Below are positions 1-64,000 of a stretch of 64,000 nucleotides of DNA, in pieces. Location: NCBI RefSeq assembly GCF_017312365.1, contig NZ_BLJI01000010.1:62001-126000 (forward strand), read 5' to 3'. The position numbers and the translations under genes were made by a program. The notes below the pieces were generated by a model. The model was not told the origin of the DNA and ran no database searches. It saw only the letters and a list, made by a program, of their open reading frames with translations. How positions within the stretch are numbered: the first letter of the stretch is position 1; each line of letters starts with the position of its first letter. Source of the stretch: Chroococcus sp. FPU101. Lineage in GTDB: Bacteria; Cyanobacteriota; Cyanobacteriia; Cyanobacteriales; Microcystaceae.

Positions 1-348
1 TAAGGTATCTGTACTATCAAGGATATTATTTCTAGATAAGTAAAAGCGAGTAGAGCCAGCAGATGTTCCCGTCGCACCACCTAAATTTTTGATGGTATAG
101 TTAAAGTTTAAAGTACTTCCAGTCACCGCCGAGGCTGGTGTGGCAATTTGACTAATCCTTAAATCGGGGAGAGTCACTGCCTGTGTTGAAAAGTTCGCAG
201 CATCAGTATATTGTTTTAGGGTAGTCTCAAACTGATCATGCTCAAAGCTTGAACCTAAAGAATTAGAATCAGAAATCAAGTTATTGGTTTGAAGAGGATC
301 TAAGGTGAAAGCTGAAGCACCTGCATCGATCAAAGCGTTGTCAAACAT
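1..348 (-). CDS. N-terminal part of a CARDB-like surface/secreted protein (cut by window edge)
   Basis: An open minus-strand frame starts at the ATG at 346-348 and runs off the left edge, giving 116 codons. The first ~55 residues are polar and rich in Asp, Asn, Ser and Thr, with no classical signal peptide. From about residue 60 the sequence reads like a CARDB (cell-adhesion-related, Ig-like beta-sandwich) repeat: a LPDLRIS opening, a segment resembling SAVTGSTLNFNYTIKN, and TRFYLS near the window edge. In cyanobacteria such N-termini belong to long, repetitive, probably secreted proteins, often with calcium-binding repeats further on. What the rest of the protein is cannot be seen here. The family call rests on pattern recognition only. 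Confidence 0.6.
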   Translation of the reverse strand, partial: MFDNALIDAGASAFTLDPLQTNNLISDSNSLGSSFEHDQFETTLKQYTDAANFSTQAVTLPDLRISQIATPASAVTGSTLNFNYTIKNLGGATGTSAGSTRFYLSRNNILDSTDTL

Positions 349-583
349 TTCTGTAGCTCCTAGTAGTGTCTGTAGAGGTTAGGGTTCAATCCGTTGAAAG
401 CTGAAAAATACTACTTCATTTCAATCGGTTTGTTTTCTAATCAATCGCCCTTTAGTCTCTCTGTTTTATAGACTAAAGATGAATCGAGAAGAAGTAGGGA
501 AGATCAAAAAAAAATGAGACTTACGAGTTGATAATGATTTAGGGAAGCTAAAGTCTGTAATTAATATCATTGTAATATTTCAA

Positions 584-1534
584 GTGAAACGAGTGAACAT
601 TTTTGTAATTTTGTTGGGAATTCTAGTCGGTGCGATCGCGTTACTAGAAGGTAGTTTACGATATGTTGGTTTTGGCAATCCTTTACTTTATCAAGCCGAT
701 CCAGAAATGGGTTATATTCTATCGCCCAATCAAAATGTACGCCGCATGAATAAACAAATTTTAATCAATAATTATTCAATGCGAAGTGATTCTGTGGTCA
801 ACAAACGTCCTGAGAATACTTTAAGAATCTTTTTACTGGGAGATTCGATCGCAAACGGTGGCTGGTGGACAGATCAAGAAGAAACAATCTCATCTTTAAT
901 TCAAAAACACTTAAAAAACTCTAAATATTCTCAAATCGAAGTATTAAATGCTTCTGCTAACTCTTGGGGGCCAAGAAATCAACTTGCTTATCTAAAACGT
1001 TATGGTTTATTCGACTCCCAAGTTGTCATTTTGCTGTTAAATACGGATGATTTCTTTTCTAGCCTTCCTAGTTCTGAGAAAGTTGGCAATGATATTAATT
1101 ATCCTAATCATAAACCTGCATTAGCTATTAGTGAACTATTGAATCGCTATCTTCCATCGGCTAAAACCACTAAAGATAACAGCCCAAAGCTTAAAGAAAA
1201 AGACAATGAAAAAAATAATTTAGCTGCAATTCAAGACATTTATCAAGTTTGTCAAACCAATCAAGCTCAATTAATCATTGCAGTAACACCATTATTACGA
1301 GAAGTTGAACAATCTTCTAAAGACTATGAGCAACGAGCCAAAAAACGTTTAACAGAATTCACTCAATCACAATCTATTCCTTTGATTGACTTTCTCCCAC
1401 GCTTTAAACAAATTAATCCTCCTAATTCGATTTACCGCGATACCATTCATATTACACCCGATGGAAATCAAATTGTGAGCAAAACTTTAATAGAAGAAAT
1501 TGATAAAATCATCAAGGAAAAAAATGATGACTAA
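584..1534 (+). CDS. SGNH/GDSL-type hydrolase, membrane-anchored or exported
   Basis: The protein has 316 residues from a GTG start; a second GTG three codons later is an alternative. A hydrophobic segment at residues 5-22 acts as signal anchor. The SGNH block I is GDSIANG with nucleophile Ser88; a following NASANSWG segment fits block II/III; and the C-terminal D286-T-I-H289 supplies the Asp and His of the catalytic triad. Such proteins hydrolyse or transfer acyl/acetyl esters, often on extracellular polysaccharides, but the substrate here is unknown. Its last codons overlap the start of the next gene, and the two are probably co-transcribed. The family call is solid; the biological role is not known. 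Confidence 0.75.
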   Translation: MKRVNIFVILLGILVGAIALLEGSLRYVGFGNPLLYQADPEMGYILSPNQNVRRMNKQILINNYSMRSDSVVNKRPENTLRIFLLGDSIANGGWWTDQEETISSLIQKHLKNSKYSQIEVLNASANSWGPRNQLAYLKRYGLFDSQVVILLLNTDDFFSSLPSSEKVGNDINYPNHKPALAISELLNRYLPSAKTTKDNSPKLKEKDNEKNNLAAIQDIYQVCQTNQAQLIIAVTPLLREVEQSSKDYEQRAKKRLTEFTQSQSIPLIDFLPRFKQINPPNSIYRDTIHITPDGNQIVSKTLIEEIDKIIKEKNDD

Positions 1535-2051
1535 TTGCTCTTATCAACGACGTTGGATACTTCACTCATTATTGAGTGCTTCAATACTTTTACCATCCTT
1601 ATCTTTTTCGCGTTCAGTGGCTGCGGTTCCTCTTCAGCCTAAAGTTTTAGTTTTAAGTTGTATTGACTATCGCTTTTTTGAAAACGAACAAATCTTTTTA
1701 AACGACAAAAATTTAGCACATCAATACGACTGGACAGCCTTAGCGGGAGCTTCTTTAGCCTTATCTGGTTTTCCCCATTCTGAAGATGCTACTGCTTTTT
1801 GGGATCAACTGGCTATATCTGAAAAACTACATCACATTAAAAAAGTAATTATTATTGATCATCAAGATTGTGGGGCATATGCTCAAAAAATAGACACGAA
1901 TTTGAGTAAAAATCCCGAACAAGAAAAACAAATTCATCGTCAATACCTCAGCCAAGCCTATCAAGAAATCCTCACCCGTTATCCTCAGCTTGAAATTGAA
2001 TTATATTTCGCCACCCTCGCTGGTGAATTTATAGAAATTTTCCCTAATTGA
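1524..2051 (+). CDS. Exported beta-carbonic-anhydrase-like protein
   Basis: The chosen start is the ATG at 1524, preceded by an AAGGAAA ribosome site and overlapping the upstream gene's stop by 11 bases; an in-frame ATT at 1500 is unlikely. It gives 175 residues. The N-terminus has a twin arginine (R9-R10) followed by a hydrophobic stretch ending SVAAVP, so export by Sec or possibly Tat is likely. The zinc-site pattern of beta-carbonic anhydrases is present: C46-x-D48-x-R50 and H112-x2-C115. The protein is short for a functional beta-CA (usually ~200 or more residues), so it may be a carbonic-anhydrase-like family member with another role. It is probably in an operon with the upstream SGNH hydrolase. 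Confidence 0.65.
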   Translation: MMTNCSYQRRWILHSLLSASILLPSLSFSRSVAAVPLQPKVLVLSCIDYRFFENEQIFLNDKNLAHQYDWTALAGASLALSGFPHSEDATAFWDQLAISEKLHHIKKVIIIDHQDCGAYAQKIDTNLSKNPEQEKQIHRQYLSQAYQEILTRYPQLEIELYFATLAGEFIEIFPN

Positions 2052-2111
2052 ATCGCTCAATCCCTCAATAAATAGGTCACTATAGAAAGAGAACGCTCTA
2101 GACGATCCAAA

Positions 2112-3838
2112 ATGAGAGAACACGATGTAGTCATTGTCGGCGGTGGTTTAGCTGGTTGTCGCGCCGCCTTAGAAATTAAACGCCTTGCCCCAAATACTGA
2201 TGTAGCTGTTGTTGCAAAAACTCATCCCATTCGTTCCCATTCGGTAGCCGCACAAGGAGGCATCGCCGCCACCCTGAAGAATGTTGACCCTACTGATACT
2301 TGGGAAGCTCACGCTTTTGATACGGTTAAAGGCTCGGACTATCTAGCGGATCAAGATGCTGTAGCAATTTTAACTCAAGAAGCCCCAGATGTACTAATCG
2401 ACTTAGAACATTTAGGCGTTTTATTTTCGCGTCTTCCCGATGGCAGAATTGCACAACGCGCCTTTGGTGGACATTCCCACAACCGAACCTGTTACGCTGC
2501 CGATAAAACAGGTCATGCCATCCTACACGAATTGGTGAACAACCTGCGTCATAACGGTGTTCATCTCTATGACGAATGGTATGTGATGCAACTCATTCTA
2601 GAAGAAGGAGAAGCTAAAGGAATTGTCGTCTATCGAATTCGCGACGGTTCATTAGATGTCATTCGGGCGAAAGCGGTAATGTTTGCCACTGGAGGTTATG
2701 GCAGGGTTTATAATACCACCTCCAACGACTACGCCTCCACAGGAGACGGGTTAGCGATGTCCGCAATGGCTGGTATTCCCCTCGAAGATATGGAATTTGT
2801 GCAGTTTCACCCCACAGGGCTTTATCCAGTCGGTGTTTTAATTTCGGAAGCTGTACGGGGAGAAGGGGCGTATCTAGTCAATAGCGAAGGAGAACGCTTT
2901 ATGCAACGCTATGCTCCCTCGCGGATGGAACTCGCACCCCGTGATATTACTTCTCGTGCTATTACTCTTGAAATTCGTGCTGGACGCGGGGTTAAAACTG
3001 ATGGTAGTGCAGGTGGGCCGTTTGTTTATCTCGACTTACGGCATATGGGACGCGAAAAAATTATGAATCGTATTCCCTTTGCATGGGAAGAAGCGCATCG
3101 ACTGCTAGGTATTGATGCGGTGGTCGAAAAGATGCCAATTCGTCCGACGGTACATTATTGTATGGGGGGAATTCCCGTTAATACTGAAGGGCAAGTACGT
3201 CGTAGTTTTGATAGTTTAGTCGAAGGGTTTTTTTCAGCAGGTGAATGTTCTTGTGTTTCGGTACATGGTGCTAATCGTTTAGGAAGTAATTCTCTGTTAG
3301 AATGTGTGGTCTATGGACGACGCACAGGACGAACGATCGCGCAATACGTTCAAGGTCGTAAGTTTCCTAAAATTAATGCCGAACTGTATTTACAAGAGGC
3401 TCAAAAACGGATTTCTGATTATTAGAACAACAAGGAACGATCCGAATTGGAGATTTACGACAACAATTTCAAGATTGTATGACGGAACATTGTGGTGTTT
3501 TTCGGAGTGAAGCAGTGATGCAAGAAGGCTTAAAAAAACTACAACAATTGAAGCAACAATACAATCAAATTTATCTAGATGATCAAGAGCCATGCTGGAA
3601 TACAGAAATCATTGAAGCGATGGAATTACAAAGTATTATGATGGTCGGTGAAATTATTCTAACTTCAGCGGCCCAACGTAAGGAAAGTCGCGGTGCACAT
3701 TCGAGGGAAGATTATCCTGAGCGAGATGACGAACATTTCTTGCAACACACTTTAGCGTATTATTCTTCGGCGGGAATTGATATTAATTATATGCCTGTTG
3801 TGATTAATATGTTTGAACCACAGGAAAGAAAATACTAA
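2112..3838 (+). pseudogene. sdhA: Succinate dehydrogenase/fumarate reductase flavoprotein subunit, interrupted by a one-base frameshift
   Basis: The first 437 residues (2112-3425) carry the FAD-binding [12 protein letters not shown] fold, the [13 protein letters not shown] region around the flavin-linking His, the HPTGLYPVG substrate loop and the [13 protein letters not shown]-terminal FAD motif. They end at a TAG at 3423-3425. The C-terminal domain continues in another frame with [17 protein letters not shown] and the capping-domain residues through 3838. Adding one T in the TT at 3419-3420 gives D-L-L-E-Q-Q and a single 575-residue protein, the usual cyanobacterial SdhA length. SdhA oxidises succinate and feeds the plastoquinone pool at the thylakoid or plasma membrane. 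No sdhB is adjacent, which is common in cyanobacteria. A sequencing error is the simplest explanation for the break. Confidence 0.85.
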
Positions 3839-3855
3839 CAATTTGCTCATTTGAG

Positions 3856-3892
3856 GTAAGGGATCAGCATAAAAATGTATTAAATCCCTTAC
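3856..3892 (+). terminator. Probable rho-independent terminator after sdhA
   Basis: GTAAGGGAT at 3856-3864 is the exact reverse complement of ATCCCTTAC at 3884-3892, giving a 9-bp stem, followed by a pyrimidine-rich tail (GCTTTCTT). It sits 18 bases after the sdhA stop. The 19-base loop is longer than usual. Confidence 0.5.
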
Positions 3893-4007
3893 GCTTTCTT
3901 AAAATAAGTTAACCTTTTTGTGGAGCATAATAAATGTCCTCGTAAAATGCTCATTTATCCATCAAATTCAGGTTACACTAGGGATCTAACGGCTCAATTG
4001 ATGTACT

Positions 4008-5216
4008 ATGCTCTCCACTATTCCTTCTTTAGCGGCTGATTTATCCCAAATTCGTTTAGAAATTCGTGCTTTACAAGGTCAGTTAGTGACTTGGCGACGA
4101 CAGTTACATCAAAAGCCAGAACTCGCTTTCTCTGAATGTCTCACTGCTGAATTAATTGCCCAAAATCTAAAAAAAATGGAGATTGATTTCATGAGCGAAA
4201 TTGCTCAAACAGGAATTGTAGCTACTATTAGGAGTGCCTATCCTGGCCCTGTTTTAGCGATTCGTGCCGATATGGATGCGCTACCTATTCAAGAAGAAAA
4301 TAAAGTAGATTATCGATCGCAACATGACGGAAAAATGCACGCTTGCGGTCATGATGGCCATATAGCGATCGCACTAGGAACGGCTTATTATCTCTCGCAA
4401 CATCGTGACACCTTTTGCGGTACCGTTAAAATGATCTTCCAACCCGCAGAAGAAGGGCCAGGCGGTGCAAAACCGATGATCGAAGCAGGTGTACTATACA
4501 ATCCTGATGTTGATGCGATTATTGGGTTACACCTTTGGAATAATTTACCCCTGGGAACCGTTGGCGTACGAAATGGCGCGTTAATGGCGGCTGTTGAGAC
4601 ATTTCGAGTCTTGATTCAAGGTAAAGGGGGACATGGTGCAATGCCTCATCAAACCGTTGATTCTATTGTAGTCGGCTCACAGATTGTTAATGCTCTACAA
4701 ACGATCGTCGCTCGTAATATTAATCCAATTGATTCAGCCGTTGTTACAGTCGGGAAATTCCATGCGGGGAGTGCCAATAATGTAATCGCCGATACGGCCC
4801 TATTAGAGGGAACGGTTCGCTATTTTAATCCTGTCTATGAGAATTATTTTAAACAACGTTTCAAAAGCATAATTGAGGGAATTTGTCAAGGAACTGGAGC
4901 CACTTACGAGTTAGATTATGAGCAACTTTACCCACCTGTGATCAATGATGCTCAAATGGCTGAGTTAGTTCGCTCTGTCGCAGTAGAAGTTGTAGAAACG
5001 CCTGCGGGAATTGTGCCAGAGTGTCAGACGATGGGGGGTGAAGATATGTCCTTCTTTTTACAAAAAGTGCCTGGATGTTATTTCTTTTTAGGTTCAGCTA
5101 ATTCTGAAAAAGGTTTAGCTTATCCCCATCATCATCCCCGTTTTGATTTTGATGAAACCGCTTTAGCGATGGGTGTTGAGATTTTTGTACGATGTGTTGA
5201 AAAATTCTGCGTTTAG
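4008..5216 (+). CDS. M20-family metallo-amidohydrolase (N-acyl amino acid / hippurate hydrolase type)
   Basis: This 402-residue protein has the full set of M20D motifs: RADMDALPI, HACGHDGH with metal ligands, FQPAEEGPGG with the catalytic Glu pair, HLWNNLP, the dimerisation-domain GGHGAMPH, and MGGEDMSFF near the C-terminus. It is expected to be a cytoplasmic di-metal enzyme hydrolysing N-acyl or amide bonds of amino acids, as in the IAA-amino-acid/hippurate hydrolase group. The exact substrate cannot be read from sequence. Its stop overlaps the stop of the convergent downstream gene by four bases. Confidence 0.9.
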   Translation: MLSTIPSLAADLSQIRLEIRALQGQLVTWRRQLHQKPELAFSECLTAELIAQNLKKMEIDFMSEIAQTGIVATIRSAYPGPVLAIRADMDALPIQEENKVDYRSQHDGKMHACGHDGHIAIALGTAYYLSQHRDTFCGTVKMIFQPAEEGPGGAKPMIEAGVLYNPDVDAIIGLHLWNNLPLGTVGVRNGALMAAVETFRVLIQGKGGHGAMPHQTVDSIVVGSQIVNALQTIVARNINPIDSAVVTVGKFHAGSANNVIADTALLEGTVRYFNPVYENYFKQRFKSIIEGICQGTGATYELDYEQLYPPVINDAQMAELVRSVAVEVVETPAGIVPECQTMGGEDMSFFLQKVPGCYFFLGSANSEKGLAYPHHHPRFDFDETALAMGVEIFVRCVEKFCV

Positions 5217-7009
5217 TGCCATTGCGGATCTTGTAGTAATTTTTCGGCATCTTGTGAGGATAATGGTTTAGCAAAAAAATCGCCTTGTCCATAATCACAA
5301 GCTAAATCGGTTAATTGAGAAAACTGTGTATTTGTTTCTACTCCTTCAGCTACGACTTTCATCTTTAGAGCATGAGCTAAAGTAATAATTGCTTTTACAA
5401 TTTCTAGATAATGATTATTAGTTTGTTGTCCAACGATGAAAGAACGATCAATCTTCACAACATTAAACGGGAATTGATGTAAATAGGAAAGTGATGAATA
5501 GCCTGTCCCAAAATCATCTAAACACAGTTCAATATTAGAATGACTAAGATCGATTAAAATTGCTCTTGCTACCTCGATATTTTCGATGAGATTACTTTCC
5601 GTGATTTCAATTTTTAAGCAAGATGGATTAATTTGAGATTGATTGAAAGTCTTTAAAATATGCTCGACAAGGTTTTGAGCGCAAAGTTGTTGATAGGATA
5701 GGTTAATACTAATTTTTAAATTAGCATGATTTGGATAAGCCTTTTGCCATTTCTGGAGTTGTTGACAAACTTCTTGAATTACCCAGATTCCTAGTAAAAC
5801 GATTAAGCCTGTTTGTTCAGCAAGGACAATAAATGAATCGGGTAACAGTAAACCTTTTTCGGGGTGTTGCCAACGAATAAGGGCTTCAAATTCAGTAATT
5901 TTATGATCGATTAAAGACACAATCGGCTGATAATATAACACAAATTCTTGTTTAGCAATCGCTTGACGCAATTCAATTTCTAACTGTAATTGTTCAAGTG
6001 CCTTTTGACGCATTTGTTTGTCAAAAATAGCATACTGACTTCCTTGTTTTTTTGCATGATTCATAGCCATATCAGCATTTCTAAGAATTGCTTCAGCATT
6101 CGTGTACTCATTTTCTTTTAAAGCAATACCAATTTTTAGATTAATTAAAATATCTTGCTCATTAAAAATAAAAGGTTTAGCTGACTCTTGACAAATATTA
6201 GTAACAATCTGAATCACTTCTTGAACTGAGGTAATTTCAACTAATAAAATACTTAATTCATCACTACTTAAGCGAGCGATTATATCATTCGACTTCAGAC
6301 AAGTTTTTAACCGTTGAACGAGATTAATTAAAAGTTCATTGCCTTGTAAACTTCCTAGAATATCATTAATTATCTTAAAATTTTCAAGCTCTAAAAATAA
6401 AACTGAGAAATTATGTTCAAAGTGATTTTGTGATTGTTCTAAAACTTGCTTAAGCTGTTCTAAAAATAAAACTCTATTTGATAATTGGGTTAAAGTATCA
6501 AAGTTTGAGGTCATTGTTAACTGTTGTTGCTCACTAATAACTCTAGCACTGCCATATATTAAATTTTCTGCTAGATAAGGAACTGCCGTCCAAGCTAAAA
6601 CATGATAGGTACCATCAGCATAACAATAACGATTTTCAAAATAAATTAACTTTTCTCCTTGAGCTAGCTTTTCAACTTGTTCTAGGGTTTTTTCGCGATC
6701 ATCAGGATGTACAAAATCAACATAAGGTTTAGAGATTAATTCATCAACTGAATATCCTAAAGTTTGAGCAAAAGTTAGATTAATCTGACGAAAATACCCT
6801 TGAAAATCAGCAATACATAACAAGTCCAAAGATAAATCAAAAAAACGCTGATAATAAATTTTCTCGTCATCTGTCTCTAATGAATTAGGCTTTTTTCCTT
6901 TGTTGATCTCAGATAAAATACGATAGTTCAGCCCATAATTAGTACTTAGAATAAACATTCCTCCTAAGGTTAAACTTGCTAGGTTTAAAAAAATTAAAGA
7001 ATCAAACAT
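5213..7009 (-). CDS. PAS-GGDEF-EAL protein, probable c-di-GMP phosphodiesterase
   Basis: This is a 598-residue protein. A hydrophobic N-terminal segment (about residues 4-25) suggests a membrane anchor. It is followed by a PAS sensor domain (about 50-165), a GGDEF domain (about 170-330) and an EAL domain (about 340-595). The GGDEF signature is degenerate (SSDEL), so diguanylate cyclase activity is unlikely. The EAL domain keeps its key motifs: EALIRW, EITES, DDFGTGYSSL, KIDRSFI and AEGVET. The likely activity is therefore hydrolysis of c-di-GMP to pGpG, with the PAS and broken GGDEF acting as sensory or regulatory parts. The gene converges on the M20 hydrolase gene. Confidence 0.9.
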   Translation of the reverse strand: MFDSLIFLNLASLTLGGMFILSTNYGLNYRILSEINKGKKPNSLETDDEKIYYQRFFDLSLDLLCIADFQGYFRQINLTFAQTLGYSVDELISKPYVDFVHPDDREKTLEQVEKLAQGEKLIYFENRYCYADGTYHVLAWTAVPYLAENLIYGSARVISEQQQLTMTSNFDTLTQLSNRVLFLEQLKQVLEQSQNHFEHNFSVLFLELENFKIINDILGSLQGNELLINLVQRLKTCLKSNDIIARLSSDELSILLVEITSVQEVIQIVTNICQESAKPFIFNEQDILINLKIGIALKENEYTNAEAILRNADMAMNHAKKQGSQYAIFDKQMRQKALEQLQLEIELRQAIAKQEFVLYYQPIVSLIDHKITEFEALIRWQHPEKGLLLPDSFIVLAEQTGLIVLLGIWVIQEVCQQLQKWQKAYPNHANLKISINLSYQQLCAQNLVEHILKTFNQSQINPSCLKIEITESNLIENIEVARAILIDLSHSNIELCLDDFGTGYSSLSYLHQFPFNVVKIDRSFIVGQQTNNHYLEIVKAIITLAHALKMKVVAEGVETNTQFSQLTDLACDYGQGDFFAKPLSSQDAEKLLQDPQWH

Positions 7010-7268
7010 AAAAAATTAATAACTCAATTATAATGAAAAATTATATATTATAATGTTGATAGCTAGATAGCACTCAATAATGTTAATTTAATTTCACTAC
7101 TTTTTCAAAAAAACAAAATTAGAAACACAGGCAGCGAACAAGAGCAATTTTTGATTCATTAATATATATTTATTATACTAATGATCCTTAAGGTAGATTT
7201 ATGGACTTATGGCTTGATTGAATGTCTCTTACAATGTTATAAAAAAATTATGTTTTTCATTAATAAAC

Positions 7269-7844
7269 ATGATTTCAGAAAGCGAGATTACAAATATCCT
7301 TAACAATTACTTTGGGAGTGAAACGATTACACGTCCGTCTCCTGAAGTATGGCAAGTTGATACAGATCAATTACGTTTATTGCTTCTGCTCTCCTCAGAT
7401 AAATCGTGGATCAGAATTTTAGTGCCAATTGTTCCCATACAAACAGCCCAATCTTACCTTATTGAGTTACTAGAAGCAAATTTTGATTTAACTCAAATGG
7501 TACATTTTGCTATCCACCAGGATGTGTTGTGGGGTGTGTTTCAGCACTACTATTCAACACTATCCCCCCAAGATTTAGAAGCAGCGATTCAGCAATTGGT
7601 TTGGCTACATCAAAATGGAATTAATGAATGTTTTAATCTTTTAGTCGAAAAACAAGTCCGCCAAATTATTCGCGCTTCTAAGTTATCTGGGCAAAGCTTA
7701 GAAGCAACATTACAAAATCTTAATCGTTTTTATGAAGAGGGGATGCTGGGTGGTTTAGATCAAGATCCTGAAGAACGAGAACAATTTTTAAACGCTTGGA
7801 AACTACAGCTAGAAAGACTTTGGGATGCTGAAAGTAATGTTTAG
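7269..7844 (+). CDS. Conserved hypothetical, possibly a YbjN/CesT-like chaperone fold
   Basis: The chosen start is the ATG at 7269 (MISESEITNIL), giving 191 residues; an in-frame start 51 bases upstream adds a Cys/Lys-rich stretch that does not look native. The N-terminal half alternates beta-rich and helical segments in the manner of small YbjN/type III chaperone-like domains. The C-terminal half is helical and acidic (DQDPEEREQF). There is no signal peptide, membrane segment or catalytic motif. The resemblance to YbjN/CesT folds is an impression, not a demonstrated homology. It lies upstream of the phasin-like and FKBP genes on the same strand. Confidence 0.5.
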   Translation: MISESEITNILNNYFGSETITRPSPEVWQVDTDQLRLLLLLSSDKSWIRILVPIVPIQTAQSYLIELLEANFDLTQMVHFAIHQDVLWGVFQHYYSTLSPQDLEAAIQQLVWLHQNGINECFNLLVEKQVRQIIRASKLSGQSLEATLQNLNRFYEEGMLGGLDQDPEEREQFLNAWKLQLERLWDAESNV

Positions 7845-7970
7845 CTAAAAACTTTCGTAATTTCCGCCACTTTAAGATCGGGTTATCCCTCTTTAGTGAG
7901 TTTAAGTTTAGGCTAGTAGATTTGATAGGATAATGGGGATTCACTCTATGTGGAGATAAATAGGGTTCAC

Positions 7971-8294
7971 ATGGATAATAATGATTGGATTAAACAACTG
8001 TTAATGGTTGGGATCGGGACAACTTCTCTAGTCGCGGAAAAATTAAAAGAAGCGAGTGATCAATGGGTCAAAGAAGGTAAGATCAATCCTGATCAGGCTA
8101 AAGTTTTTGTTGATGATTTTATGAATCAACTGAAAACAGAACAAGGTGGGTTTGAAAAACAACTCGAACGACAAATGCGAAATATCTTACAAGATTTAGG
8201 GGTTTCGCGTCAGTCAGAAGTCGATGAATTGCGCGGAAGAATTGATCGATTGGAACGACAAGTCAGAGAATTAGAGAATAAACTTTGGCGATAG
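7971..8294 (+). CDS. Phasin-like / coiled-coil protein (PHA granule-associated family)
   Basis: The chosen start is the ATG at 7971 (MDNNDWIKQLL), giving 107 residues; a GTG at 7950 would add seven. The N-terminal half resembles the phasin/PhaI-like family seen in cyanobacteria (a helix with GTTSLVAEKLKEASDQW, then a KINPDQAKVFVDDF segment). The C-terminus is a strong heptad coiled coil (VDELRGRIDRLERQVRELE). Phasins coat polyhydroxyalkanoate granules, but many cyanobacterial members of this family have no shown link to PHA and no pha genes are in this window. It ends 7 bases before the FKBP gene, so the two are probably co-transcribed. Confidence 0.6.
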   Translation: MDNNDWIKQLLMVGIGTTSLVAEKLKEASDQWVKEGKINPDQAKVFVDDFMNQLKTEQGGFEKQLERQMRNILQDLGVSRQSEVDELRGRIDRLERQVRELENKLWR

Positions 8295-8301
8295 TGTTTT
8301 T

Positions 8302-8820
8302 ATGAAAGAAATTTTAGTTAGTTTTGGGATCGTTGCCTTCTTTGGTTTCTTGCTTATTTTGTCTTCGATCTTCAATCTTGGCAAGCAACCGACAGCGATT
8401 GCATCCTCATTGAATTTCACTCCCACAGCCATCCTCGCAGCTAATTCAGAAAAGGAAACAAGTAAAATGGATTTAAGTAACGCGACAACCACACCTTCGG
8501 GACTCAAATATATTGATCAAGTCGTTGGAGAAGGTGCTACCCCAAAAACGGGTCAAAACGTGACAGTTCATTACACGGGAACCCTAGAAAGCGGTAAAAA
8601 ATTTGATAGTTCAGTAGACCGAGGAACACCGTTCAACTTCAAAATAGGGGTCGGACAAGTAATTAAAGGTTGGGATGAAGGCGTAGGAACGATGAAGGTT
8701 GGCGGTCGTCGTACTTTGATTATTCCTTCAGAATTAGGCTATGGTGCGCGAGGTGCAGGTGGCGTAATTCCTCCGAATGCGACTTTAATTTTTGATGTCG
8801 AATTAATTGACGTAAAGTAA
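8302..8820 (+). CDS. FKBP-type peptidyl-prolyl cis-trans isomerase, membrane-anchored or exported
   Basis: This 172-residue protein has a hydrophobic N-terminal segment (about residues 4-20) that anchors or exports it, a linker, and one complete FKBP domain (about 68-172). The domain carries the hallmark residues: VHYTGTLESGKKFDSS, FKIGVGQVIKGWDEG, GGRRTLIIPSELGYG and IPPNATLIFDVELI, including the active-site Tyr, Phe, Asp, Val/Ile and Trp positions. It should catalyse proline isomerisation during folding of lumenal or periplasmic proteins. It follows the phasin-like gene by 7 bases. Confidence 0.92.
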   Translation: MKEILVSFGIVAFFGFLLILSSIFNLGKQPTAIASSLNFTPTAILAANSEKETSKMDLSNATTTPSGLKYIDQVVGEGATPKTGQNVTVHYTGTLESGKKFDSSVDRGTPFNFKIGVGQVIKGWDEGVGTMKVGGRRTLIIPSELGYGARGAGGVIPPNATLIFDVELIDVK

Positions 8821-8853
8821 TTTTTGTGCTAAAAAGCCTGTCTTAGATTAATG

Positions 8854-8961
8854 AAGTACGCCAAGGATTAAAATCCCTGTCTTATAGCTCAAGTCGGTTA
8901 AAACCGACTAACTATATAAGATAAGAGTCCATTAAAATGGACTTATTCTTTGGCGGTACTT
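8854..8961. repeat. Composite palindromic repeat (REP/BIME-like)
   Basis: Two perfect hairpins of the same design lie side by side: 8892-8909 (AGTCGGTT-AA-AACCGACT) and 8926-8943 (AGTCCATT-AA-AATGGACT). They are enclosed by an imperfect outer inverted repeat, AAGTACGCCAAGG at 8854-8866 against CTTTGGCGGTACTT at 8948-8961, with one mismatch and one bulge. The element lies between the convergent FKBP and DUF4079 genes and could double as their terminator. I see no transposase. It resembles palindromic repeat units mobilised by Tnp-REP proteins, but that is inference. Confidence 0.7.
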
Positions 8962-8964
8962 ACC

Positions 8965-9744
8965 TCAAAAATCGAGAATTTTGTCATAATCCAGCTTTAT
9001 TTGAGCAAATTTTGACGAATCGATTGAGGATTGTCCATCAGGACAGGTTTTATTATTAAAATCACACTTATAGATATGTGGTTTTTGCCAACTTAGAGGA
9101 ATTTCGAGCAGATCTCTTGATCCTGTCATTCCTTGTCCGATGAATAGCAATAAAGCAACACAATTGAGAACAGTATGGATCATGCGCCAACGGTGGGAGC
9201 GATCTTTATAGATATCTTCAACGATCGCCAATGAAAAAATCATCAGCATTGAAGCCGCCATCCCTATATAGTAGTGTGACCAATACCATTGATTAGACAG
9301 GCGATACACCCCATTTTGACAGCCTAAAATAATTAAACCCATTCCCGTTAATGTGGCAAAAATTGCCCGCCACTGTTTTGAACGAGCGCGATACAGCAAA
9401 AACAGGGAAACAACGGTCAAAATAAACATCAAAACAATAAAAATCACTTGAAAGATTTGTAGGGTGCCATCTTTTTGTTGATCGATCCATCCTTTGTAAC
9501 CGTAGACGACAGAATAAGCTAAAGCAACAAGATTAACACCAACGACAGAAGCAGCTAACCATCGTCCAATTTTCAGATGTTCTGAGCCAACAATGGGCGG
9601 AATTTTACTTTTACCACCATCTTTACTTTGTAAACGTCTTTGACGGGTTTGCCAAGCGAAGTTTACTGATATACCAATGATAGGAAAAACAAAAGCAACC
9701 GCTAAGACAGGGTGGATAAGGGAAATAAAGTCTTCAAATTTCAT
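8965..9744 (-). CDS. DUF4079 family membrane protein, possibly a di-haem cytochrome b561-like protein
   Basis: This 259-residue protein has about six hydrophobic segments. It matches the cyanobacterial DUF4079 pattern (HPVLAVAFVFPIIG at the N-terminus, HYYIGM later, MIHTVLN near the end). His11, His56, His157 and His190 lie in or at the edges of membrane helices, the kind of arrangement that binds two b-type haems in cytochrome b561-like proteins; this is inference, not shown. A soluble tail after about residue 215 has the two cysteines of its CDFNNKTC segment. The gene is divergent from the RnfD-like gene, with a 357-base gap between them. Confidence 0.75.
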   Translation of the reverse strand: MKFEDFISLIHPVLAVAFVFPIIGISVNFAWQTRQRRLQSKDGGKSKIPPIVGSEHLKIGRWLAASVVGVNLVALAYSVVYGYKGWIDQQKDGTLQIFQVIFIVLMFILTVVSLFLLYRARSKQWRAIFATLTGMGLIILGCQNGVYRLSNQWYWSHYYIGMAASMLMIFSLAIVEDIYKDRSHRWRMIHTVLNCVALLLFIGQGMTGSRDLLEIPLSWQKPHIYKCDFNNKTCPDGQSSIDSSKFAQIKLDYDKILDF

Positions 9745-10101
9745 AATTATATTTGTAATAAATGATCAGAGTAGCTTGTTTTAGGTAATACGTCCCTATC
9801 GATCACATTGGATTGAGTACGATATTAAGAACTTAACTTTCTATTCTGAGATGTGGTTGAGAAAATGAGCCGAAAAACTTAAAAAAAACTGAAAACACAT
9901 TGTAACTACATTTTAGTCGCCATTTTCATCGCAAAAAAGAAGTTTTTGTTACTGTTGTTATTGAAACTTTACATTAATAGGATTGACTAAATACAAGAAT
10001 ATTGCTGATCAAAATAGTTGTTACGGAAAGTGAAACAGGAACTTGAGCATTTAAAAGTCAATGTCATAATTGGAAAATTAACAATCGATGAATCTTTGCT
10101 C
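9745..10101. other. Divergent intergenic region between the DUF4079 and RnfD-like genes
   Basis: This is 357 bases of AT-rich sequence. It must contain the promoters of both divergent genes. A plausible plus-strand promoter lies around 9955-9980 (TTGTTA, then TACATT 17 or so bases on), but I cannot support a specific site. No RNA gene, repeat or convincing small gene is seen. Confidence 0.3.
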
Positions 10102-10982
10102 ATGTTTTTCTCGTTTAAAGATGCGCGTGATTATCAAATTTTGTTTTTGTCATTGTTCCTTAGTTTAGGAATTATGACTCGTGCTTGGACAATTAGGATT
10201 GATTGTGTTGTGGTTGCTTTAATCAGTTGTTTACTCACACAGTTTATTTTAACTTGTTGGTCAGTTAATGAACTAAAACAACAGGAAAGTTTTTTTTTGA
10301 GCAATGGAGTTTTAAGTTTAAAGAATTTCCTATCTCTAATTTAAAAAGTGCTGTTATTACTGCGTTAGGACTAAGTTTATTACTGCGAGTTAATGATGTT
10401 AAAACAATGGCGATCGCTGGATGTTTAGCCATTGCTAGTAAAATTTTCTTTCAGTCAAAAAATAAACATTTTTTTAATCCTGCAAATTTTGGACTTATTA
10501 CAACTCTACTCTTAACTAAAGATGCTTGGATATCCATTGGGCAATGGGGAAGTGATTGGATTTATTTATTGTTGTTTTTAGGTCTAGGAGGAATTGTCTT
10601 AAGAAAAGTTGGACGATGGGATACTTCAGTCATTTTTCTTTTATCCTACTCAAGTTTAGAACTGATTCGTAATGTTTGGCTAGGATGGAGTCTAGACGTA
10701 TTGCAACACCATTTAATGAACGGTAGTTTACTGGTTTTTGCTTTATTCATGATTACTGATCCTCGTTCAATTCCTAATTCTCGAACCAGCCGTATTATTT
10801 GGTCAATCTGTTTAGCTGTTCTCGCTTTTATCTTGGAACACAAGTTTTATTTAAAAACGAGTTTCTTGTGGTCATTATTCCTGTTATCTCCTCTTACTCT
10901 TATTTTAGATCAGGCATGGAAAGAAGATGAATTTCAGTGGAATACGTTTAAGTCTAAACAAAAACTAAAATCAATTATGTAA
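10102..10982 (+). pseudogene. RnfD/NqrB-like membrane protein, interrupted by a frameshift in a T9 run
   Basis: The chosen start is the ATG at 10102 (MFFSFKDARDYQILF); TTG or GTG starts at 10018-10030 are less likely. The first frame ends at about 10344. From the T run at 10290-10298 another frame continues through FEQWSFKFKEFP and joins the long downstream reading to 10982. Adding one T gives one 293-residue protein with about nine membrane segments. The HFFNPANFG loop and the FMITDPRSIP motif are typical of the RnfD/NqrB/RnfE superfamily. The S/T-G-A-T flavin-attachment motif of RnfD is not visible, so it may not carry covalent FMN. The next gene starts 25 bases on, a likely operon. The break may be a sequencing error or a slippage site. 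Confidence 0.75.
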
Positions 10983-11007
10983 ATTTTACATTGAATTCTA
11001 CAAAAAC

Positions 11008-12312
11008 ATGAAAAAAATCAGTATTATCTTATTCACCCTATTTACTCTTTTCTTACTCACTAAACCTGCTTTAGCCTTTTGTGGCTTTTATGTAGCTAAA
11101 GCTGATCAAAGTTTATATAACAAAGCTTCTCAGGTAGTGATTGCTAGAAATGGACAAAGAACCGTTTTAACAATGGCAAATGATTATCAAGGAGATGTCA
11201 AAAACTTTGCTCTTGTTGTCCCTGTTCCCGTTGTCCTAAAAGAAGAGCAAGTTAATATAGGAAATTCTAAAATAATCGAAAGATTAGACGCATTTAGCGC
11301 ACCGAGATTAGTAGAATATTTTGATCCAGATCCCTGTATTGTTTATAACAGAAGAGAAGTTTTTCCGTCAGCACCATCTGTATCTGAAGACCGTGTGAGT
11401 CAAAAAGCTGCTAGTAATAGTGCGTTAGGTGTCACTGTCGAAGAACAATTTACAGTCGGTGAATATGATATTGTCATTCTTAGTGCTAAACAATCAAATG
11501 GTTTAGAAACTTGGCTTAGACAAAATGGTTATCAAATTCCTAAAGGTACGAGTGCTTTACTAAAACCCTATATCCGCCAAAATCTAAAATTTTTTGTCGC
11601 TAAAGTCAACTTACAAGAATTTGCTAAAACGCGATTTAGTTCACTGCGTCCCTTACAAATGGCTTATGAATCTCCTAAATTTATGCTACCCATTCGTTTA
11701 GGGATGATTAATAGCCAAGGGGAACAAGATTTACTCATTTATCTGCTTTCCCCTAAAGGAAGGATTGAATTAACAAATTATCGTACTGTTAAAATTCCTT
11801 CCGATGCTGATATACCTGAATTTGTACAAAAAGAATTTACTGATTTCTATAAGGCTATGTTTGGGAAAAGTTATACCCAAGAAGGAAAAAAAGTGGCTTT
11901 TCTCGAATATGCTTGGGATATGAGCAGTTGTGATCCTTGTTCGGCTGAACCTTTAAACTCAGAAGAATTAAGAAAAGCGGGCATTTTTTGGCTCAATGAG
12001 CATCAAGATTCTAGTGTTTTTATCACTCGTCTTCATGTGCGTTACAGTAGAAATAAATTTCCAGAAGACTTACAGTTCCAAGAAACCGCTAATCAAGAAT
12101 CTTTTCAAGGTCGCTATGTAATGCGTCATCCATTTAAGGGTGAACTTAGATGTAGTGCTGCACAAGGCTATAAAAATAGCGTTCGGACTCGTCAAGAACA
12201 AGAAGCGCAAACCTTAGCTAGATTAACGGGATGGGATATCAATCAAATTCGGAGCAAGATAGAGTTTATAAAGAGTAGTTCTACTCCTTGGTGGCGCAAT
12301 TTGTGGAATTAG
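11008..12312 (+). CDS. Secreted DUF2330 family protein with a CxxC motif
   Basis: This 434-residue protein has a clear Sec signal peptide (MKKISIILF...ALA, cleaved at about residue 22-23) and the DUF2330 opening CGFYVAKADQSLYNKASQVV. Cysteines include the first mature-region Cys, one in DPDPC, a C308-D-P-C311 pair, and one near the C-terminus, so a thiol-redox or disulfide-stabilised role is possible. It lacks a C-terminal membrane anchor. Its function is unknown in the family. The 25-base gap to the RnfD-like gene indicates co-expression and suggests an exported partner of that membrane protein. Confidence 0.8.
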   Translation: MKKISIILFTLFTLFLLTKPALAFCGFYVAKADQSLYNKASQVVIARNGQRTVLTMANDYQGDVKNFALVVPVPVVLKEEQVNIGNSKIIERLDAFSAPRLVEYFDPDPCIVYNRREVFPSAPSVSEDRVSQKAASNSALGVTVEEQFTVGEYDIVILSAKQSNGLETWLRQNGYQIPKGTSALLKPYIRQNLKFFVAKVNLQEFAKTRFSSLRPLQMAYESPKFMLPIRLGMINSQGEQDLLIYLLSPKGRIELTNYRTVKIPSDADIPEFVQKEFTDFYKAMFGKSYTQEGKKVAFLEYAWDMSSCDPCSAEPLNSEELRKAGIFWLNEHQDSSVFITRLHVRYSRNKFPEDLQFQETANQESFQGRYVMRHPFKGELRCSAAQGYKNSVRTRQEQEAQTLARLTGWDINQIRSKIEFIKSSSTPWWRNLWN

Positions 12313-12323
12313 ACCAAAAAATC

Positions 12324-12343
12324 GGGTGAGAACTAACTCACCC
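12324..12343. terminator. Bidirectional terminator between DUF2330 and aqpZ genes
   Basis: GGGTGAG at 12324-12330 pairs with CTCACCC at 12337-12343 around a six-base loop. An AT-rich ATTATTT tract follows on the plus strand, and a run of T follows on the minus strand (read from the A run at 12315-12320). It sits between two convergent genes. Confidence 0.75.
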
Positions 12344-12369
12344 ATTATTTAAAAAAGAGTGTAATAGAA

Positions 12370-13155
12370 TTAGCTATTAATTAATTCTCTTTCAGCCGCC
12401 AAACGAGCCGCTTTTTCTTCTCTAGTTTCATCAAAAAAGCCATTGTAAAGCCATCCAGCCAGAAGCGCACCCACAATGGGAGCAAACCAGAATAACCATA
12501 GTTGACCAACTAATGCTCCATTGCCACAGAATAAAGCAACCCCTGTACTTCTAGCAGGGTTTACTGAAGTATTAGTAACAGGAATACTGATTAAGTGGAT
12601 GAGAGTTAACGCTAAACCAATAGCGACGGGTGCAAAACCTTTAGGAGCGCGGGCATCAGTAGAACCTAAAATGATGATTAAGAACATAAAAGTCATCACC
12701 ACTTCAGTAATTAAGCAAGCAATCAGATTAAATCCATTAGGAGAATGATCACCATAGCCATTAGTTGCTAGAGGATTAGAACCTGATAGATCTAGCTTAC
12801 CGTTACCACTCGCAATGATGTAAATAACTAAACCCGCAACGATCGCACCAACCACTTGAGCGATAATATAAGGTAGTAATTCTGAACTAGGAAAACGCTT
12901 ACCCGCCCACAGACCAAAAGAAACAGCAGGGTTAAAATGTCCACCCGAAATATGACCAACAGCATAAGCCATTGTTAAAACAGTTAAACCGAAGGCTAAG
13001 GATACCCCAACCAAACCGATACCCAAGTTGAACCCAAAAAGAGTTCCTTCAGACGTTTTGTTTGCTCCAGATACGACAGCAGCAAGAACCGCACTACCGC
13101 AACCACCGAGGACAAGCCAAAATGTCCCTATAAATTCAGCGACATACTTTTTCAT
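12370..13155 (-). CDS. aqpZ: Aquaporin Z, water channel
   Basis: This 261-residue protein has six membrane helices and both half-helix signatures: [10 protein letters not shown] (first NPA) and TSVNPARS (second NPA with the filter Arg). The helix-5 His in LIHLIS supports a water-selective channel rather than a glycerol facilitator. The charged C-terminal tail ([12 protein letters not shown]) is cytoplasmic. In cyanobacteria AqpZ moves water across the plasma membrane during osmotic and metabolic volume change. It is transcribed on its own, with a terminator beyond its 3' end. Confidence 0.95.
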
Positions 13156-13512
13156 GCTTTTTTCCCGAATATGTTATGTAAACATTTTAAGTAGAATATA
13201 ATTTAACAGAAAATAGTTATTTTGTCATAGTTACTTTTTTTAATAAAGTCTAGACCCTAGATTCTAGTTACCCCACGACTGCATAGAATCTTGTAAAGTT
13301 CCCGTAAAGATCGTTCATAGAAATGTGTTAATCTTTACATTTTTTTAATAGTTTGCCAATCGATATTGTTCAAGCTGAAAGATAAGAGATTAATCTTGAC
13401 TAAAAATGTTTCAAAGAAGACTTTTAGTTAAATGGCTTACTAATTTATTAACTTGTCTTCCCTTAAATGTCACTTCTCCCCCACAATAGTAATAGATTGA
13501 CCAACAGACTTT
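13156..13512. other. Divergent intergenic region between aqpZ and hisG
   Basis: These 357 bases are AT-rich and lie between two divergently transcribed genes, so both promoters should be here. I see no convincing small gene, RNA gene or repeat. A regulatory site cannot be assigned by eye. Confidence 0.3.
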
Positions 13513-14145
13513 ATGATTACGATCGCACTCCCTAAAGGCGCACTTTTAGCCGACAGTATTAAACTCTTTCAAGCCATCGGCCTAGATTTTAGTGCTTTTC
13601 TGGACTCCCGCAACCGACAGTTACAAATTACTGATCCAACCAATACGGCTTTAGCCGTTTTAGTCAGAACCCATGATGTTCCAGTTTATGTAGAATATGG
13701 ACAAGCGCAATTAGGTGTCGTTGGCTATGATGTTCTACTTGAAAAAACACCTGATATCGCTAATTTAGTTGATCTTCGATTTGGCGTATGTCGAATGTCC
13801 TTAGCAGTTAAAGAAGCCAGTGCTTATCGTAGACCTACTGAATTACCCCCCAATGGACGAGTTGCTACTAAATTTGTCCACTGTGCTAAAGAATATTTTC
13901 GTCGTTTAGATCTTCCAGTCGAAATTATTCCCTTGTATGGTTCAGTAGAATTAGGGCCAATTACGGGAATGTCTGAGGCAATCGTTGATTTAGTATCTAC
14001 AGGAAAAACCCTAAAAGAAAATGGTCTAACTGAAATTGATATTTTATTCAACAGTACAGCTAGACTCATCGCCCATCCTTTAAGTTATCGTCTCAATCAA
14101 GATCATTTGTGTGATTGGGTAGAAAAATTACGCTTACAGGTTTAA
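13513..14145 (+). CDS. hisG: ATP phosphoribosyltransferase, short form (catalytic subunit)
   Basis: This 210-residue enzyme catalyses the first step of histidine synthesis, joining ATP and [19 protein letters not shown] at the N-terminus and the [23 protein letters not shown] phosphate-binding region near residue 150 are diagnostic. It lacks the C-terminal regulatory domain of long-form HisG, so it should work as a complex with HisZ, which is not in this window. It is a stand-alone gene converging with the decarboxylase gene, with only 17 bases between their ends. Confidence 0.95.
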
Positions 14146-14162
14146 TCAATCATTAACTCACG

Positions 14163-15824
14163 TTATTTGATTTTTTTGCTTAAAGCATCGCCTAATCTTT
14201 TAAGAGCAGGGGAAATATCTTGGCTATCAAGATGTACCTCTAGAAGACAGAAGCTATTGAGATGAGCTTGACTTTTCACAAGAGCTTCTTCTAATTCATC
14301 TTCGGTATGAATATCAAATCCCAATCCATTGCCAAGCACTTTCGGTACTAAATGATAGTGCCAAGGTAAGAGATCATTAAATTTACCATCACAGATCGGG
14401 CGTTCCGTACCGTAACCATTATTGTTGAGTAGGATGATGATCGGGTTGAGCTTATAACGTGCGATCGTCGATAACTCCATTCCAGTCATTTGAAAAGCCC
14501 CATCCCCCACAAGAACTAAGGGTCTAACATTTGGGTTAGCTAATTGTAGCCCAATACTAGCGGGAACAGCAAAACCTAATGAAGCATAATAGGCAGTAGC
14601 CATAAATCTACTTCTGCCGTGAATGAATAAATCAGCACCAGCAAAAAGAGCATCCCCGACATCGGCTACCACAATTAGCTCGTTGTTGCTTAAAAATGAA
14701 TTAATCCTTTGAAACAACCGTTCTACAGTGATCGCTTTGTCCTTCACTGGAGAAAAAGCAGGGGGAATTTTAACAGGATTTGAGGTGGTAATTTCTCGAC
14801 GTTGGATGTTAGCTTTGAGTAATCCTCGAACAGCATCTACTAACTCAATATCTTCATAGTTATGAAATTGAATAGAGGTTTTTTCGCTAGTTACATAAAT
14901 AGAATTTTTGGGATTGAGATTAGCTGTAAAAATTCCTAAATTAATATCCGTTAAGAAAGTACCAAGCATGATCAGACAATCACTTGATTCTACCTGTTGG
15001 CGAGTGTATTCATTCCCCATTGCCCCGCCGTAGAGTCCGATATAATTTTGATGGAGTTCATTAATAACTGATTTTCCCATTAGCGTTTCTGCTACTGGAA
15101 TATTTGTCTTTTCAACTAACTGCAACAGTTCTTCTTGTAACCCAAATCGATGAATCTCCACTCCAGCTAGGATAATAGGATGTTGAGAGCGATTAATCAA
15201 GGCGGTCGCTTCTTCAATAGCTTCGGCTAATATATTGCTATTAGAAATATGAGGACAACTAAAGATTGAACCGTGAGAAGGTGCGATCGCTAAAACTTGG
15301 TCACGAGGTAATTCTATGTAACCTGGTAATTTATAACGGTTAATCGCGTCCAAAACCCGCTCAATTTCCTGACAGGCTGTATTAGGATTGTCTAAAACCG
15401 CCGAAGCAACGGTTAATTCTTGAAAAACGCGATATTGAGTGTCGAAATTGCGTACCTTATGATGTAATAAGGGGTTTTTGATCCGTTCGCTGATCCCAGG
15501 AGAGCCACTAATAACTAATACGGGTGATTTTTCCGCATAAGCTTGGGCTGTGGTGTTAGCCACTTTTAACCCACCCACGCAATAGGTGACACAGACTACT
15601 CCTAGTCCCTTCAGACGAGCGTAGGCATCTGCTGCATATCCTGCCCCCTGTTCATCGCACGTATTAATTAACTCAATTGGGCTTTCTTCGATTAGTTTGT
15701 CAAATCCTAAAACAAAATCCCCTGGTACTCCGAAGATATGGCGAACACCTAACTCGTAAATTCTTTCGATGAGATAACTACCGATCGTCTTTGAGGCTTT
15801 CATGAGTGTACCTGCCATCTTCAT
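14163..15824 (-). CDS. Thiamine-diphosphate-dependent 2-keto acid decarboxylase (pyruvate/indolepyruvate decarboxylase family)
   Basis: This 553-residue protein has the three-domain layout of the pyruvate/indolepyruvate/branched-chain keto acid decarboxylases: a Pyr domain with catalytic Glu58 (NTCDEQGAGYAADAYAR), an adjacent His pair at 121-122 that is characteristic of decarboxylases rather than acetolactate synthase, a central domain, and a PP domain with GDGAFQMTGMELS and LNNNGYGTE (the GDG...NN thiamine-diphosphate motif). It should convert a 2-keto acid to an aldehyde and CO2 in the cytoplasm. Which keto acid is preferred cannot be decided. Alternative starts are Met3 and Met8. No alcohol dehydrogenase is adjacent. 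Confidence 0.85.
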   Translation of the reverse strand: MKMAGTLMKASKTIGSYLIERIYELGVRHIFGVPGDFVLGFDKLIEESPIELINTCDEQGAGYAADAYARLKGLGVVCVTYCVGGLKVANTTAQAYAEKSPVLVISGSPGISERIKNPLLHHKVRNFDTQYRVFQELTVASAVLDNPNTACQEIERVLDAINRYKLPGYIELPRDQVLAIAPSHGSIFSCPHISNSNILAEAIEEATALINRSQHPIILAGVEIHRFGLQEELLQLVEKTNIPVAETLMGKSVINELHQNYIGLYGGAMGNEYTRQQVESSDCLIMLGTFLTDINLGIFTANLNPKNSIYVTSEKTSIQFHNYEDIELVDAVRGLLKANIQRREITTSNPVKIPPAFSPVKDKAITVERLFQRINSFLSNNELIVVADVGDALFAGADLFIHGRSRFMATAYYASLGFAVPASIGLQLANPNVRPLVLVGDGAFQMTGMELSTIARYKLNPIIILLNNNGYGTERPICDGKFNDLLPWHYHLVPKVLGNGLGFDIHTEDELEEALVKSQAHLNSFCLLEVHLDSQDISPALKRLGDALSKKIK

Positions 15825-15946
15825 TGTTTATTTATATTCTATCGCTGCCACCTTAGCGATTTTCTGTCACAAAAAAAGCAATTTCTAGAGCAAGTATAAT
15901 TAGTTAGCCAACAGGATCAGTTAATGAAAGATGAACAAAAAACTAA

Positions 15947-15972
15947 TAGAGACGCAATCTATCACGTCTCTA
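15947..15972. repeat. Dispersed palindrome, family A (TAGAGACG...CGTCTCTA), copy 1
   Basis: TAGAGACG at 15947-15954 is inverted at 15965-15972 (CGTCTCTA) around the spacer CAATCTATCA. It lies just beyond the 3' end of the minus-strand HEAT gene. Nearly the same unit occurs at 19452-19479. Confidence 0.75.
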
Positions 15973-15993
15973 CAATACAGGGAATTGCCATGA

Positions 15994-16863
15994 TCAATCA
16001 TCATCGGCTTGTTTTTCAAGTTGAGAAATCGCTAACTTAATAATCTGTTGGATAGATGGCTCTAATTCTTGGTTTAAAGCCTTCTGTAGCGGTTCTATGG
16101 CAGATGATGCACCAATCTTCATTAAAGCTAAAGCGGCTGATTTACGGCTTTCTGAAGCTGAATGATGCAACATTTCAATTAGATGGGGAATTGCTGGCTG
16201 ATAAGCTAATTTTCCCATCGCTGCGGCGGCTTCACTTCTGACATTTTCTGATGGATCATCTAAAGCGTTAACTAAAATCGTTAAAGTTTCCTCATCTGGA
16301 TCATCTTCTGCCAGTTTAGCCAATGTTCCAATCACTGCCGATCGCACTTCCACCGACTCAGATGAAAGCCCAGGATATAGCCATTCTTTGCTCTCTGCGC
16401 CGATGAAAGATAATGCCCAAGCTGCATGACCTTTTGTGCTTTCGGGATGCTCTGGAGAGCCTAAAATTTTTAGTAGTGCTGGAACTGATTCTCTTCCCAT
16501 TCTGGCTAAGGCTCCAATGGCTGAACCTTTAACCACTGTATCCTCATCGTTAAGTAGTGCATGAATTAAACTCGGTACTGCACTCGGATCAGAAATTAGC
16601 GTCAAGGTTTTGCCACTGGCGCGACGGACTACTGGATCGCTATGGTTGAGTAACGCAGTTTCTAAAAAAGGGGTGGCAGGTTTCCCAATTTCTCCAAGGG
16701 CTTCCGCAAAGCCAAGTCTAACCATGCCGCGTGTATCCCCCAAGCATTCGATCATCTGTTGCAAGAGGTTTTGATCGGTTGCGTCAAAGGTGCCTTGAGC
16801 AATTTCTTGATTGATCCGCTTCAGCAGTGTATCGGTTTCAGCGTGAGATAAAGGATTACTCAT
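15994..16863 (-). CDS. HEAT-repeat (PBS lyase-like) protein
   Basis: This 289-residue protein is made almost entirely of tandem helical HEAT/PBS-lyase repeats of about 30 residues (VRLGFAEALGEIG, VRRASGKTLTLI, VKGSAIGALARMG, VRSAVIGTLAKLA, VRSEAAAAMGKLA, SRKSAALALMKIG). It belongs to the group that includes phycobilin lyases and phycobilisome-related scaffold proteins, though its own function is not established. It lies 12 bases downstream of a small gene on the same strand, and both are divergent from a CpeY-like gene, which supports a phycobilisome-related role by context. Confidence 0.8.
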   Translation of the reverse strand: MSNPLSHAETDTLLKRINQEIAQGTFDATDQNLLQQMIECLGDTRGMVRLGFAEALGEIGKPATPFLETALLNHSDPVVRRASGKTLTLISDPSAVPSLIHALLNDEDTVVKGSAIGALARMGRESVPALLKILGSPEHPESTKGHAAWALSFIGAESKEWLYPGLSSESVEVRSAVIGTLAKLAEDDPDEETLTILVNALDDPSENVRSEAAAAMGKLAYQPAIPHLIEMLHHSASESRKSAALALMKIGASSAIEPLQKALNQELEPSIQQIIKLAISQLEKQADDD

Positions 16864-16875
16864 AAATACTTTACT

Positions 16876-17097
16876 TTAATTGTTCGCCTGCTGATGACGG
16901 AGAGCTTCTAAAACTGAGTCAATTTTAGCCAGTTCGGGTTCTAGTTGAGCCAACGTTTGTGATTTTGGAAGTTTTGCCCGTTGTGCTGCGATAAGGGTTT
17001 CATTTAAAAGACGCTCTCTATAGGCTTCTAGTTCTGCGATCGCTTCGGTGATTTCTGTCGAAGAGATAGGAGTTGTTTGATCAGACATCGTTTTCAT
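16876..17097 (-). CDS. Small conserved hypothetical, helical
   Basis: This is a 73-residue, strongly helical and charged protein with no membrane segment or Cys. An internal Met4 (MSDQTT) is the likelier native start if the first AUG is weak. It sits 12 bases upstream of the HEAT-repeat gene on the same strand, so the two form an operon. I do not recognise a function; a role as partner or co-chaperone of the HEAT protein is only inference from the pairing. Confidence 0.6.
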   Translation of the reverse strand: MKTMSDQTTPISSTEITEAIAELEAYRERLLNETLIAAQRAKLPKSQTLAQLEPELAKIDSVLEALRHQQANN

Positions 17098-17235
17098 TGC
17101 TCAATAATTCCAGTTCTCATCATCCCAAAACCTGCTCATGATCGCTAGTGAATGTAAAGTAACGTAAAGTCTTTTTAAGCTTGTCAGTCACCCCCCTAAA
17201 ATAAGGTTTGGTAGATTTAACAGATAACAAGGTTT

Positions 17236-18498
17236 ATGGATACGCGCTTTTCCAATATTTTTAATCTGACACAAGACCAAGCGATCGCTCTTTTACAAAC
17301 TCCTCTAGATGATCTTGAAGATAAAACCGATCGCTACATTGCCGCGTCTCATTTGGTGAATTTTCCAGGGGAACGAACCGTTAATGCGTTAATTGAAGCG
17401 ATCCACAATCCAGATCCCCATTTATATAACAAAATTACACGCCGTAAAGCGATTGAAAGTTTAGGAAGATTAAAAGCAAATGTCGCATTACCTGTGATCT
17501 GTTCTTGTTTGTCAGATGAAGATATTTATACTGTTGAGAATGCTGTCTGGGCGATCGGTGAAATTGGTACAGAAGATGAGACGATTTTAGAAGAAATTGC
17601 TAAGCTTTTAGACAAACCCCAACAAAGTTACCGCGTTATTATTCAAACTTTAGCTAAATTTAATTATCAGCCTGCTTTAGATAGAATTAGACCGTTTGTT
17701 AATTCCGATAACGAACCAATTGCTAGTTCTGCGATCGCTGCTGTGGCTCGTTTTAGTGGAGATTATAGCCAAATCGATCAAGTAGTGGCGTTCTTAAAGC
17801 ATCAGAATGTGAACGCCAGACGTGCTTGTATTCAAGATCTGATTGATGCTAAATATTATGATGCAATTCCTCAAATAGCCCGTTGTGCTGTTTCGATCGT
17901 TTTTCGTCTGCGGGGGATTCGTTTGTTAGCCGATGCAGGAAAAGAGATAGGAAAAATTACTTTTACTCAAATTGAACCCTTTTTAGATCAAATGATTAAA
18001 GATCATCCAAATGATTTAGATTTAGTTCATGAGTATCAAGAAATCCCCCCTACAGAGTTTTTAATTCAAGAACTTTATAACACTGATTTCGGACGCTGTT
18101 ATTTAGCCACTAAAACTTTAATCGATAATTATGGCGAACAGATTGAAGCAGAACTGATCAAAAGCTATAACGATGAAGCGCATAACGACTATGGAGCGCA
18201 TTATCATGTGATTAAACTCTTAGGATGGCTAAAATCTGAAGCGGGTTATGAGATTGTTGTCGAAGCGTTAAATAATCGTCGTCCTCAGTTCCAAAAATCC
18301 CGTACTGCTGCTGCGATCGCTCTAGCTAATTATGGTGATCAAAAAGCAATTCCTTTAATTCAAGAAGCTTTAAATACTAAGGTTTGGGAATTAAAATACG
18401 CCTGCTTAATGGCTTTAAAAGAATTAGGTGAAGAAAATCTACAATCTTATGTGATTGATGAGGATTATTGGATGGTGAAAGGGAAGGGAAATCAGTAG
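17236..18498 (+). CDS. cpeY: CpeY-like bilin lyase, HEAT-repeat protein
   Basis: This 420-residue protein contains tandem HEAT-like repeats (RRKAIESLGRLKA, VENAVWAIGEIG, RRACIQDLIDAKYYDAIPQIARC, DFGRCYLATKTLIDNYG, SRTAAAIALANYG). Length and sequence resemble CpeY, the phycoerythrobilin:phycoerythrin lyase of the E/F clan. The assignment to CpeY rather than another E/F-type lyase is by recall of the family and is not certain; it would imply a phycoerythrin- or phycoerythrocyanin-type pigment. The last ~58 codons have a decayed duplicate at 19263-19432. It is divergent from the HEAT-repeat and small-protein pair. Confidence 0.7.
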   Translation: MDTRFSNIFNLTQDQAIALLQTPLDDLEDKTDRYIAASHLVNFPGERTVNALIEAIHNPDPHLYNKITRRKAIESLGRLKANVALPVICSCLSDEDIYTVENAVWAIGEIGTEDETILEEIAKLLDKPQQSYRVIIQTLAKFNYQPALDRIRPFVNSDNEPIASSAIAAVARFSGDYSQIDQVVAFLKHQNVNARRACIQDLIDAKYYDAIPQIARCAVSIVFRLRGIRLLADAGKEIGKITFTQIEPFLDQMIKDHPNDLDLVHEYQEIPPTEFLIQELYNTDFGRCYLATKTLIDNYGEQIEAELIKSYNDEAHNDYGAHYHVIKLLGWLKSEAGYEIVVEALNNRRPQFQKSRTAAAIALANYGDQKAIPLIQEALNTKVWELKYACLMALKELGEENLQSYVIDEDYWMVKGKGNQ

Positions 18499-18620
18499 AC
18501 TTTGAGTATCAAACAAATTCTTATTTTTTTCCAATACATTTCTCAGCAAAAACTCACTTTCCTTAGAAAAAAGACTGCTAATCTAAATCTGACTTGTTAT
18601 TCTTCGGCAAAAAAGTATTT

Positions 18621-19160
18621 ATGAAGACAAAATATCTAGCTACGATAGCAATTATGGGCTTGCTCACTTTAGGATTTAGTAACAGTATCAGTGCCTCAGT
18701 CACCCAAAATTCTTCTACGTTTGGATCTGTTCTCTCTCAGGATATAGCCCAAGCTGATCTCACCCGCTTTCCTGCATATTACACAGAGAATGGTGCAGCC
18801 CTAGATGGACAAGATGTCGTTGCCTACTTCACACAGAGCGCTTCTGTACAAGGCAATTCACAATATTCTTATCAGTGGAAAGGGTCTACTTGGCTTTTTT
18901 CAAATACCGCCAATCGGGACTTGTTTGCTGCAAATCCTGAAAAATATGCACCTCAGTATGGTGGCTATTGTGCTAAAGCGGCTGCAGGTGGTGTATTGGC
19001 AACGACAGTTCCTACGGCATGGAACCTGCGTGATGGCAAATTATACCTCAACTATAGCGCGGATGCTCAAAAAGAATGGAAGCAGGACACGGCCAACAAG
19101 ATCGCTAAAGCAAATGCAAACTGGCCAAGGATTCTCGATAATGAAACCCTAAAACAATAG
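18621..19160 (+). CDS. Secreted YHS-domain protein
   Basis: The chosen start is the ATG at 18621 (MKTKYLATIAIMG), giving 179 residues; a TTG at 18594 is unlikely. It has a Sec signal peptide (hydrophobic core to about residue 22). The mature part has a YHS-type domain: ALDGQDVVAYF near the start, WLFSNTANRDLFAANPEKYAPQYGGYCAKA with a single Cys, and LYLNYSADAQKEW. YHS domains are found in metal-linked and redox proteins, often in the periplasm. The 3' half of the gene is visibly less AT-rich than the neighbouring HEAT gene. A terminator follows it. Confidence 0.8.
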   Translation: MKTKYLATIAIMGLLTLGFSNSISASVTQNSSTFGSVLSQDIAQADLTRFPAYYTENGAALDGQDVVAYFTQSASVQGNSQYSYQWKGSTWLFSNTANRDLFAANPEKYAPQYGGYCAKAAAGGVLATTVPTAWNLRDGKLYLNYSADAQKEWKQDTANKIAKANANWPRILDNETLKQ

Positions 19161-19180
19161 TTTCTTTTTTTAGCAAAGCG

Positions 19181-19208
19181 GCCATGGCAAGCACAAAGCT
19201 ATGGCTTT
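19181..19208 (+). terminator. Rho-independent terminator after the YHS gene
   Basis: GCCATGGC at 19181-19188 pairs with GCTATGGC at 19198-19205 (one G-U wobble) around a nine-base loop. It is followed by TTTTT. It lies 20 bases after the YHS stop codon. Confidence 0.7.
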
Positions 19209-19262
19209 TTTATGCGGGCTTTGTTAGAGTAATCTCGCTTACTATTTGAAAAGCAGTAAGCA

Positions 19263-19432
19263 CTTGGCAATTATAAAGATAAAAAGGCTATTCTTTTGAT
19301 TCAAGAAGCTTTAAATACTAAGGTTTGGGAATTAAAATATGCTTGTTTAATGGCTTTAAAAGAATTAGGTGAACAAAATCTCATCTGATGTGACTGATGA
19401 AGATAATTAGATCATGAGAGATAAAGGCTAAT
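19263..19432 (+). pseudogene. Decayed duplicate of the 3' end of the CpeY-like gene
   Basis: About 170 bases align without a large gap to 18322-18498, the end of the CpeY-like gene. A stretch of about 38 bases around CAAGAAGCTTTAAATACTAA is identical. Translated, it reads LIQEALNTKVWELKYACLM and LKELGEQNL, then meets a stop where the parent continues LQSYVIDEDYW, and more stops follow. No start codon or promoter context is seen. It lies beyond the YHS gene and its terminator, so a duplication followed by insertion or rearrangement of the YHS gene is implied. It is not functional. Confidence 0.85.
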
Positions 19433-19451
19433 TCATTAGGATAGTTGGTTA

Positions 19452-19479
19452 GTAGAGACGCAATAGATCACGTCTCTAC
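19452..19479. repeat. Dispersed palindrome, family A, copy 2
   Basis: GTAGAGACG at 19452-19460 is inverted at 19471-19479 (CGTCTCTAC) around CAATAGATCA. The spacer differs from copy 1 (15947-15972) at only two or three bases. It lies between the decayed HEAT duplicate and the 3' end of ndhF. Confidence 0.75.
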
Positions 19480-19485
19480 AGTCGG

Positions 19486-21537
19486 TTAAGTCAGACTAAA
19501 TACAATCACTAAACCTAACACCGCCGCAAAAACGATGAGAGCATAGAATTGTACGCGACCGTTTTCGAGGTATTTTAAGCCTTCACCACTAACAATGGTG
19601 GCTAAACCCGTTAAATTTACCGCACCATCAATGACGCGATAATCAACTTCCATGATTTGACGGGCTAGACGGCGACATCCTTGAACAAATACTCTGTCAT
19701 AAATATCATCGAAATACCACTTATTCAGGGAAAGTTGATATAAAGCGGGGTATTTTTGTGCGATCGCTGCTGGATCGATTTTCTTCTGTAGATACATTAA
19801 AACAGCCAGCGTAATCCCAATCAAAGATATACCGACTGAAGATCCTGCCATCAAACCAAACTCAGTCCAATCAAAATGACTGACTTCTGATAAGACTTCG
19901 CTAGGTGCATGGATAAAATGCTCAAAATCATTATCCCAAGGTTTACCCAATAAACCAATCAATACCGAAGGTACGGCTAGGGCAACAAGAGGAAAATACA
20001 TGGTAAAGGGAGATTCATGAGGAGTGCTACTATGTGCATGATCATTATGATCATCATGGATATCGCTTTCTAATTCTTTGATATCCATTGCCCCAGGTCC
20101 AAAAGCGGGAATTGCGCCTGCTGCGGCTAAAAGTTGTTTTTGAATGCCTTTATCGGTACCTCTAAATCCCCCTTCAAAGGTGAGGAAATACATACGGAAC
20201 ATATAAAAAGCCGTCATCCCTGCGGTTAGCCAACCCACTAACCAAAGTAGGGGGTTTGCTTGAAAGGCTAAACCGAGAATTTCATCTTTTGACCAAAAAC
20301 CCGCAAAAGGAGGAATACCAGAAATCGCTAGAGTACCGATGAGGAAGGTAATAGAGGTAATGGGCATATATTTGCGTAAACCACCCATTAAACGCATATC
20401 TTGGGCTAAAATCGGCTCATGTCCCACGACGGCTTCCATACCATGAATGACTGAACCCGAACCGAGGAATAACATCGCTTTAAAATAAGCATGAGTCATT
20501 AGGTGGAATAAACCTGCTGTATAACCGCCAATTCCCATCGCCATTACCATGTATCCAAGTTGAGACATGGTGGAATATGCCAAACCTTTTTTAATATCAT
20601 TTTGGGTTAGGGCGATCGTTGCACCTAAAAAGGCGGTAAAACAACCTGTCCACGCGATCGTACTCATCGCTACGGGAATGTTTTCAAATACAGGGTACAT
20701 CCGCGCAATGAGAAAGACCCCTGCTGCTACCATCGTCGCGGCGTGAATTAAGGCTGAAATGGGTGTTGGGCCTTCCATTGCATCGGGTAGCCAAACGTGT
20801 AGGGGAAACTGTGCAGATTTAGCAACAGGCCCTAAAAAGACAAGAATAGCGAATAAAGCAGCTATTGCAGGGGCTAATGTTCCAGATGAGACTAATGCTT
20901 CTAAGCGATCGCCCATTACATCAAATTCAAAGCTACCAGTCGCCCAAAAGAGACCAAGCATCCCTAAGAGTAAACCAAAGTCCCCAACGCGGTTCGTGAC
21001 AAAGGCTTTTTGACAAGCATCGGCGGCGGCTTTGCGGTAGAACCAAAAGCCAATGAGCAGGTAGGAACACATTCCCACCAATTCCCAAAATATGTACACT
21101 TGTACCAGATTGGGACTGATCACTAAGCCTAACATGGAGGAACTAAATAAGCTTAAATAGGCATAAAAGCGAACATAACCAGGGTCATGTGCCATATAAC
21201 CATCGGTATAGATCATGACCAAAAGTGCCACTGTAGTAACAATGACGTTCATCAAGGCACTGAGATGATCGATCGTATAACCCATTTTTAAATGAAAATT
21301 TCCAGCCGCGGCCCACTCAAACATCTGAGTATAAGTCTCATGGCCTTGAATTTGGCTCCACAGCAGCGCAAAGGATAGTACCATCGCGGCACCGAGGAGA
21401 GAAACAATAAAAATAGCGTTGATTTGTCGAAGTTTGACTGTTATTTGACTGAATGACAGTAATCCAATCCCAACTATCATCGCTCCGATAAGGGGAAGGA
21501 CGGGAACTAGCCAGGCATACTGATAAAGAGTTTCCAT
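19486..21537 (-). CDS. ndhF: NAD(P)H-quinone oxidoreductase subunit 5 (NDH-1 NdhF)
   Basis: The chosen start is METLYQYAWLVPVLPL at 21537, giving 683 residues; an in-frame start 57 bases upstream adds a polar leader not typical of the family. It has about 15-16 membrane helices with the conserved antiporter-like core (VQVYIFWELVGMCSYLLIGFWF, AKSAQFPLHVWLPDAMEGPTPISALIHAATMVAAG, STMSQLGYMVMAMG, GIPPFAGFWSKDEI). It is a proton-pumping membrane subunit of NDH-1. The length and sequence fit NdhF1 of the respiratory/cyclic-electron-flow complex better than the CO2-uptake NdhF3/F4 types. No other ndh subunit is adjacent. Confidence 0.95.
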   Translation of the reverse strand: METLYQYAWLVPVLPLIGAMIVGIGLLSFSQITVKLRQINAIFIVSLLGAAMVLSFALLWSQIQGHETYTQMFEWAAAGNFHLKMGYTIDHLSALMNVIVTTVALLVMIYTDGYMAHDPGYVRFYAYLSLFSSSMLGLVISPNLVQVYIFWELVGMCSYLLIGFWFYRKAAADACQKAFVTNRVGDFGLLLGMLGLFWATGSFEFDVMGDRLEALVSSGTLAPAIAALFAILVFLGPVAKSAQFPLHVWLPDAMEGPTPISALIHAATMVAAGVFLIARMYPVFENIPVAMSTIAWTGCFTAFLGATIALTQNDIKKGLAYSTMSQLGYMVMAMGIGGYTAGLFHLMTHAYFKAMLFLGSGSVIHGMEAVVGHEPILAQDMRLMGGLRKYMPITSITFLIGTLAISGIPPFAGFWSKDEILGLAFQANPLLWLVGWLTAGMTAFYMFRMYFLTFEGGFRGTDKGIQKQLLAAAGAIPAFGPGAMDIKELESDIHDDHNDHAHSSTPHESPFTMYFPLVALAVPSVLIGLLGKPWDNDFEHFIHAPSEVLSEVSHFDWTEFGLMAGSSVGISLIGITLAVLMYLQKKIDPAAIAQKYPALYQLSLNKWYFDDIYDRVFVQGCRRLARQIMEVDYRVIDGAVNLTGLATIVSGEGLKYLENGRVQFYALIVFAAVLGLVIVFSLT

Positions 21538-21727
21538 TGCGTAAAGCCTACTTAATATTTCGTTACTATGCTTTATCCCTAACCATTTTGACACATAGCG
21601 TTTCTAAGAGTTGTCTATTTAAAGACTAGGTTTATAATTTTTTCCTTTAAAACTTTCCTTTATAATTCTATTTCTAATATACAAAACTCTTCTTGATGAC
21701 ATTTTTCATTTATACAAGAGATAAAAA

Positions 21728-21756
21728 GTAGAGACGGGCCATGGCGCGTCTGGTAC
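21728..21756. repeat. Dispersed palindrome, family A variant, copy 3
   Basis: GTAGAGACG at 21728-21736 is followed by an inner GGCCATGGC core and an imperfect arm (CGTCTGGTAC, 21747-21756). The half-site matches copies 1 and 2 but the spacer is different. It lies in the 238-base gap between the start of ndhF and the end of sbcC. Confidence 0.6.
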
Positions 21757-21832
21757 AGAATCATAATATGAATAGTAATTATTGAAAAATCCTATTAGAA
21801 AGCGGTTTTATACTGAGCCTTCATCCACTGAG

Positions 21833-24800
21833 TTAGCTAGATAAACTCAGTTTTGAGCCTTGATTGGTTTTATAGACTTCAATCCGATTTTGGAAGGCTT
21901 CTTTAAACTGTGGCATATGGGTCACGGTTAGAATACAAGAAAAATCATTGGCAATCGCGTTAATAGCAGCAATTAAGCGATCGCATCCTTCACTGTCCTG
22001 TGTCCCAAATCCTTCATCGATAATTAGTAGTTGTAATGCGGTGCCTGCGCGTTGAGCTAATAATTTGGCTAAGGCTAAACGAATTGAAAAGTTAATCCGA
22101 AATGCTTCACCCCCTGAGTATGTTTCATAGGGTCTTTTTCCTTGAGTATCAGCAATATTGATTTCTAAGGTATCGATTAGTTTAGAGTTTTTTTTCTTTC
22201 CTGCTTTTTGCGTTAAAAACTGTACGTGTAATTGATTTCCTGTTAATCTGGCTAAAATATGATTAGTTTGTGCTTCTAATTGAGGTAAAACATTTTCAAT
22301 CATGATTGTTTGAATACCATTTTTTCCAAAGGCTTTAGCTAGTTCGTCATGAACTCGATATTTGTTGTTAATCTCTTTTAGTTGTTTTTTAGTTTCTATT
22401 TGCTGAGTTTTTAAGGCTTCTAATTGAAGTGAAGCAGCTTCTAAACGACCTTTTTGTCCTAAAAGCTCATCAAGTTTTATACGTCTATTTTGAATGGATT
22501 GATTTAAAAGTTGTAATTCTTCACGATAGTCTTTAATTTGACTGACTTGTTGTCTAAGTTGTATTAATTCTTGTCTAATAGTTGTCTGTTCAAATTGTCT
22601 TTGTTGTAAGATTTTCTCTAGGTTCTGATATTTTTTTTCTAACTCAGGGTATTTTCGTTCGGCTTGTTTAAGTTCGTTATAACGTCCTTGAGAGTTTTGC
22701 GCTTGACGTAGGGCATTGGTGATATTGAGATGTTGCGATCGATCATATTCTAGTTTTTTGAGTTTTTCTTCAACTTCTTGAATTTTGATTTGGGTTTCCG
22801 AACTTTGTTGTAAATGTTGAATTGCTCTTTGTAGTTCCTCTATTTGATTGACAATTTGCGGTTTTTCAGTATTAATTGCTGTTTGACGACGTTGTGCGTC
22901 ATCAATACGAGTTTGTTTAATTTCTGCCCATTTCCAGTTTTTTTCCTCACCTTTTAGCAGTGCGTGAGTTTGTTCATCATATTTTAAATTGGCTATTTCC
23001 TGATTGATTAACTGTAAATCTATTTGTAAATCTTGAGCATAATTTTTGTTCAATAAATCTAATTCTATTTTTTCAATTTCAGAAATAACTTTTTTTAACT
23101 TATTAGTTGTTTCATTTCTGGCTTCTAATTGCAGTTCTAACTGAGTAAAATCTTGTTGTAATTTCTGATAAGGTTCTAACTCTAGCTGTAAAATATCTTC
23201 TTCTAGCTGTAAATTTTGTAAATCTCTTAGACAATGTGTAAGTTGTTCTTTCAATTCCCAAACAGTATCTTGTAGATTTTGATGCTGATTTTGGGTTTTT
23301 TGAATTACTTGATTTAGATGATGATGATCAAGTTCTTGTTCACACAAAGGACAATTTGCATTAGGAATTGATAAAATATCTAATTTTTTAATTAACTCAT
23401 CTATTTGTTTTTCATAAAGTCGTTGTTGTTCTTGTAATCTTTGTTGTGCTTCTTTTTTATCGGTTCTTTTCTCGACAACTCGCTTAATATAATTTTTCTT
23501 TTTATCTAATTCTTGAATTTTGGTATCAATAGTAATCGCTTTTTGACGAATTTGTGGAAACTTTGCTAAATCTTCTTCTAACTGTATTTGAGTCAATGCT
23601 AGTTGTTCTAATTTAGCATTAAGTTGTGCTTTTTTGCGTTCAATTTCTGTATCTATTGTTTGCCGACGTTGTAATAAAGGTGAAACTCTACTATGTAGTT
23701 TCTCTAAATCATTAATTTTGTTGCGAACTTGTCGTAATCTTTCTAAAGCTTTTTTTATTTCAGGTTCTTGACTTAGTGTTTGTAGATTTTCTTGCTCTTG
23801 TTGTTGCAGAAGTTCTAATTTACTTTGTTTTTTTTGAATCTGTAGCCTAAGCTCATTTTGTTGATGTACTAGCTGTTGTTCTAAACTTTGCTTTTGCTGC
23901 TGTAAATCTTGAAATACTTGGAATTTTTCTAAAAGTTTCTTTTCTTGTTGGTCTAAATTAATATAATAATGATATTGTTCTAAAATTTCAGTTGATTTTT
24001 GTAAGATAGTTTCTTGTTCTGCTAATTGATTTCTTAAATCCGATTTTTCTTTAAATAATCGTTCACAGTCTAGTGTAATATTTTGCTCTTGAGTTTGTTT
24101 CCATGTCAGTTGTTGTTCCCAGACTTGACGTTGATTTTCTCTAGCCTGTAAGTGTTGTAAATTTTCTTGATCTTGTTTTTGTAACTGTTGTAACTGTTCG
24201 ATTTCTGACTCTAAATTTAATAATTGTTCGGTAATGGTTTCTTTTTGCTTTAATTGTTGTTCAATCGGTAATAAACTATTTTCTAATTGTTCAGCTTGCC
24301 CTTTAAACTGTTTAGATAAATCCTTTGCTTGCTCGGCTAACTTTTCATATTGATCTAATTTCAGCAAATCTGCTAATATTTGTTTACGCTCATTAGGACG
24401 GCGTTGCATAAATTCATCGGCTCGCCCCTGACGTAGATAAGCTGAATTAATAAAAGTATCGTAATCAAGCTTTAAACACGCCACAATCTGCTCTTGTGTT
24501 TCCCGTATTCCTTTTCCTGATAAACTGCGAAATTTCCCTTCATTCTCAATTTGTAAATCTAATGAACTGTTTTTCCCTTTCTGACGAGTACGAATTACGC
24601 GATAGGTTTGTTCATTGCAGATAAATTGAAAATCAACTCGTACAAAATCCGCCCCCGTGTGCATCACATCTTCTTCAGTTGCAGCACGACTTTCACCCCA
24701 CAACGCCCAAGTAATCGCTTCAAGTAAAGATGATTTGCCCGCACCGTTAGCACCGCAAATACAAGCAGTGTGAAATCCCCTAAAGTCTAGGGTTGCTTCT

Positions 24801-24844
24801 TGATAGCTTAAAAAGTTTTTGAGGGTGATGTGTAGAGGAATCAT
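21833..24844 (-). CDS. sbcC: SbcC/Rad50-type exonuclease ATPase subunit
   Basis: This 1003-residue SMC-like ATPase has a Walker A (GANGAGKSSL, residues 31-40), a Q-loop YLRQG with FMQRRPNERKQIL, a long coiled coil with a zinc hook CPLC at about residues 498-501, and a C-terminal head with ABC signature YSGGE and Walker B LLIIDEGFGTQD. It should pair with the nuclease SbcD to process hairpins and double-strand ends. sbcD is not adjacent. The coiled coil is very rich in Gln and Leu, giving a distinctly AT-rich, repetitive codon pattern. Length is close to the E. coli protein (1048). Confidence 0.92.
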   Translation of the reverse strand: MIPLHITLKNFLSYQEATLDFRGFHTACICGANGAGKSSLLEAITWALWGESRAATEEDVMHTGADFVRVDFQFICNEQTYRVIRTRQKGKNSSLDLQIENEGKFRSLSGKGIRETQEQIVACLKLDYDTFINSAYLRQGRADEFMQRRPNERKQILADLLKLDQYEKLAEQAKDLSKQFKGQAEQLENSLLPIEQQLKQKETITEQLLNLESEIEQLQQLQKQDQENLQHLQARENQRQVWEQQLTWKQTQEQNITLDCERLFKEKSDLRNQLAEQETILQKSTEILEQYHYYINLDQQEKKLLEKFQVFQDLQQQKQSLEQQLVHQQNELRLQIQKKQSKLELLQQQEQENLQTLSQEPEIKKALERLRQVRNKINDLEKLHSRVSPLLQRRQTIDTEIERKKAQLNAKLEQLALTQIQLEEDLAKFPQIRQKAITIDTKIQELDKKKNYIKRVVEKRTDKKEAQQRLQEQQRLYEKQIDELIKKLDILSIPNANCPLCEQELDHHHLNQVIQKTQNQHQNLQDTVWELKEQLTHCLRDLQNLQLEEDILQLELEPYQKLQQDFTQLELQLEARNETTNKLKKVISEIEKIELDLLNKNYAQDLQIDLQLINQEIANLKYDEQTHALLKGEEKNWKWAEIKQTRIDDAQRRQTAINTEKPQIVNQIEELQRAIQHLQQSSETQIKIQEVEEKLKKLEYDRSQHLNITNALRQAQNSQGRYNELKQAERKYPELEKKYQNLEKILQQRQFEQTTIRQELIQLRQQVSQIKDYREELQLLNQSIQNRRIKLDELLGQKGRLEAASLQLEALKTQQIETKKQLKEINNKYRVHDELAKAFGKNGIQTIMIENVLPQLEAQTNHILARLTGNQLHVQFLTQKAGKKKNSKLIDTLEINIADTQGKRPYETYSGGEAFRINFSIRLALAKLLAQRAGTALQLLIIDEGFGTQDSEGCDRLIAAINAIANDFSCILTVTHMPQFKEAFQNRIEVYKTNQGSKLSLSS

Positions 24845-24952
24845 TAAATCAAATTATGAAGTGACAAGGTGAGCAGTCATAGTACATAATTATTAATTTA
24901 ACAGAAAAAGGGAATGCTGTAACGATTCCCACATTTCAAGATTAAAAATTTT

Positions 24953-25111
24953 TCATCTTAGGTTGAGTAAACTAAGCATCGGTAGTAAGCTAATCGGTGC
25001 AGGAACCATTTCACCGCGAAAATCAAGTATTTGAACTAAAATGAGGTAGGCCAGTGCTATAAAAATTGAAATAGCTCCAGTAATGATGGCAACGATTTTA
25101 CCCTTTTCCAT
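24953..25111 (-). CDS. 52-residue single-pass membrane protein, conserved in cyanobacteria
   Basis: An ATG at 25109-25111 opens a 52-residue frame starting MEKGKIVAIITGAIS, with one membrane helix (about residues 6-29), a charged LDFRGEMVPAP segment and a hydrophobic tail. I recall close versions of this MEKGKI...LDFRGE protein from other cyanobacteria, but its function is not known to me. It is too short for usual gene cut-offs. It lies just upstream of sbcC on the same strand, with ~110 bases between, and may be co-transcribed. Confidence 0.65.
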   Translation of the reverse strand: MEKGKIVAIITGAISIFIALAYLILVQILDFRGEMVPAPISLLPMLSLLNLR

Positions 25112-25377
25112 ATTTTGATCGGTTAAAATGACTTGTTAACCATTTTAGCGAAGAGAATGAACTAACTGACAAGATCAAAAGTATCGTTTGGCTTAGATTT
25201 TTATTAACATACAAATCGTTTAATTTAATCTACTCTTTGGAGGAGCCTAGGTCACATCTTTGTTCATTAAAAAGAGAAACAATTCAGTATTTTTTCTAGT
25301 CACCTCTCATGATGTGATACAGTAAAGACGACTGTCTATAATTTTCTCAAAACGCTTTGTTCATTGATAGAATTAAA

Positions 25378-26403
25378 ATGTTTATTAACCCAACTGTCTT
25401 AAACAATTTAGATTTATACCAACAAAAATTTTTAAATGCTCAACCGTTTAAGTATCTGGTCATCGAAAACTTTCTTCAAGAAGATTTAGCACAAAAGTTA
25501 TTAGATGAGTTTCCTGTCTTTGATCCTCAAAAAGCGATGAATGAAATGGGCTATGTTGGTGGGAAAGCCGTTCACGAAAACCTAAAAGAAATTAGTCCTT
25601 TATATGCCAAGTTTGCTCATTATGTTGGTTCACAAGAATTTTTAAGTGTCGTTTCTCAAATCACAGGGATTGAAAAACTCATTGGCGATGAAACATTTTT
25701 TGGCGGCGGGACTCATGAAAATTTACACGAACAGGATTTAGATGCACACGTGGATTTTAATTATGATGAGAGAAGGTGGTTACATCGACGTTTAAACTTA
25801 ATTGTATTTTTAAATCATGAATGGGATGATAGTTGGGGTGGTTTATTAGAACTTCATTCCAATCCACGAGATCCAGAATGTAATCAAGTTACCGCTTTTG
25901 CCCCTCTGTTTAATCGTTGTGTTTTGTTTGAAACAAATGAGTATTCATGGCATGGTTTTCCTAGAATTAATTTACCCGAAGATAAACGACATATTAGTCG
26001 AAAATCTCTATCAATTTATTTATATTCTAAAGACCGTCCACAAGAAGAAATAGCACCTCCTCATGCAACTTTTTATATTAATCGTCCTTTACCTTCTTAC
26101 ATTCAGCCAGGTGTTACTCTAACTGAACATGATTATCAAGTGATTAGAAGTCTCATGCAAAGAAGAGACGATATGATCGATTTTTATCACAAAAGAGAAT
26201 TAAAACAATCTGCTGAAAAGCATAAATATATTTTTTCCTCTACTCTAGATCCTTTTGAAGAATTAAGAAGCAATTATGATCGTTTATCTAGACACTATCA
26301 TGATTTGCAACAACGTTATCATGATTTGTATAACAGCAAAGCAGGAAAAGTTTTAAGAGTTTTATCTAAAGTCAAAAACAAGATTCAAAAAGCAATCAGA
26401 TAA
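25378..26403 (+). CDS. 2-oxoglutarate/Fe(II) oxygenase, prolyl-hydroxylase superfamily
   Basis: The chosen start is the ATG at 25378, giving 341 residues; an in-frame start 21 bases upstream is less likely. The double-stranded beta-helix core carries an H-x-D pair (DAHVDFNYDE, about residue 125), a distal His (YSWHGFPRI) and a conserved Arg (RKSLSIYLY), the usual 2-His-1-carboxylate iron site and 2-oxoglutarate Arg. The substrate is unknown; related proteins occur near surface-glycan genes. The C-terminus ends in a basic helical tail (VLSKVKNKIQKAIR). It is a stand-alone gene. Confidence 0.8.
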   Translation: MFINPTVLNNLDLYQQKFLNAQPFKYLVIENFLQEDLAQKLLDEFPVFDPQKAMNEMGYVGGKAVHENLKEISPLYAKFAHYVGSQEFLSVVSQITGIEKLIGDETFFGGGTHENLHEQDLDAHVDFNYDERRWLHRRLNLIVFLNHEWDDSWGGLLELHSNPRDPECNQVTAFAPLFNRCVLFETNEYSWHGFPRINLPEDKRHISRKSLSIYLYSKDRPQEEIAPPHATFYINRPLPSYIQPGVTLTEHDYQVIRSLMQRRDDMIDFYHKRELKQSAEKHKYIFSSTLDPFEELRSNYDRLSRHYHDLQQRYHDLYNSKAGKVLRVLSKVKNKIQKAIR

Positions 26404-26405
26404 AT

Positions 26406-27095
26406 CTAAGCACTTTTTTCATGAGTACAATTGACTAAATTCATTAAAGCTGGAGCGATCGCATTCAACGGTAACACCTGATCCACTTTTTTTGTATCAA
26501 TAGCCGCTTTGGGCATACTAAAACATTCCGACGTGTTTTCATCTTGGGCAATAACGACACCACCGTGTCTTTTAATCGCTAAAACGCCTAATGCTCCGTC
26601 ACTCATTCTACCCGTGAGGACAACAGCGATCGCTCTACTCTTGTAACTGTTAGCTAGTGACCAAAATAGTTTATCAGCAGCAGGACGAGCAAAACTCACT
26701 TTAGCTGAATCAGACAAAGATAGGGTACCATCTAGATTAATCAGTACGTGCTTATTTGGAGTTGGTGTATATACCTTTCCTCGACGTATTAACTCGCCGT
26801 CTTCTGCTGGTTTAACTCGTAAAGCAGTGCGATCTCTAAGAATTTCAGTCAGATGGCTAGGAAGATTTGCGGGCAGATGTTGAACAATAACAATAGCGGC
26901 AGGAAAGTCAGACGGTAGGGCAGACAAAATAGTACTGATCACTTTTAGTCCCCCAAAAGATGCAGCGATACCGATCACATTGTAGGGAACATCAGGGAAG
27001 TGAGAGAAAATCCGATGTCTTGGCTGACTTAACGCTTGTTTTTTTAAAACTTGGTCAGATAATAGCCAACTATTGCTAACAGAAGTGTTCATCAA
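26406..27095 (-). CDS. Stand-alone CheB-type methylesterase domain
   Basis: This 229-residue protein is only the catalytic CheB domain, without an N-terminal receiver. Catalytic residues fit the family: Ser in IAASFGG, His in VQHLP, and Asp in LTGRMSDGALG. CheB demethylates glutamyl methyl esters on chemoreceptors. With no receiver, activity would not be controlled by phosphorylation of its own domain. No CheR, receptor or CheA is nearby, so it may act in a non-chemotaxis signalling route. It is divergent from the Crp/Fnr regulator. Confidence 0.85.
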   Translation of the reverse strand: MMNTSVSNSWLLSDQVLKKQALSQPRHRIFSHFPDVPYNVIGIAASFGGLKVISTILSALPSDFPAAIVIVQHLPANLPSHLTEILRDRTALRVKPAEDGELIRRGKVYTPTPNKHVLINLDGTLSLSDSAKVSFARPAADKLFWSLANSYKSRAIAVVLTGRMSDGALGVLAIKRHGGVVIAQDENTSECFSMPKAAIDTKKVDQVLPLNAIAPALMNLVNCTHEKSA

Positions 27096-27261
27096 ATCAA
27101 TCAGTAATGAGTTATTGTACTAAGCTCACAACTTCATTTTACTAAATTAAAGCTCTATTATGTACGCTATAGTACATAAAAATTCGTCTTAAGTTAGAGG
27201 TCATCTCCTGTAGGTTCGTTAGGGTTAAGACAGAATCTACTAAAAAAATCTGCTAATTTTT

Positions 27262-27990
27262 ATGTCATCTTCTCCTGAACCTAGACAAAATCGGCTTTTA
27301 GCTACACTGCCCGATGAAGAATACGAAAATTTTCTATTCAACTTAGAATTAGTCACCTTAGAGTTTAAAAAAATTCTCTACGATGTTAACCAGCCAATTC
27401 AATATGTTTATTTCCCATTATATGGCGTTGTCTCATTAGTTACCATTATGGAAGATGGTTCAATTGCTGAAGTGGGTACAGTTGGTAATGAAGGCTTTGT
27501 GGGTTTGCCTGTTTTTTTAGGTGCTGAACAAATTCCAGGGCAAGCTTTCGCCCAAGTCCCAGGCTATGCAATGCGAATGGATACTAAAGTCTTTAAAGAC
27601 AAGGTAAAGTCAGAAACGGTACTGTTTAATATGCTGCAACGCTATACTCAAGCATTGTTTAACCAAATCGCCCAGTCTGCGGCCTGCAATCGTTTACATA
27701 CTATTGAAGAACGTTTCTGTCGCTGGGTACTGATGACCCAAGATAGAGTACAGGCAGACCAATTTCCCTTAACTCAGGAGTTTCTCTCCCAAATGTTAGG
27801 GGTACGTCGTGCTGCTGTAAATAAAGTAGCAACTACGATACAAAAAGCAGGATTGATTCAATATCAACGCGGTAAGATGACTATTCTAGACCGAGAGGGG
27901 ATAGAATCATCTTCTTGTGAGTGCTATGGTATTATCAAAGCCGAGTTTGAGCGTTTACTCAATAATCAAAAAAATGTAGGACAAGTTTAG
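27262..27990 (+). CDS. Crp/Fnr-family transcriptional regulator
   Basis: This 242-residue protein has an N-terminal cyclic-nucleotide-binding-type beta barrel (FPLYGVVSLVTIMEDGSIAEVGTVGNEGFVGLPVFLG) and a C-terminal winged helix (LTQEFLSQMLGVRRAAVNKVATTIQKAGLIQYQ). The sequence is not NtcA (its recognition helix differs). The ligand is unknown, and the nucleotide-binding residues of Crp are not clearly kept. It lies upstream of nirBD but on the opposite strand, converging with nirD. Confidence 0.9.
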   Translation: MSSSPEPRQNRLLATLPDEEYENFLFNLELVTLEFKKILYDVNQPIQYVYFPLYGVVSLVTIMEDGSIAEVGTVGNEGFVGLPVFLGAEQIPGQAFAQVPGYAMRMDTKVFKDKVKSETVLFNMLQRYTQALFNQIAQSAACNRLHTIEERFCRWVLMTQDRVQADQFPLTQEFLSQMLGVRRAAVNKVATTIQKAGLIQYQRGKMTILDREGIESSSCECYGIIKAEFERLLNNQKNVGQV

Positions 27991-28026
27991 CTCATCCTAC
28001 AACAAGTGTGTAACCAAATCTATATC

Positions 28027-28389
28027 TTAAAAACAGCTTTCTACTTTAACTCTTCCCTCATCTATGCGTACTGAGTAAGTAGGGATTTTTACGGTGTCAT
28101 CATCGAGACATTCACCTGTTTTTAGGTTGAAGTTTTGTTTGTAAATGGGTGAAGCGACTTTAATGATTCCTTTGCGATCGCCTACTAAGCCTCTCGATAG
28201 TACATATGCCTTACTAAAAGGATCATAATTACTGAGTGCGTAAACTTCTTCAGTTGCACCAACTCGGAAAATCGCAATTTGTTCGCCATTGACTAAAGCA
28301 CAAACTCCTGTATCGGGTTGAATATCTTCTATTGAACAAACATCAACCCATTGTTTAATTTGTGCCTGTTTTTCTAATGCTTGTACCAT
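28027..28389 (-). CDS. nirD: Nitrite reductase (NADH) small subunit
   Basis: This 120-residue Rieske-fold protein lacks the Rieske Cys-His pairs (the equivalent segment reads LSNYDPFS), as in all NirD proteins. It also has GVCALVNGEQIAIFRV, VASPIYKQNFNLKTGEC and a conserved C-terminal VRIDEGRVKV. It is the small subunit of the assimilatory NADH-nitrite reductase, downstream of nirB on the same strand. The 152-base nirB-nirD gap is long and filled with palindromic repeats, which may attenuate nirD or act as an mRNA-stability element. Confidence 0.9.
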   Translation of the reverse strand: MVQALEKQAQIKQWVDVCSIEDIQPDTGVCALVNGEQIAIFRVGATEEVYALSNYDPFSKAYVLSRGLVGDRKGIIKVASPIYKQNFNLKTGECLDDDTVKIPTYSVRIDEGRVKVESCF

Positions 28390-28427
28390 GATTGAACTCC
28401 TGATTGTTTATGCAAGGTTTGAAGGAT

Positions 28428-28529
28428 TAGGGTTTGGTAACTAAACCCCTACGATTTTTAGATCCTATATAGGGAATTGGTCTCCAAGCCCAAAAAATCA
28501 AAGGGGCGGTTTAGAGACTAAATCCCTAC
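28428..28529. repeat. Cluster of three palindromic units of family B in the nirB-nirD gap
   Basis: The units are TAGGGTTTGG...CTAAACCCCTAC (28428-28452), AGGGAATTGGTCTCCAAGCCC (about 28471-28491) and GGGGCGGTTTAGAGACTAAATCCC (28503-28526). All share a GG-TTTGG / CCAAA-CC design seen again at 37590, 41155 and 60773. Each can form a hairpin. Confidence 0.7.
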
Positions 28530-28541
28530 TAAAAATAAAAT

Positions 28542-31100
28542 TTAGACAAGACTCATGACTTCTTTTTCTTGTTGAGTAGCGGGGCGTTTTTGTCCGCGTT
28601 CTTCAACATAAGCTAAACTAGGATCGCTTTGGTCACTATTGACAAAATGACGAAAACGTGCTGTTTTAATCGGATCTTCAACGGTTGTTTTCCATTCACA
28701 TTGATAAGTATCCACTAAACTTTGCATTTGGGCTTCTAATTCGGCTGCAATTCCCAAAGAATCGTCAATAATCACCTGTTTTAGATAATCAATTCCTCCA
28801 TCTAGTTTATTGAACCAAGTCGCGGTTCTTTCTAAGCGATCGGCTGTGCGAACATAGAAAATGAGGAATCGATCTAAATATTTAATCAGCGTTTCTTTAT
28901 CAATATCAGTCGCTAATAAAACCGCGTGTTGGGGTTTAATTCCGCCATTACCACATACATAAAGATTCCATCCTTTTTCAGTTGCAATGATGCCAAAATC
29001 TTTACTTTGTGCCTCAGCGCATTCGCGGGTACATCCAGATACCGCCGATTTTAGTTTATGAGGAGAACGTAAACCACGATAACGTAATTCTACTTCAATA
29101 GCTAAACTGGTTGAATCTTGTACCCCAAAGCGACACCATGTACTACCTACACAAGATTTTACCGTTCTTAATGCCTTACCGTAAGCATGACCCGATTCAA
29201 AACCCGCGTCTACTAATTTTTTCCAAATTAGAGGTAATTGATCGACTCTTGCACCGAATAAATCGATTCTTTGTCCTCCAGTGATTTTAGTATAAAGTCC
29301 AAATTCCTGAGCAACTTCTCCTAATGCAATCAGTTTATCGGGTGTAATTTCTCCCCCTGGTACTCGCGGTACGACTGAATAGGTACCATCTCTTTGAATA
29401 TTGGCTAAATAGTAATCATTAGTATCTTGTAAACCGACATGAGGAGTACTCAAAATATGTTCATTCCATGTCGAAGCAAGCATCGAAGCAACAGCAGGTT
29501 TACAAATTTCGCACCCCTTTCCTTGACCAAATTTCTCTAGAAGTTCACCAAAGCTTTTGATTTGATGGAATCTCAATAAGTGATACAATTCCTGACGAGA
29601 ATAAGCAAAGTGTTCACACAGATGGTTATTAACTGCTACTCCTGCTTTTTTCAGTTCAGTTTTAAATAAATCCGTCACTAGAGGAACACAACCACCGCAA
29701 CCTGTACCTGCTTTCGTACATTTTTTCAGTGTGGGAATATCTCTGATACTATCTTCTCGAATAGCGCGGCAAATATCACCTTTTGAAACATTATTACAAG
29801 AACAAATCTGTGCAGTGTCGGGTAAGCTATCAACTCCCATCGTCGCTAAAGCTGCTTTTCCTTCACGGGGAGGCATCAATAAATCTTCGGGATGAGGGGG
29901 TAAAGTAATTTGATTTTGGACAAATTGTAACAGAGTTCCGTAGTCTGATGCGTCGCCAACTAAAATACCACCGAGTAGATACTTGCCGTCTTCTGAGAGA
30001 ACTAATTTTTTATAAACACCTTGTCGGGAGTCAACAAAAGTTACATCTTTTGCACCCGATGTTTTACCGAAATGATCCCCAAAACTAGCAACATCTACCC
30101 CTAATAATTTTAGTTTGGTAGACATATCCGCGCCCGTAAAACTGTTATCATTGTTACCATTTTTGCTAAAGCGATCAGCAACAACTTCAGCCATTTTGTA
30201 CCCTGGTGCCACTAAGCCATAAATTCGGTTTTGATGCAGCGCACATTCACCAATTGCAAAAATATCAGGATCGGAGGTTTTACAAGCATCATCAATCATA
30301 ATACCGCCTCTTTCACCGATGGTTAAATCACTCTTTCTGGCTAAATCATCTCTGGGACGAATTCCAGCAGAAAAGACAATCATATCTGTCTCTAATTCTG
30401 TGCCATCAGCAAAGACCATTTTAGTCACTTTGCCATCATTATTAACAATTTCTTGGGTGACTTTATTCGTGTGTACCGTTAACCCTAATTCCTCGATTTT
30501 TGCTCTTAAAACCTGTCCACCCAAATCATCAACTTGAACAGGCATCAAACGCGGCATAAATTCAATAATATGAGTCTCTAGACCCAAGTTGTGTAAGGCA
30601 TTGGCACATTCTAAGCCAAGTAATCCTCCTCCAACAACAACCCCAGTTTTACACTGTTTCGCATAAGCCGAAATCTGTTCTAAATCATCAATGGTTCGAT
30701 AAACAAATGTCCCTGTAGCGTCATTCCCTTTGATGGGGGGGACAAACGGATAAGAACCTGTCGCTAAAACTATTTTATCGTATTCTATTTCTACACCATT
30801 AGCAGAAATCACCTTTTTTTGTTCTCGATTAATGGTTTCTGCTTTATCCCCAATATAAACTTTTAAGCCATTCTCTTGATAGAACCCTGGTTCAACTAAA
30901 GATAAATCTGCTGCGGTCTTCCCTGCAAAGAAACCACTCAAATTAACGCGATCGTAAGCTACTCTTGACTCTTCACAAAAGGTAATGATATTCCAATCTT
31001 GATGGCCTTCTTTTTTAACCATCAACTCTAGGAATTTATACCCAACCATCCCATTACCAATAACAATTAAATTCCGTTTAGCAACCATAACTGCTTCCAT
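28542..31100 (-). CDS. nirB: Nitrite reductase (NADH) large subunit
   Basis: This 852-residue protein has two Rossmann folds for FAD and NAD(P)H (VIGNGMVGYKFLEL; VVVGGGLLGLECANAL), a BFD-type [2Fe-2S] region (CSCNNVSKGDICRAI with a downstream CxxC), a ferredoxin-like half-domain, and the sirohaem/[4Fe-4S] motifs C-x5-C and C-x3-C at about residues 645-690 (SCVGSTWC; GCTRECAE). It reduces nitrite to ammonium using NAD(P)H. Most cyanobacteria use ferredoxin-dependent NirA instead, so nirBD is notable. An in-frame Met5 is an alternative start. I see no GTA-N8-TAC NtcA site in the 150 bases upstream by eye. No nitrate reductase or transporter genes are next to it. Confidence 0.93.
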   Translation of the reverse strand: MEAVMVAKRNLIVIGNGMVGYKFLELMVKKEGHQDWNIITFCEESRVAYDRVNLSGFFAGKTAADLSLVEPGFYQENGLKVYIGDKAETINREQKKVISANGVEIEYDKIVLATGSYPFVPPIKGNDATGTFVYRTIDDLEQISAYAKQCKTGVVVGGGLLGLECANALHNLGLETHIIEFMPRLMPVQVDDLGGQVLRAKIEELGLTVHTNKVTQEIVNNDGKVTKMVFADGTELETDMIVFSAGIRPRDDLARKSDLTIGERGGIMIDDACKTSDPDIFAIGECALHQNRIYGLVAPGYKMAEVVADRFSKNGNNDNSFTGADMSTKLKLLGVDVASFGDHFGKTSGAKDVTFVDSRQGVYKKLVLSEDGKYLLGGILVGDASDYGTLLQFVQNQITLPPHPEDLLMPPREGKAALATMGVDSLPDTAQICSCNNVSKGDICRAIREDSIRDIPTLKKCTKAGTGCGGCVPLVTDLFKTELKKAGVAVNNHLCEHFAYSRQELYHLLRFHQIKSFGELLEKFGQGKGCEICKPAVASMLASTWNEHILSTPHVGLQDTNDYYLANIQRDGTYSVVPRVPGGEITPDKLIALGEVAQEFGLYTKITGGQRIDLFGARVDQLPLIWKKLVDAGFESGHAYGKALRTVKSCVGSTWCRFGVQDSTSLAIEVELRYRGLRSPHKLKSAVSGCTRECAEAQSKDFGIIATEKGWNLYVCGNGGIKPQHAVLLATDIDKETLIKYLDRFLIFYVRTADRLERTATWFNKLDGGIDYLKQVIIDDSLGIAAELEAQMQSLVDTYQCEWKTTVEDPIKTARFRHFVNSDQSDPSLAYVEERGQKRPATQQEKEVMSLV

Positions 31101-31253
31101 AACTCCATCTATCGCAATCCTAAAGGAAATTTTTAGGGATTACTAGATGGGTGATGAAAGAACCAAAATATATCAATCCGTTTTTTGCATGAGAAATGAA
31201 AATGTTGATTAACAGCCTTCTAAATATACTCTTCAGTAATTTAGCTTATTAAA

Positions 31254-31706
31254 TTAAGGTAGCCAATTCTTATCTAATAATTGCTCTAAAGTATAAGGAC
31301 AAGTTGTAGGAAAAGTATTTAAACGAGTTTTCTGAATAACATAACTTAGTGCATCCTGATAGATAACATTCAACTCTTGTTCTAAATGCTAGCCTAGATT
31401 AGTTGATAAATGTCTTCGTAATTGAGTGCGTAAACTAACTATTTCTGCTTTCCAATGAGCCGAATTATTTTGATACTTTTCTGACCAATATTACAGCACT
31501 AAAAGATGTTTAATCACCTGTTCTAATAAGCTTACTGCTTTATTTTTATCTTTTTTGCTCAATCTTTATAATTCCTCAATTAAATTCTCTACATCTAGTT
31601 CATCTAAACGATTAGCTTTCAGAAGCTTTATAGTTTCTTCTAACCACAAATGTTCATCTACTTCGTAGAGATTTTTTAAACGGGTTTTCGCGGTTGACCT
31701 AGACAT
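31254..31706 (-). pseudogene. DUF29-like gene with three in-frame stop codons
   Basis: Reading from the ATG at 31704-31706 gives 151 codons ending in TAA at 31254, with no frameshift. Codons 47 (TAA, 31566-31568), 72 (TAA, 31489-31493 region) and 106 (TAG, 31389-31391) are stops. Between the stops the sequence keeps a DUF29-like pattern: LYEVDEHLWLEETIKLLKANRLDELDVENLIEEL, HWKAEIVSLRTQLRRHL, HLEQELNVIYQDAL and FPTTCPYTLEQLLDKNWLP. DUF29 genes are common, fast-evolving accessory genes of unknown function in cyanobacteria. Each stop is one C-to-T change from a Gln codon, though other changes fit too. The sense frame is otherwise open, so the loss looks recent. Confidence 0.8.
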
Positions 31707-31725
31707 AGTATTTTAAAAAAAACAA

Positions 31726-32121
31726 TCACACTTTATTATACATAACAATTTGCCTAAGCCACCACCAACCAATTAAACAACCGAGCGCATAGTAAAGAAA
31801 ATCCCATTCAGAAAAAGTTGTCCCTAGTAAAAGACGGCCCAAAGTATAAGAACGAAGTAGCTGTAATAAGAAAAAATGCCACAATTGTAAAAACTCTAAC
31901 AAGCTTGTAACAATAAAAACTCCGATAGGAATCATAATAATTGATTGTTTATTCTAAAAAAATGCCAAGAAAAACAAACACCAAAATACTTCATACCATA
32001 CCGCAGCAAAAGAATTATTTAACCAGTCTTCACCCCAACCTCGATAATATTTAGAGCATAAACCTAGTAGAGTAACAATGAAAAGGGATATGATAATTGA
32101 TGAGCGTCGAACCTGATACAT
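31726..32121 (-). pseudogene. DUF2809-like membrane protein gene with one in-frame stop
   Basis: From the ATG at 32119-32121 the frame gives 132 codons to the TAA at 31726. A single TAG at 31954-31956 interrupts it between LFFLAFF and NKQSIIMIPIGVF. Upstream reads MYQVRR..., GLCSKYYRGWGEDWLNNS and WYEVFWCLFF; downstream reads SLLEFLQLWHFFLLQLLRS, LGRLLLGTTFSEWDFLYYALGC and WWWLR. Together these are a complete DUF2809 protein of about four membrane helices, with unknown function. There is no frameshift. An alternative is that translation restarts at the internal ATG (31935), yielding a 69-residue C-terminal half. It lies 19 bases from the DUF29 pseudogene on the same strand. Confidence 0.75.
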
Positions 32122-32262
32122 TTCTAAAATTGCTTCCTTTGTGTCATTAAAAGTTTAATTCAAATTGCTATTATAGACAATACAAATAGAAATGATTGTA
32201 TCTGATTTCTTTGGGTATATAAAATAAATTTGGAAGTGTTGCTAGGGAATAAATTATTACAT

Positions 32263-33276
32263 TCACTTCTCTAATAAAGCATTAATAAATCTTCGTTCCC
32301 AACAAAAAACGGAGAAACCATAACCAGATTCATTAACAACTTTAATTTGCTCTTTAATTTCTTTTTCTGTCGCATTCCAAGGAGCAAAAATCCCGATCGC
32401 TACAGGAACAAATCGAGACGCTTCAGCAACTCCAGAGGTATTAATAGTTTGTTTAACTTCTCTGGAAGTTTTTCGATAAACTTGAATAACTATTTCATCG
32501 ATATAGCCTTTCTTAATCCATCTTATCCAATCTTGATTATAACGATTGACTGAAAAAGCATAGGGATTAGGGGATAAACTAAAAATAAGTTTAGGATTTT
32601 TCTCTTGTATCAGTTGATGAACTTTTTGAGTTAGAGTGGTTAAATCTTTTTGACGTTGACCAAATGGTATAGGAATTGCCCAATGATCATCGAATTGGAT
32701 TCCTTCGATATCATATTTAATAATTTCATTGATCATGCTTAGAATATAGTTCTGTACTTCTGGATGTGCTGGATCTAACCAGACAAAATGATCGATAATT
32801 GTTTTCCCATTAGGTGTTTTCAGTAACCAGTCTGGATGTGATTTGGCAATTTGACTATTAGGCGGTAACATTAAACCATATTCTAACCAAGCATAGACTT
32901 TTAAACCTTGACGCTTTCCTTCATTAGCTACAGATTTTAAAGGATTTGTCAAAGGTGGAGCTAAAAATAAACAGGTAATTTCTGTATTTCTAAGCTTACT
33001 GTGTGAGGGATATAGCGTACCCCAATTACCGTAAACATTTACATATATTCGGTTATAGCCAGAACGAGAGAGATGATTTAAAACATTATCTAGAAGTGTT
33101 GTATGGTGGAGAAATGCTGTACCAATATCGGTTAACCAAACACCTCTAATTGTTTGAAAGTCTTTTGATGTACGCTCAATGGACGGTGCGGGTTTAACTA
33201 ATAAATATACTGCCATTAGTACAAAAAGAGTGACAAAGCCAAGCCTAAATTTCTGCTGACTGATTTTAGAAAGCAT
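32263..33276 (-). CDS. Exported or anchored GHL10 (DUF187)-family putative glycoside hydrolase
   Basis: This 337-residue protein has a hydrophobic N-terminal segment (about residues 12-28) acting as signal anchor or peptide, then a TIM-barrel-like domain: RGVWLTDIG, GYNRIYVNVYGNWGTLYPS, LKVYAWLEYG, KSHPDWLL, HFVWLDPAHPEVQNYI, DIEGIQFDDHW and FSLSPNPYAF. These match glycoside-hydrolase-like family 10 proteins. Asp/Glu in the FDDHW region is the likely active site. The substrate is unknown, probably an envelope or extracellular polysaccharide. It is divergent from the PBP gene. Confidence 0.85.
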   Translation of the reverse strand: MLSKISQQKFRLGFVTLFVLMAVYLLVKPAPSIERTSKDFQTIRGVWLTDIGTAFLHHTTLLDNVLNHLSRSGYNRIYVNVYGNWGTLYPSHSKLRNTEITCLFLAPPLTNPLKSVANEGKRQGLKVYAWLEYGLMLPPNSQIAKSHPDWLLKTPNGKTIIDHFVWLDPAHPEVQNYILSMINEIIKYDIEGIQFDDHWAIPIPFGQRQKDLTTLTQKVHQLIQEKNPKLIFSLSPNPYAFSVNRYNQDWIRWIKKGYIDEIVIQVYRKTSREVKQTINTSGVAEASRFVPVAIGIFAPWNATEKEIKEQIKVVNESGYGFSVFCWERRFINALLEK

Positions 33277-33392
33277 AGTTTAATGATGTAATCTGTTTGA
33301 TCATTCTGACAAATCTATGAGTGCTTTATGCAGTCCCTCACAGGTCTAAATAGTGTATCGCTATAATAGACATTGAAATTGTATTAATTGAG

Positions 33393-35645
33393 ATGACAAA
33401 TCAGCCACCTGATCCCCCAAAAAATCAGCTTACTCAGATGCTAACCGTAGCAATTCAAAAGGCTAGGGTTAATTTTAATGGTTTATCCCTAAAAAAAGAC
33501 GCAAGAGTCCCCGAATTGCAGATCCAAGATGGAGAAGATCAACCTGTACAAAATTATCCTTTAGTTGGGGATCGCTATACGGTTGGTCGTAGTTCTAGTG
33601 CTAGTGATATTGTCATCCGTAATCCGATCGTCAGTCAAGTTCATTTTTCCCTACAACGCGATAAAAAAAATCCCAATTGTTTCTATCTTCAAGACGAAAA
33701 CTCAACTAATGGAGTCTATTTTAAAAAACGTCGTCTGAAAAAACCTTTTTTACTTCGTCATGGTGATACGATTACGATCGCCCCACCGACATTAACGAAT
33801 GCAATTAATATTTCCTACTACAATCCGCCCCCTGTTTGGGTCAAGGGGTTAAGATATGGATTGTATGGCGTTAGTGGAGTTGCAGGTCTGTGTGCTGCGC
33901 TCATTGGGGTAGAATGGTTTAAATATCCTGTCTATCCGTTACCCAATGGGGTTAGCGAACCCGTTGTTATTTACGCTAGAGACGAAAAAACGCCACTCAA
34001 TCCAGTACAAGCCGAAAATCATCGTGAAATAGATAAATTATCCCAATTTTCGCCTTATTTACCGAAAGCGGTACTCGCTTCTGAAGATAGTCGTTATTAC
34101 TGGCATTTTGGTGTCGATCCCTATGGTATTACACGAGCAGTCGTTGCTAATATTCGCGGAGGAGGGATCAAAGAAGGTGCAAGTACTCTCACCCAACAGT
34201 TAGCGCGAAGTCTATTTTCTGAGGTGGGTAGACAAAATAACGCCAGTCGTAAATTACGTGAAATGGTAGTTGCTTTAAAATTAGAAGCGGTCTACAGTAA
34301 AGACGAAATCCTGAGAAATTATCTTAATAAAGTTTATCTCGGTGTCGGTAACTATGGCTTTGAAGATGCAGCCGAATTTTACTTCGATAAATCAGCTAAA
34401 AATTTAACTTTATCTGAAGCGGCTACTTTAGTGGCCATGTTACCCGCACCAAACCTGTATAATCCAGTACAAAACTACGATCGCTCTGTACAATTCCGAA
34501 ACCGAGTGATTAACCGCATGGAAAGCCTTAGAATGATTAGTGCGGATGAAGCAGATCGGGCAAGACGATCGCGTATTGAAGTGAGTTCAAAAGCTAAACA
34601 AGCCCTTTCTCAAATTATCGCCCCCTACTTTCATAGTTATGTCTTTCAAGAATTGCGGGAATTACTCGGAGAAGATTTAGCCAAAGAAGGAAACTTTATT
34701 GTAGAAACGGGACTTAATCTAAGTTTACAAGCCAAAGCGGAAAAAGCCCTCAAAAACAACATTAATAGCAATGGTTCTCGTTTTGGCTATTCTGAAGGCG
34801 CAATGGTAACAATTAATCCGAAAAATGGCGAGATTTTAGCCCTCGTCGGTGGTGTAGACTATAAAAAAAGCCAGTTTAATCGCGCTACACAAGCCAAACG
34901 ACAATCTGGATCAACCTTTAAAGTATTTGCTTATGCGGCTGCCATAGAAGATGATAGATCACCGAGTAAAGTTTATTCTTGTGATGCCCTATTATGGAAA
35001 GGACAACGCTATAAAGCCTGTGAACGGAGTAGCGGAAATGTCGATATGTATCGCGGGTTAGCCCAGTCGGAAAATGCGATCGCTCTTAGAATTGCCAAAG
35101 ATGTCGGTTTAGATCAAGTGATTTCTGTCGCTCAAAAAGCAGGAATCAAATCACCGATTAAAGAGACTCCAGGGCTAGTTTTAGGGGAAAATGAGGCGAC
35201 TGTTTTAGAAATGACGGGGGGGTATAGCATCTTTGCTAATCAAGGTATATGGACACGTCCCCATGCAATCAGACGCATTTTAGACGGGGGTGATTGTACG
35301 AATAATGAGAATATTGATACTTGTCGTGTGATTTATGAATTCTCACAAGATCCTGAAGCGACACGTCAAGTAATTTCCCCCGAAGTTGCCCGTACCATGA
35401 CACAAATGATGCAAGGTGTAGTTCAAGGTGGAACAGGAAAAGCGGCTAATATTGGAGTAGGTGCTGCAGGAAAAACAGGAACAACTGATAAGAATGTGGA
35501 TCTGTGGTTTATTGGTTATACAACAAATGCTCAATTACTGACGGGAATTTGGCTAGGAAACGATAATAACTCACCAACACGGGGTAGTAGTGGACAAGCG
35601 GCTCAACTCTGGGGAAGTTATATGAAAACAATTATTCAAGATTAA
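33393..35645 (+). CDS. FHA-domain bifunctional penicillin-binding protein (class A PBP)
   Basis: This 750-residue protein combines an N-terminal FHA domain (about 55-140; YTVGRSSSASDIVIRNPIVSQVHF, STNGVYF), a membrane helix (about 150-172), a GT51 glycosyltransferase (EDSRYYWHFGVDP, GASTLTQQLARSLF) and a penicillin-binding transpeptidase with Ser507-x-x-Lys510 (SGSTFK), the SEN motif of AQSENAIAL and Lys694-Thr-Gly. It polymerises and cross-links peptidoglycan at the plasma membrane. The cytoplasmic FHA would bind a phosphothreonine partner, suggesting Ser/Thr-kinase control. uup starts 6 bases after its stop, and the two are likely co-transcribed. Confidence 0.95.
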   Translation: MTNQPPDPPKNQLTQMLTVAIQKARVNFNGLSLKKDARVPELQIQDGEDQPVQNYPLVGDRYTVGRSSSASDIVIRNPIVSQVHFSLQRDKKNPNCFYLQDENSTNGVYFKKRRLKKPFLLRHGDTITIAPPTLTNAINISYYNPPPVWVKGLRYGLYGVSGVAGLCAALIGVEWFKYPVYPLPNGVSEPVVIYARDEKTPLNPVQAENHREIDKLSQFSPYLPKAVLASEDSRYYWHFGVDPYGITRAVVANIRGGGIKEGASTLTQQLARSLFSEVGRQNNASRKLREMVVALKLEAVYSKDEILRNYLNKVYLGVGNYGFEDAAEFYFDKSAKNLTLSEAATLVAMLPAPNLYNPVQNYDRSVQFRNRVINRMESLRMISADEADRARRSRIEVSSKAKQALSQIIAPYFHSYVFQELRELLGEDLAKEGNFIVETGLNLSLQAKAEKALKNNINSNGSRFGYSEGAMVTINPKNGEILALVGGVDYKKSQFNRATQAKRQSGSTFKVFAYAAAIEDDRSPSKVYSCDALLWKGQRYKACERSSGNVDMYRGLAQSENAIALRIAKDVGLDQVISVAQKAGIKSPIKETPGLVLGENEATVLEMTGGYSIFANQGIWTRPHAIRRILDGGDCTNNENIDTCRVIYEFSQDPEATRQVISPEVARTMTQMMQGVVQGGTGKAANIGVGAAGKTGTTDKNVDLWFIGYTTNAQLLTGIWLGNDNNSPTRGSSGQAAQLWGSYMKTIIQD

Positions 35646-35651
35646 GATAAT

Positions 35652-37564
35652 ATGGCTGTTTTTACACTGCGATCGCTTAAAAAAGATTTTGGGATTAAAG
35701 AAATTCTCAAAGATGCGAGTTTTAGCCTCAATGAAGGGGATAAAGTCGGACTCATTGGGACAAACGGTTCGGGAAAATCAACTTTACTGAAAATGATTGC
35801 AGGAATTGAACCCATTGACGGCGGCGAAATTTGGATTAATTCGGGAGCTAAAGTTATTTATTTACCCCAACAGCCTGATTTAGACGAAAATCGCACCGTT
35901 TTAGCACAAGTTTTTGCTGATAGTGGCGAACAGATGTCGTTAATTCGAGAATATGAAGAACTTTCAGCTAAACTCGCTCATAGTCCTAAAAATTCAGATG
36001 AACTTTTGTCACGTTTGTCAATAGTAACGCAACAAATCGAAATATTAGGCGCGTGGGAACTCGAAAGCAATGCTAAGATTATTCTCTCTCAACTCGGTAT
36101 TCAAGACTATGAGGCGAAAATCGGCAGTCTCTCAGGAGGTTATCGTAAGCGTATTGCCCTTGCGACTGCTTTACTGTTGAACCCGATGTTTTACTGATGG
36201 ATGAACCGACAAACCATCTTGACGCGCTATCAGTCGAATGGTTACAGAGTTATTTAAAACGTTTTCGCGGTGCATTACTACTCATTACACACGATCGCTA
36301 TTTCTTAGATCAAGTCACAAATCGGATTATCGAAATAGATCGCGGTGATTTATATTCATATTCAGGCAATTACGCTTATTATCTGGAAAAAAAAGCCGAA
36401 TCAGAAGAGTCCGCAGCCAGTAGCCAACGCAAACACGCAGGAGTCTTAAGACGGGAATTAGAATGGCTAAAACGGGGGCCAAAAGCCAGAAGTACCAAGC
36501 AAAAAGCCAGAATTGACCGTATTCGGGATATGCAGGGACAAGAATTCAAACAAACACAAGGAAAAGTCGAAATTACAACCGCAGGTCGTCGAATTGGAAA
36601 AAAAGTAATTGAATTAAACAATTTGAGTAAATCTTATGATGAGCGTACACTAATTAAAGATTTTACCTATATTTTTAACCCAGAAGACCGCATTGGGATT
36701 ATTGGCAGTAATGGCGCAGGAAAATCAACCTTAATGGATATAATAACAGGTCGGGTTAAACCAGATTCAGGTACACTAGAACTCGGTTCGACTATTCATA
36801 TCGGCTATTTTGACCAACATTCTGAAGACTTAAACCTAAATGAAAATCAACGAGCGATCGACTATCTTAAAAGTGTTGCAGAATTAGTTAAAACAGCCGA
36901 TGGTTCTATCATTACAGCATCTCAGATGTTAGAACGGTTTTTGTTTACCCCCAATCAACAGTATTCACCTATAAAGATGCTTTCGGGGGGAGAAAGACGG
37001 CGACTATTTTTGTTACAGGTTCTGATGAGTGCGCCAAATGTCTTGATTTTAGACGAACCGACGAATGATCTTGATGTACAAACCTTGGGAGTTTTAGAGG
37101 AATATCTTGAAGACTTTAATGGGTGTGTCATTGTAGTATCGCATGATCGCTATTTTCTCGATCGTACTGTTGATACGATATTTGCCTTCGAGTCTGGTGG
37201 CGTTTTAAAACAATATCCTGGTAACTATTCAGTCTATCTTGACTACAAAAAAGCCGAAGAAGATACCAAACGAAACGAAACTCAAGAGAAAAAAACAAGT
37301 ACAAAACCTAAATATCAAACTCCATCTGATAGTGTGACAAAACCGCGTAAACTTTCCTTTAAAGAAAAACAGGAATACGAAAAGCTAGAAAAACAGATCC
37401 CTGAAATGGAAGCACAAAAAGAAGAATTAGAAAAGAATTTGTATAATAATCCTCCGAGTGAGTATAGCAAAATGAAACAACTCACCGAACATTTAGGACA
37501 ATTGACACAAGAAATAGATACAGCAACCGAAAGATGGTTAGAACTCGCTGAATTGATCAATTAA
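35652..37564 (+). pseudogene. uup: ABC-F family ATPase (Uup type), interrupted by a one-base frameshift
   Basis: The first half (35652-36197) has Walker A GTNGSGKSTL and signature LSGGYRKRIALATALLLNP, then shifts frame before Walker B. The second half starts in another frame with LLMDEPTNHLDALSVEW, has a second ATPase (GSNGAGKSTL, LSGGERRRLFLL, LILDEPTNDLD) and the Uup-type C-terminal coiled coil (LSFKEKQEYEKLEKQI...). Adding one G next to G36185 gives N-P-D-V-L-L-M-D-E-P and one 637-residue protein, the usual length. It is a soluble ribosome- or DNA-linked ABC-F ATPase. The damage is most likely a sequencing error. It is in an operon with the PBP gene. Confidence 0.87.
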
Positions 37565-37566
37565 CA

Positions 37567-37616
37567 GTAGAGACGCACTATAGTATATTGTAGGAGTTTG
37601 GTTACCAAACCCCTAC
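37567..37616. repeat. Family A half-site plus family B palindrome
   Basis: GTAGAGACGC at 37567-37576 is a half-copy of family A. Just beyond it, GTAGGAGTTTGG (37590-37601) pairs with CCAAACCCCTAC (37605-37616), a 12-bp stem with one mismatch, the clearest family B hairpin here. It lies between the convergent uup and haloperoxidase genes and may terminate both. Confidence 0.75.
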
Positions 37617-37661
37617 GGAAATCTATACCTGATCTAACAGCATTCATTGCTGTAAAAAACC

Positions 37662-38990
37662 TCAGTTTAACTGCTGTAAGCAATTATCATAAATAAATTG
37701 AGCAATTTGTTTGCCTGACTCAATTCCAGCATCTGCATCAAACTGCCAGTGAACCCCTAGATAAACTCGACTTCTACCATTCTCAAGAATCGCTTGCGAC
37801 AAACTATTAAAGTGAGCTTTGTAAAAAGGACGAATTGACCCATCTACATCAACGTTTTTGCCGTTAAATTCATCTGATACAAAGTCAAACGGAATATTGT
37901 CATTGTTATAGAACAAGCGAACTATATCTAAAGAAGCCGCACCAAAGGTCGCATGACCCGAAGGATAGGCAGGAAAATTAGGGGTAAAATTCTTACCACC
38001 TTCTTGATTGCGATTCGTATTAGGCGCGCCTAAAGGTAACCAGAAAGGATCACCTATTGTTGATAAATTGCCATCTCCCAGACCCAAGGGCCCCCATCCA
38101 AGAGAGGCTTCCCGAACACCTAGCACGGGTCGCCACAAACTGTAGAAGTATTTAGAATACCAACACTGAATACCCGCATCTGCCATCGCCATATTAACCA
38201 AAGCAAAAAGACGTGCATTTTGTCCAAGGGTATTGGACATTTTTATAGCAATTTCTCGCACAATTTGATTGTAGAGTCGTGGTGGTGTTCCGAGTTTTGG
38301 AGTGCCATCGTAACCCCAGTAGATGCCGATTACAGTTTCGCCTACTGTACGTGTGCTATTAATTGACGCACCTTTTCCTTTAACATCATTGTAATCTGTT
38401 GTATATTGAGTATCAGTTAATGCTGGTGGAGGAGTAGCGACAAAGGCCGCACCACTGGGAATCCCAAAAGTTTCTACCTCACCCCAATTTGCTCCTAAAA
38501 ACCCTTGAGTTGGATTAAGTGGGTCAACACGGTGCTTACCAGGTAACTGACTCGGTGCATAGGGAATATTTTTATCTGAACCATCATCTTTACGAGCCTC
38601 CAAGATCGCATCAGCGACAATTTGACCTTGCACGCGACCGTTTTCAATCGCTGTTAGAGAGCCTGTTCCTGTTAATGTAGCCATGAAAGATTCATATTCT
38701 TCAAACAAATCTTGGCTTTGCTTAGAATACAGGTTGCTAAGAGTGATGTAAGCGGCTGTTGCGATCGCTGCATCTTCAGAGGCACCCATCGGCGCATCTG
38801 GCAAGCCTTCCAGATAAGGACTATATTTTTTAGCAATGGTGTTAAAAGCATCATACATCGCTAAATGAACAATCGCTAATGCACGAGACGATCCTGTTGG
38901 GCCTCCCTGTTCTGGAGCAAATGGTATTGTACTAAAATCATCTGCTAAAGCTTTTAAAGCCAGATCATTCCAATGAAGAACTGCATCCAT
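37662..38990 (-). CDS. Vanadium-dependent haloperoxidase / PAP2-superfamily protein
   Basis: This 442-residue, soluble, helical protein has the vanadate-binding core of the haloperoxidase/acid-phosphatase superfamily: SLWRPVLGVRE (first Arg), FPAYPSGHATFGAAS (Ser-Gly-His) and SRVYLGVHWQFDADAG (second Arg and the vanadate-ligand His followed by Asp). The HLAMYDAFN segment near residue 45 is typical. No signal peptide is seen. It could oxidise halides with peroxide or be a phosphatase; the sequence does not decide, although length and layout resemble bacterial VHPO proteins. The cofactor-binding Lys seen in fungal enzymes is not evident. Confidence 0.8.
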   Translation of the reverse strand: MDAVLHWNDLALKALADDFSTIPFAPEQGGPTGSSRALAIVHLAMYDAFNTIAKKYSPYLEGLPDAPMGASEDAAIATAAYITLSNLYSKQSQDLFEEYESFMATLTGTGSLTAIENGRVQGQIVADAILEARKDDGSDKNIPYAPSQLPGKHRVDPLNPTQGFLGANWGEVETFGIPSGAAFVATPPPALTDTQYTTDYNDVKGKGASINSTRTVGETVIGIYWGYDGTPKLGTPPRLYNQIVREIAIKMSNTLGQNARLFALVNMAMADAGIQCWYSKYFYSLWRPVLGVREASLGWGPLGLGDGNLSTIGDPFWLPLGAPNTNRNQEGGKNFTPNFPAYPSGHATFGAASLDIVRLFYNNDNIPFDFVSDEFNGKNVDVDGSIRPFYKAHFNSLSQAILENGRSRVYLGVHWQFDADAGIESGKQIAQFIYDNCLQQLN

Positions 38991-39202
38991 ATTTTTAGAA
39001 TCCTTTAGAAATCTTCAAAGATTAACTACAAAGGAATACGTTCTAGTTGCGGAAAAAATGGTTTTGTTTATAAAACATAACAATCAAAACCCAAATTTTT
39101 ATTACTTCTTAAATATGAATTTGTCAATAATTTTGATTAAAAAACTTTCTACTGTAGAATAATTCTTTAAAATTTGCGTTTAAAATCTGTTTTAATTGAT
39201 TT

Positions 39203-40033
39203 CTACTTTAAAGTAATAACCGTAATTTCTGGAGGACAAAAAAAACGACCTGGAAAATAAGTACCAAGTCCTCGATTGACATACAATTGGTTACTACCGA
39301 TACAATGATATCCCTGCGCCCATTCCCAATGTTTAACGACTTGCGAACATTCTCTCAAATAAGGAATAAATTTTTGTACTGATTTTGGTAGGATTTGGCG
39401 TAAGTGTTGCCCGATAATTGGTGCAGATCCCAAACCAGGAATAAAAACTTGTCCACCGTGAGTATGTCCTGATAATTGTAAATCAACGCGCCATTTTTTT
39501 AGGATTTCTGCGGTATCAGGATTGTGTGATAAAACAATTCTAGGTACATTTGGATTCAGTTGATCCATGATTGCTAAACCAGACTTAAAATCCCGTGACC
39601 AATAATCCGCTAATCCAACAATTGGAAAATCTAGCCCAAATGGTGTAGCGATCGCATTCCAGAGTACCTCTATTCCCGCACTCTTTAAAGCCTTCGTTAC
39701 TTTTGTTCCAGCATTAGGATAATAAATATCATGATTGCCCAGACAAGCAAAAATTCCGTTTTTACTGTGGAGGGATTTTAAGCGGTAACTTAAGACTTTA
39801 ATTGGTGTGGGTTCATCAGTAATATAATCGCCAGTTAATAGGACTAGATCAGGATTTTCTTGATTACTGATACATATTGCTTGTTCTAATAACTGATCAC
39901 TAAGACAAAAACCATCATAATGTAAATCAGAAAGTTGAACTAATTTTAGCCCTACTAAACTAGATGGTAAATCAGCGATTGCGATCATTAACCGTTCAAC
40001 TTTTAAAGGTTCTACCCAAATTGGCGATAACAT
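39203..40033 (-). CDS. Calcineurin-like metallophosphoesterase (YkuE type)
   Basis: This 276-residue protein has all five metal-site blocks: LSDLHYDG, LLTGDYI, ACLGNHD, LSHNPD and LSGHTHGGQV. The layout matches the YkuE-like group, whose members act on lipids or envelope phosphoesters, but here no clear signal peptide or membrane segment is seen. The substrate is unknown. A stand-alone gene on the same strand as egtD and the UDP-sugar genes, with 79 bases to egtD. Confidence 0.88.
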   Translation of the reverse strand: MLSPIWVEPLKVERLMIAIADLPSSLVGLKLVQLSDLHYDGFCLSDQLLEQAICISNQENPDLVLLTGDYITDEPTPIKVLSYRLKSLHSKNGIFACLGNHDIYYPNAGTKVTKALKSAGIEVLWNAIATPFGLDFPIVGLADYWSRDFKSGLAIMDQLNPNVPRIVLSHNPDTAEILKKWRVDLQLSGHTHGGQVFIPGLGSAPIIGQHLRQILPKSVQKFIPYLRECSQVVKHWEWAQGYHCIGSNQLYVNRGLGTYFPGRFFCPPEITVITLK

Positions 40034-40112
40034 TTAACTTTTTCCTCCTCACCTTCACTTATAAGGTACAGGTTGCGGTTATTGTTTTGACGCTTTTGTA
40101 TTGTTCAACACC

Positions 40113-41114
40113 TTATCGACACTGACACAGAATCAAACCAAACCATTTTTGAGGATCTGTCCAACTTTGAAGCGGTTTTAATCCTTGAGTTTCTAAATAT
40201 TGTTCCATTTGAGATAAATTAAATTTACGAGAAATTTCAGTTTGAATTGTTTCACCCTCTTGAAAGTCTACCGTTAAATCTAAAGCCGCTAAATAAACAG
40301 TATGAGATTTTTGACAGATCAGGTGCATTTCGATTTGATGTTCTTGGGTATTATAAAAAGCCCAATGTTTGAATAGACTCAGGTCAAAATTTCCTTGAAA
40401 ACGTTGATTGAGATGATTCAACATATTTAAGTTAAAAGCGGCGGTAATTCCTTGACTATCATTGTAGGCAGCTTCTAAAATTTCTATCGGTTTTTGTAAA
40501 TCAATTCCTAATAAAAAATATCCCGATTGTAAGGCTGCCGTAATTTGAGCAAAAAAGCGATCACATTCAGTTTGAGAAAAATTCCCTAATGTACTTCCTA
40601 AAAATAAAACCATTTTTGAGGAAGAGGAACGAGAGGAAAGCATTTGTAAAGCAGCTTCGTATGTTCCGACTATTCCTTGAATTTGTAGACCCTTATAGTC
40701 ATTTAATAATTGTTTAGCACTATCTTCAAGGATAGTTCCACTAACATCTATGGGTACATAACATAACGGATAATCAAGAGATTGATAAACATCGAGCAAT
40801 AAACGTGTTTTTGTCGAACTGCCACTACCAAGTTCAATTAATTCACAACTTCCTGTATATTTAGCAATTTCTTGAGCATAATTTTGTAAGATTTCGGCTT
40901 CGGTTCGAGTTGGATAATATTCACTTAAATCGCAAATTTTTTCAAACAACAGTGAGCCTTGTTCATCATAAAAATAACGTGGAGGTAAGATCTTAGGTTG
41001 TTGTGTAAGACCTTGAATCACATCAAAACCATTATCAGAGGTTTGTGTATGATCTTGAATATATTTAATTTTTAAACGAGTATTTAAGTAATTATTATCT
41101 TTTATTAAAGTCAT
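40113..41114 (-). CDS. egtD: EgtD-like L-histidine N-alpha-methyltransferase
   Basis: This 333-residue protein matches EgtD: LPPRYFYDEQGSLLFEKIC, EYYPTRTEAEIL, IELGSGSSTKTRLLLD (SAM site), VPIDVSGTIL, LFLGSTLGNF and LGIDLQKP, with a C-terminal F-x-L-S-Q-M-E-Q-Y-L helix. EgtD trimethylates histidine in ergothioneine synthesis. EgtB/OvoA-type sulfoxide synthase genes are not adjacent, so the rest of the pathway must lie elsewhere or the enzyme serves another methylation. Confidence 0.85.
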   Translation of the reverse strand: MTLIKDNNYLNTRLKIKYIQDHTQTSDNGFDVIQGLTQQPKILPPRYFYDEQGSLLFEKICDLSEYYPTRTEAEILQNYAQEIAKYTGSCELIELGSGSSTKTRLLLDVYQSLDYPLCYVPIDVSGTILEDSAKQLLNDYKGLQIQGIVGTYEAALQMLSSRSSSSKMVLFLGSTLGNFSQTECDRFFAQITAALQSGYFLLGIDLQKPIEILEAAYNDSQGITAAFNLNMLNHLNQRFQGNFDLSLFKHWAFYNTQEHQIEMHLICQKSHTVYLAALDLTVDFQEGETIQTEISRKFNLSQMEQYLETQGLKPLQSWTDPQKWFGLILCQCR

Positions 41115-41154
41115 AAAAAATTCCGTTTAGTTGTCTAGAAAAGAAAGGGTTTGG

Positions 41155-41224
41155 CAACTAAACTGCCGACCGACGCGCCATCGCACGGCGAGTCACAAGT
41201 GGCAGTGCATTCCGCACCCCTAGT
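41155..41224. repeat. GC-rich composite repeat with a family B half
   Basis: AGGGTTTGGCAACTAAACT at about 41156-41174 is a family B half, followed by a GC-rich stretch (GCCGACCGACGCGCCATCGC) and CACCCCTAG at the right end, which can pair with the left GGG. The whole is far more GC-rich than its surroundings. It lies between the egtD start and the ugd end. Confidence 0.5.
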
Positions 41225-41248
41225 ATGAATAATGTTTTAAATTAGAAA

Positions 41249-42631
41249 TTAATGTCCAATGCCTACATAACGGAAGCCACAATCTTCTAGTGTTTTTCGA
41301 TCTAAAAAGTTACGACCATCAATGATTACTTTATTAAACATGGATTTAGCCATTTTTTCATAGTTTAGACTCAGGAATTCTTTCCAGTCGGTGACTAAAA
41401 CAAGAGCATCACAACCATCGGCTAACATTTCGGGATCAGTTTCAATAAACACGTTAGATAATCCATGACTTAAGCCACTTTGGGAGACAATTGGATCATA
41501 TGCTTTTACTTTAGCCCCTAGACGATTCAGTTGTTCAATTAGTGTTAAAGAAGGGGCATCCCTCATATCGTCTGTATCGGGTTTAAACGTTAATCCCAGT
41601 AAACCAACTGTTTTACCTTTCAAGATTTTGAGTTCTTGTTGTAATTTTTCGATCGCAATCACGCGCTGACGTTGGTTTACTTGAACTGCTGCATTGAGTA
41701 ATTCAGTTTGGAAACCATAATCATCAGCAGTATGAATCAAAGCGGATACATCTTTCGGGAAACAAGAACCACCCCAACCGATACCTGCTTGTAAAAACTT
41801 GTTGCCAATGCGCGAATCTAAACCAATTCCTTTAGCAACTTGTGTCACATCGGCACCAACGCGATCGCAAATATTAGCCACTTCATTAATAAAGCTGATC
41901 TTCACCGCTAAAAAAGCATTAGCCGCATATTTGATCATTTCAGCCGAACTTAAATCGGTGACGACGACAGGAACATTAGGTAATGAAGCATCCTCAGCAA
42001 ATTTACGTTCAACAATGGGGGTATAAAGTTGTTGCATCATTGCGATCGCTTTTTGACTATTGCTGCCTAAAACAATGCGATCGGGATTAAAGGTATCATA
42101 AACTGCTGAACCTTCTCGTAGGAATTCTGGATTACTAACAACATCAAAATCAGCATGAAGGGGTTCAGGAAGTCCGCCACCCCCTGCGGTTACTAGGGTT
42201 TTTTGACGTTCTTCAATACCATCTAAAACAATGCGTCTTACCCAGTCCCCTGAACCGATGGGAACGGTTGATTTATTGACGATCACTTTGTAGCCACCGT
42301 TGAGATGCGCCCCAATTCCACGCGCTACAGCTTCGACATAACGAGTATCACTTTCACCAGTGGGTAGAGGAGGCGTTCCTACAGCGATAAAGAGAATTTC
42401 GCCATGTTTGACACCTGCCCCTAAATCGGTAGAAAATTCTAAACGTCCAGATTGGGCCGAGGATTGCATCAATTCAGACAGTCCAGGTTCATAAATCGGA
42501 GACTGTCCCGCTTTCATTAGTTTAACTTTCTCTTCATTATTATCAATACAAATAACATGATGACCACAATGGGCTAAACAAACACCTGTTACTAAACCGA
42601 CATAACCTGTACCGATAACACAAACGCGCAT
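41249..42631 (-). CDS. ugd: UDP-glucose 6-dehydrogenase
   Basis: This 460-residue enzyme oxidises UDP-glucose to UDP-glucuronate using NAD. An N-terminal Rossmann fold (CVIGTGYVGLVTGVCLA), the SNPEFLREGSAV loop, the catalytic Cys of GGSCFPKD (about residue 289), and the C-terminal GLTFKPDTDDMRDAPS domain are all present. It is followed on the opposite side (upstream on this strand) by the UDP-xylose synthase gene, which uses its product. Confidence 0.95.
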   Translation of the reverse strand: MRVCVIGTGYVGLVTGVCLAHCGHHVICIDNNEEKVKLMKAGQSPIYEPGLSELMQSSAQSGRLEFSTDLGAGVKHGEILFIAVGTPPLPTGESDTRYVEAVARGIGAHLNGGYKVIVNKSTVPIGSGDWVRRIVLDGIEERQKTLVTAGGGGLPEPLHADFDVVSNPEFLREGSAVYDTFNPDRIVLGSNSQKAIAMMQQLYTPIVERKFAEDASLPNVPVVVTDLSSAEMIKYAANAFLAVKISFINEVANICDRVGADVTQVAKGIGLDSRIGNKFLQAGIGWGGSCFPKDVSALIHTADDYGFQTELLNAAVQVNQRQRVIAIEKLQQELKILKGKTVGLLGLTFKPDTDDMRDAPSLTLIEQLNRLGAKVKAYDPIVSQSGLSHGLSNVFIETDPEMLADGCDALVLVTDWKEFLSLNYEKMAKSMFNKVIIDGRNFLDRKTLEDCGFRYVGIGH

Positions 42632-42695
42632 AGATTAACTCCTATGTATGAAAATAGTTTGCTTTAGATTTTGTGACAATTATTTGATGTTAATT

Positions 42696-43631
42696 TTACT
42701 GATTTTGTTTGATTCGTGCGCTAAAGTCCTCAATTGTTAGTTTGAGTCCTTCTTTAAGGGGAACAGTTGGTTCCCAACCTAAATAGGTTTTAGCACGAGT
42801 TATATCTGGTTGGCGTTTTTTCGGGTCATCTTCTGGTAAAGGATTAAAAATTAATTCAGCTGAGGGATTAATCATATCTTGGATGATTTGAGCAAGTTCT
42901 AAAATGGTATATTCACCCGGGTTCCCAATATTGATCGGGCCAATATAATCACTATTCATTAAACGGATAAATCCTTCTACTAAATCAGATACATAGCAAA
43001 AACTACGCGTTTGTGAACCGTCTCCATAGATGGTTAAAGGTTTGCCCCGCAACGCTTGAGCAATAAAGTTACTGACAACTCGACCATCATTTTCGAGCAT
43101 TCTTGGCCCGTAGGTATTAAAAATGCGAACCACTCTAATATCTACGCCGTGTTCCCGATGATATTCAAAGGCTAGTGTTTCCGCCACTCGTTTTCCTTCG
43201 TCGTAACAAGCCCGTAACCCCGTACAATTGACGTTACCTCGATATTCTTCGTGTTGAGGATGAACTTCGGGATCTCCATAAACTTCGGATGTTGAGGCTA
43301 GAAAAAATCTCGCTTTCACCCGTTTGGCTAATCCCAACATATATAGTGTTCCAAGTACATTAGTTTTAATCGTTTTAACGGGATTAAACTGATAATGGAT
43401 TGGTGATGCTGGACAAGCCAAGTGATAGATCTGATCGACTTCTAAACGAATGGGTTCAGTGATATCATGACGCACCAGTTCAAAATAAGGATGATTAAGC
43501 CATTTAAAAATATTCCGTTTGTCACCTGTATAAAAGTTATCTAGGCATAGAACCTCATGCCCTTGTTCCATCAAGCGATCAATCAGATGGGAACCAATAA
43601 AACCAGCACCGCCTGTAACTAGGATTCTCAT
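42696..43631 (-). CDS. uxs: UDP-glucuronate decarboxylase (UDP-xylose synthase)
   Basis: The chosen start is [16 protein letters not shown] at 43631, giving 311 residues; an upstream in-frame start adds a 26-residue leader unlike the family. It is a short-chain dehydrogenase with [10 protein letters not shown], the Tyr-x-x-x-Lys pair ACYDEGK, ARVV-type TYGPRML and GDGSQTRSF motifs. It converts UDP-glucuronate to UDP-xylose for polysaccharide or lipopolysaccharide synthesis. It lies 64 bases upstream of ugd on the same strand, probably one operon in which the decarboxylase is transcribed first. Confidence 0.93.
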
Positions 43632-43977
43632 GTAACTGACTGTTAAAATAATGAAATTAATCTTAAAGTACCTTTGGTAGGCAATTTTGGCAAATGTATT
43701 TTTGATCAATCCGATCGCTGATCACAAAGTTGGGCTTTTTCATGCAGGTCATTGACTTTATACCTACGCGTCAAGATATACTAACAATTCCCCTAAAGAA
43801 TGATTGAGATTTCCAATAAATATCATTACAATTTGATGAATAATCGAATAATATTTAAAAATGTTCAATATTTTTAATGAATCAAATCACTTATTTTAAT
43901 TAAACCGATTCATTAAGATTGTTTTTAAAGGGTTAAGCATCTGTTTCTCTCGTTGAAAATTCTAGGATTGCTCTAAG

Positions 43978-44439
43978 ATGAATTCTTGTCATATTCAATT
44001 CTGTAGCGATAAATCTAAAGTAGATTTACATCAACTCCAAGAACTCTACAACAGTACTGCTTTTTGGGCGCAAAATCGTCCTCTAGAAAAGTTAGAAATA
44101 GCCATTGCTTGTAGTCATCCAGTCGTTACGGTTTGGGATGGCTCAAAAATGATTGGTTTTGCTCGTGCGACATCTGACGGTGTTTATCGCGCTACAATCT
44201 GGGATGTCTTAATTCATCGTGACTATCAAAAAAAAGGTTTGGGGCGTAAGTTAGTTGAAACAGTTCTAGCTCATCCTCATGTTAATCAAGTTGAAAAAGT
44301 TTATTTGATGACGACTCATCAACAAAATTTCTATAAAAGAATAGGTTTTCAAGAGAACATAAGCACAACAATGGTTATTTGTCAAGAAGATTTTGAACGT
44401 TTACCTCAGATTACTGAAGTGTCATCCCAGTTGATTTAA
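43978..44439 (+). CDS. GNAT acetyltransferase
   Basis: This 153-residue protein has the GNAT core with the acetyl-CoA loop QKKGLGRKL and a preceding ATIWDVLIH strand. It shares the unusual block GFARATSD...ATIWDV...QKKGLG with the gene at 47925-48455, so the two are paralogues. The substrate is unknown. Its 3' end overlaps the convergent histidine-kinase-like gene by 29 bases. Confidence 0.85.
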   Translation: MNSCHIQFCSDKSKVDLHQLQELYNSTAFWAQNRPLEKLEIAIACSHPVVTVWDGSKMIGFARATSDGVYRATIWDVLIHRDYQKKGLGRKLVETVLAHPHVNQVEKVYLMTTHQQNFYKRIGFQENISTTMVICQEDFERLPQITEVSSQLI

Positions 44440-45157
44440 TTGGCAAGATTATCTCGATCATTGTTAAATAATTTTGCTCAAGCTCGGGAGAAAGTTTTTT
44501 CAAAAACAGTTCGCCCCCCATTAGTGTGAGCAGTTTTTCTGATAGTAGCAATTTTAAGTTAAGTGAATACTCGACATCGCTTGTTTTTTGCCACTCATCA
44601 ATCGAACGTTCTGACTTAATTTGGATTAAACCCAATTGATTATTCTGGGCAAAACTCGATCTAACTTGAATGGTACCTGTTTCAGAAATGCTAATTACTC
44701 CATCAATCAACAGAAAAAGAACGTGTAATAAACGCGATCGATCCGCAATCACAGAAACATCGGAAGGGATAAAATTTAATTTTAAATTGCGATTAGCTGC
44801 CTGTAAATAAGTGAGTTGATACAAATCCCAAAAAACTTGTTTAAGGAAAATTGATTCTAAATGAAGCGGAATTGTACCATATTCAATTTTAGAAACATTG
44901 ACAAGATCATCAATCATTTTGAGGAATCTTTGTCCTGCTTGATACGCTTGAGCAACACAATCTCGTTCTTCTTCTGGACTTTCACACAGATCCGATAAAA
45001 TCAATTGATGTAGCCCCATCATTGTCGAAAATGGCGATCGTAATTCATGGGCAATGCGTCCCAAAAAACCCGTTTTGACCTGATTAAGCTGTGTTAGCAT
45101 TTCGCATTGAATTTTAGTTTGTTCTAGTTCTGCTTTTAATGCTTCAATTTCATCCAT
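44411..45157 (-). CDS. Histidine-kinase-like protein with a degenerate ATPase domain
   Basis: This 248-residue protein starts with a short coiled coil, then a HisKA dimerisation domain with the phospho-His box IAHELRSPFS and a conserved VSKIEYG. The ATPase part lacks the N-box Asn (HVLFLLIDGVIS where N-x-x-x-N-A is expected) and the GTGLG glycines, so catalytic activity is doubtful. It has no membrane segment or sensor domain. It may be a phosphotransfer or dimerisation partner of another kinase. It lies 21 bases upstream of tsaC on the same strand. Confidence 0.75.
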   Translation of the reverse strand: MDEIEALKAELEQTKIQCEMLTQLNQVKTGFLGRIAHELRSPFSTMMGLHQLILSDLCESPEEERDCVAQAYQAGQRFLKMIDDLVNVSKIEYGTIPLHLESIFLKQVFWDLYQLTYLQAANRNLKLNFIPSDVSVIADRSRLLHVLFLLIDGVISISETGTIQVRSSFAQNNQLGLIQIKSERSIDEWQKTSDVEYSLNLKLLLSEKLLTLMGGELFLKKLSPELEQNYLTMIEIILPIKSTGMTLQ

Positions 45158-45178
45158 AAAATCTAAATCATATTGTTT

Positions 45179-45763
45179 TTATACATCCAGTCTAGTCTCA
45201 CCTTGGCGTAAAATCTGCCATCCCTGTGAAGTCCATTTAGCAACTGTTGAAGGAAGACCACTACCGATATAATCCTGTTCAGATAAATCTAAAACAAATA
45301 CATCATTAAAAATTTCTGCAATTGCTGTGGATGTAATTAAAGGATTTTCCCCAGATAAATTAGCACTGGTTGTCGCTAAAGGCCCTGTTTGTGCCAACAG
45401 TTTTCGAGCAAGTTCATGATTAGGCACTCTAATTCCAATTGTAGAAGGATCGAGGGGATTCATCACCGCAGGAACTTTTTCTGAGGCTGGTAAAACGAGC
45501 GTAAGTTGTCCTGGCCAATATTTTTGAGCCACTTGTTGCCAAATACTTTTTTCTTTCTCGTTTCCTGTGACATACGACCATAAATCGTCTGCTGTTGCCC
45601 CGATCAAAATTAAAGGTTTATCAGGGGGGCGTTTTTTCGCTGCAAAAATTAGATCCGAGTACATCGGCAAAGTGGCTAAAGCAGGTACTGTATCAGTCGG
45701 GAAACTAATGACTTGACCTGTTCTAGCTTGATTAATGATTTCTGATAAGGTAACTTTGGGCAT
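45179..45763 (-). CDS. tsaC: Threonylcarbamoyl-AMP synthase (TsaC/Sua5 family)
   Basis: The chosen start is MPKVTLSEII at 45763, giving 194 residues; an earlier ATG at 45802 would overlap prmC. It has the YrdC fold with SFPTDTVPALATLP, KKRPPDKPLIL and TIGIRVPNHELARKLL plus ATTSANLSG. It makes the activated intermediate for the t6A37 modification of tRNAs. It lies just downstream of prmC on the same strand, with 8 bases between, a common pairing of two translation-related genes. Confidence 0.9.
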   Translation of the reverse strand: MPKVTLSEIINQARTGQVISFPTDTVPALATLPMYSDLIFAAKKRPPDKPLILIGATADDLWSYVTGNEKEKSIWQQVAQKYWPGQLTLVLPASEKVPAVMNPLDPSTIGIRVPNHELARKLLAQTGPLATTSANLSGENPLITSTAIAEIFNDVFVLDLSEQDYIGSGLPSTVAKWTSQGWQILRQGETRLDV

Positions 45764-45770
45764 ATTTTTA

Positions 45771-46667
45771 CTATCGTCGATAGGCTCTAACAAATCGATC
45801 AAATCCTGCTAAATCACAAATAATTTGCATATTTTCATAATCTCCCTGTTGTTCTAAAAGTTCGATCACTTCTTGTCCTTGTCCTGCCATCATTTCGATA
45901 AGCCAAACTCCTCCAGAGTGGAGATAATGGGGGGCGGTTTGCACTAAATGGCGAATGGCCTCCAAACCATCTTGACCCCCGTCTAAAGCGATCTGAGGTT
46001 CATGTTGAGCGACTTCAGGCTCTAGAGTCGGTATGATTTGAGAAGGGATATAGGGCGGGTTGGCAATCATTCCACTAATTTGACCTTTGAATGCTTCTAG
46101 AGGTGTCCACCACGACCCCTGTAATAATTTAATTCGCTCTGCAAATCCTAATCGATTAATGTTCTCTTGAGCGATCGCTAAAGCTGCTGAACTAATATCT
46201 ACTGCATATATTTGGGCATTTGTCAATAGATCTGCTAAACCAATTGCAATCGCACCACTACCCGTCCCCAAATCGACCCAAATTCCTTTTTTTAAATTAG
46301 GTGAAGGGTTTTCCGTCGCTTGTCGGGCTAAATCAATGATTAATTCAGTTTCAGGACGGGGAATTAAAACCGACTCAGAAACATTTAAAAGATAGTGTCG
46401 CCAATGAGTTTGACCAATCAGATATTGAATAGGGATACGCAAAGAAGTGCGTTTTAAAAGGAGTTGTGTCAGTTCATTTAGGGGGTATTTTAAAGAAATT
46501 TGCGATCGCGCACTCAACGTTTCTAACCTCAAAGATAGGCTATCTAAGTCAGTGACTTCGAGTAATAGCCAGTCTATTTCTTGAGGAGAAACCGAAGCTG
46601 CGATCGCTTGTTGTTTAGCTTGCTCTCGCCACAAACTAAGGTCTTGCCCTGAACAAAAGAACAACAC
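45771..46667 (-). CDS. prmC: Release-factor glutamine methyltransferase
   Basis: This 298-residue enzyme methylates the GGQ Gln of peptide-release factors. It has an N-terminal helical domain (IPIQYLIGQTHWRHYLLNVSESVLIPRPETELI) and a SAM-binding methyltransferase domain (VDLGTGSGAIAIGLADLL) with the catalytic NPPY motif (MIANPPYIPSQI). Its stop lies 8 bases before the chosen tsaC start; the earlier tsaC ATG would overlap it. It is a likely operon with the Tic22-like gene upstream. Confidence 0.93.
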   Translation of the reverse strand: MLFFCSGQDLSLWREQAKQQAIAASVSPQEIDWLLLEVTDLDSLSLRLETLSARSQISLKYPLNELTQLLLKRTSLRIPIQYLIGQTHWRHYLLNVSESVLIPRPETELIIDLARQATENPSPNLKKGIWVDLGTGSGAIAIGLADLLTNAQIYAVDISSAALAIAQENINRLGFAERIKLLQGSWWTPLEAFKGQISGMIANPPYIPSQIIPTLEPEVAQHEPQIALDGGQDGLEAIRHLVQTAPHYLHSGGVWLIEMMAGQGQEVIELLEQQGDYENMQIICDLAGFDRFVRAYRR

Positions 46668-46673
46668 TTTGAA

Positions 46674-47465
46674 TTATTTTTTCGGGGTAGGTTGTTGAGG
46701 AGCAGGACGAGTTTGAGTAGCAGGAGCGGGTTGTGGGCTACTAGGTGCATTTTCCCGTGCAAAACGAATCGCCTCTTCTGAAGGAACTAACATAATTCTG
46801 GTTAGAGCTTCATCATTACTTTGCTGGAGAGTCGCAATTACACTTTCTAGTGGAACGACATCTATTTTAACGGTGGGAGCTAAATCAGGTTTTTCTTTCT
46901 TAAAGCGTTCCACCATTTCATTTAAAACTGACTTCTCAAAAAAGAAAGGAATAATCTCTTGATTATTTTGATTAATCGTCAAATAACCCCCATCTTTGCC
47001 CGCTTTGGCGACAAATAAAGGAACTCCCCCTTGATATTGTTCGCCATTAGCGGTTAAAACTTGTTTAGCCCCTTCGACTTCAGTTGAAGAAGGAACATAA
47101 CTAATAACTAATCCATCGGGCTGTTTTTGGGTACTTTGTAGTTTATAAACTTGAGCTAAGGAAACGGTTTGAATTTTGACTTTACTCGCTACATCGGGTT
47201 GCTGCTGTTGTAGCTGTTGATAAAATTTTTGCGCGTCTTGCTGGTTGATGAAAATACCCGCGACTTTTTTATTATCTTGACCCACTGCGACTAATGGAAT
47301 TCCTTTTTCATCTGCGATCGCAAATACAGGTACAGTTTGTAAAGCTTTTACTACTTGATCTTCGGGTAAAGCAATTGCTTTTAAACCTGTGCCGAGAAAA
47401 GAAGTCAGCAATGCTCCGCCAACTAAGCTTAGTGTCGCCGTCCAACGGACTAAAGTTTTTATCAT
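46674..47465 (-). CDS. Tic22-like periplasmic protein
   Basis: The chosen start is MIKTLVRWTATLS at 47465, giving 263 residues, with a Sec signal peptide to about residue 28. The body has two repeated modules, each with a PVFAIADEKGIPLVA-like or VPLFVAKAGKDGGYL strand, a GIFINQQDAQKFYQQL or PFFFEKSVLNEMVERF helix and a VKI strand, which is the Tic22 fold. The C-terminus is a Pro/Gln/Thr-rich tail. In cyanobacteria Tic22 assists outer-membrane biogenesis in the periplasm. It ends 6 bases before prmC. Confidence 0.82.
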   Translation of the reverse strand: MIKTLVRWTATLSLVGGALLTSFLGTGLKAIALPEDQVVKALQTVPVFAIADEKGIPLVAVGQDNKKVAGIFINQQDAQKFYQQLQQQQPDVASKVKIQTVSLAQVYKLQSTQKQPDGLVISYVPSSTEVEGAKQVLTANGEQYQGGVPLFVAKAGKDGGYLTINQNNQEIIPFFFEKSVLNEMVERFKKEKPDLAPTVKIDVVPLESVIATLQQSNDEALTRIMLVPSEEAIRFARENAPSSPQPAPATQTRPAPQQPTPKK

Positions 47466-47691
47466 AATCAACCTCAAATTTATTTTTTGAAAACTAGATT
47501 TTTACTCTTAAGGGTTAACTCACGGCTTCTTTGTAGGCGGTTGTTTAATTTGTGACTGTCTAACACAGTCGATAGTTTCTTCGGTTTAAACCAGTGTCGC
47601 ATCAGTTAAAAATTAATTAACTGTTTAATATTTGCCCATGATACACGATCAAAAATAAATCGGCTGGTTAACCCCCAACCTCTCATAGCAT

Positions 47692-47716
47692 AAAAGCCTT
47701 TGATGACAAGGCTTTA
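47692..47716 (-). terminator. Terminator-like hairpin downstream of tRNA-Pro
   Basis: AAAGCCTT at 47693-47700 pairs with AAGGCTTT at 47708-47715 around a seven-base loop. Read on the minus strand, the arm is followed by TTTTATG. It lies 26 bases past the 3' end of the tRNA gene. Confidence 0.5.
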
Positions 47717-47741
47717 GCTTTTTCTATTTAAAATTGTTAAT

Positions 47742-47814
47742 CGGGATGACAGGATTTGAACCTGCGGCATCCTGCTCCCAAAGCAGGCGCGCTACCAAGC
47801 TGCGCTACATCCCG
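47742..47814 (-). tRNA. tRNA-Pro (anticodon UGG)
   Basis: 73 bases fold as a complete tRNA: acceptor stem CGGGATG/CATCCCG, D arm GCGC..GCGC, anticodon stem CCTGC/GCAGG with loop TTTGGGA (anticodon TGG), and T arm GCAGG/CCTGT with a TTCAAAT loop. The 3' CCA is not encoded, as is usual in cyanobacteria. It is a single gene between the Tic22-like gene and a GNAT gene. Confidence 0.97.
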
Positions 47815-47924
47815 TTTTGACACCGATTACTAAATGTATCACACTATTCTTTTTTAGTAAATAGTTTTTAGCTTTCAGTTACCAACCCTTCGTTTTCATA
47901 CGGATGACTGGTAACTGATCACTA

Positions 47925-48455
47925 TTAATCAGGATACCAAAACATCCCCTTGATCCCTTCTGGATCGAGCATAAAACCCAAACGTCGATAAAAATCAACG
48001 ACTTGAGGATCAGCAAACAGAGTAATATTGCTGATGTCCTCACTCCGTAGTTTTTTAATCATGTATTTCATCAGTAGCTTTCCAAGACCTTTTTTTTGAA
48101 AGGCTGGATGAACAACTACATCCCAAATCGTCGCATTAAAAGCGTGATCCGAAGTGGCACGAGCAAACCCGATGAGTCGTCGTCGGTTTCCTCGTATTTC
48201 CCACATTGAGCCAACAAGAAAGCTAAAATTGATCGCTTTTTTGACTTTACGCAAAGGACGACGCGCCCATCCGACTGAGTCACAAAGTTCTTCTAACTCA
48301 TAGAGATCGATATCTCGTTCGGTACTAAAAACAATCTGAGATTGTCCTAAAGCATCTCTGGAGACTTCTACCAGTTCACCGGGGAACTGAGGGGATTGGG
48401 ATGTAGTCGCGGGGGTCGTGTTATTAAACAATCTTTTCCAAAAAACCATGCCCAC
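47925..48455 (-). CDS. GNAT acetyltransferase of the Ycf52 type
   Basis: This 176-residue protein has an acetyltransferase core with acetyl-CoA loop [10 protein letters not shown] and a terminal [12 protein letters not shown]. It matches the cyanobacterial and plastid GNAT group that includes red-algal Ycf52 and chloroplast GNATs. Met3 is an alternative start. It is a paralogue of the 43978-44439 gene (block GFARATSD...ATIWDV). Plastid relatives acetylate proteins or arylalkylamines; the cyanobacterial substrate is not established. Confidence 0.82.
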
Positions 48456-48893
48456 AAGGCTTAGTCTTGATGTTGCCTTTAATCTATAGTTTCTAATTTT
48501 TCGGATTAATATCCTATCTAATTAGTTTACAAGTTTTACCTTTACAGGATGAACTATACACCCTCCATCCCATTGCGATTAAACGTTTGGGACGACAGAA
48601 GCGTTTCGGAAAGAGACTAAATTAAATGTTACTTCGCGCTCCTTGATTTCTGCTAGTCTAGATGATGGGTTAACTCTGAAAGAGGCTAGAGGCGCACTCT
48701 TTGAAACTCAACTAGACAGGATTTTCACCCTTTTTAATTAGGTCAAAGGCCATCAGAAATTTAGATCGATTCTATCACAAACAAATAGCTATACAATCGG
48801 CATTTAACAGGTTTTTTTAAAAAGAATGTAACTTTCTCCAAAAAAATTCTTCTTTCATAGTTAATGGATTCTACTTTGGGTTAGCATAAAAGT
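48456..48893. other. 438-base gap with a possible structured RNA around 48651-48740
   Basis: No convincing protein gene is present between two divergently oriented genes. At 48656-48661, GTCTAG can pair with CTAGAC at 48712-48717, enclosing a second stem AAAGAG (48679-48684) / CTCTTT (48697-48702), followed by a T-rich stretch (CCCTTTTTAA at 48729-48737). This could be a small RNA, a leader or chance; I recognise no known family. Confidence 0.25.
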
Positions 48894-49760
48894 ATGCCGA
48901 CCATAGATATTCAAGGGATACCCCACGCTTACGAGCTATATCCCTCTTCTGTTGCTTCGTCTCGTCCTGTCTTAGTTTTTATTCACGGCTGGTTATTGAG
49001 TCGCCACTATTGGAAACCTTTAGCCACCCGCCTCTGTAAGCATTATCAGTGTCTCACCTATGATTTGAGAGGTTTTGGTGAGTCTATCCTAACTAGGGAT
49101 GACAATGCCTCTGTCTTTAGTTATACTTTAGCGGCATACGCTAATGATTTAAAAATCTTATTGAAAAAATTAGAGATCGATCAGGCTTGGTTGATTGGTC
49201 ATTCTCTAGGAGGTAGTATCGCTTTATGGGGTGCGGATATCTGCCCAGAACAAGTTCAAGGTGTAATTTGTTTAAACTCAGGAGGTGGAATTTATCTAAA
49301 AGAAGAGTTTGAACGGTTTCGCTCTGTGGGTAAGCGAATTGTTAAGCAACGTCCTGTTTGGTTATCTTCTATACCTTTACTTGATTTAGTATTTGCTCGT
49401 ATGATGGTCAAAAATCCTTTACCTCGCCAATGGGGAAAACAACGCCTGATTGACTTTTTTAAAGCGGATCAAGCGGCGGCATTAGGTTCTTTGCTAGAAT
49501 CGACGACTGAAACTGAAGTTCATCTTCTCCCCCAAGTCGTATCGCGTCTGAAACAGCCTGTTTATTTTCTCGCGGGACAAAACGATAAGGTCATGGAATT
49601 GCAATATATTCATCATCTAGCTAGTTTTCACCCACTTTTTTGCTCTTGTGAGGGAAATGTATTAGAAATACCTAATTGTGGTCATATGGCAATGCTTGAA
49701 CAGCCTGACATAGTAAAAGACAAAATAACACAAATCCTAAACCAATATGTCAAGGGTTGA
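48894..49760 (+). CDS. Alpha/beta-fold hydrolase
   Basis: This 288-residue protein has the oxyanion-hole FIHGWLLS, the nucleophile elbow GHSLGGS (Ser about 101), an acid-loop segment FLAGQNDKVM and the catalytic His of NCGHMAMLEQP. No signal peptide. It is close to lipase/esterase-like cyanobacterial hydrolases without a proved substrate. It is transcribed alone. Confidence 0.88.
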   Translation: MPTIDIQGIPHAYELYPSSVASSRPVLVFIHGWLLSRHYWKPLATRLCKHYQCLTYDLRGFGESILTRDDNASVFSYTLAAYANDLKILLKKLEIDQAWLIGHSLGGSIALWGADICPEQVQGVICLNSGGGIYLKEEFERFRSVGKRIVKQRPVWLSSIPLLDLVFARMMVKNPLPRQWGKQRLIDFFKADQAAALGSLLESTTETEVHLLPQVVSRLKQPVYFLAGQNDKVMELQYIHHLASFHPLFCSCEGNVLEIPNCGHMAMLEQPDIVKDKITQILNQYVKG

Positions 49761-49910
49761 TCTCTGTCTGTTGAAACCCTAATTTAGACTGTTAATGGCT
49801 CTAAATTTATGCCACAATAGATTTTAGAAAACAATATAATATATCAACAACAAACGTCTAAAATTGCTACTTTTTCTAAAGCTTTCAAAAATCCTAAATC
49901 AATTTCTTCT

Positions 49911-49963
49911 TTCGTTGTCATACAATTCGTTGGAAGACATTTCGTTGCGATACACTTTCGTCA
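49911..49963. repeat. Short iteron-like direct repeats upstream of the 50081 gene
   Basis: TTCGTTG occurs at 49911, 49926 and 49941, and TTCGTCA at 49957, so the spacing is 15, 15 and 16 bases. Between repeats the pattern N-N-A/G-TACA recurs. The cluster is about 120 bases upstream of the next gene, within the 320-base gap 49761-50080, which holds no protein gene that I can support. It could be a binding array for a regulator. Confidence 0.5.
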
Positions 49964-50080
49964 ATCGACTCTCACGGTTAATTCTTTTTAAAAACAGGAT
50001 TTTCCGTTCTGTTGAGGACTAACACCCTTGTTATTCCCTGTTTTTGAAGTAAGACAAAACTATTGGCTTAGGAGAAACCC

Positions 50081-50392
50081 ATGTTACACCGCAAGATTTA
50101 TCAATTATGTACAGAAGGGCGAGAAGTGAGCGTTTTCTTGCGGGATCAACAACGCTGGATCGATAATGCGATTATTCTCTCTCTAGAAGGGGATTTAGTG
50201 ACTATTCGTTATGAAACAGAAGAAGATGACGAAGTTTCCTCTTGGGAAGAAATGGTACGTTTAGAAAGTATCGGTTCGGTTAGCACTAAACTGTCCTCTG
50301 TGTCAAGACTTAGCTCAGAAATTCTCGTCTCCGATGACTGCCCCGAAGCAGAACAAATTTATCCTCATTTCCCTGATTCTAATCAAGATTAG
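50081..50392 (+). CDS. Small conserved cyanobacterial protein (DUF6679-like)
   Basis: This 103-residue acidic protein begins MLHRKIYQLCTEGREVSVFLRDQQRW, then a beta-rich core with EGDLVTIRYETEEDDEVSSWEEMVRLESIGSV and an acidic tail. The pattern fits a small DUF that I recall as cyanobacteria-specific (DUF6679). There is no signal, membrane segment or catalytic motif; the fold may be a small SH3-like barrel. Function is unknown. The direct repeats at 49911-49963 may lie in its promoter region. Confidence 0.55.
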   Translation: MLHRKIYQLCTEGREVSVFLRDQQRWIDNAIILSLEGDLVTIRYETEEDDEVSSWEEMVRLESIGSVSTKLSSVSRLSSEILVSDDCPEAEQIYPHFPDSNQD

Positions 50393-50542
50393 AGATTTTA
50401 TTGACTTATCGTTCAAAATTTAATAAGGACTTGAATGGATCTTGAGCAGTGTTAGCTAGTGTTATATTTTTGATTTGTCATCGCTTAACCTGACCATTGA
50501 TCAGCATTTGAGTCCTTAAAGCGTATGGTTTAAACGCATTTT

Positions 50543-52186
50543 CTAACCGTCTTCAATGGGTTCAAACACAGGACAATAGCCTTCAGGGAGGACTTTTAGC
50601 CCATAAAGCGGTGAATTTGGATTCCAACACCGTTGACCTTTTTGATGACAACAAGCTTGACAACAATCAATCGACTGTAAACCTCTTGTTAGACTGACTT
50701 CGCTCAATAATTCTCGTTGAGACAATCCTCTGAGAATTAGATCTTCTCCCTGCCATCGCGCCTCAACTAAACCTGTATCCGCAAAATGAGTCCATCGCGG
50801 ATCATGGCTAATAGTATCAGGTAGAGTAATCGTTACGCTGGTTCCAATCTCATTTAATTCACCTTCATAACTACTAGGGGTGGGTGGTAAAGGTTGGATA
50901 AACTTTTCGCCTATAGGTAATTCTACTAAAGCTCCCACGCTTGGCAGGTGCAGTTGATAGCGGTTTTGTAACTCTTCTAAACTCGTAAGATCAGCCAGAT
51001 AATTTGGTGAACCGTGAACAAAAATAACGTGTTGTGGGCGTAAATTATGTATCAGTTGCGTTGTATTACGGCTGTCACTGTGTTCAGATAGCAAATAGGT
51101 TTCAACTTGACAGTGACGAGAACGTTTTAAAGCTTTGATGACGGGATGATCGAGTGTAATAAAATGTTGCAAATGTTCGGGGATCAATATCAACCATTGA
51201 CTCGAAGCATCTGAACAATACTGCTGTAGATGATCGATCTGATCAGTTAAAACAATACAAGGTGTTAGCCCTAATTGATCTCGCTTTTCTTCCGTTAGTC
51301 GTCCCATTCTTGGACAGATCCGTTCATCCCAGAATAGCGGTTGATGTTTGGCGAAATTTTGAACCGATGAAGGAAATTCGGGCAATAAATCTAGATAGGC
51401 ATCACAAGCAGTGGCGATCATGCCTTCAACCCAAATATCTAAATCACGTCCTGTAAATTGATGGTGCGATCGCAATAATTTCAAGATTTCCTGACCCAAA
51501 CCCAAAGTCGGTACAGGTAGCAGAATGTTTTTCTGTTGACTCACTACCTGATAGAGTCGCGTCATCAATTGTTTTTCTTGCTGACGGCGATGGGGGTGAC
51601 GCATTGTACCATAACTTCCTTCAATAATCAAAACATCGGGAGCTAATCCGCGCAGTAACTCAACCGATAAGCCCTCAACGAGTTGGAAGTTAGATAAAGA
51701 AAAATCGCCCGTGTAGAGCAGTTTATAATTACGTTTTGGCGTTTTATAGGTCAATAGTAAAAGAGCCGCCCCGGGTAAATGCCCTGATGGAAAGATTTCA
51801 GCCGTTAAATCAGGAAATAATTTAATCGGTGAGCGCCATTTCCAACCCTGACAAAAAGTCGGGATCTCTTCTTCTTCAGGCCAATTTAAAGGTAATAATT
51901 GAACCGTTACATCGCTGGCATAGATGGGCAGTTGTGGATAAGCTTGATGTAAAGCGAGTAAGCCTTTGGCGTGATCTTCATGGGCATGACTACAAAACAC
52001 CCAATCAACGGGGGGTTTTTTGCCTGTTTTTAGAGCTTGGATATTTTCTAAACCGCAGTCTAATAAGATACGGTAGGGGCCCATTTTGACCAATAGACAA
52101 ACACCTTCATGACCATGACCCACACCATAGGTCGAACAGGATAGTAAAGCCCCAGATTCAGCGAATGTTGTGCGATATTGACTCAT
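50543..52186 (-). CDS. Beta-CASP metallo-beta-lactamase-fold hydrolase with a Cys-rich C-terminus
   Basis: This 547-residue protein has the MBL metal site HAHEDH (motif 2), SGHLPGAA (motif 3 His) and YTGDFS (motif 4 Asp), then a beta-CASP cap with EGSYGTMRHPHRR, LLSEHSDSR (motif B His) and FVHGSP (motif C His). This is the family of RNA-processing nucleases such as CPSF73. Beyond residue ~440 an extra region ends in a Cys cluster (CCQACCHQKGQRCW plus a final YCPVF), likely binding Zn or Fe-S. The target is unknown; an RNase role is plausible. Confidence 0.85.
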   Translation of the reverse strand: MSQYRTTFAESGALLSCSTYGVGHGHEGVCLLVKMGPYRILLDCGLENIQALKTGKKPPVDWVFCSHAHEDHAKGLLALHQAYPQLPIYASDVTVQLLPLNWPEEEEIPTFCQGWKWRSPIKLFPDLTAEIFPSGHLPGAALLLLTYKTPKRNYKLLYTGDFSLSNFQLVEGLSVELLRGLAPDVLIIEGSYGTMRHPHRRQQEKQLMTRLYQVVSQQKNILLPVPTLGLGQEILKLLRSHHQFTGRDLDIWVEGMIATACDAYLDLLPEFPSSVQNFAKHQPLFWDERICPRMGRLTEEKRDQLGLTPCIVLTDQIDHLQQYCSDASSQWLILIPEHLQHFITLDHPVIKALKRSRHCQVETYLLSEHSDSRNTTQLIHNLRPQHVIFVHGSPNYLADLTSLEELQNRYQLHLPSVGALVELPIGEKFIQPLPPTPSSYEGELNEIGTSVTITLPDTISHDPRWTHFADTGLVEARWQGEDLILRGLSQRELLSEVSLTRGLQSIDCCQACCHQKGQRCWNPNSPLYGLKVLPEGYCPVFEPIEDG

Positions 52187-52222
52187 GCTGTCATTAGTAG
52201 GACAAGGGAGATAAGCAAGATT

Positions 52223-52345
52223 TTAATGAGCCGTACCATTCCCATCATAATTATCAGTGTCGTAGTAGCCGTTTTTAGTACCGAAAAACAAAGCACTGAC
52301 CGTAAAAAGGACGGTAAGAATTACAATAATAGTTTTGACATCCAT
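52223..52345 (-). CDS. 40-residue single-pass membrane protein, possibly an NDH-1 or photosystem small subunit
   Basis: An ATG at 52343-52345 preceded by GAGGAG (a strong ribosome site) opens 40 residues: MDVKTIIVILTVLFTVSALF as one membrane helix, then FGTKNGYYDTDNYDGNGTAH, an acidic, Tyr- and Gly-rich tail. I recall this pattern from small cyanobacterial membrane subunits, with NdhP a candidate, but I cannot confirm it. It is too short for usual cut-offs. It lies between the start of the beta-CASP gene (the same strand) and the antiporter gene. Confidence 0.6.
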   Translation of the reverse strand: MDVKTIIVILTVLFTVSALFFGTKNGYYDTDNYDGNGTAH

Positions 52346-52446
52346 GACTAAATACTCCTCAATCTAAAAAACGTTAGGTATCTTAACTTAATATTACTGT
52401 TAGAAAATGTCGATCAGCCAAGAAGCAAGGAAAAATTTAATGGATG

Positions 52447-54357
52447 CTAAGAGCGAATTGATTCTAAGTCGGGTTTAGCAACTGAAGCAATGGGAAGATC
52501 TTCAACTTCGGGTAACCTTAAGAGAGCAGAGCGTAAAGAGGGAACACCGCCCGAAAGACGTTTCAGGAGTTGGGAACGAGGATCATAAAGTAGATAAATT
52601 AACTCATCTTTGGGTTGCCATTGATCACTCGTTGTAACAATGTGTAACGAATTGTCTCTTTTCAGTAATAAAGGTAACAGTTCACCAGAACGGATCAGAG
52701 CTTGTAAATGAGCTTGTTTGAGCGAAAGTTCTTCATCTGGAATCGTTGTTCTACCTAATTTATATTGACCTTCATTAATATATTGATTCCAAGTTTTCAG
52801 AGAAAGATTTTCGACTAAAGCTTGATTGACTTTACTGGTAGCTTTATCAAGTGCCTGACGGGGAAAAGCAGCTAACACTCTAGGGGGTTCAAATTCTTCG
52901 ATAACTCGTTGTGCTAAAACTAAATTCACCTCTCCATTATTAGTGAGAGCGATAAAAGTTCCAATCGATTCTATTCCTGCTTCTTCTAAAACCGTTGGAT
53001 TTAAACCACTACTTTGAAAAACAGGTAAATTTTCGGCCTCGGCTTTTTGGCAAGCTTCGGCATCGGTATCAATTAAAACCACTGATTCTCCCTCTTCTTG
53101 GATTAAATGCCCTAATAAACGTCCTAAAGGACTACAACCAATAATCACAGCACCTGTCGCCTCAGATGAGGTAATTTTTAACCAACGGGCAATCCAACGG
53201 GCGGTTAATCCTTGAATAAATACGGTCATAATAATGGTGAGAAAAACTAAAGCTTTAATCGAGTCGCCCCCGTTAATCCCTTGGCGCGTCAAAATAATGG
53301 CAAAAAGAGAAGCAATTGAAGCTGAGACAATCCCTCGCGGCCCAATCCAAGCAATAAAGAGTTTTTGCCGCCAATTTAACTGACTACCGATCGTACATAA
53401 CGCAATACTCAAAGGACGCACGACCAACATCAGAACTAATACGGTTAATACACTGCCTCGACCTAGTGCAAATATACTAGCTATTGAGAGATCCGCCGCC
53501 AGTAGGATAAATAAAACTGAGACACATAAAACCGTTAATTGTCCCTTAAAACGCCGTATCAGTCTTTCTTCGGGTAAAGCAGACGCTCTTAAGACAATTC
53601 CTGCTACAACAGTCGCCATTAAGCCCGATTCGCTACGGCTGTATTGGGATAAGCCAAATAATCCCCAGACTCCTGCTAGAACAACCAAATTTTTTAATTC
53701 TTCAGAAAGAACATTCGCTCTTTTAAGGAAAAATCCGAGCAACCAGCCTAAACTGCCGCCAATAAACGCCCCAATTCCTAGACGCAAAATTAATCCGTTC
53801 AAAATTTCGACGGGAGTCGCGTTGCTATCGAGTAGGGTGTCTAAAACCACAACGGCTAAAATCGCACCGACAGGATCAATTAAAACCCCTTCACCTTCAA
53901 GAATAGTTGCTACTCGACGCTCCACCGCAACCTGTTTCAGCAGAGGACTAATGACGGTTGGCCCTGTCACAACGACTAGAGAAGCATATAAAAACGCGAT
54001 CGCCCAGGGAAACTCAGCTAACCAATGGGCTGCCATTCCACCACCGATAAAAGTAATCAGCGTTCCAAGGGTGACTAAATTGCGTAAACTGCCAGAAACA
54101 CGCCCTAACTCACGCAAGGATAAATTTAAGCCTCCTTCAAACAAAATCACTGCAACGGATAGGGCTACAATTACCTCTAATCCGATACCGAGTTGATGGG
54201 GGTGCAAAATTCCTAAACCGTCTTTGCCGAGAATCATACCAAACAAGAGAAGAAATACAATACTCGGAACTTTTAAATAAGCGGCGACAACTTGCGCGCT
54301 GATTCCCGCGAGAACGGTAATAACGATTTGTAGAGTTAGGTTGAAAGAATCTTCCAT
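52447..54357 (-). CDS. CPA1-type cation:proton antiporter with a TrkA-N domain
   Basis: This 636-residue protein has about 12-13 membrane helices (residues 5-400) of the Na+/H+ exchanger type (GPTVISPLLKQVAVERR, GVLIDPVGAILAVVVLD, GPRGIVSASIASLFAIIL) and a cytoplasmic C-terminus with a Rossmann-like TrkA-N nucleotide-binding domain (VIIGCSPLGRLLGHLIQ...VVLIDTDAEACQKAEAENLPVF) for allosteric control. It probably exports Na+ or K+ in exchange for H+. Which ion is used cannot be read from the sequence. The gene is transcribed alone. Confidence 0.92.
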   Translation of the reverse strand: MEDSFNLTLQIVITVLAGISAQVVAAYLKVPSIVFLLLFGMILGKDGLGILHPHQLGIGLEVIVALSVAVILFEGGLNLSLRELGRVSGSLRNLVTLGTLITFIGGGMAAHWLAEFPWAIAFLYASLVVVTGPTVISPLLKQVAVERRVATILEGEGVLIDPVGAILAVVVLDTLLDSNATPVEILNGLILRLGIGAFIGGSLGWLLGFFLKRANVLSEELKNLVVLAGVWGLFGLSQYSRSESGLMATVVAGIVLRASALPEERLIRRFKGQLTVLCVSVLFILLAADLSIASIFALGRGSVLTVLVLMLVVRPLSIALCTIGSQLNWRQKLFIAWIGPRGIVSASIASLFAIILTRQGINGGDSIKALVFLTIIMTVFIQGLTARWIARWLKITSSEATGAVIIGCSPLGRLLGHLIQEEGESVVLIDTDAEACQKAEAENLPVFQSSGLNPTVLEEAGIESIGTFIALTNNGEVNLVLAQRVIEEFEPPRVLAAFPRQALDKATSKVNQALVENLSLKTWNQYINEGQYKLGRTTIPDEELSLKQAHLQALIRSGELLPLLLKRDNSLHIVTTSDQWQPKDELIYLLYDPRSQLLKRLSGGVPSLRSALLRLPEVEDLPIASVAKPDLESIRS

Positions 54358-54833
54358 AACTTGTTTAGGATAGGGTGATCAATGATTATTACTGACTAAA
54401 AGTTAAAAGTGATTTTATTTGATGCTTGATCATAACGATGCGATCACTAAAATAGTTTTGATATATGATCTAAAAATGTTTTCATCTTAGGATTAAATCA
54501 AAAAGAATGCTGGAAATTTCTTATTTAAGTAAATCACGCAGTAGAAAGATGGATGATTTCAGGATCAAGCTCAGTAAAATTGATTAAGGCTTTAACCACA
54601 CAGTAAAGGAGTTCTTTTATTTAGATGTTTAAGGAATAGAGGAGAACCTGTCTTAGAGCAACTGACTGCAAAGTGATCGTTTTATTGATTTCGGCTATTT
54701 TAACATCGAAGGTTATCAATCATTTTGGTGAAAACTCTTAATAACCAGACAATTGCTTGAGAAATATTCGACAATTAATCTAGAGGCTAGAGGATCTCTA
54801 GGGTGTCATCCCGTTACTATTATTAATATAATT
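54358..54833. other. 476-base gap between the antiporter and the GT39 genes
   Basis: It lies between divergent genes and should hold both promoters. I find only short ORFs; the longest tidy one is 28 codons from about 54507, with no recognised product. A small palindrome, TAGAGGATCTCTA, occurs near 54788-54800. Nothing more can be supported. Confidence 0.3.
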
Positions 54834-56462
54834 ATGAGTCGTCAAACATTCGCGTGGGGTCGTTCAAGTTACAAATTGCGTCAACAAGACGGTTGGTTAG
54901 AAGTTTTTTGTTTAATAGGCTTATTGATCGCTGCCTTAATTCTTTTTACGATTAATTTAGGAAATCTATCTTTAAGAGATTGGGATGAGGGAACAGTCGC
55001 TCAAGTGGCTAAGGAGATTTGGCAAGCTCCCCACGATTCTTTAAAGTGGTTATTTCCGACGTTTTGGGGCGAACCTTATTTTAATAAACCCCCTCTGATT
55101 CACGATTTAATTGCATTGACCTATCATATTGGTGGTGTTAATGAATGGACGGCTCGTTTTAGTGGCGCATTTTTGACGGCTTGTTCGGTTCCGCTATTGT
55201 ACCTTTTGGGAAGAGAAGTTTTTCCATCGCGCTTTCCCTCCTTTTGTGCCGCTTTGATTTATCTAACTTTACTTCCAGTAGTGCGTCATGGGCGTTTAGC
55301 GATGTTGGATGGGGCGGTACTTTGTTTTGAAATCTTGATGATTGGTTGTGCCTTACGATCGCGTCGTGATTTACGTTGGTCAATTGGCATTGGTTTAGGG
55401 TTTAGTTTACTGTGTCTAACGAAGGGGATGATGGGCGGTCTAATTGGTTTTCTAGTGCTGGTTTTTTTAGCCTGGGATACCCCTCGACTCTTGACTTCTG
55501 CTTATTTTTGGTTTGGTTGGTTATTGGGCAGTGTACCCGCTTTAGCTTGGTATTTAGCCCAATGGACGCATTATGAGAAAGAATTTATTGATGCTCTTTT
55601 TGATCAACAGATTAACCGTGTGGGAGAGACGTTAGATCATCATCGCCATCCTGTTTGGTATTATCTTTTAGAAATTGTTAAATACTCGTTTCCTTGGCTT
55701 TTGTTTGCGGTTGCAGGACTACAGTTAGCTTGGCAGGATCGTCATTACAGTTGGGCGAAGTTGGTTTTAGTGTGGAGCGGTCTTTATTTTGGGGTGGTTT
55801 CGTTGATGGCAACTAAACTACCTTGGTACATTCTCCCCATTTATCCCGCTTTAGCCTTAGCTGGTGGAGCAATTTTGAGCGATTTACGAGATTGGCCCAA
55901 AGAACGTTCTTATCCTCGTTTCTGGCGGGTGCTTTTTACAATTGTTGCGATCGCAGCGAGTGTGATTTTTTTATGTTTGCTGTTTAATCAAACGTTTGGT
56001 TTAATTCCATCACCTCATTTTTCTTTAACGTTATTAGCGGCTTCTTTGGCGATGACGTTGGGTGTCAGTGCTAGATTGATGAAACAGAAGTCTATACAGT
56101 TTATTGTGGTTCTGTTTTGGGGGCTGTATGTGTCTTTGCTGTTATTTGTCAATTCTCCCTATTGGGTTTGGGAGTTAGGGGAAGCTTATCCTGTTAAACC
56201 TGTCGCAACGATGATTAAAAAGCAGTCTCTTCCGACAGACCAAACTATCTATACCTTATTTGATTATGAACGTCCTTCTTTAAATTTTTATAGCGATCGT
56301 CGGATTATTCCTCGTTCTGCTGAAGAATTACAAGAATATTGGCGTAACAACTCTAAACCTTATTTATTGGTTCCTCAGACTGTTCTTTCGGATTGGTCAT
56401 TAGAAAAGGTTCAGGTTATAGGTAAAGCCGAGCCAGATTGGGTTTTGATTACTAAAGCATAA
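54834..56462 (+). CDS. GT39-family membrane glycosyltransferase (ArnT-like)
   Basis: The chosen start is MSRQTFAWG at 54834, giving 542 residues; an in-frame upstream start adds 27 non-conserved residues. Multiple membrane helices and the luminal D-E motif LRDWDEGTVAQVAKE, plus KPPLIHDL and LAMLDGA, place it with dolichyl/undecaprenyl-phosphate-sugar transferases. It probably moves a sugar from a lipid carrier to a lipid or protein. The substrate is unknown. Confidence 0.85.
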   Translation: MSRQTFAWGRSSYKLRQQDGWLEVFCLIGLLIAALILFTINLGNLSLRDWDEGTVAQVAKEIWQAPHDSLKWLFPTFWGEPYFNKPPLIHDLIALTYHIGGVNEWTARFSGAFLTACSVPLLYLLGREVFPSRFPSFCAALIYLTLLPVVRHGRLAMLDGAVLCFEILMIGCALRSRRDLRWSIGIGLGFSLLCLTKGMMGGLIGFLVLVFLAWDTPRLLTSAYFWFGWLLGSVPALAWYLAQWTHYEKEFIDALFDQQINRVGETLDHHRHPVWYYLLEIVKYSFPWLLFAVAGLQLAWQDRHYSWAKLVLVWSGLYFGVVSLMATKLPWYILPIYPALALAGGAILSDLRDWPKERSYPRFWRVLFTIVAIAASVIFLCLLFNQTFGLIPSPHFSLTLLAASLAMTLGVSARLMKQKSIQFIVVLFWGLYVSLLLFVNSPYWVWELGEAYPVKPVATMIKKQSLPTDQTIYTLFDYERPSLNFYSDRRIIPRSAEELQEYWRNNSKPYLLVPQTVLSDWSLEKVQVIGKAEPDWVLITKA

Positions 56463-56599
56463 ACTCTCTTATCTAGCTTAATTGAGGTTATCTTTGCTCA
56501 TTAGGAAAAGAGTAAGATAACCCACAAAAGTCCAATAGATCTTATTATTCGGGCTATTAAAGAAATTGTTTTGCTTTTAAATTTAGATCTTTTGTCTAG

Positions 56600-57001
56600 T
56601 TACTCTTCTTCATCAGATGCACCGACTTGCTTGAGATGAATATGCTTTCTTCCAAGAGTAATTTCAAATTCATCGCCCGAAGCTAAACCCATTTTTTTAG
56701 TATAAGCCGAGCCAATTAAGAGATTACCATTGGATTGAACACTAATCTTATAGCTTGCCGAGCGTCCTCCTCTGCCATTGCCATTGATACTACTATCTAA
56801 TTCAATGCCTTCTGCATCAATTAAAGCATTGAGAAACTTCATCATATTAACTCGCTCAACACCGTTTTTAGTCACGGTATAGTAACCACAGGCTTTCGCT
56901 TTTTTTTCTTTGCTCAAGTTGCCCAGGTCTCTTACTTTTTCCAATAGGTCGAGTCCAGTTAAAGGTTCAGGTTGTGTAATTTTAGCCATTAACGTTTTCA
57001 T
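56600..57001 (-). CDS. cyAbrB-type transcriptional regulator
   Basis: This 133-residue protein is the cyanobacterial AbrB type: an N-terminal EPLTGLDLLEKVRDL and ACGYYTVTKNGVERV region, and a C-terminal AbrB-like domain (NLLIGSAYTKKMGLASGDEFEITLGRKHIHL). The sequence is nearer to cyAbrB2 than cyAbrB1 by recall. Met5 is a possible native start. cyAbrB2 controls nitrogen and carbon metabolism, and nirBD, glgA and the flavodiiron gene in this window are plausible targets, though no link is shown. Confidence 0.9.
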   Translation of the reverse strand: MKTLMAKITQPEPLTGLDLLEKVRDLGNLSKEKKAKACGYYTVTKNGVERVNMMKFLNALIDAEGIELDSSINGNGRGGRSASYKISVQSNGNLLIGSAYTKKMGLASGDEFEITLGRKHIHLKQVGASDEEE

Positions 57002-57267
57002 ATAGTAATGATCGATTAGATAAACTCAGTAGGTCGTTAGTGAATAAATCTCTACGACAAAAAATGATATAGTTTTGTTAGGCCTATATCTTGAGATGAC
57101 TAACAACAAGCCAAATAAATTTACTTGTAGTCTCAATTAATATTAATACATTATTTTCCATCAATAAAGCAAAAAATTTTTGATAATTTACAAATGTTTG
57201 GCTTTTCGTCTTCTTAAGGGTTAGTCAATGAGATGAGATCTGTATCCTTTAATAGTAAATGTAATAA

Positions 57268-57711
57268 ATGAAGCTAACAACTCGCGGTCACTATAGCGTA
57301 AAAGCGTTGTTGGATCTGACACTACAACCTAATTATCAACCCACCTCAGTTAAAGCGATCGCATCTCGACAAGAGATCCCCGCACCCTATTTAGAAAAGC
57401 TTTTAATTGAACTTCGTAAAGCTGGGTTAGTCAAGTCAGTTCGTGGGTCACAAGGTGGCTACCAATTAGCGCGTAAACCGAGTCAAATATCGCTTGGACA
57501 AATTCTTGATGCTGTCGGAGAAACGGTTAGTCCTTTACCCCGTTATTATCCTGATATTGGACAAGCAGAAGATTGGGTTACATTTAGTCTTTGGAAACGA
57601 CTTCATCAGAAACTAAAAGAGGCACTTTATAATATTACTTTAGCGGATCTTTATTACGATGCTCGTAGCTGGGAAGCTGCTACTGGTGGGGAATCCAGCT
57701 TTATAGTTTAA
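57268..57711 (+). CDS. Rrf2-family transcriptional regulator without cysteine ligands
   Basis: This 147-residue protein has the Rrf2 winged helix (MKLTTRGHYSVKALLDL, IPAPYLEKLLIELRKAGLVKSVRGSQGGYQLAR). It contains no Cys at all, so it cannot bind the Fe-S cluster used by IscR-type members. The effector is unknown. It is the first gene of a run with the GFA-like and cobD genes: 14 and 9 bases separate them. Confidence 0.9.
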   Translation: MKLTTRGHYSVKALLDLTLQPNYQPTSVKAIASRQEIPAPYLEKLLIELRKAGLVKSVRGSQGGYQLARKPSQISLGQILDAVGETVSPLPRYYPDIGQAEDWVTFSLWKRLHQKLKEALYNITLADLYYDARSWEAATGGESSFIV

Positions 57712-57725
57712 AGGAAAAAAAAGAT

Positions 57726-58115
57726 ATGACTTTTTCTGAAAAATATGTGACTTATGAGGGAGGATGTCATTGTGGAGCGATTCGGTTTTGTGTGATGGTA
57801 AAAGAGCATCTAGCTGTAGATTGTAACTGCACAATTTGTCGGAAAAAAGGTTTTATTCATCTCATTGTACCCCCTGAGCAATTTACCCTATTAAAAGGGG
57901 CAGATTCTTTATCTACTTATACCTTCAATACTCAAGTAGCCAAACATCATTTCTGTCGTATTTGTGGGATACATCCTTTTTATCAACCGCGCTCTCATCC
58001 TAATTTTATTGATGTCAATGTACGTTGTTTAGATGATGATGTTTTATCTAATTTTGAAATTAGGGCGTTTGACGGTGCAAACTGGGAAGAAAATATACAT
58101 AAGCTTCAAAAATAG
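57726..58115 (+). CDS. GFA (CENP-V)-fold zinc protein
   Basis: This 129-residue protein has the Cys pattern of GFA proteins: GGCHCGAIRF, CNCTICRKKG, and HHFCRICGIHPFY. The family was named for glutathione-dependent formaldehyde activation; most members are unproven and bind Zn. It is in an operon with the Rrf2 regulator and cobD, so a role in metal or cobalamin metabolism is only a guess. Confidence 0.85.
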   Translation: MTFSEKYVTYEGGCHCGAIRFCVMVKEHLAVDCNCTICRKKGFIHLIVPPEQFTLLKGADSLSTYTFNTQVAKHHFCRICGIHPFYQPRSHPNFIDVNVRCLDDDVLSNFEIRAFDGANWEENIHKLQK

Positions 58116-58124
58116 TTTTGCTAC

Positions 58125-59132
58125 ATGACAGGGATACTCGAAGCTTTATTACACCACGATGGAAAATTTTACCAAACAGTAATCATTTTAGTTTTGGCTG
58201 CTCTTTTAGATTATCTCATCGGTGATCCTCGTGATTGGTTACATCCTGTACAAGTGATTGGCTGGGTAATTTCTGGCTTAACTCAAAGCCTCATTAAGAC
58301 TACTGAAAAAAAATATTTACGCCGTATAGCGGGTATTACGATCACAGTAATTATATTGATTAGTAATTGTGTACTTGGTTGGTTAATTCCTTGGCTATTG
58401 ATCAAAGTCCATCCTTTACTCGGAATGACTAGCCAAATTATTCTCCTAGCGAGTTGTTTTGCAGCACGTAGTCTTAGAAATGCCACAGTTGATGTTTTAA
58501 CACCTTTAGACAAAGGACAAATTAAATTAGCCAGAGAAAAACTTAGTCAGTATGTAGGTAGAGATACTGAAGAATTATCTGAAACAGAAATCAAAAGAGC
58601 GATTTTTGAAACGGTTACAGAAAATGCAGTTGATGGAGTAACGGCACCGTTATTCTATGCGATCGTTGGTGCTTTGATTCCGAGTTGTGGTAGTGTTCCT
58701 CTAGCTTTAGCTTATAAGGCACTTAGTACGCTTGATTCAATGATTGGCTATCAAAAAGAACCTTTTACGGATATCGGGTGGTTTAGTGCTGTCTCAGAAG
58801 ACTATGTGACTTGGTTACCCTGTCGTCTGACAGTTTTAACTTTAGCAATACTTTCAGGAAGACCAAAACAGGTATTAAAAATTTGTTGGCGAGATGCCCC
58901 TAAAGATCCTAGTCCTAATTCAGGTTGGAGTGAATGTATTTATGCGGCGATTTTGGGAGTACAAGTTGGTGGAATAAATACATACAAAAATACTATTAAA
59001 GAAAAACCCTTGCTTGGTGATCCCATTCAACCGATTACATCTGAGATTATAAATCAAGCATTAAGATTAACCCGTATTTGTTTTCTGTTGTGGTTAGCGG
59101 TGGGTGTAATGCTAATTCTGCTAGTTTCTTAA
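58125..59132 (+). CDS. cobD: Adenosylcobinamide-phosphate synthase
   Basis: This 335-residue membrane protein has five or so helices and the conserved CbiB/CobD blocks LLDYLIGDPRDWLHPVQVIGW, SLRNATVDV, VGRDTEELSETEIKRAIFETVTENAVDG, ALAYKALSTLDSMIGY and DAPKDPSPNSGWSE. It attaches aminopropanol to adenosylcobyric acid in cobalamin synthesis. It is co-transcribed with the Rrf2 and GFA genes; I see no cobalamin riboswitch upstream. No other cobalamin genes are in the window. Confidence 0.93.
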   Translation: MTGILEALLHHDGKFYQTVIILVLAALLDYLIGDPRDWLHPVQVIGWVISGLTQSLIKTTEKKYLRRIAGITITVIILISNCVLGWLIPWLLIKVHPLLGMTSQIILLASCFAARSLRNATVDVLTPLDKGQIKLAREKLSQYVGRDTEELSETEIKRAIFETVTENAVDGVTAPLFYAIVGALIPSCGSVPLALAYKALSTLDSMIGYQKEPFTDIGWFSAVSEDYVTWLPCRLTVLTLAILSGRPKQVLKICWRDAPKDPSPNSGWSECIYAAILGVQVGGINTYKNTIKEKPLLGDPIQPITSEIINQALRLTRICFLLWLAVGVMLILLVS

Positions 59133-59290
59133 ATTTACCGTGAACTATCTGATTACTTATTTAATAACATTGTTTTCACTCCCGAAAGAGAGGTTAGACA
59201 GACTAGAGGATGTTGTATCTTCTGCCTATTTCAGAGAAAATAGAGCAAAATTAAGTTTTGTAACACGACTATAAAAAGCGAGGACTAAAA

Positions 59291-60766
59291 ATGTATATCG
59301 TTCACATCGCCTCAGAATGTGCGCCAGTGATTAAAGCAGGAGGTTTAGGGGATGTTGTCTATGGTTTGAGTCGAGAACTCGAAATTAGGGGAAATTGCGT
59401 CGAACTGATTTTACCGATGTATGATTGTATGCGCTATGACCATATCTGGGGCTTGCATGATGCTTATCGTGATCTGATGGTACCTTGGTATGATGCGACG
59501 ATCAATTGTTCGGTTTACTGCGGTTGGGTACACGGTAGACTTTGTTTCTTTATTAAACCGAATTCTTGGGATCAGTTTTTTGATCGTGGGTGTTATTACG
59601 GATGTTCTGATGATGATCTACGATTTGCGTTTTTTTGTAAAGCAGCCTTAGAATTTTTGCTAAAAAGTAATAAGCGTCCAGATGTTATTCATTGTCATGA
59701 CTGGCAAACGGGTTTAGTTCCAGTCTTGCTGTTTGAAATTTATCAACATCATGGAATGTTGAATCAGCGAGTAGTCTACACCATCCACAATTTTAAACAT
59801 CAAGGCGTTACAGGAAATGAAACCTTAATTGCTACTGGACTTAAGCAATTTTCCTATTATTATAATTATGCTCGTCTGCGAGATAATTTTAATCCCTTTG
59901 CTATCAATATGATGAAGGGGGGGATCGTTTATTCTAACTATATCACGACCGTATCGCCTCATCATGCTTGGGAAGCGCGTCACATGGATGTAAGTTACGG
60001 ATTAGGTCATACTTTGCATTTACATCAATCTAAGTTTGGTGGTATTCTCAATGGAATTGATTACGGTGTGTGGAATCCTGAAGATGATCGCTATGTTCCC
60101 TATCCTTTTGGAACGGATTCTTTTGCCGAGAAAGCCAAAAATAAAAAAGCTTTGCGAGAAAGACTTTTATTAAAGGATAATGATAAACCGATCGTTTGTT
60201 TTATTGGGCGTTTAGACGAGCAAAAAGGCGTTGATTTAGTCCATCATGCTATTTATTATTCTCTAAGTAGGGATACACAGTTTGTTCTTTTAGGTGCAGC
60301 TACAGAAAAAAGGATTGATGATCATTTCCGACATGAGAAGAATTTCCTAAATGATAATCCTGACTGTCATTTAGAATTAGGGTTTAATGAAGAACTTGCT
60401 CATTTAATCTATGCAGGTGCGGATATTATTGTTGTACCGAGTAATTTTGAACCCTGTGGACTAACACAAATGATCGGTTTAAGATATGGTACTATACCTG
60501 TTGTCCGAGGGGTTGGTGGATTAGTTAATACGGTGTTTGACTGGGATTATGAGCAGAATTTACCACCCGAAAAACGCAACGGTTTTGTTTTCTATCAAAT
60601 GGATTATGGTGCGTTAGAATCTGCGTTAGGTCGTGCTATTGATTTGTATACACAAAATCCCCAAGTCTTTAAACAGTTAGCAATACAAGGAATGGAATAT
60701 GATTATTCTTGGAATCATCCTGGTGAGCAATACGTCGAGTTATATGATTTAGTTCGACACAAATAA
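59291..60766 (+). CDS. glgA: Glycogen synthase (GT5)
   Basis: This 491-residue protein has the ADP-glucose-binding KAGGLGDVVYGL motif, HCHDWQTGL, FIGRLDEQKGVDL and EPCGLTQMIGLRYGTIPVVRGVGGL motifs of starch/glycogen synthases. It extends alpha-1,4-glucan from ADP-glucose. Length matches the second of the two GlgA types found in unicellular cyanobacteria. It converges with the flavodiiron gene, with repeats in between. Confidence 0.93.
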   Translation: MYIVHIASECAPVIKAGGLGDVVYGLSRELEIRGNCVELILPMYDCMRYDHIWGLHDAYRDLMVPWYDATINCSVYCGWVHGRLCFFIKPNSWDQFFDRGCYYGCSDDDLRFAFFCKAALEFLLKSNKRPDVIHCHDWQTGLVPVLLFEIYQHHGMLNQRVVYTIHNFKHQGVTGNETLIATGLKQFSYYYNYARLRDNFNPFAINMMKGGIVYSNYITTVSPHHAWEARHMDVSYGLGHTLHLHQSKFGGILNGIDYGVWNPEDDRYVPYPFGTDSFAEKAKNKKALRERLLLKDNDKPIVCFIGRLDEQKGVDLVHHAIYYSLSRDTQFVLLGAATEKRIDDHFRHEKNFLNDNPDCHLELGFNEELAHLIYAGADIIVVPSNFEPCGLTQMIGLRYGTIPVVRGVGGLVNTVFDWDYEQNLPPEKRNGFVFYQMDYGALESALGRAIDLYTQNPQVFKQLAIQGMEYDYSWNHPGEQYVELYDLVRHK

Positions 60767-60772
60767 AAAGAA

Positions 60773-60834
60773 TTTGGCGACCAAACCCATACCATAATAT
60801 ATGTTCCATCCGTAGGGGCTTGGTCTCCAAGCCC
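60773..60834. repeat. Family B palindromes between glgA and flv3
   Basis: TTTGG-CGA-CCAAA at 60773-60785 is a short hairpin, and GTAGGGGCTTGG at 60812-60823 faces CCAAGCCC at 60827-60833. Both share the design of the units at 28428-28529 and 37590-37616. The convergent glgA and flv3 genes may both end here. Confidence 0.7.
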
Positions 60835-60850
60835 AGAAAACGAATTAATC

Positions 60851-62566
60851 TTAATAATAATTCCCGACTTTGCGATGATGGACGGCTGTTAAACCTTCTG
60901 GGTTAGAAACGCGACCATTTGTAACTTTGCCATAGACTAGCCAATGATCACTACATTCCATACGGCTAACAACTTCACATTCTAAATATGCAAGGGCATC
61001 ACTTAGAATAGGTGAACCATTAACCGCAGCTTGTGTTTTAACACCAGCAAAACGATCTTCACCTGGAGAGAACCGTTTAAGGAAGTGTTTCATTAAAGGT
61101 TGATAGTTTCCCTCTTCTAAAATATTTAATACAAATGTATCATGCACTTGTAAAAGAGACTCGATTGCGCGATCTTTAGCTACAGCAACGGTAAACCCTG
61201 GGGGATCAAAGCTTGCTTGTGTTACCCAAGAGGCGATCATTGCCCCTGATAATTCTCCTTTTTTAGCAGTTATGAGATACAAACCACCGCTAATACGCCC
61301 CATTGCTTTATCTAAGTCGGTGTCTTGTAATTTCCGTTGCTTGACTTTTTTGTCTTGGGTTAGGGTTTGCCCTAAGTCGGTTCCAGACTCTTCACAAAGT
61401 TGATAAACTGCTTCAGTGGGAGCTTCTGATAAACGGATCGGCTTAAAAGCTTGAACTAAGCCATTATCGATAAACTTACGCTGTAGTGGAAAAATGGGTT
61501 CATCATCACCCCCAAATGATTCAAACATCCCGATATACTGTTTATCGTGGATTGCGGCAAGGATTGTATTTAGATTTGTGGTAATTTCTTTTTGAGTAGG
61601 AGGCATTCCCAGAATAATTCCTTCACTTCTACCAACTAATTCTCGCACTTCTTGAGGATCTGCTGATTTAAGATCCATCATTTCCACAGCGACACCTGTT
61701 TTAGTCAATCCTTTGGTGATAGCTTGGGAAAGACGATCGCTATATCCATAATCTGACACATAAAACACCGCAACGGTTTTTTCACCTTTACTCTGTTCTT
61801 GACTCCAATGACGATAGCGTCTGAGGAGTTCATGTAGATTATATTTGAGTAAGGGGCCATGACCATTAGCAATCATGTTAATTACGCCTAGTGCTTCCAT
61901 ACGTTTCATTGCTGATAAGACAGAACGCGCATTAGGAGCCATTAAGCACTCATAATAAAAGTAATAATCTTCTTCGATGGCTTTTAAATCTTCATCAAAT
62001 AAGTGATCGGAACAGTAGTGCATTCCAAAGGCATCACAAGTAAATAGAATACCGCTACCGTGATCATAGGAAAAGATTGTATCAGGCCAATGTAGGTTAG
62101 GAGCATTCACAAATTCTAAAACATGACCGTTACCGAGGTCGAGGCGATCGCCATTTTTGACGATTTCGCGTTTAAAAGGTTGATGGACAAAACCTTCTAA
62201 GAACTGTATCGCAACTTTTGCTGCGACTACGGTAATTTGAGGAGCCAATTGTAAGATATCTTGGACTAAACCACTATGATCGGGTTCCGTGTGGCTAATA
62301 ATCAGGTAATCTATCTGTGTTGGGTCGATTAGTCCAGTAAGCGTATCTATATATAGTTGACGGAATTTAGCATGAGAGGTATCAACGAGAGCAATTTTTT
62401 CACCTCGAATCAGGTAAGAATTATAAGTTGTCCCATTTTGTAAACCGAATTCAATATCAAAGCGATCACGATCCCAGTCTAAGGAACGAATCGCTGTAAT
62501 ATCATCTGATAGATTAGCGGTTTGTATGGTTAGGCGTTTTTCAGTTTTGATAGGTGTTGCGACCAT
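60851..62566 (-). CDS. flv3: Flavodiiron protein, Flv3 type
   Basis: This 571-residue protein has an MBL-like diiron domain (about 1-265), a flavodoxin domain (about 265-410) and a C-terminal flavin-reductase domain (about 425-571), the layout of cyanobacterial class C flavodiirons. The iron ligands are kept: H92-x-E94-x-D96-H97, H159 (NLHWPD), D178 and a later NGHGP His. Flv3 and Flv4 keep these; Flv1/Flv2 do not. Overall sequence resembles Flv3 more than Flv4. With Flv1 it reduces O2 to water after photosystem I. flv1 is not adjacent. Confidence 0.8.
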   Translation of the reverse strand: MVATPIKTEKRLTIQTANLSDDITAIRSLDWDRDRFDIEFGLQNGTTYNSYLIRGEKIALVDTSHAKFRQLYIDTLTGLIDPTQIDYLIISHTEPDHSGLVQDILQLAPQITVVAAKVAIQFLEGFVHQPFKREIVKNGDRLDLGNGHVLEFVNAPNLHWPDTIFSYDHGSGILFTCDAFGMHYCSDHLFDEDLKAIEEDYYFYYECLMAPNARSVLSAMKRMEALGVINMIANGHGPLLKYNLHELLRRYRHWSQEQSKGEKTVAVFYVSDYGYSDRLSQAITKGLTKTGVAVEMMDLKSADPQEVRELVGRSEGIILGMPPTQKEITTNLNTILAAIHDKQYIGMFESFGGDDEPIFPLQRKFIDNGLVQAFKPIRLSEAPTEAVYQLCEESGTDLGQTLTQDKKVKQRKLQDTDLDKAMGRISGGLYLITAKKGELSGAMIASWVTQASFDPPGFTVAVAKDRAIESLLQVHDTFVLNILEEGNYQPLMKHFLKRFSPGEDRFAGVKTQAAVNGSPILSDALAYLECEVVSRMECSDHWLVYGKVTNGRVSNPEGLTAVHHRKVGNYY

Positions 62567-62668
62567 TTACCCCTCTTTGATTACAATTCTTTACTTTTAT
62601 TGTGACACGCGGAAGGTCTATGCTGCTAAAAGAGAATCTTATAGTTAGTCTAAGGTTTGCTTAATGAT

Positions 62669-62880
62669 CTAATCAAGAGTCACTCCTGATTGCTTTTCGA
62701 TTGCTTTGGAGTGCTAATAGGAATCACTTTACCTTTATTGGTAGGAACAATTGTAGTTCGTTTTGTTTCAGAGTTATAAAGTTTTAGGTGAGAACCACTT
62801 TGAGAAATTTCAATAAATTCATTTTCTTTAAGTTGTTTGATGACTTTTCTAGCAGTCAAACGAGGAGATTTAGAAGACAT
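62669..62880 (-). pseudogene. hicA: HicA-type toxin with a frameshifted C-terminus
   Basis: From the ATG at 62878-62880 the dsRBD-like HicA fold is visible: TARKVIKQLKENEFIEISQSGSHLKLY with the catalytic His, then TTIVPTNKGKVIPI. It then reads off-frame to TGA at 62680. Adding one base near 62707-62709 restores T-L-K-A-I-E-K-Q-S-G-V-T-L-D and a stop at 62669-62671, giving 70 residues of the usual length. HicA is an mRNA interferase. If the frameshift is real the toxin may be inactive. It follows hicB by 5 bases. Confidence 0.7.
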
Positions 62881-62885
62881 ATTTT

Positions 62886-63095
62886 TTAAATGCTCAGACT
62901 TACCATTTCTAGAGAATGATTCATTTTGACTAAATCATTAGGAATTGGCTCTAATAAAAGATGAATTGCTTCTTTAAGATTATCAATTGCTTCTTTTTTA
63001 GTTTCTCCACAGGATGATATAAAATTTAATTCAGGACAAGTTGCGGACAAGGACTGAGCTTTATTGTCGTATTCTAAAATTACTTTAATTTGCAT
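62886..63095 (-). CDS. hicB: HicB-type antitoxin
   Basis: This 69-residue protein has the HicB partial RNase-H-like fold (MQIKVILEYDNKAQSLSATCPELNFISSCGETKKEAIDNLKEAIHLLLE), including the AT-CPEL and SxGxTxxEA motifs. It lacks a DNA-binding domain, as in short HicB. Here antitoxin precedes toxin, the reverse of the E. coli order but common elsewhere. Confidence 0.85.
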   Translation of the reverse strand: MQIKVILEYDNKAQSLSATCPELNFISSCGETKKEAIDNLKEAIHLLLEPIPNDLVKMNHSLEMVSLSI

Positions 63096-63153
63096 AATTA
63101 ATTTTGTAATTTATTTAACACTAGATTAACTAAATTTTATTGTAACTCTATTT

Positions 63154-64000
63154 ATGTTTATGTTTAATTCTGAAATTTTACAATCAATTATTGAGACTCT
63201 AGATAAATTGCGCCAATTGGTACAAATCGATGTTCAAGAAAATTGGTATTATTTAGACCAAGATTCATTAATAGATGAGATTGATTTAAAGAAAGCAAAA
63301 CCCGTTCAACTCAATGATAAAAGATATATTACTTGGTCATCGGGTCGTCAAGTCCAATGGTTAATTCAAAAAATGAGATTTCCATCTAATCTAAAAAATT
63401 ATCCATTACAACATCTTACCGCAAGACTTATTTTAACTTGGTGGGCTGAAGATGCCAAAATTTATATTAATGGAAAATTAGTTCAAGAAGGAGATTTATT
63501 TGATTCGACAACTCGATTACTCCTAACAACTGATGTTCTTCCAGAACAAGAAATCATTATAGCCTTACGTTTAGTGAGTCCTATTCATGACATTGGGGCG
63601 TTAATGCGTTCTATATTAATTTTTGAAAAACCAGATTTTATCGATCCTGCTTTTGTCGCTGATGAGTTAACTATTTTACACAATTATTTCAAAATTTTTG
63701 AACCTGAAAAACTAGAAAATTTGTCTATAGTATTAAATCAACTTAATTGGAATACTGTAGCAGAACAAGAACAGTTTAATCAGATTTTACTAAAAATAAG
63801 AGAACAATTACAACCTTTAGCTGATTCAATTAAAGAAAGACAATTTCATCTATTAGGTCATGCACATTTGGATTTAGCGTGGTTATGGCCAATCCAAGAA
63901 ACTTGGGAAGTCGCTCAAAAGACATTTAATTCTGTTTTAAATTTGCAAAAAGATTTTATTGACCTTAAATTTGGTCATTCTAGCCCTGTTTTGTATGAAT
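63154..64000 (+). CDS. Alpha-mannosidase (GH38), N-terminal part
   Basis: An open frame starts at the ATG at 63154 (Met3 at 63160 is an alternative) and runs past the right edge: 282 residues are seen. The N-terminal beta-rich domain (about 40-150; ITWSSGRQVQW, AKIYINGKLVQEGDLFD) is followed by the GH38 active-site entrance HLLGHAHLDLAWLWP, with His-x-His/Asp metal ligands. It is probably an exo-alpha-mannosidase acting in the cytoplasm on glycans or glycoconjugates. The rest lies outside the window. Confidence 0.88.
   Translation, partial: MFMFNSEILQSIIETLDKLRQLVQIDVQENWYYLDQDSLIDEIDLKKAKPVQLNDKRYITWSSGRQVQWLIQKMRFPSNLKNYPLQHLTARLILTWWAEDAKIYINGKLVQEGDLFDSTTRLLLTTDVLPEQEIIIALRLVSPIHDIGALMRSILIFEKPDFIDPAFVADELTILHNYFKIFEPEKLENLSIVLNQLNWNTVAEQEQFNQILLKIREQLQPLADSIKERQFHLLGHAHLDLAWLWPIQETWEVAQKTFNSVLNLQKDFIDLKFGHSSPVLYE

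Follow-up and report, generated by a model that had tools for sequence, protein, structure and literature searches.

RnfD and NqrB are electron-transfer and sodium-pump subunits. In the RnfD of C. tetanomorphum, as described in an excerpt of PMC9588780, a linker spans residues 140-190 and carries FMN on Thr153, while Asn124 and Asp248 flank the riboflavin. According to an excerpt of another report (PMC8238504), flavinylation components are strikingly under-represented in Cyanobacteria. The present locus of the cyanobacterium Chroococcus sp. FPU101 contains a relative of RnfD, encoded next to an exported protein of the DUF2330 family. The window, i.e., the whole stretch of DNA analysed, comprises 64,000 nucleotides (contig NZ_BLJI01000010.1, positions 62,001 to 126,000), and the features of the locus are as follows:

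8965-9744, minus strand: long-type DUF4079 membrane protein, 259 aa (PF13301, E 1.5e-45)
9745-10101, no strand: intergenic region between the divergent DUF4079 and RnfD-like genes (sequence and scan for promoter-like matches)
10102-10982, plus strand: gene for the RnfD-like membrane protein, broken frame, likely ATG at 10102 (family profile; PF03116)
10290-10298, plus strand: T9 run, site of the RnfD-like frame break (homopolymer scan)
11008-12312, plus strand: DUF2330 exported protein, 434 aa (PF10092, E 1.5e-75; alignment A2)
11008-11076, plus strand: signal peptide of the DUF2330 protein, residues 1-23, with A-L-A and then F24-C25 (by-eye reading)
11929-11940, plus strand: CDPC of the DUF2330 protein, C308-C311 (alignment A2)

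The initial annotation assembled these three proteins into a possible membrane redox module, in which electrons would be passed to exported thiols. Its DUF4079 and DUF2330 assignments are confirmed by the Pfam profiles (PF10092 scores 254.5 bits on the latter protein, with a curated cut-off of 24.7), and the distance from the RnfD-like stop to the DUF2330 start is indeed 25 bases. The C-terminal piece of the RnfD-like protein matches PF03116 (NQR2_RnfD_RnfE) with an E-value of 6.3e-13 and 49.2 bits (cut-off 27.7). This piece was also the sequence scanned with the NCBIfam rnfD model, TIGR01946, where it reaches 37.7 bits against a cut-off of 207.05. Promoter-like matches between 8900 and 12420 number 6, i.e., below random expectation (shuffle mean, 11.9).

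The RnfD-like and DUF2330 proteins form a genuine and widespread cyanobacterial unit, inherited together and mostly encoded by adjacent genes. Among 148 genomes of the order, 86 contain both an RnfD-like (PF03116) and a DUF2330 protein, 5 contain DUF2330 only, 3 PF03116 only and 54 neither; the respective numbers for 244 genomes of the phylum are 54, 6, 3 and 181. The Fisher values for this co-occurrence (1e-30 and 2e-43) do not represent probabilities of independent events, because the genomes are related by descent. The pair is also present in a genome of the same phylum but of another class than the window (G148). One of the 54 phylum genomes, G159, is weakened as a case of the pair: its PF03116 match is an ordinary Rnf-type protein (E 2.7e-99), located on a separate contig from a divergent DUF2330 protein. 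Of the 91 genomes with DUF2330, 5 have no PF03116 match (one of these, G010, has only a broken piece), and DUF2330 can therefore be retained alone.

In 82 of 87 cases the RnfD-like match is followed on the same strand, 92-342 bp further downstream, by the DUF2330 match, the distances being those between profile matches and not between gene ends. This adjacency count omits seven short trailing rows (fragments of genes that are broken or split between contigs) and the UnbV-fusion-size frames of G014, G037 and G060, all of which are kept in the presence count. In the family to which the window belongs, four genomes (G036, G059, G078 and G129) retain both genes in unlinked positions. A survey of 80 loci, the best 80 of at least 571 confirmed matches, shows the RnfD-like gene linked to DUF2330 in 72, unlinked in 4 and at a contig end in 4; two of the linked loci (L175 and L185) exhibit an upstream RnfD-like gene whose frame overlaps that of DUF2330. 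At some loci, tandem DUF2330 copies follow a single RnfD-like gene. Co-occurrence and adjacency thus bear out the proposed linkage of these two genes. An 824-aa frame in G330, considered as an RnfD-DUF2330 fusion, represents two separate genes. Clustering of 40 regions (L072-L111) together with the window revealed no third conserved neighbour, i.e., no other cluster in more than 4 loci. On plasmids, a single DUF2330 match was detected, split, on a Deinococcus plasmid, and no RnfD-like gene was found among its annotated neighbours.

The situation is different for DUF4079 (PF13301), which is encoded in 147 of the 148 genomes of the order. A phmmer search for the long type detected it in none of 120 loci (L072-L191) around DUF2330 or RnfD-like genes; these loci are of unequal length, most of them containing the pair and some only one of the genes or a UnbV fusion. 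The short type was covered at the loci solely by the above clustering of L072-L111 and the window. On the basis of distribution and linkage, DUF4079 was rejected as a third member, and we judge it to be a near-universal bystander, outside the two-protein system; in the congeneric genome G343 it does adjoin the pair. The proposed three-gene module is thus not sustained, and of the co-occurrence suggested for the three families there remains the specific association of RnfD-like with DUF2330, DUF4079 being found almost everywhere. The four His residues singled out in DUF4079 (H11, H56, H157 and H190) are invariant in all 11 long-type proteins, including that of the window, and this shared set may indicate a cytochrome b561-like protein. 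The searched literature mentions DUF4079 in a table row only.

The RnfD-like family is predicted to adopt the ten-helix RnfD/NqrB fold, which is related to that of ammonium and urea channels. For the L112 protein, from Xenococcus sp. PCC 7305, the model aligns with RnfD (8rbq_D) over 247 residues (Z 24.2, 3.8 A), followed by NqrB (Z about 22), AmtB (about 12) and urea transporters (about 10). Its linker between helices 5 and 6 (residues 147-160) consists of about 14 residues; the FMN linker region is missing from the family, in line with the earlier suggestion that the protein lacks a flavin-attachment site. An SGAT-like stretch near H211 was considered as an FMN site and dropped, because the FMN-bearing Thr is located in the linker between the two halves, according to both the excerpt of PMC9588780 and an alignment with RnfD chains of solved structure. 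In alignment A3 (59 of 67 near-complete RnfD-like locus proteins, eight near-duplicates being left out), N134 and D228 are the equivalents of C. tetanomorphum Asn124 and Asp248, the Asn being assigned from a weak alignment stretch plus an NPA motif. Their retention would also be consistent with a protein that has lost FMN but continues to bind riboflavin. In the same alignment, no Cys is invariant. The distant copy of G148 has Ala in place of H131, which we count against a channel-like reading. Partners of the Rnf type were searched in the order sample: RnfA/E (PF02508) is absent from all 148 genomes (4 of 14 controls being positive) and ApbE (PF02424) in one (controls positive, 7 of 14), namely G017, which possesses neither gene of the pair.

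The DUF2330 protein is exported and carries a CxxC, as the initial annotation stated: the CDPC at C308-C311 is invariant in 81 of 81 proteins of alignment A2 (80 of 88 near-complete locus proteins, eight near-duplicates being left out, plus that of the window). A21 and A23 are nearly invariant, F24 and C25 are invariant, and the family contains five invariant Cys residues. The CDPC is missing in all five distant DUF2330 proteins, from three genomes. As a pair-specific feature the CxxC was rejected, because two orphan DUF2330 proteins retain it. The predicted model is beta-rich (pLDDT 78.9), and its listed fold matches include no thioredoxin-fold entry. The best match is P35 (1i3s; Z 10.3 (VIA), 222 residues aligned), and the next unrelated one has a Z of 6.0. 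Foldseek gives an E-value of 2.9e-4 for P35 with TM-scores of only 0.24/0.34, and P35 is also the best match in a viral structure library (E 1.2e-3). The P35 family is absent from the 16 Pfam families matched by the 81 DUF2330 members, and a sequence search of the PDB returned no chain at E 1 or better. No paper on DUF2330 was found in the searched literature, and its partner and predicted fold therefore provide a first handle on this family.

We tentatively favour a two-protein envelope system, composed of a putative flavin-free, channel- or transporter-like RnfD-like core in the membrane and DUF2330 on the outer face. The core would retain, as N134 and D228, the two residues (Asn and Asp) found along the cation/riboflavin site of RnfD, and the exported DUF2330 would occupy the position where Rnf has RnfG and the FMN linker. 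A likely C110-C382 disulfide may hold this secreted beta-rich protein together, and for the second invariant set (C25, C308, C311 and H343) a structural or metal-binding role would be more fitting than that of a dithiol shuttle. As a guess, the cargo may be a cation or another small solute. A redox module, in which electrons would pass outwards from the RnfD-like protein, possibly through a non-covalently bound riboflavin, to the CxxC of DUF2330, and in which DUF4079 might or might not serve as a b-type cytochrome, could draw on the RnfD fold, the riboflavin-flanking equivalents N134/D228, the invariant CxxC and the four invariant His residues of long DUF4079. We nevertheless consider it improbable: there is no FMN linker, the order genomes that contain the pair have no ApbE or RnfA/E, an invariant Cys is lacking in the RnfD-like family, the fold matches listed for the DUF2330 model include no thioredoxin-fold entry, the two CxxC-bearing orphans come from genomes without a PF03116 match, and long DUF4079 is unlinked. 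The delivery of electrons to exported thiols by an Rnf-like route is therefore unlikely. It is also rather doubtful that the RnfD-like protein, instead of acting as a transporter, anchors an exported beta-rich partner in the membrane or assists its folding or maturation. The occurrence of such domains beside DUF2330 and, elsewhere, fused to or near FG-GAP/UnbV proteins would agree with this role, as would the loci at which one RnfD-like gene precedes DUF2330 copies in tandem, but a ten-helix core with retained Asn and Asp exceeds the needs of an anchor, and five genomes keep DUF2330 without a PF03116 match. A speculative and improbable wider reading is that RnfD cores without flavins were recruited several times as the membrane component of envelope systems, each with an exported partner (DUF2330 in the majority of the present cases, FG-GAP/UnbV in the others), and that the DUF2330 fold is a bacterial relation of that of baculovirus P35, its variable loop (112-138) resembling a bait and a Cys adjoining the mature N-terminus. 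That DUF2330 is an actual P35-like inhibitor, trapping a cysteine protease by an exposed loop and this Cys while the RnfD-like protein only tethers it, is very improbable. Both libraries rank P35 first among the fold matches, and C25, in our by-eye reading, adjoins the mature N-terminus, as does C2 of P35 in an excerpt of PMC7863939; yet the TM-scores are low, the identity is 10-11%, neither Pfam nor PDB sequence matches point to P35, and of the 12 genomes in which no C14 peptidase was matched, 8 encode both DUF2330 and the RnfD-like protein, so that a caspase-family target is not supported.

In the window itself, the RnfD-like gene is not the single ORF that had been assumed: the N-terminal (open frame 10018-10344, likely start at 10102) and C-terminal (open frame 10272-10982) parts are in different frames, with the junction at the T9 run, besides which the window has one other A/T homopolymer of 9 bases. 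The family profile matches each part, and the pieces keep 54 of the 57 invariant family columns; because both parts fit the family, we regard the gene as a broken or mis-sequenced member. With this copy broken, the pair may be inactive in the window's strain. It is possible, though less than likely, that the gene is a pseudogene and the pair of this strain the remnant of a decaying system. The frame break contrasts with the congeneric G343, where a single intact 294-aa gene occupies the same place and the stretch corresponding to 10290-10298 contains no T9 run. In addition, the window's copy deviates at 14 of 113 conserved columns, which one of 59 family members matches in a leave-one-out comparison, and at 3 of 57 invariant columns, which none of the 59 does. 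However, among nine chosen intact relatives, L072 and L107 deviate at 3 and 4 of the 57 invariant and at 13 and 19 of the 113 conserved columns, respectively, and the dN/dS of both RnfD-like pieces (0.16) is near that of DUF2330 (0.14), six neighbours being lower (0.07-0.10). A homopolymer error is equally likely, the assembly being a draft of 104 contigs.

A large flavin-less cyanobacterial RnfD group tied to one exported partner, such as the two-protein envelope system favoured here, would reveal a role of the RnfD fold in its own right, and flavin-less relatives bear on the origin of RnfD from, or its return to, a channel. Automatic names may mislead for such proteins, for example "electron transport complex subunit D".

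Related domains of the RnfD-like type occur in fusion with, or in the vicinity of, FG-GAP/UnbV proteins. UnbU is the name of the RnfD-like partner of FG-GAP/ASPIC-UnbV, with a link to enediyne clusters; no paper on UnbU/UnbV/enediyne combinations was found in the searched literature, and PF07593 (the UnbV partner) has no match in the window's genome. Like the present pair, the UnbU-UnbV type combines an RnfD-like membrane domain, by fusion or by proximity, with a beta-rich and presumably exported protein, but the partner here belongs to another family, DUF2330, and the neighbours there are DUF1702, or Rieske, GH3 and desaturase genes. RnfD and NqrB share the ten-helix fold over the whole protein, together with the counterparts of N134 and D228, but differ in the FMN linker, which is reduced here to about 14 residues in an order without RnfA/E and nearly without ApbE. 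Flavinylated NQR/RNF-like extracytosolic electron transfer systems also include an RnfD/NqrB-like membrane protein, but contain an NqrF-like domain and FMN-binding proteins and require ApbE, as given in an excerpt of PMC8238504. Baculovirus P35 (MEROPS I50) is the closest fold of the predicted DUF2330 model, whereas DUF2330, at 10-11% identity and a low TM-score, is bacterial and exported and has five invariant Cys residues. The ammonium and urea channels (AmtB, UT) share their helix arrangement with the modelled RnfD-like protein (Z about 9-12), at 7-13% identity.

The RnfD-like and DUF2330 genes form a genuine two-gene unit, which occurs across the order and, outside it, in a small number of genomes. 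The initial annotation had joined them with a DUF4079 gene in a possible membrane redox module that could pass electrons to exported thiols, and all three genes are indeed found in the window by profile match (PF03116, PF10092 and PF13301, respectively), the PF03116 match covering the C-terminal part of the RnfD-like gene only:

8965-9744, minus strand: DUF4079 (PF13301, E 1.5e-45)
10018-10344, plus strand: open frame, N-terminal part of the RnfD-like gene, likely ATG at 10102 (family profile positions 4-59)
10272-10982, plus strand: open frame, C-terminal part of the RnfD-like gene (family profile positions 70-285; PF03116, E 6.3e-13)
11008-12312, plus strand: DUF2330 (PF10092, E 1.5e-75)

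Among 148 genomes of the order, DUF2330 was found in 91 and PF03116 in 89; 86 contain both, 5 DUF2330 only, 3 PF03116 only and 54 neither. Of the three genomes with PF03116 alone, G014 and G060 possess instead a large frame (1046 or 956 aa) that also matches UnbV, and G107 is cut off at a contig edge. Co-occurrence of these two families is borne out, and for 82 of 87 RnfD-like genes the same strand carries a DUF2330 match 92-342 bp downstream. The five exceptions are the gene at the contig end in G107 and those of four genomes in the window's own family (G036, G059, G078 and G129), which keep both genes, but apart. In 244 genomes of the phylum the corresponding numbers are 54, 6, 3 and 181. 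One of the 54 (G159) was rejected as such a pair: its PF03116 protein is of the ordinary Rnf type (E 2.7e-99) and lies on a different contig. The Fisher values (1e-30 and 2e-43) overstate independence, because the genomes share ancestry. In 80 named cyanobacterial genomes, the best of at least 571 confirmed DUF2330 matches, the RnfD-like gene is directly upstream in 72 and not in four (SU3, Crocosphaera watsonii, Acaryochloris and Synechocystis salina); in the remaining four the sequence ends too soon to judge. In 41 regions compared, the pair aside, every other gene family recurs in 4 at most.

Tandem DUF2330 genes (two to four copies, mostly behind a single RnfD-like gene) occur in seven of these best 80 loci (L121, L125, L131, L136, L150, L181 and L189). 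A distant phylum member (G181, nine matches in the genome) carries three tandem paralogues, all without CxxC (L237:3054-8505). A split DUF2330 gene, 51% identical to that of the window and with no annotated RnfD-like neighbour, resides on a plasmid of Deinococcus sp. QL22 (L202:8046-9149).

DUF4079 did not hold up as a third member: it is present in 147 of the 148 genomes, and its long type was sought in 120 loci (L072-L191) and found in none. It is a bystander to the pair, which the long type adjoins in the window and in a congeneric species (G343). H11, H56, H157 and H190 are invariant in all 11 long-type proteins (window 8965-9744), a pattern that fits a haem membrane protein. A DUF4079 gene appears in the Nodularia transcription start site table of one paper.

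The RnfD-like gene of the window is not intact. Its two parts, both fitting the family profile, lie in different frames, and the switch falls at a run of nine T (10290-10298); the 64 kb contain one other 9-base A/T homopolymer. In G343, the one congeneric species compared, the local gene order is the same and the gene is single and intact (294 aa). Judged by dN/dS against G343 (0.16 for each piece, 0.14 for DUF2330, 0.07-0.10 for six neighbours), both pieces look to be under selection. The window copy retains 54 of 57 invariant family columns and departs at 14 of 113 conserved ones, a number equalled or exceeded by only one of 59 family members; of nine intact relatives chosen for comparison, two come near or beyond it (13 and 19). 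An old pseudogene seems to us less likely than a recent break or, in a draft assembly of 104 contigs, a homopolymer error. The frame is also broken in Nostoc sp. CMAA1605 (L158:3889-4796), in the same helix 2-3 loop, beside a short-repeat insertion.

The DUF2330 protein has a signal peptide, as read by eye, and C25, C110, C308, C311, C382 and H343 are invariant in all 81 proteins aligned. Two cyanobacterial orphans with no PF03116 match (G008 and G056) lack C110 and C382 and keep the other four residues; in five distant proteins, drawn from three genomes, C110 and C382 are present, the CxxC is missing and Tyr replaces H343. From these small numbers we infer a probable C110-C382 disulfide and a second site comprising C25, C308, C311 and H343. 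The predicted structure (pLDDT 78.9, pTM 0.76) is beta-rich with several helices, and its best match in both the PDB (Z 10.3, 222 aligned, 4.8 Å; next unrelated Z 6.0) and a viral structure library (E 1.2e-3; next 0.12) is baculovirus P35, which traps caspases through a loop Asp and the N-terminal Cys2 (PMC7863939). A likeness in which C25 corresponds to Cys2 and the variable loop 112-138 to the trap loop is suggestive only. Kinship with P35 is opposed by the TM-scores (0.24/0.34), by a search for a sequence link between DUF2330 and P35 that gave none, and by the presence of the pair in 8 of the 12 genomes that have no C14 match.

RnfD-like domains also occur with FG-GAP/UnbV proteins, which we take to be exported. 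G060 and G303 encode the domain as a fusion with FG-GAP repeats and an UnbV/ASPIC domain; in G206 a separate RnfD-like gene lies one small gene away from an FG-GAP/UnbV protein, with a DUF1702 gene beyond, presumably the UnbL/UnbV/UnbU set of enediyne clusters. The loci are:

L111:6790-9642: RnfD-like fused to FG-GAP/UnbV; Rieske, GH3 and desaturase genes close by
L234:4230-7097: RnfD-like fused to FG-GAP/UnbV
L235:5224-9189: RnfD-like near FG-GAP/UnbV, separate genes; DUF1702 near

RnfD-like cores are thus repeatedly paired with beta-rich, presumably exported proteins, and this pattern is what most strongly favours a membrane core with an exported partner as the interpretation of the pair. 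That the core is flavin-free and channel-like and works with DUF2330 is our preferred reading, a serious possibility falling somewhat short of an even chance.

The AlphaFold2 model of the RnfD-like protein from Xenococcus sp. PCC 7305 (pLDDT 88.9, pTM 0.87) adopts the RnfD fold along its whole length (Z 24.2, 247 residues aligned), followed by NqrB at Z about 22 and, further down, AmtB at 12 and urea transporters at about 10; a review relates RnfD/NqrB to ammonium and urea transporters (PMC12174285). The family (59 proteins aligned) has no invariant cysteine. Of the proposed redox module, the RnfD-like/DUF2330 link stands, but DUF4079 falls away and so does the flavin apparatus: ApbE occurs in one of the 148 genomes, and that genome does not have the pair; RnfA/E occurs in none of them. 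According to one survey, Cyanobacteria are strikingly poor in flavinylation components (PMC8238504). The RnfD of C. tetanomorphum carries FMN on Thr153 within a linker (140-190; PMC9588780), whereas in the cyanobacterial model helix 5 extends to residue 146 and helix 6 starts at 161, leaving no such linker. The redox reading has lost ground without being closed off, since the RnfD-like protein could still hold riboflavin without FMN. In the C. tetanomorphum protein, riboflavin is flanked by Asn124 and Asp248, near a presumed sodium site (PMC9588780), and the equivalents of these two residues, N134 and D228, are invariant in all 59 RnfD-like proteins.
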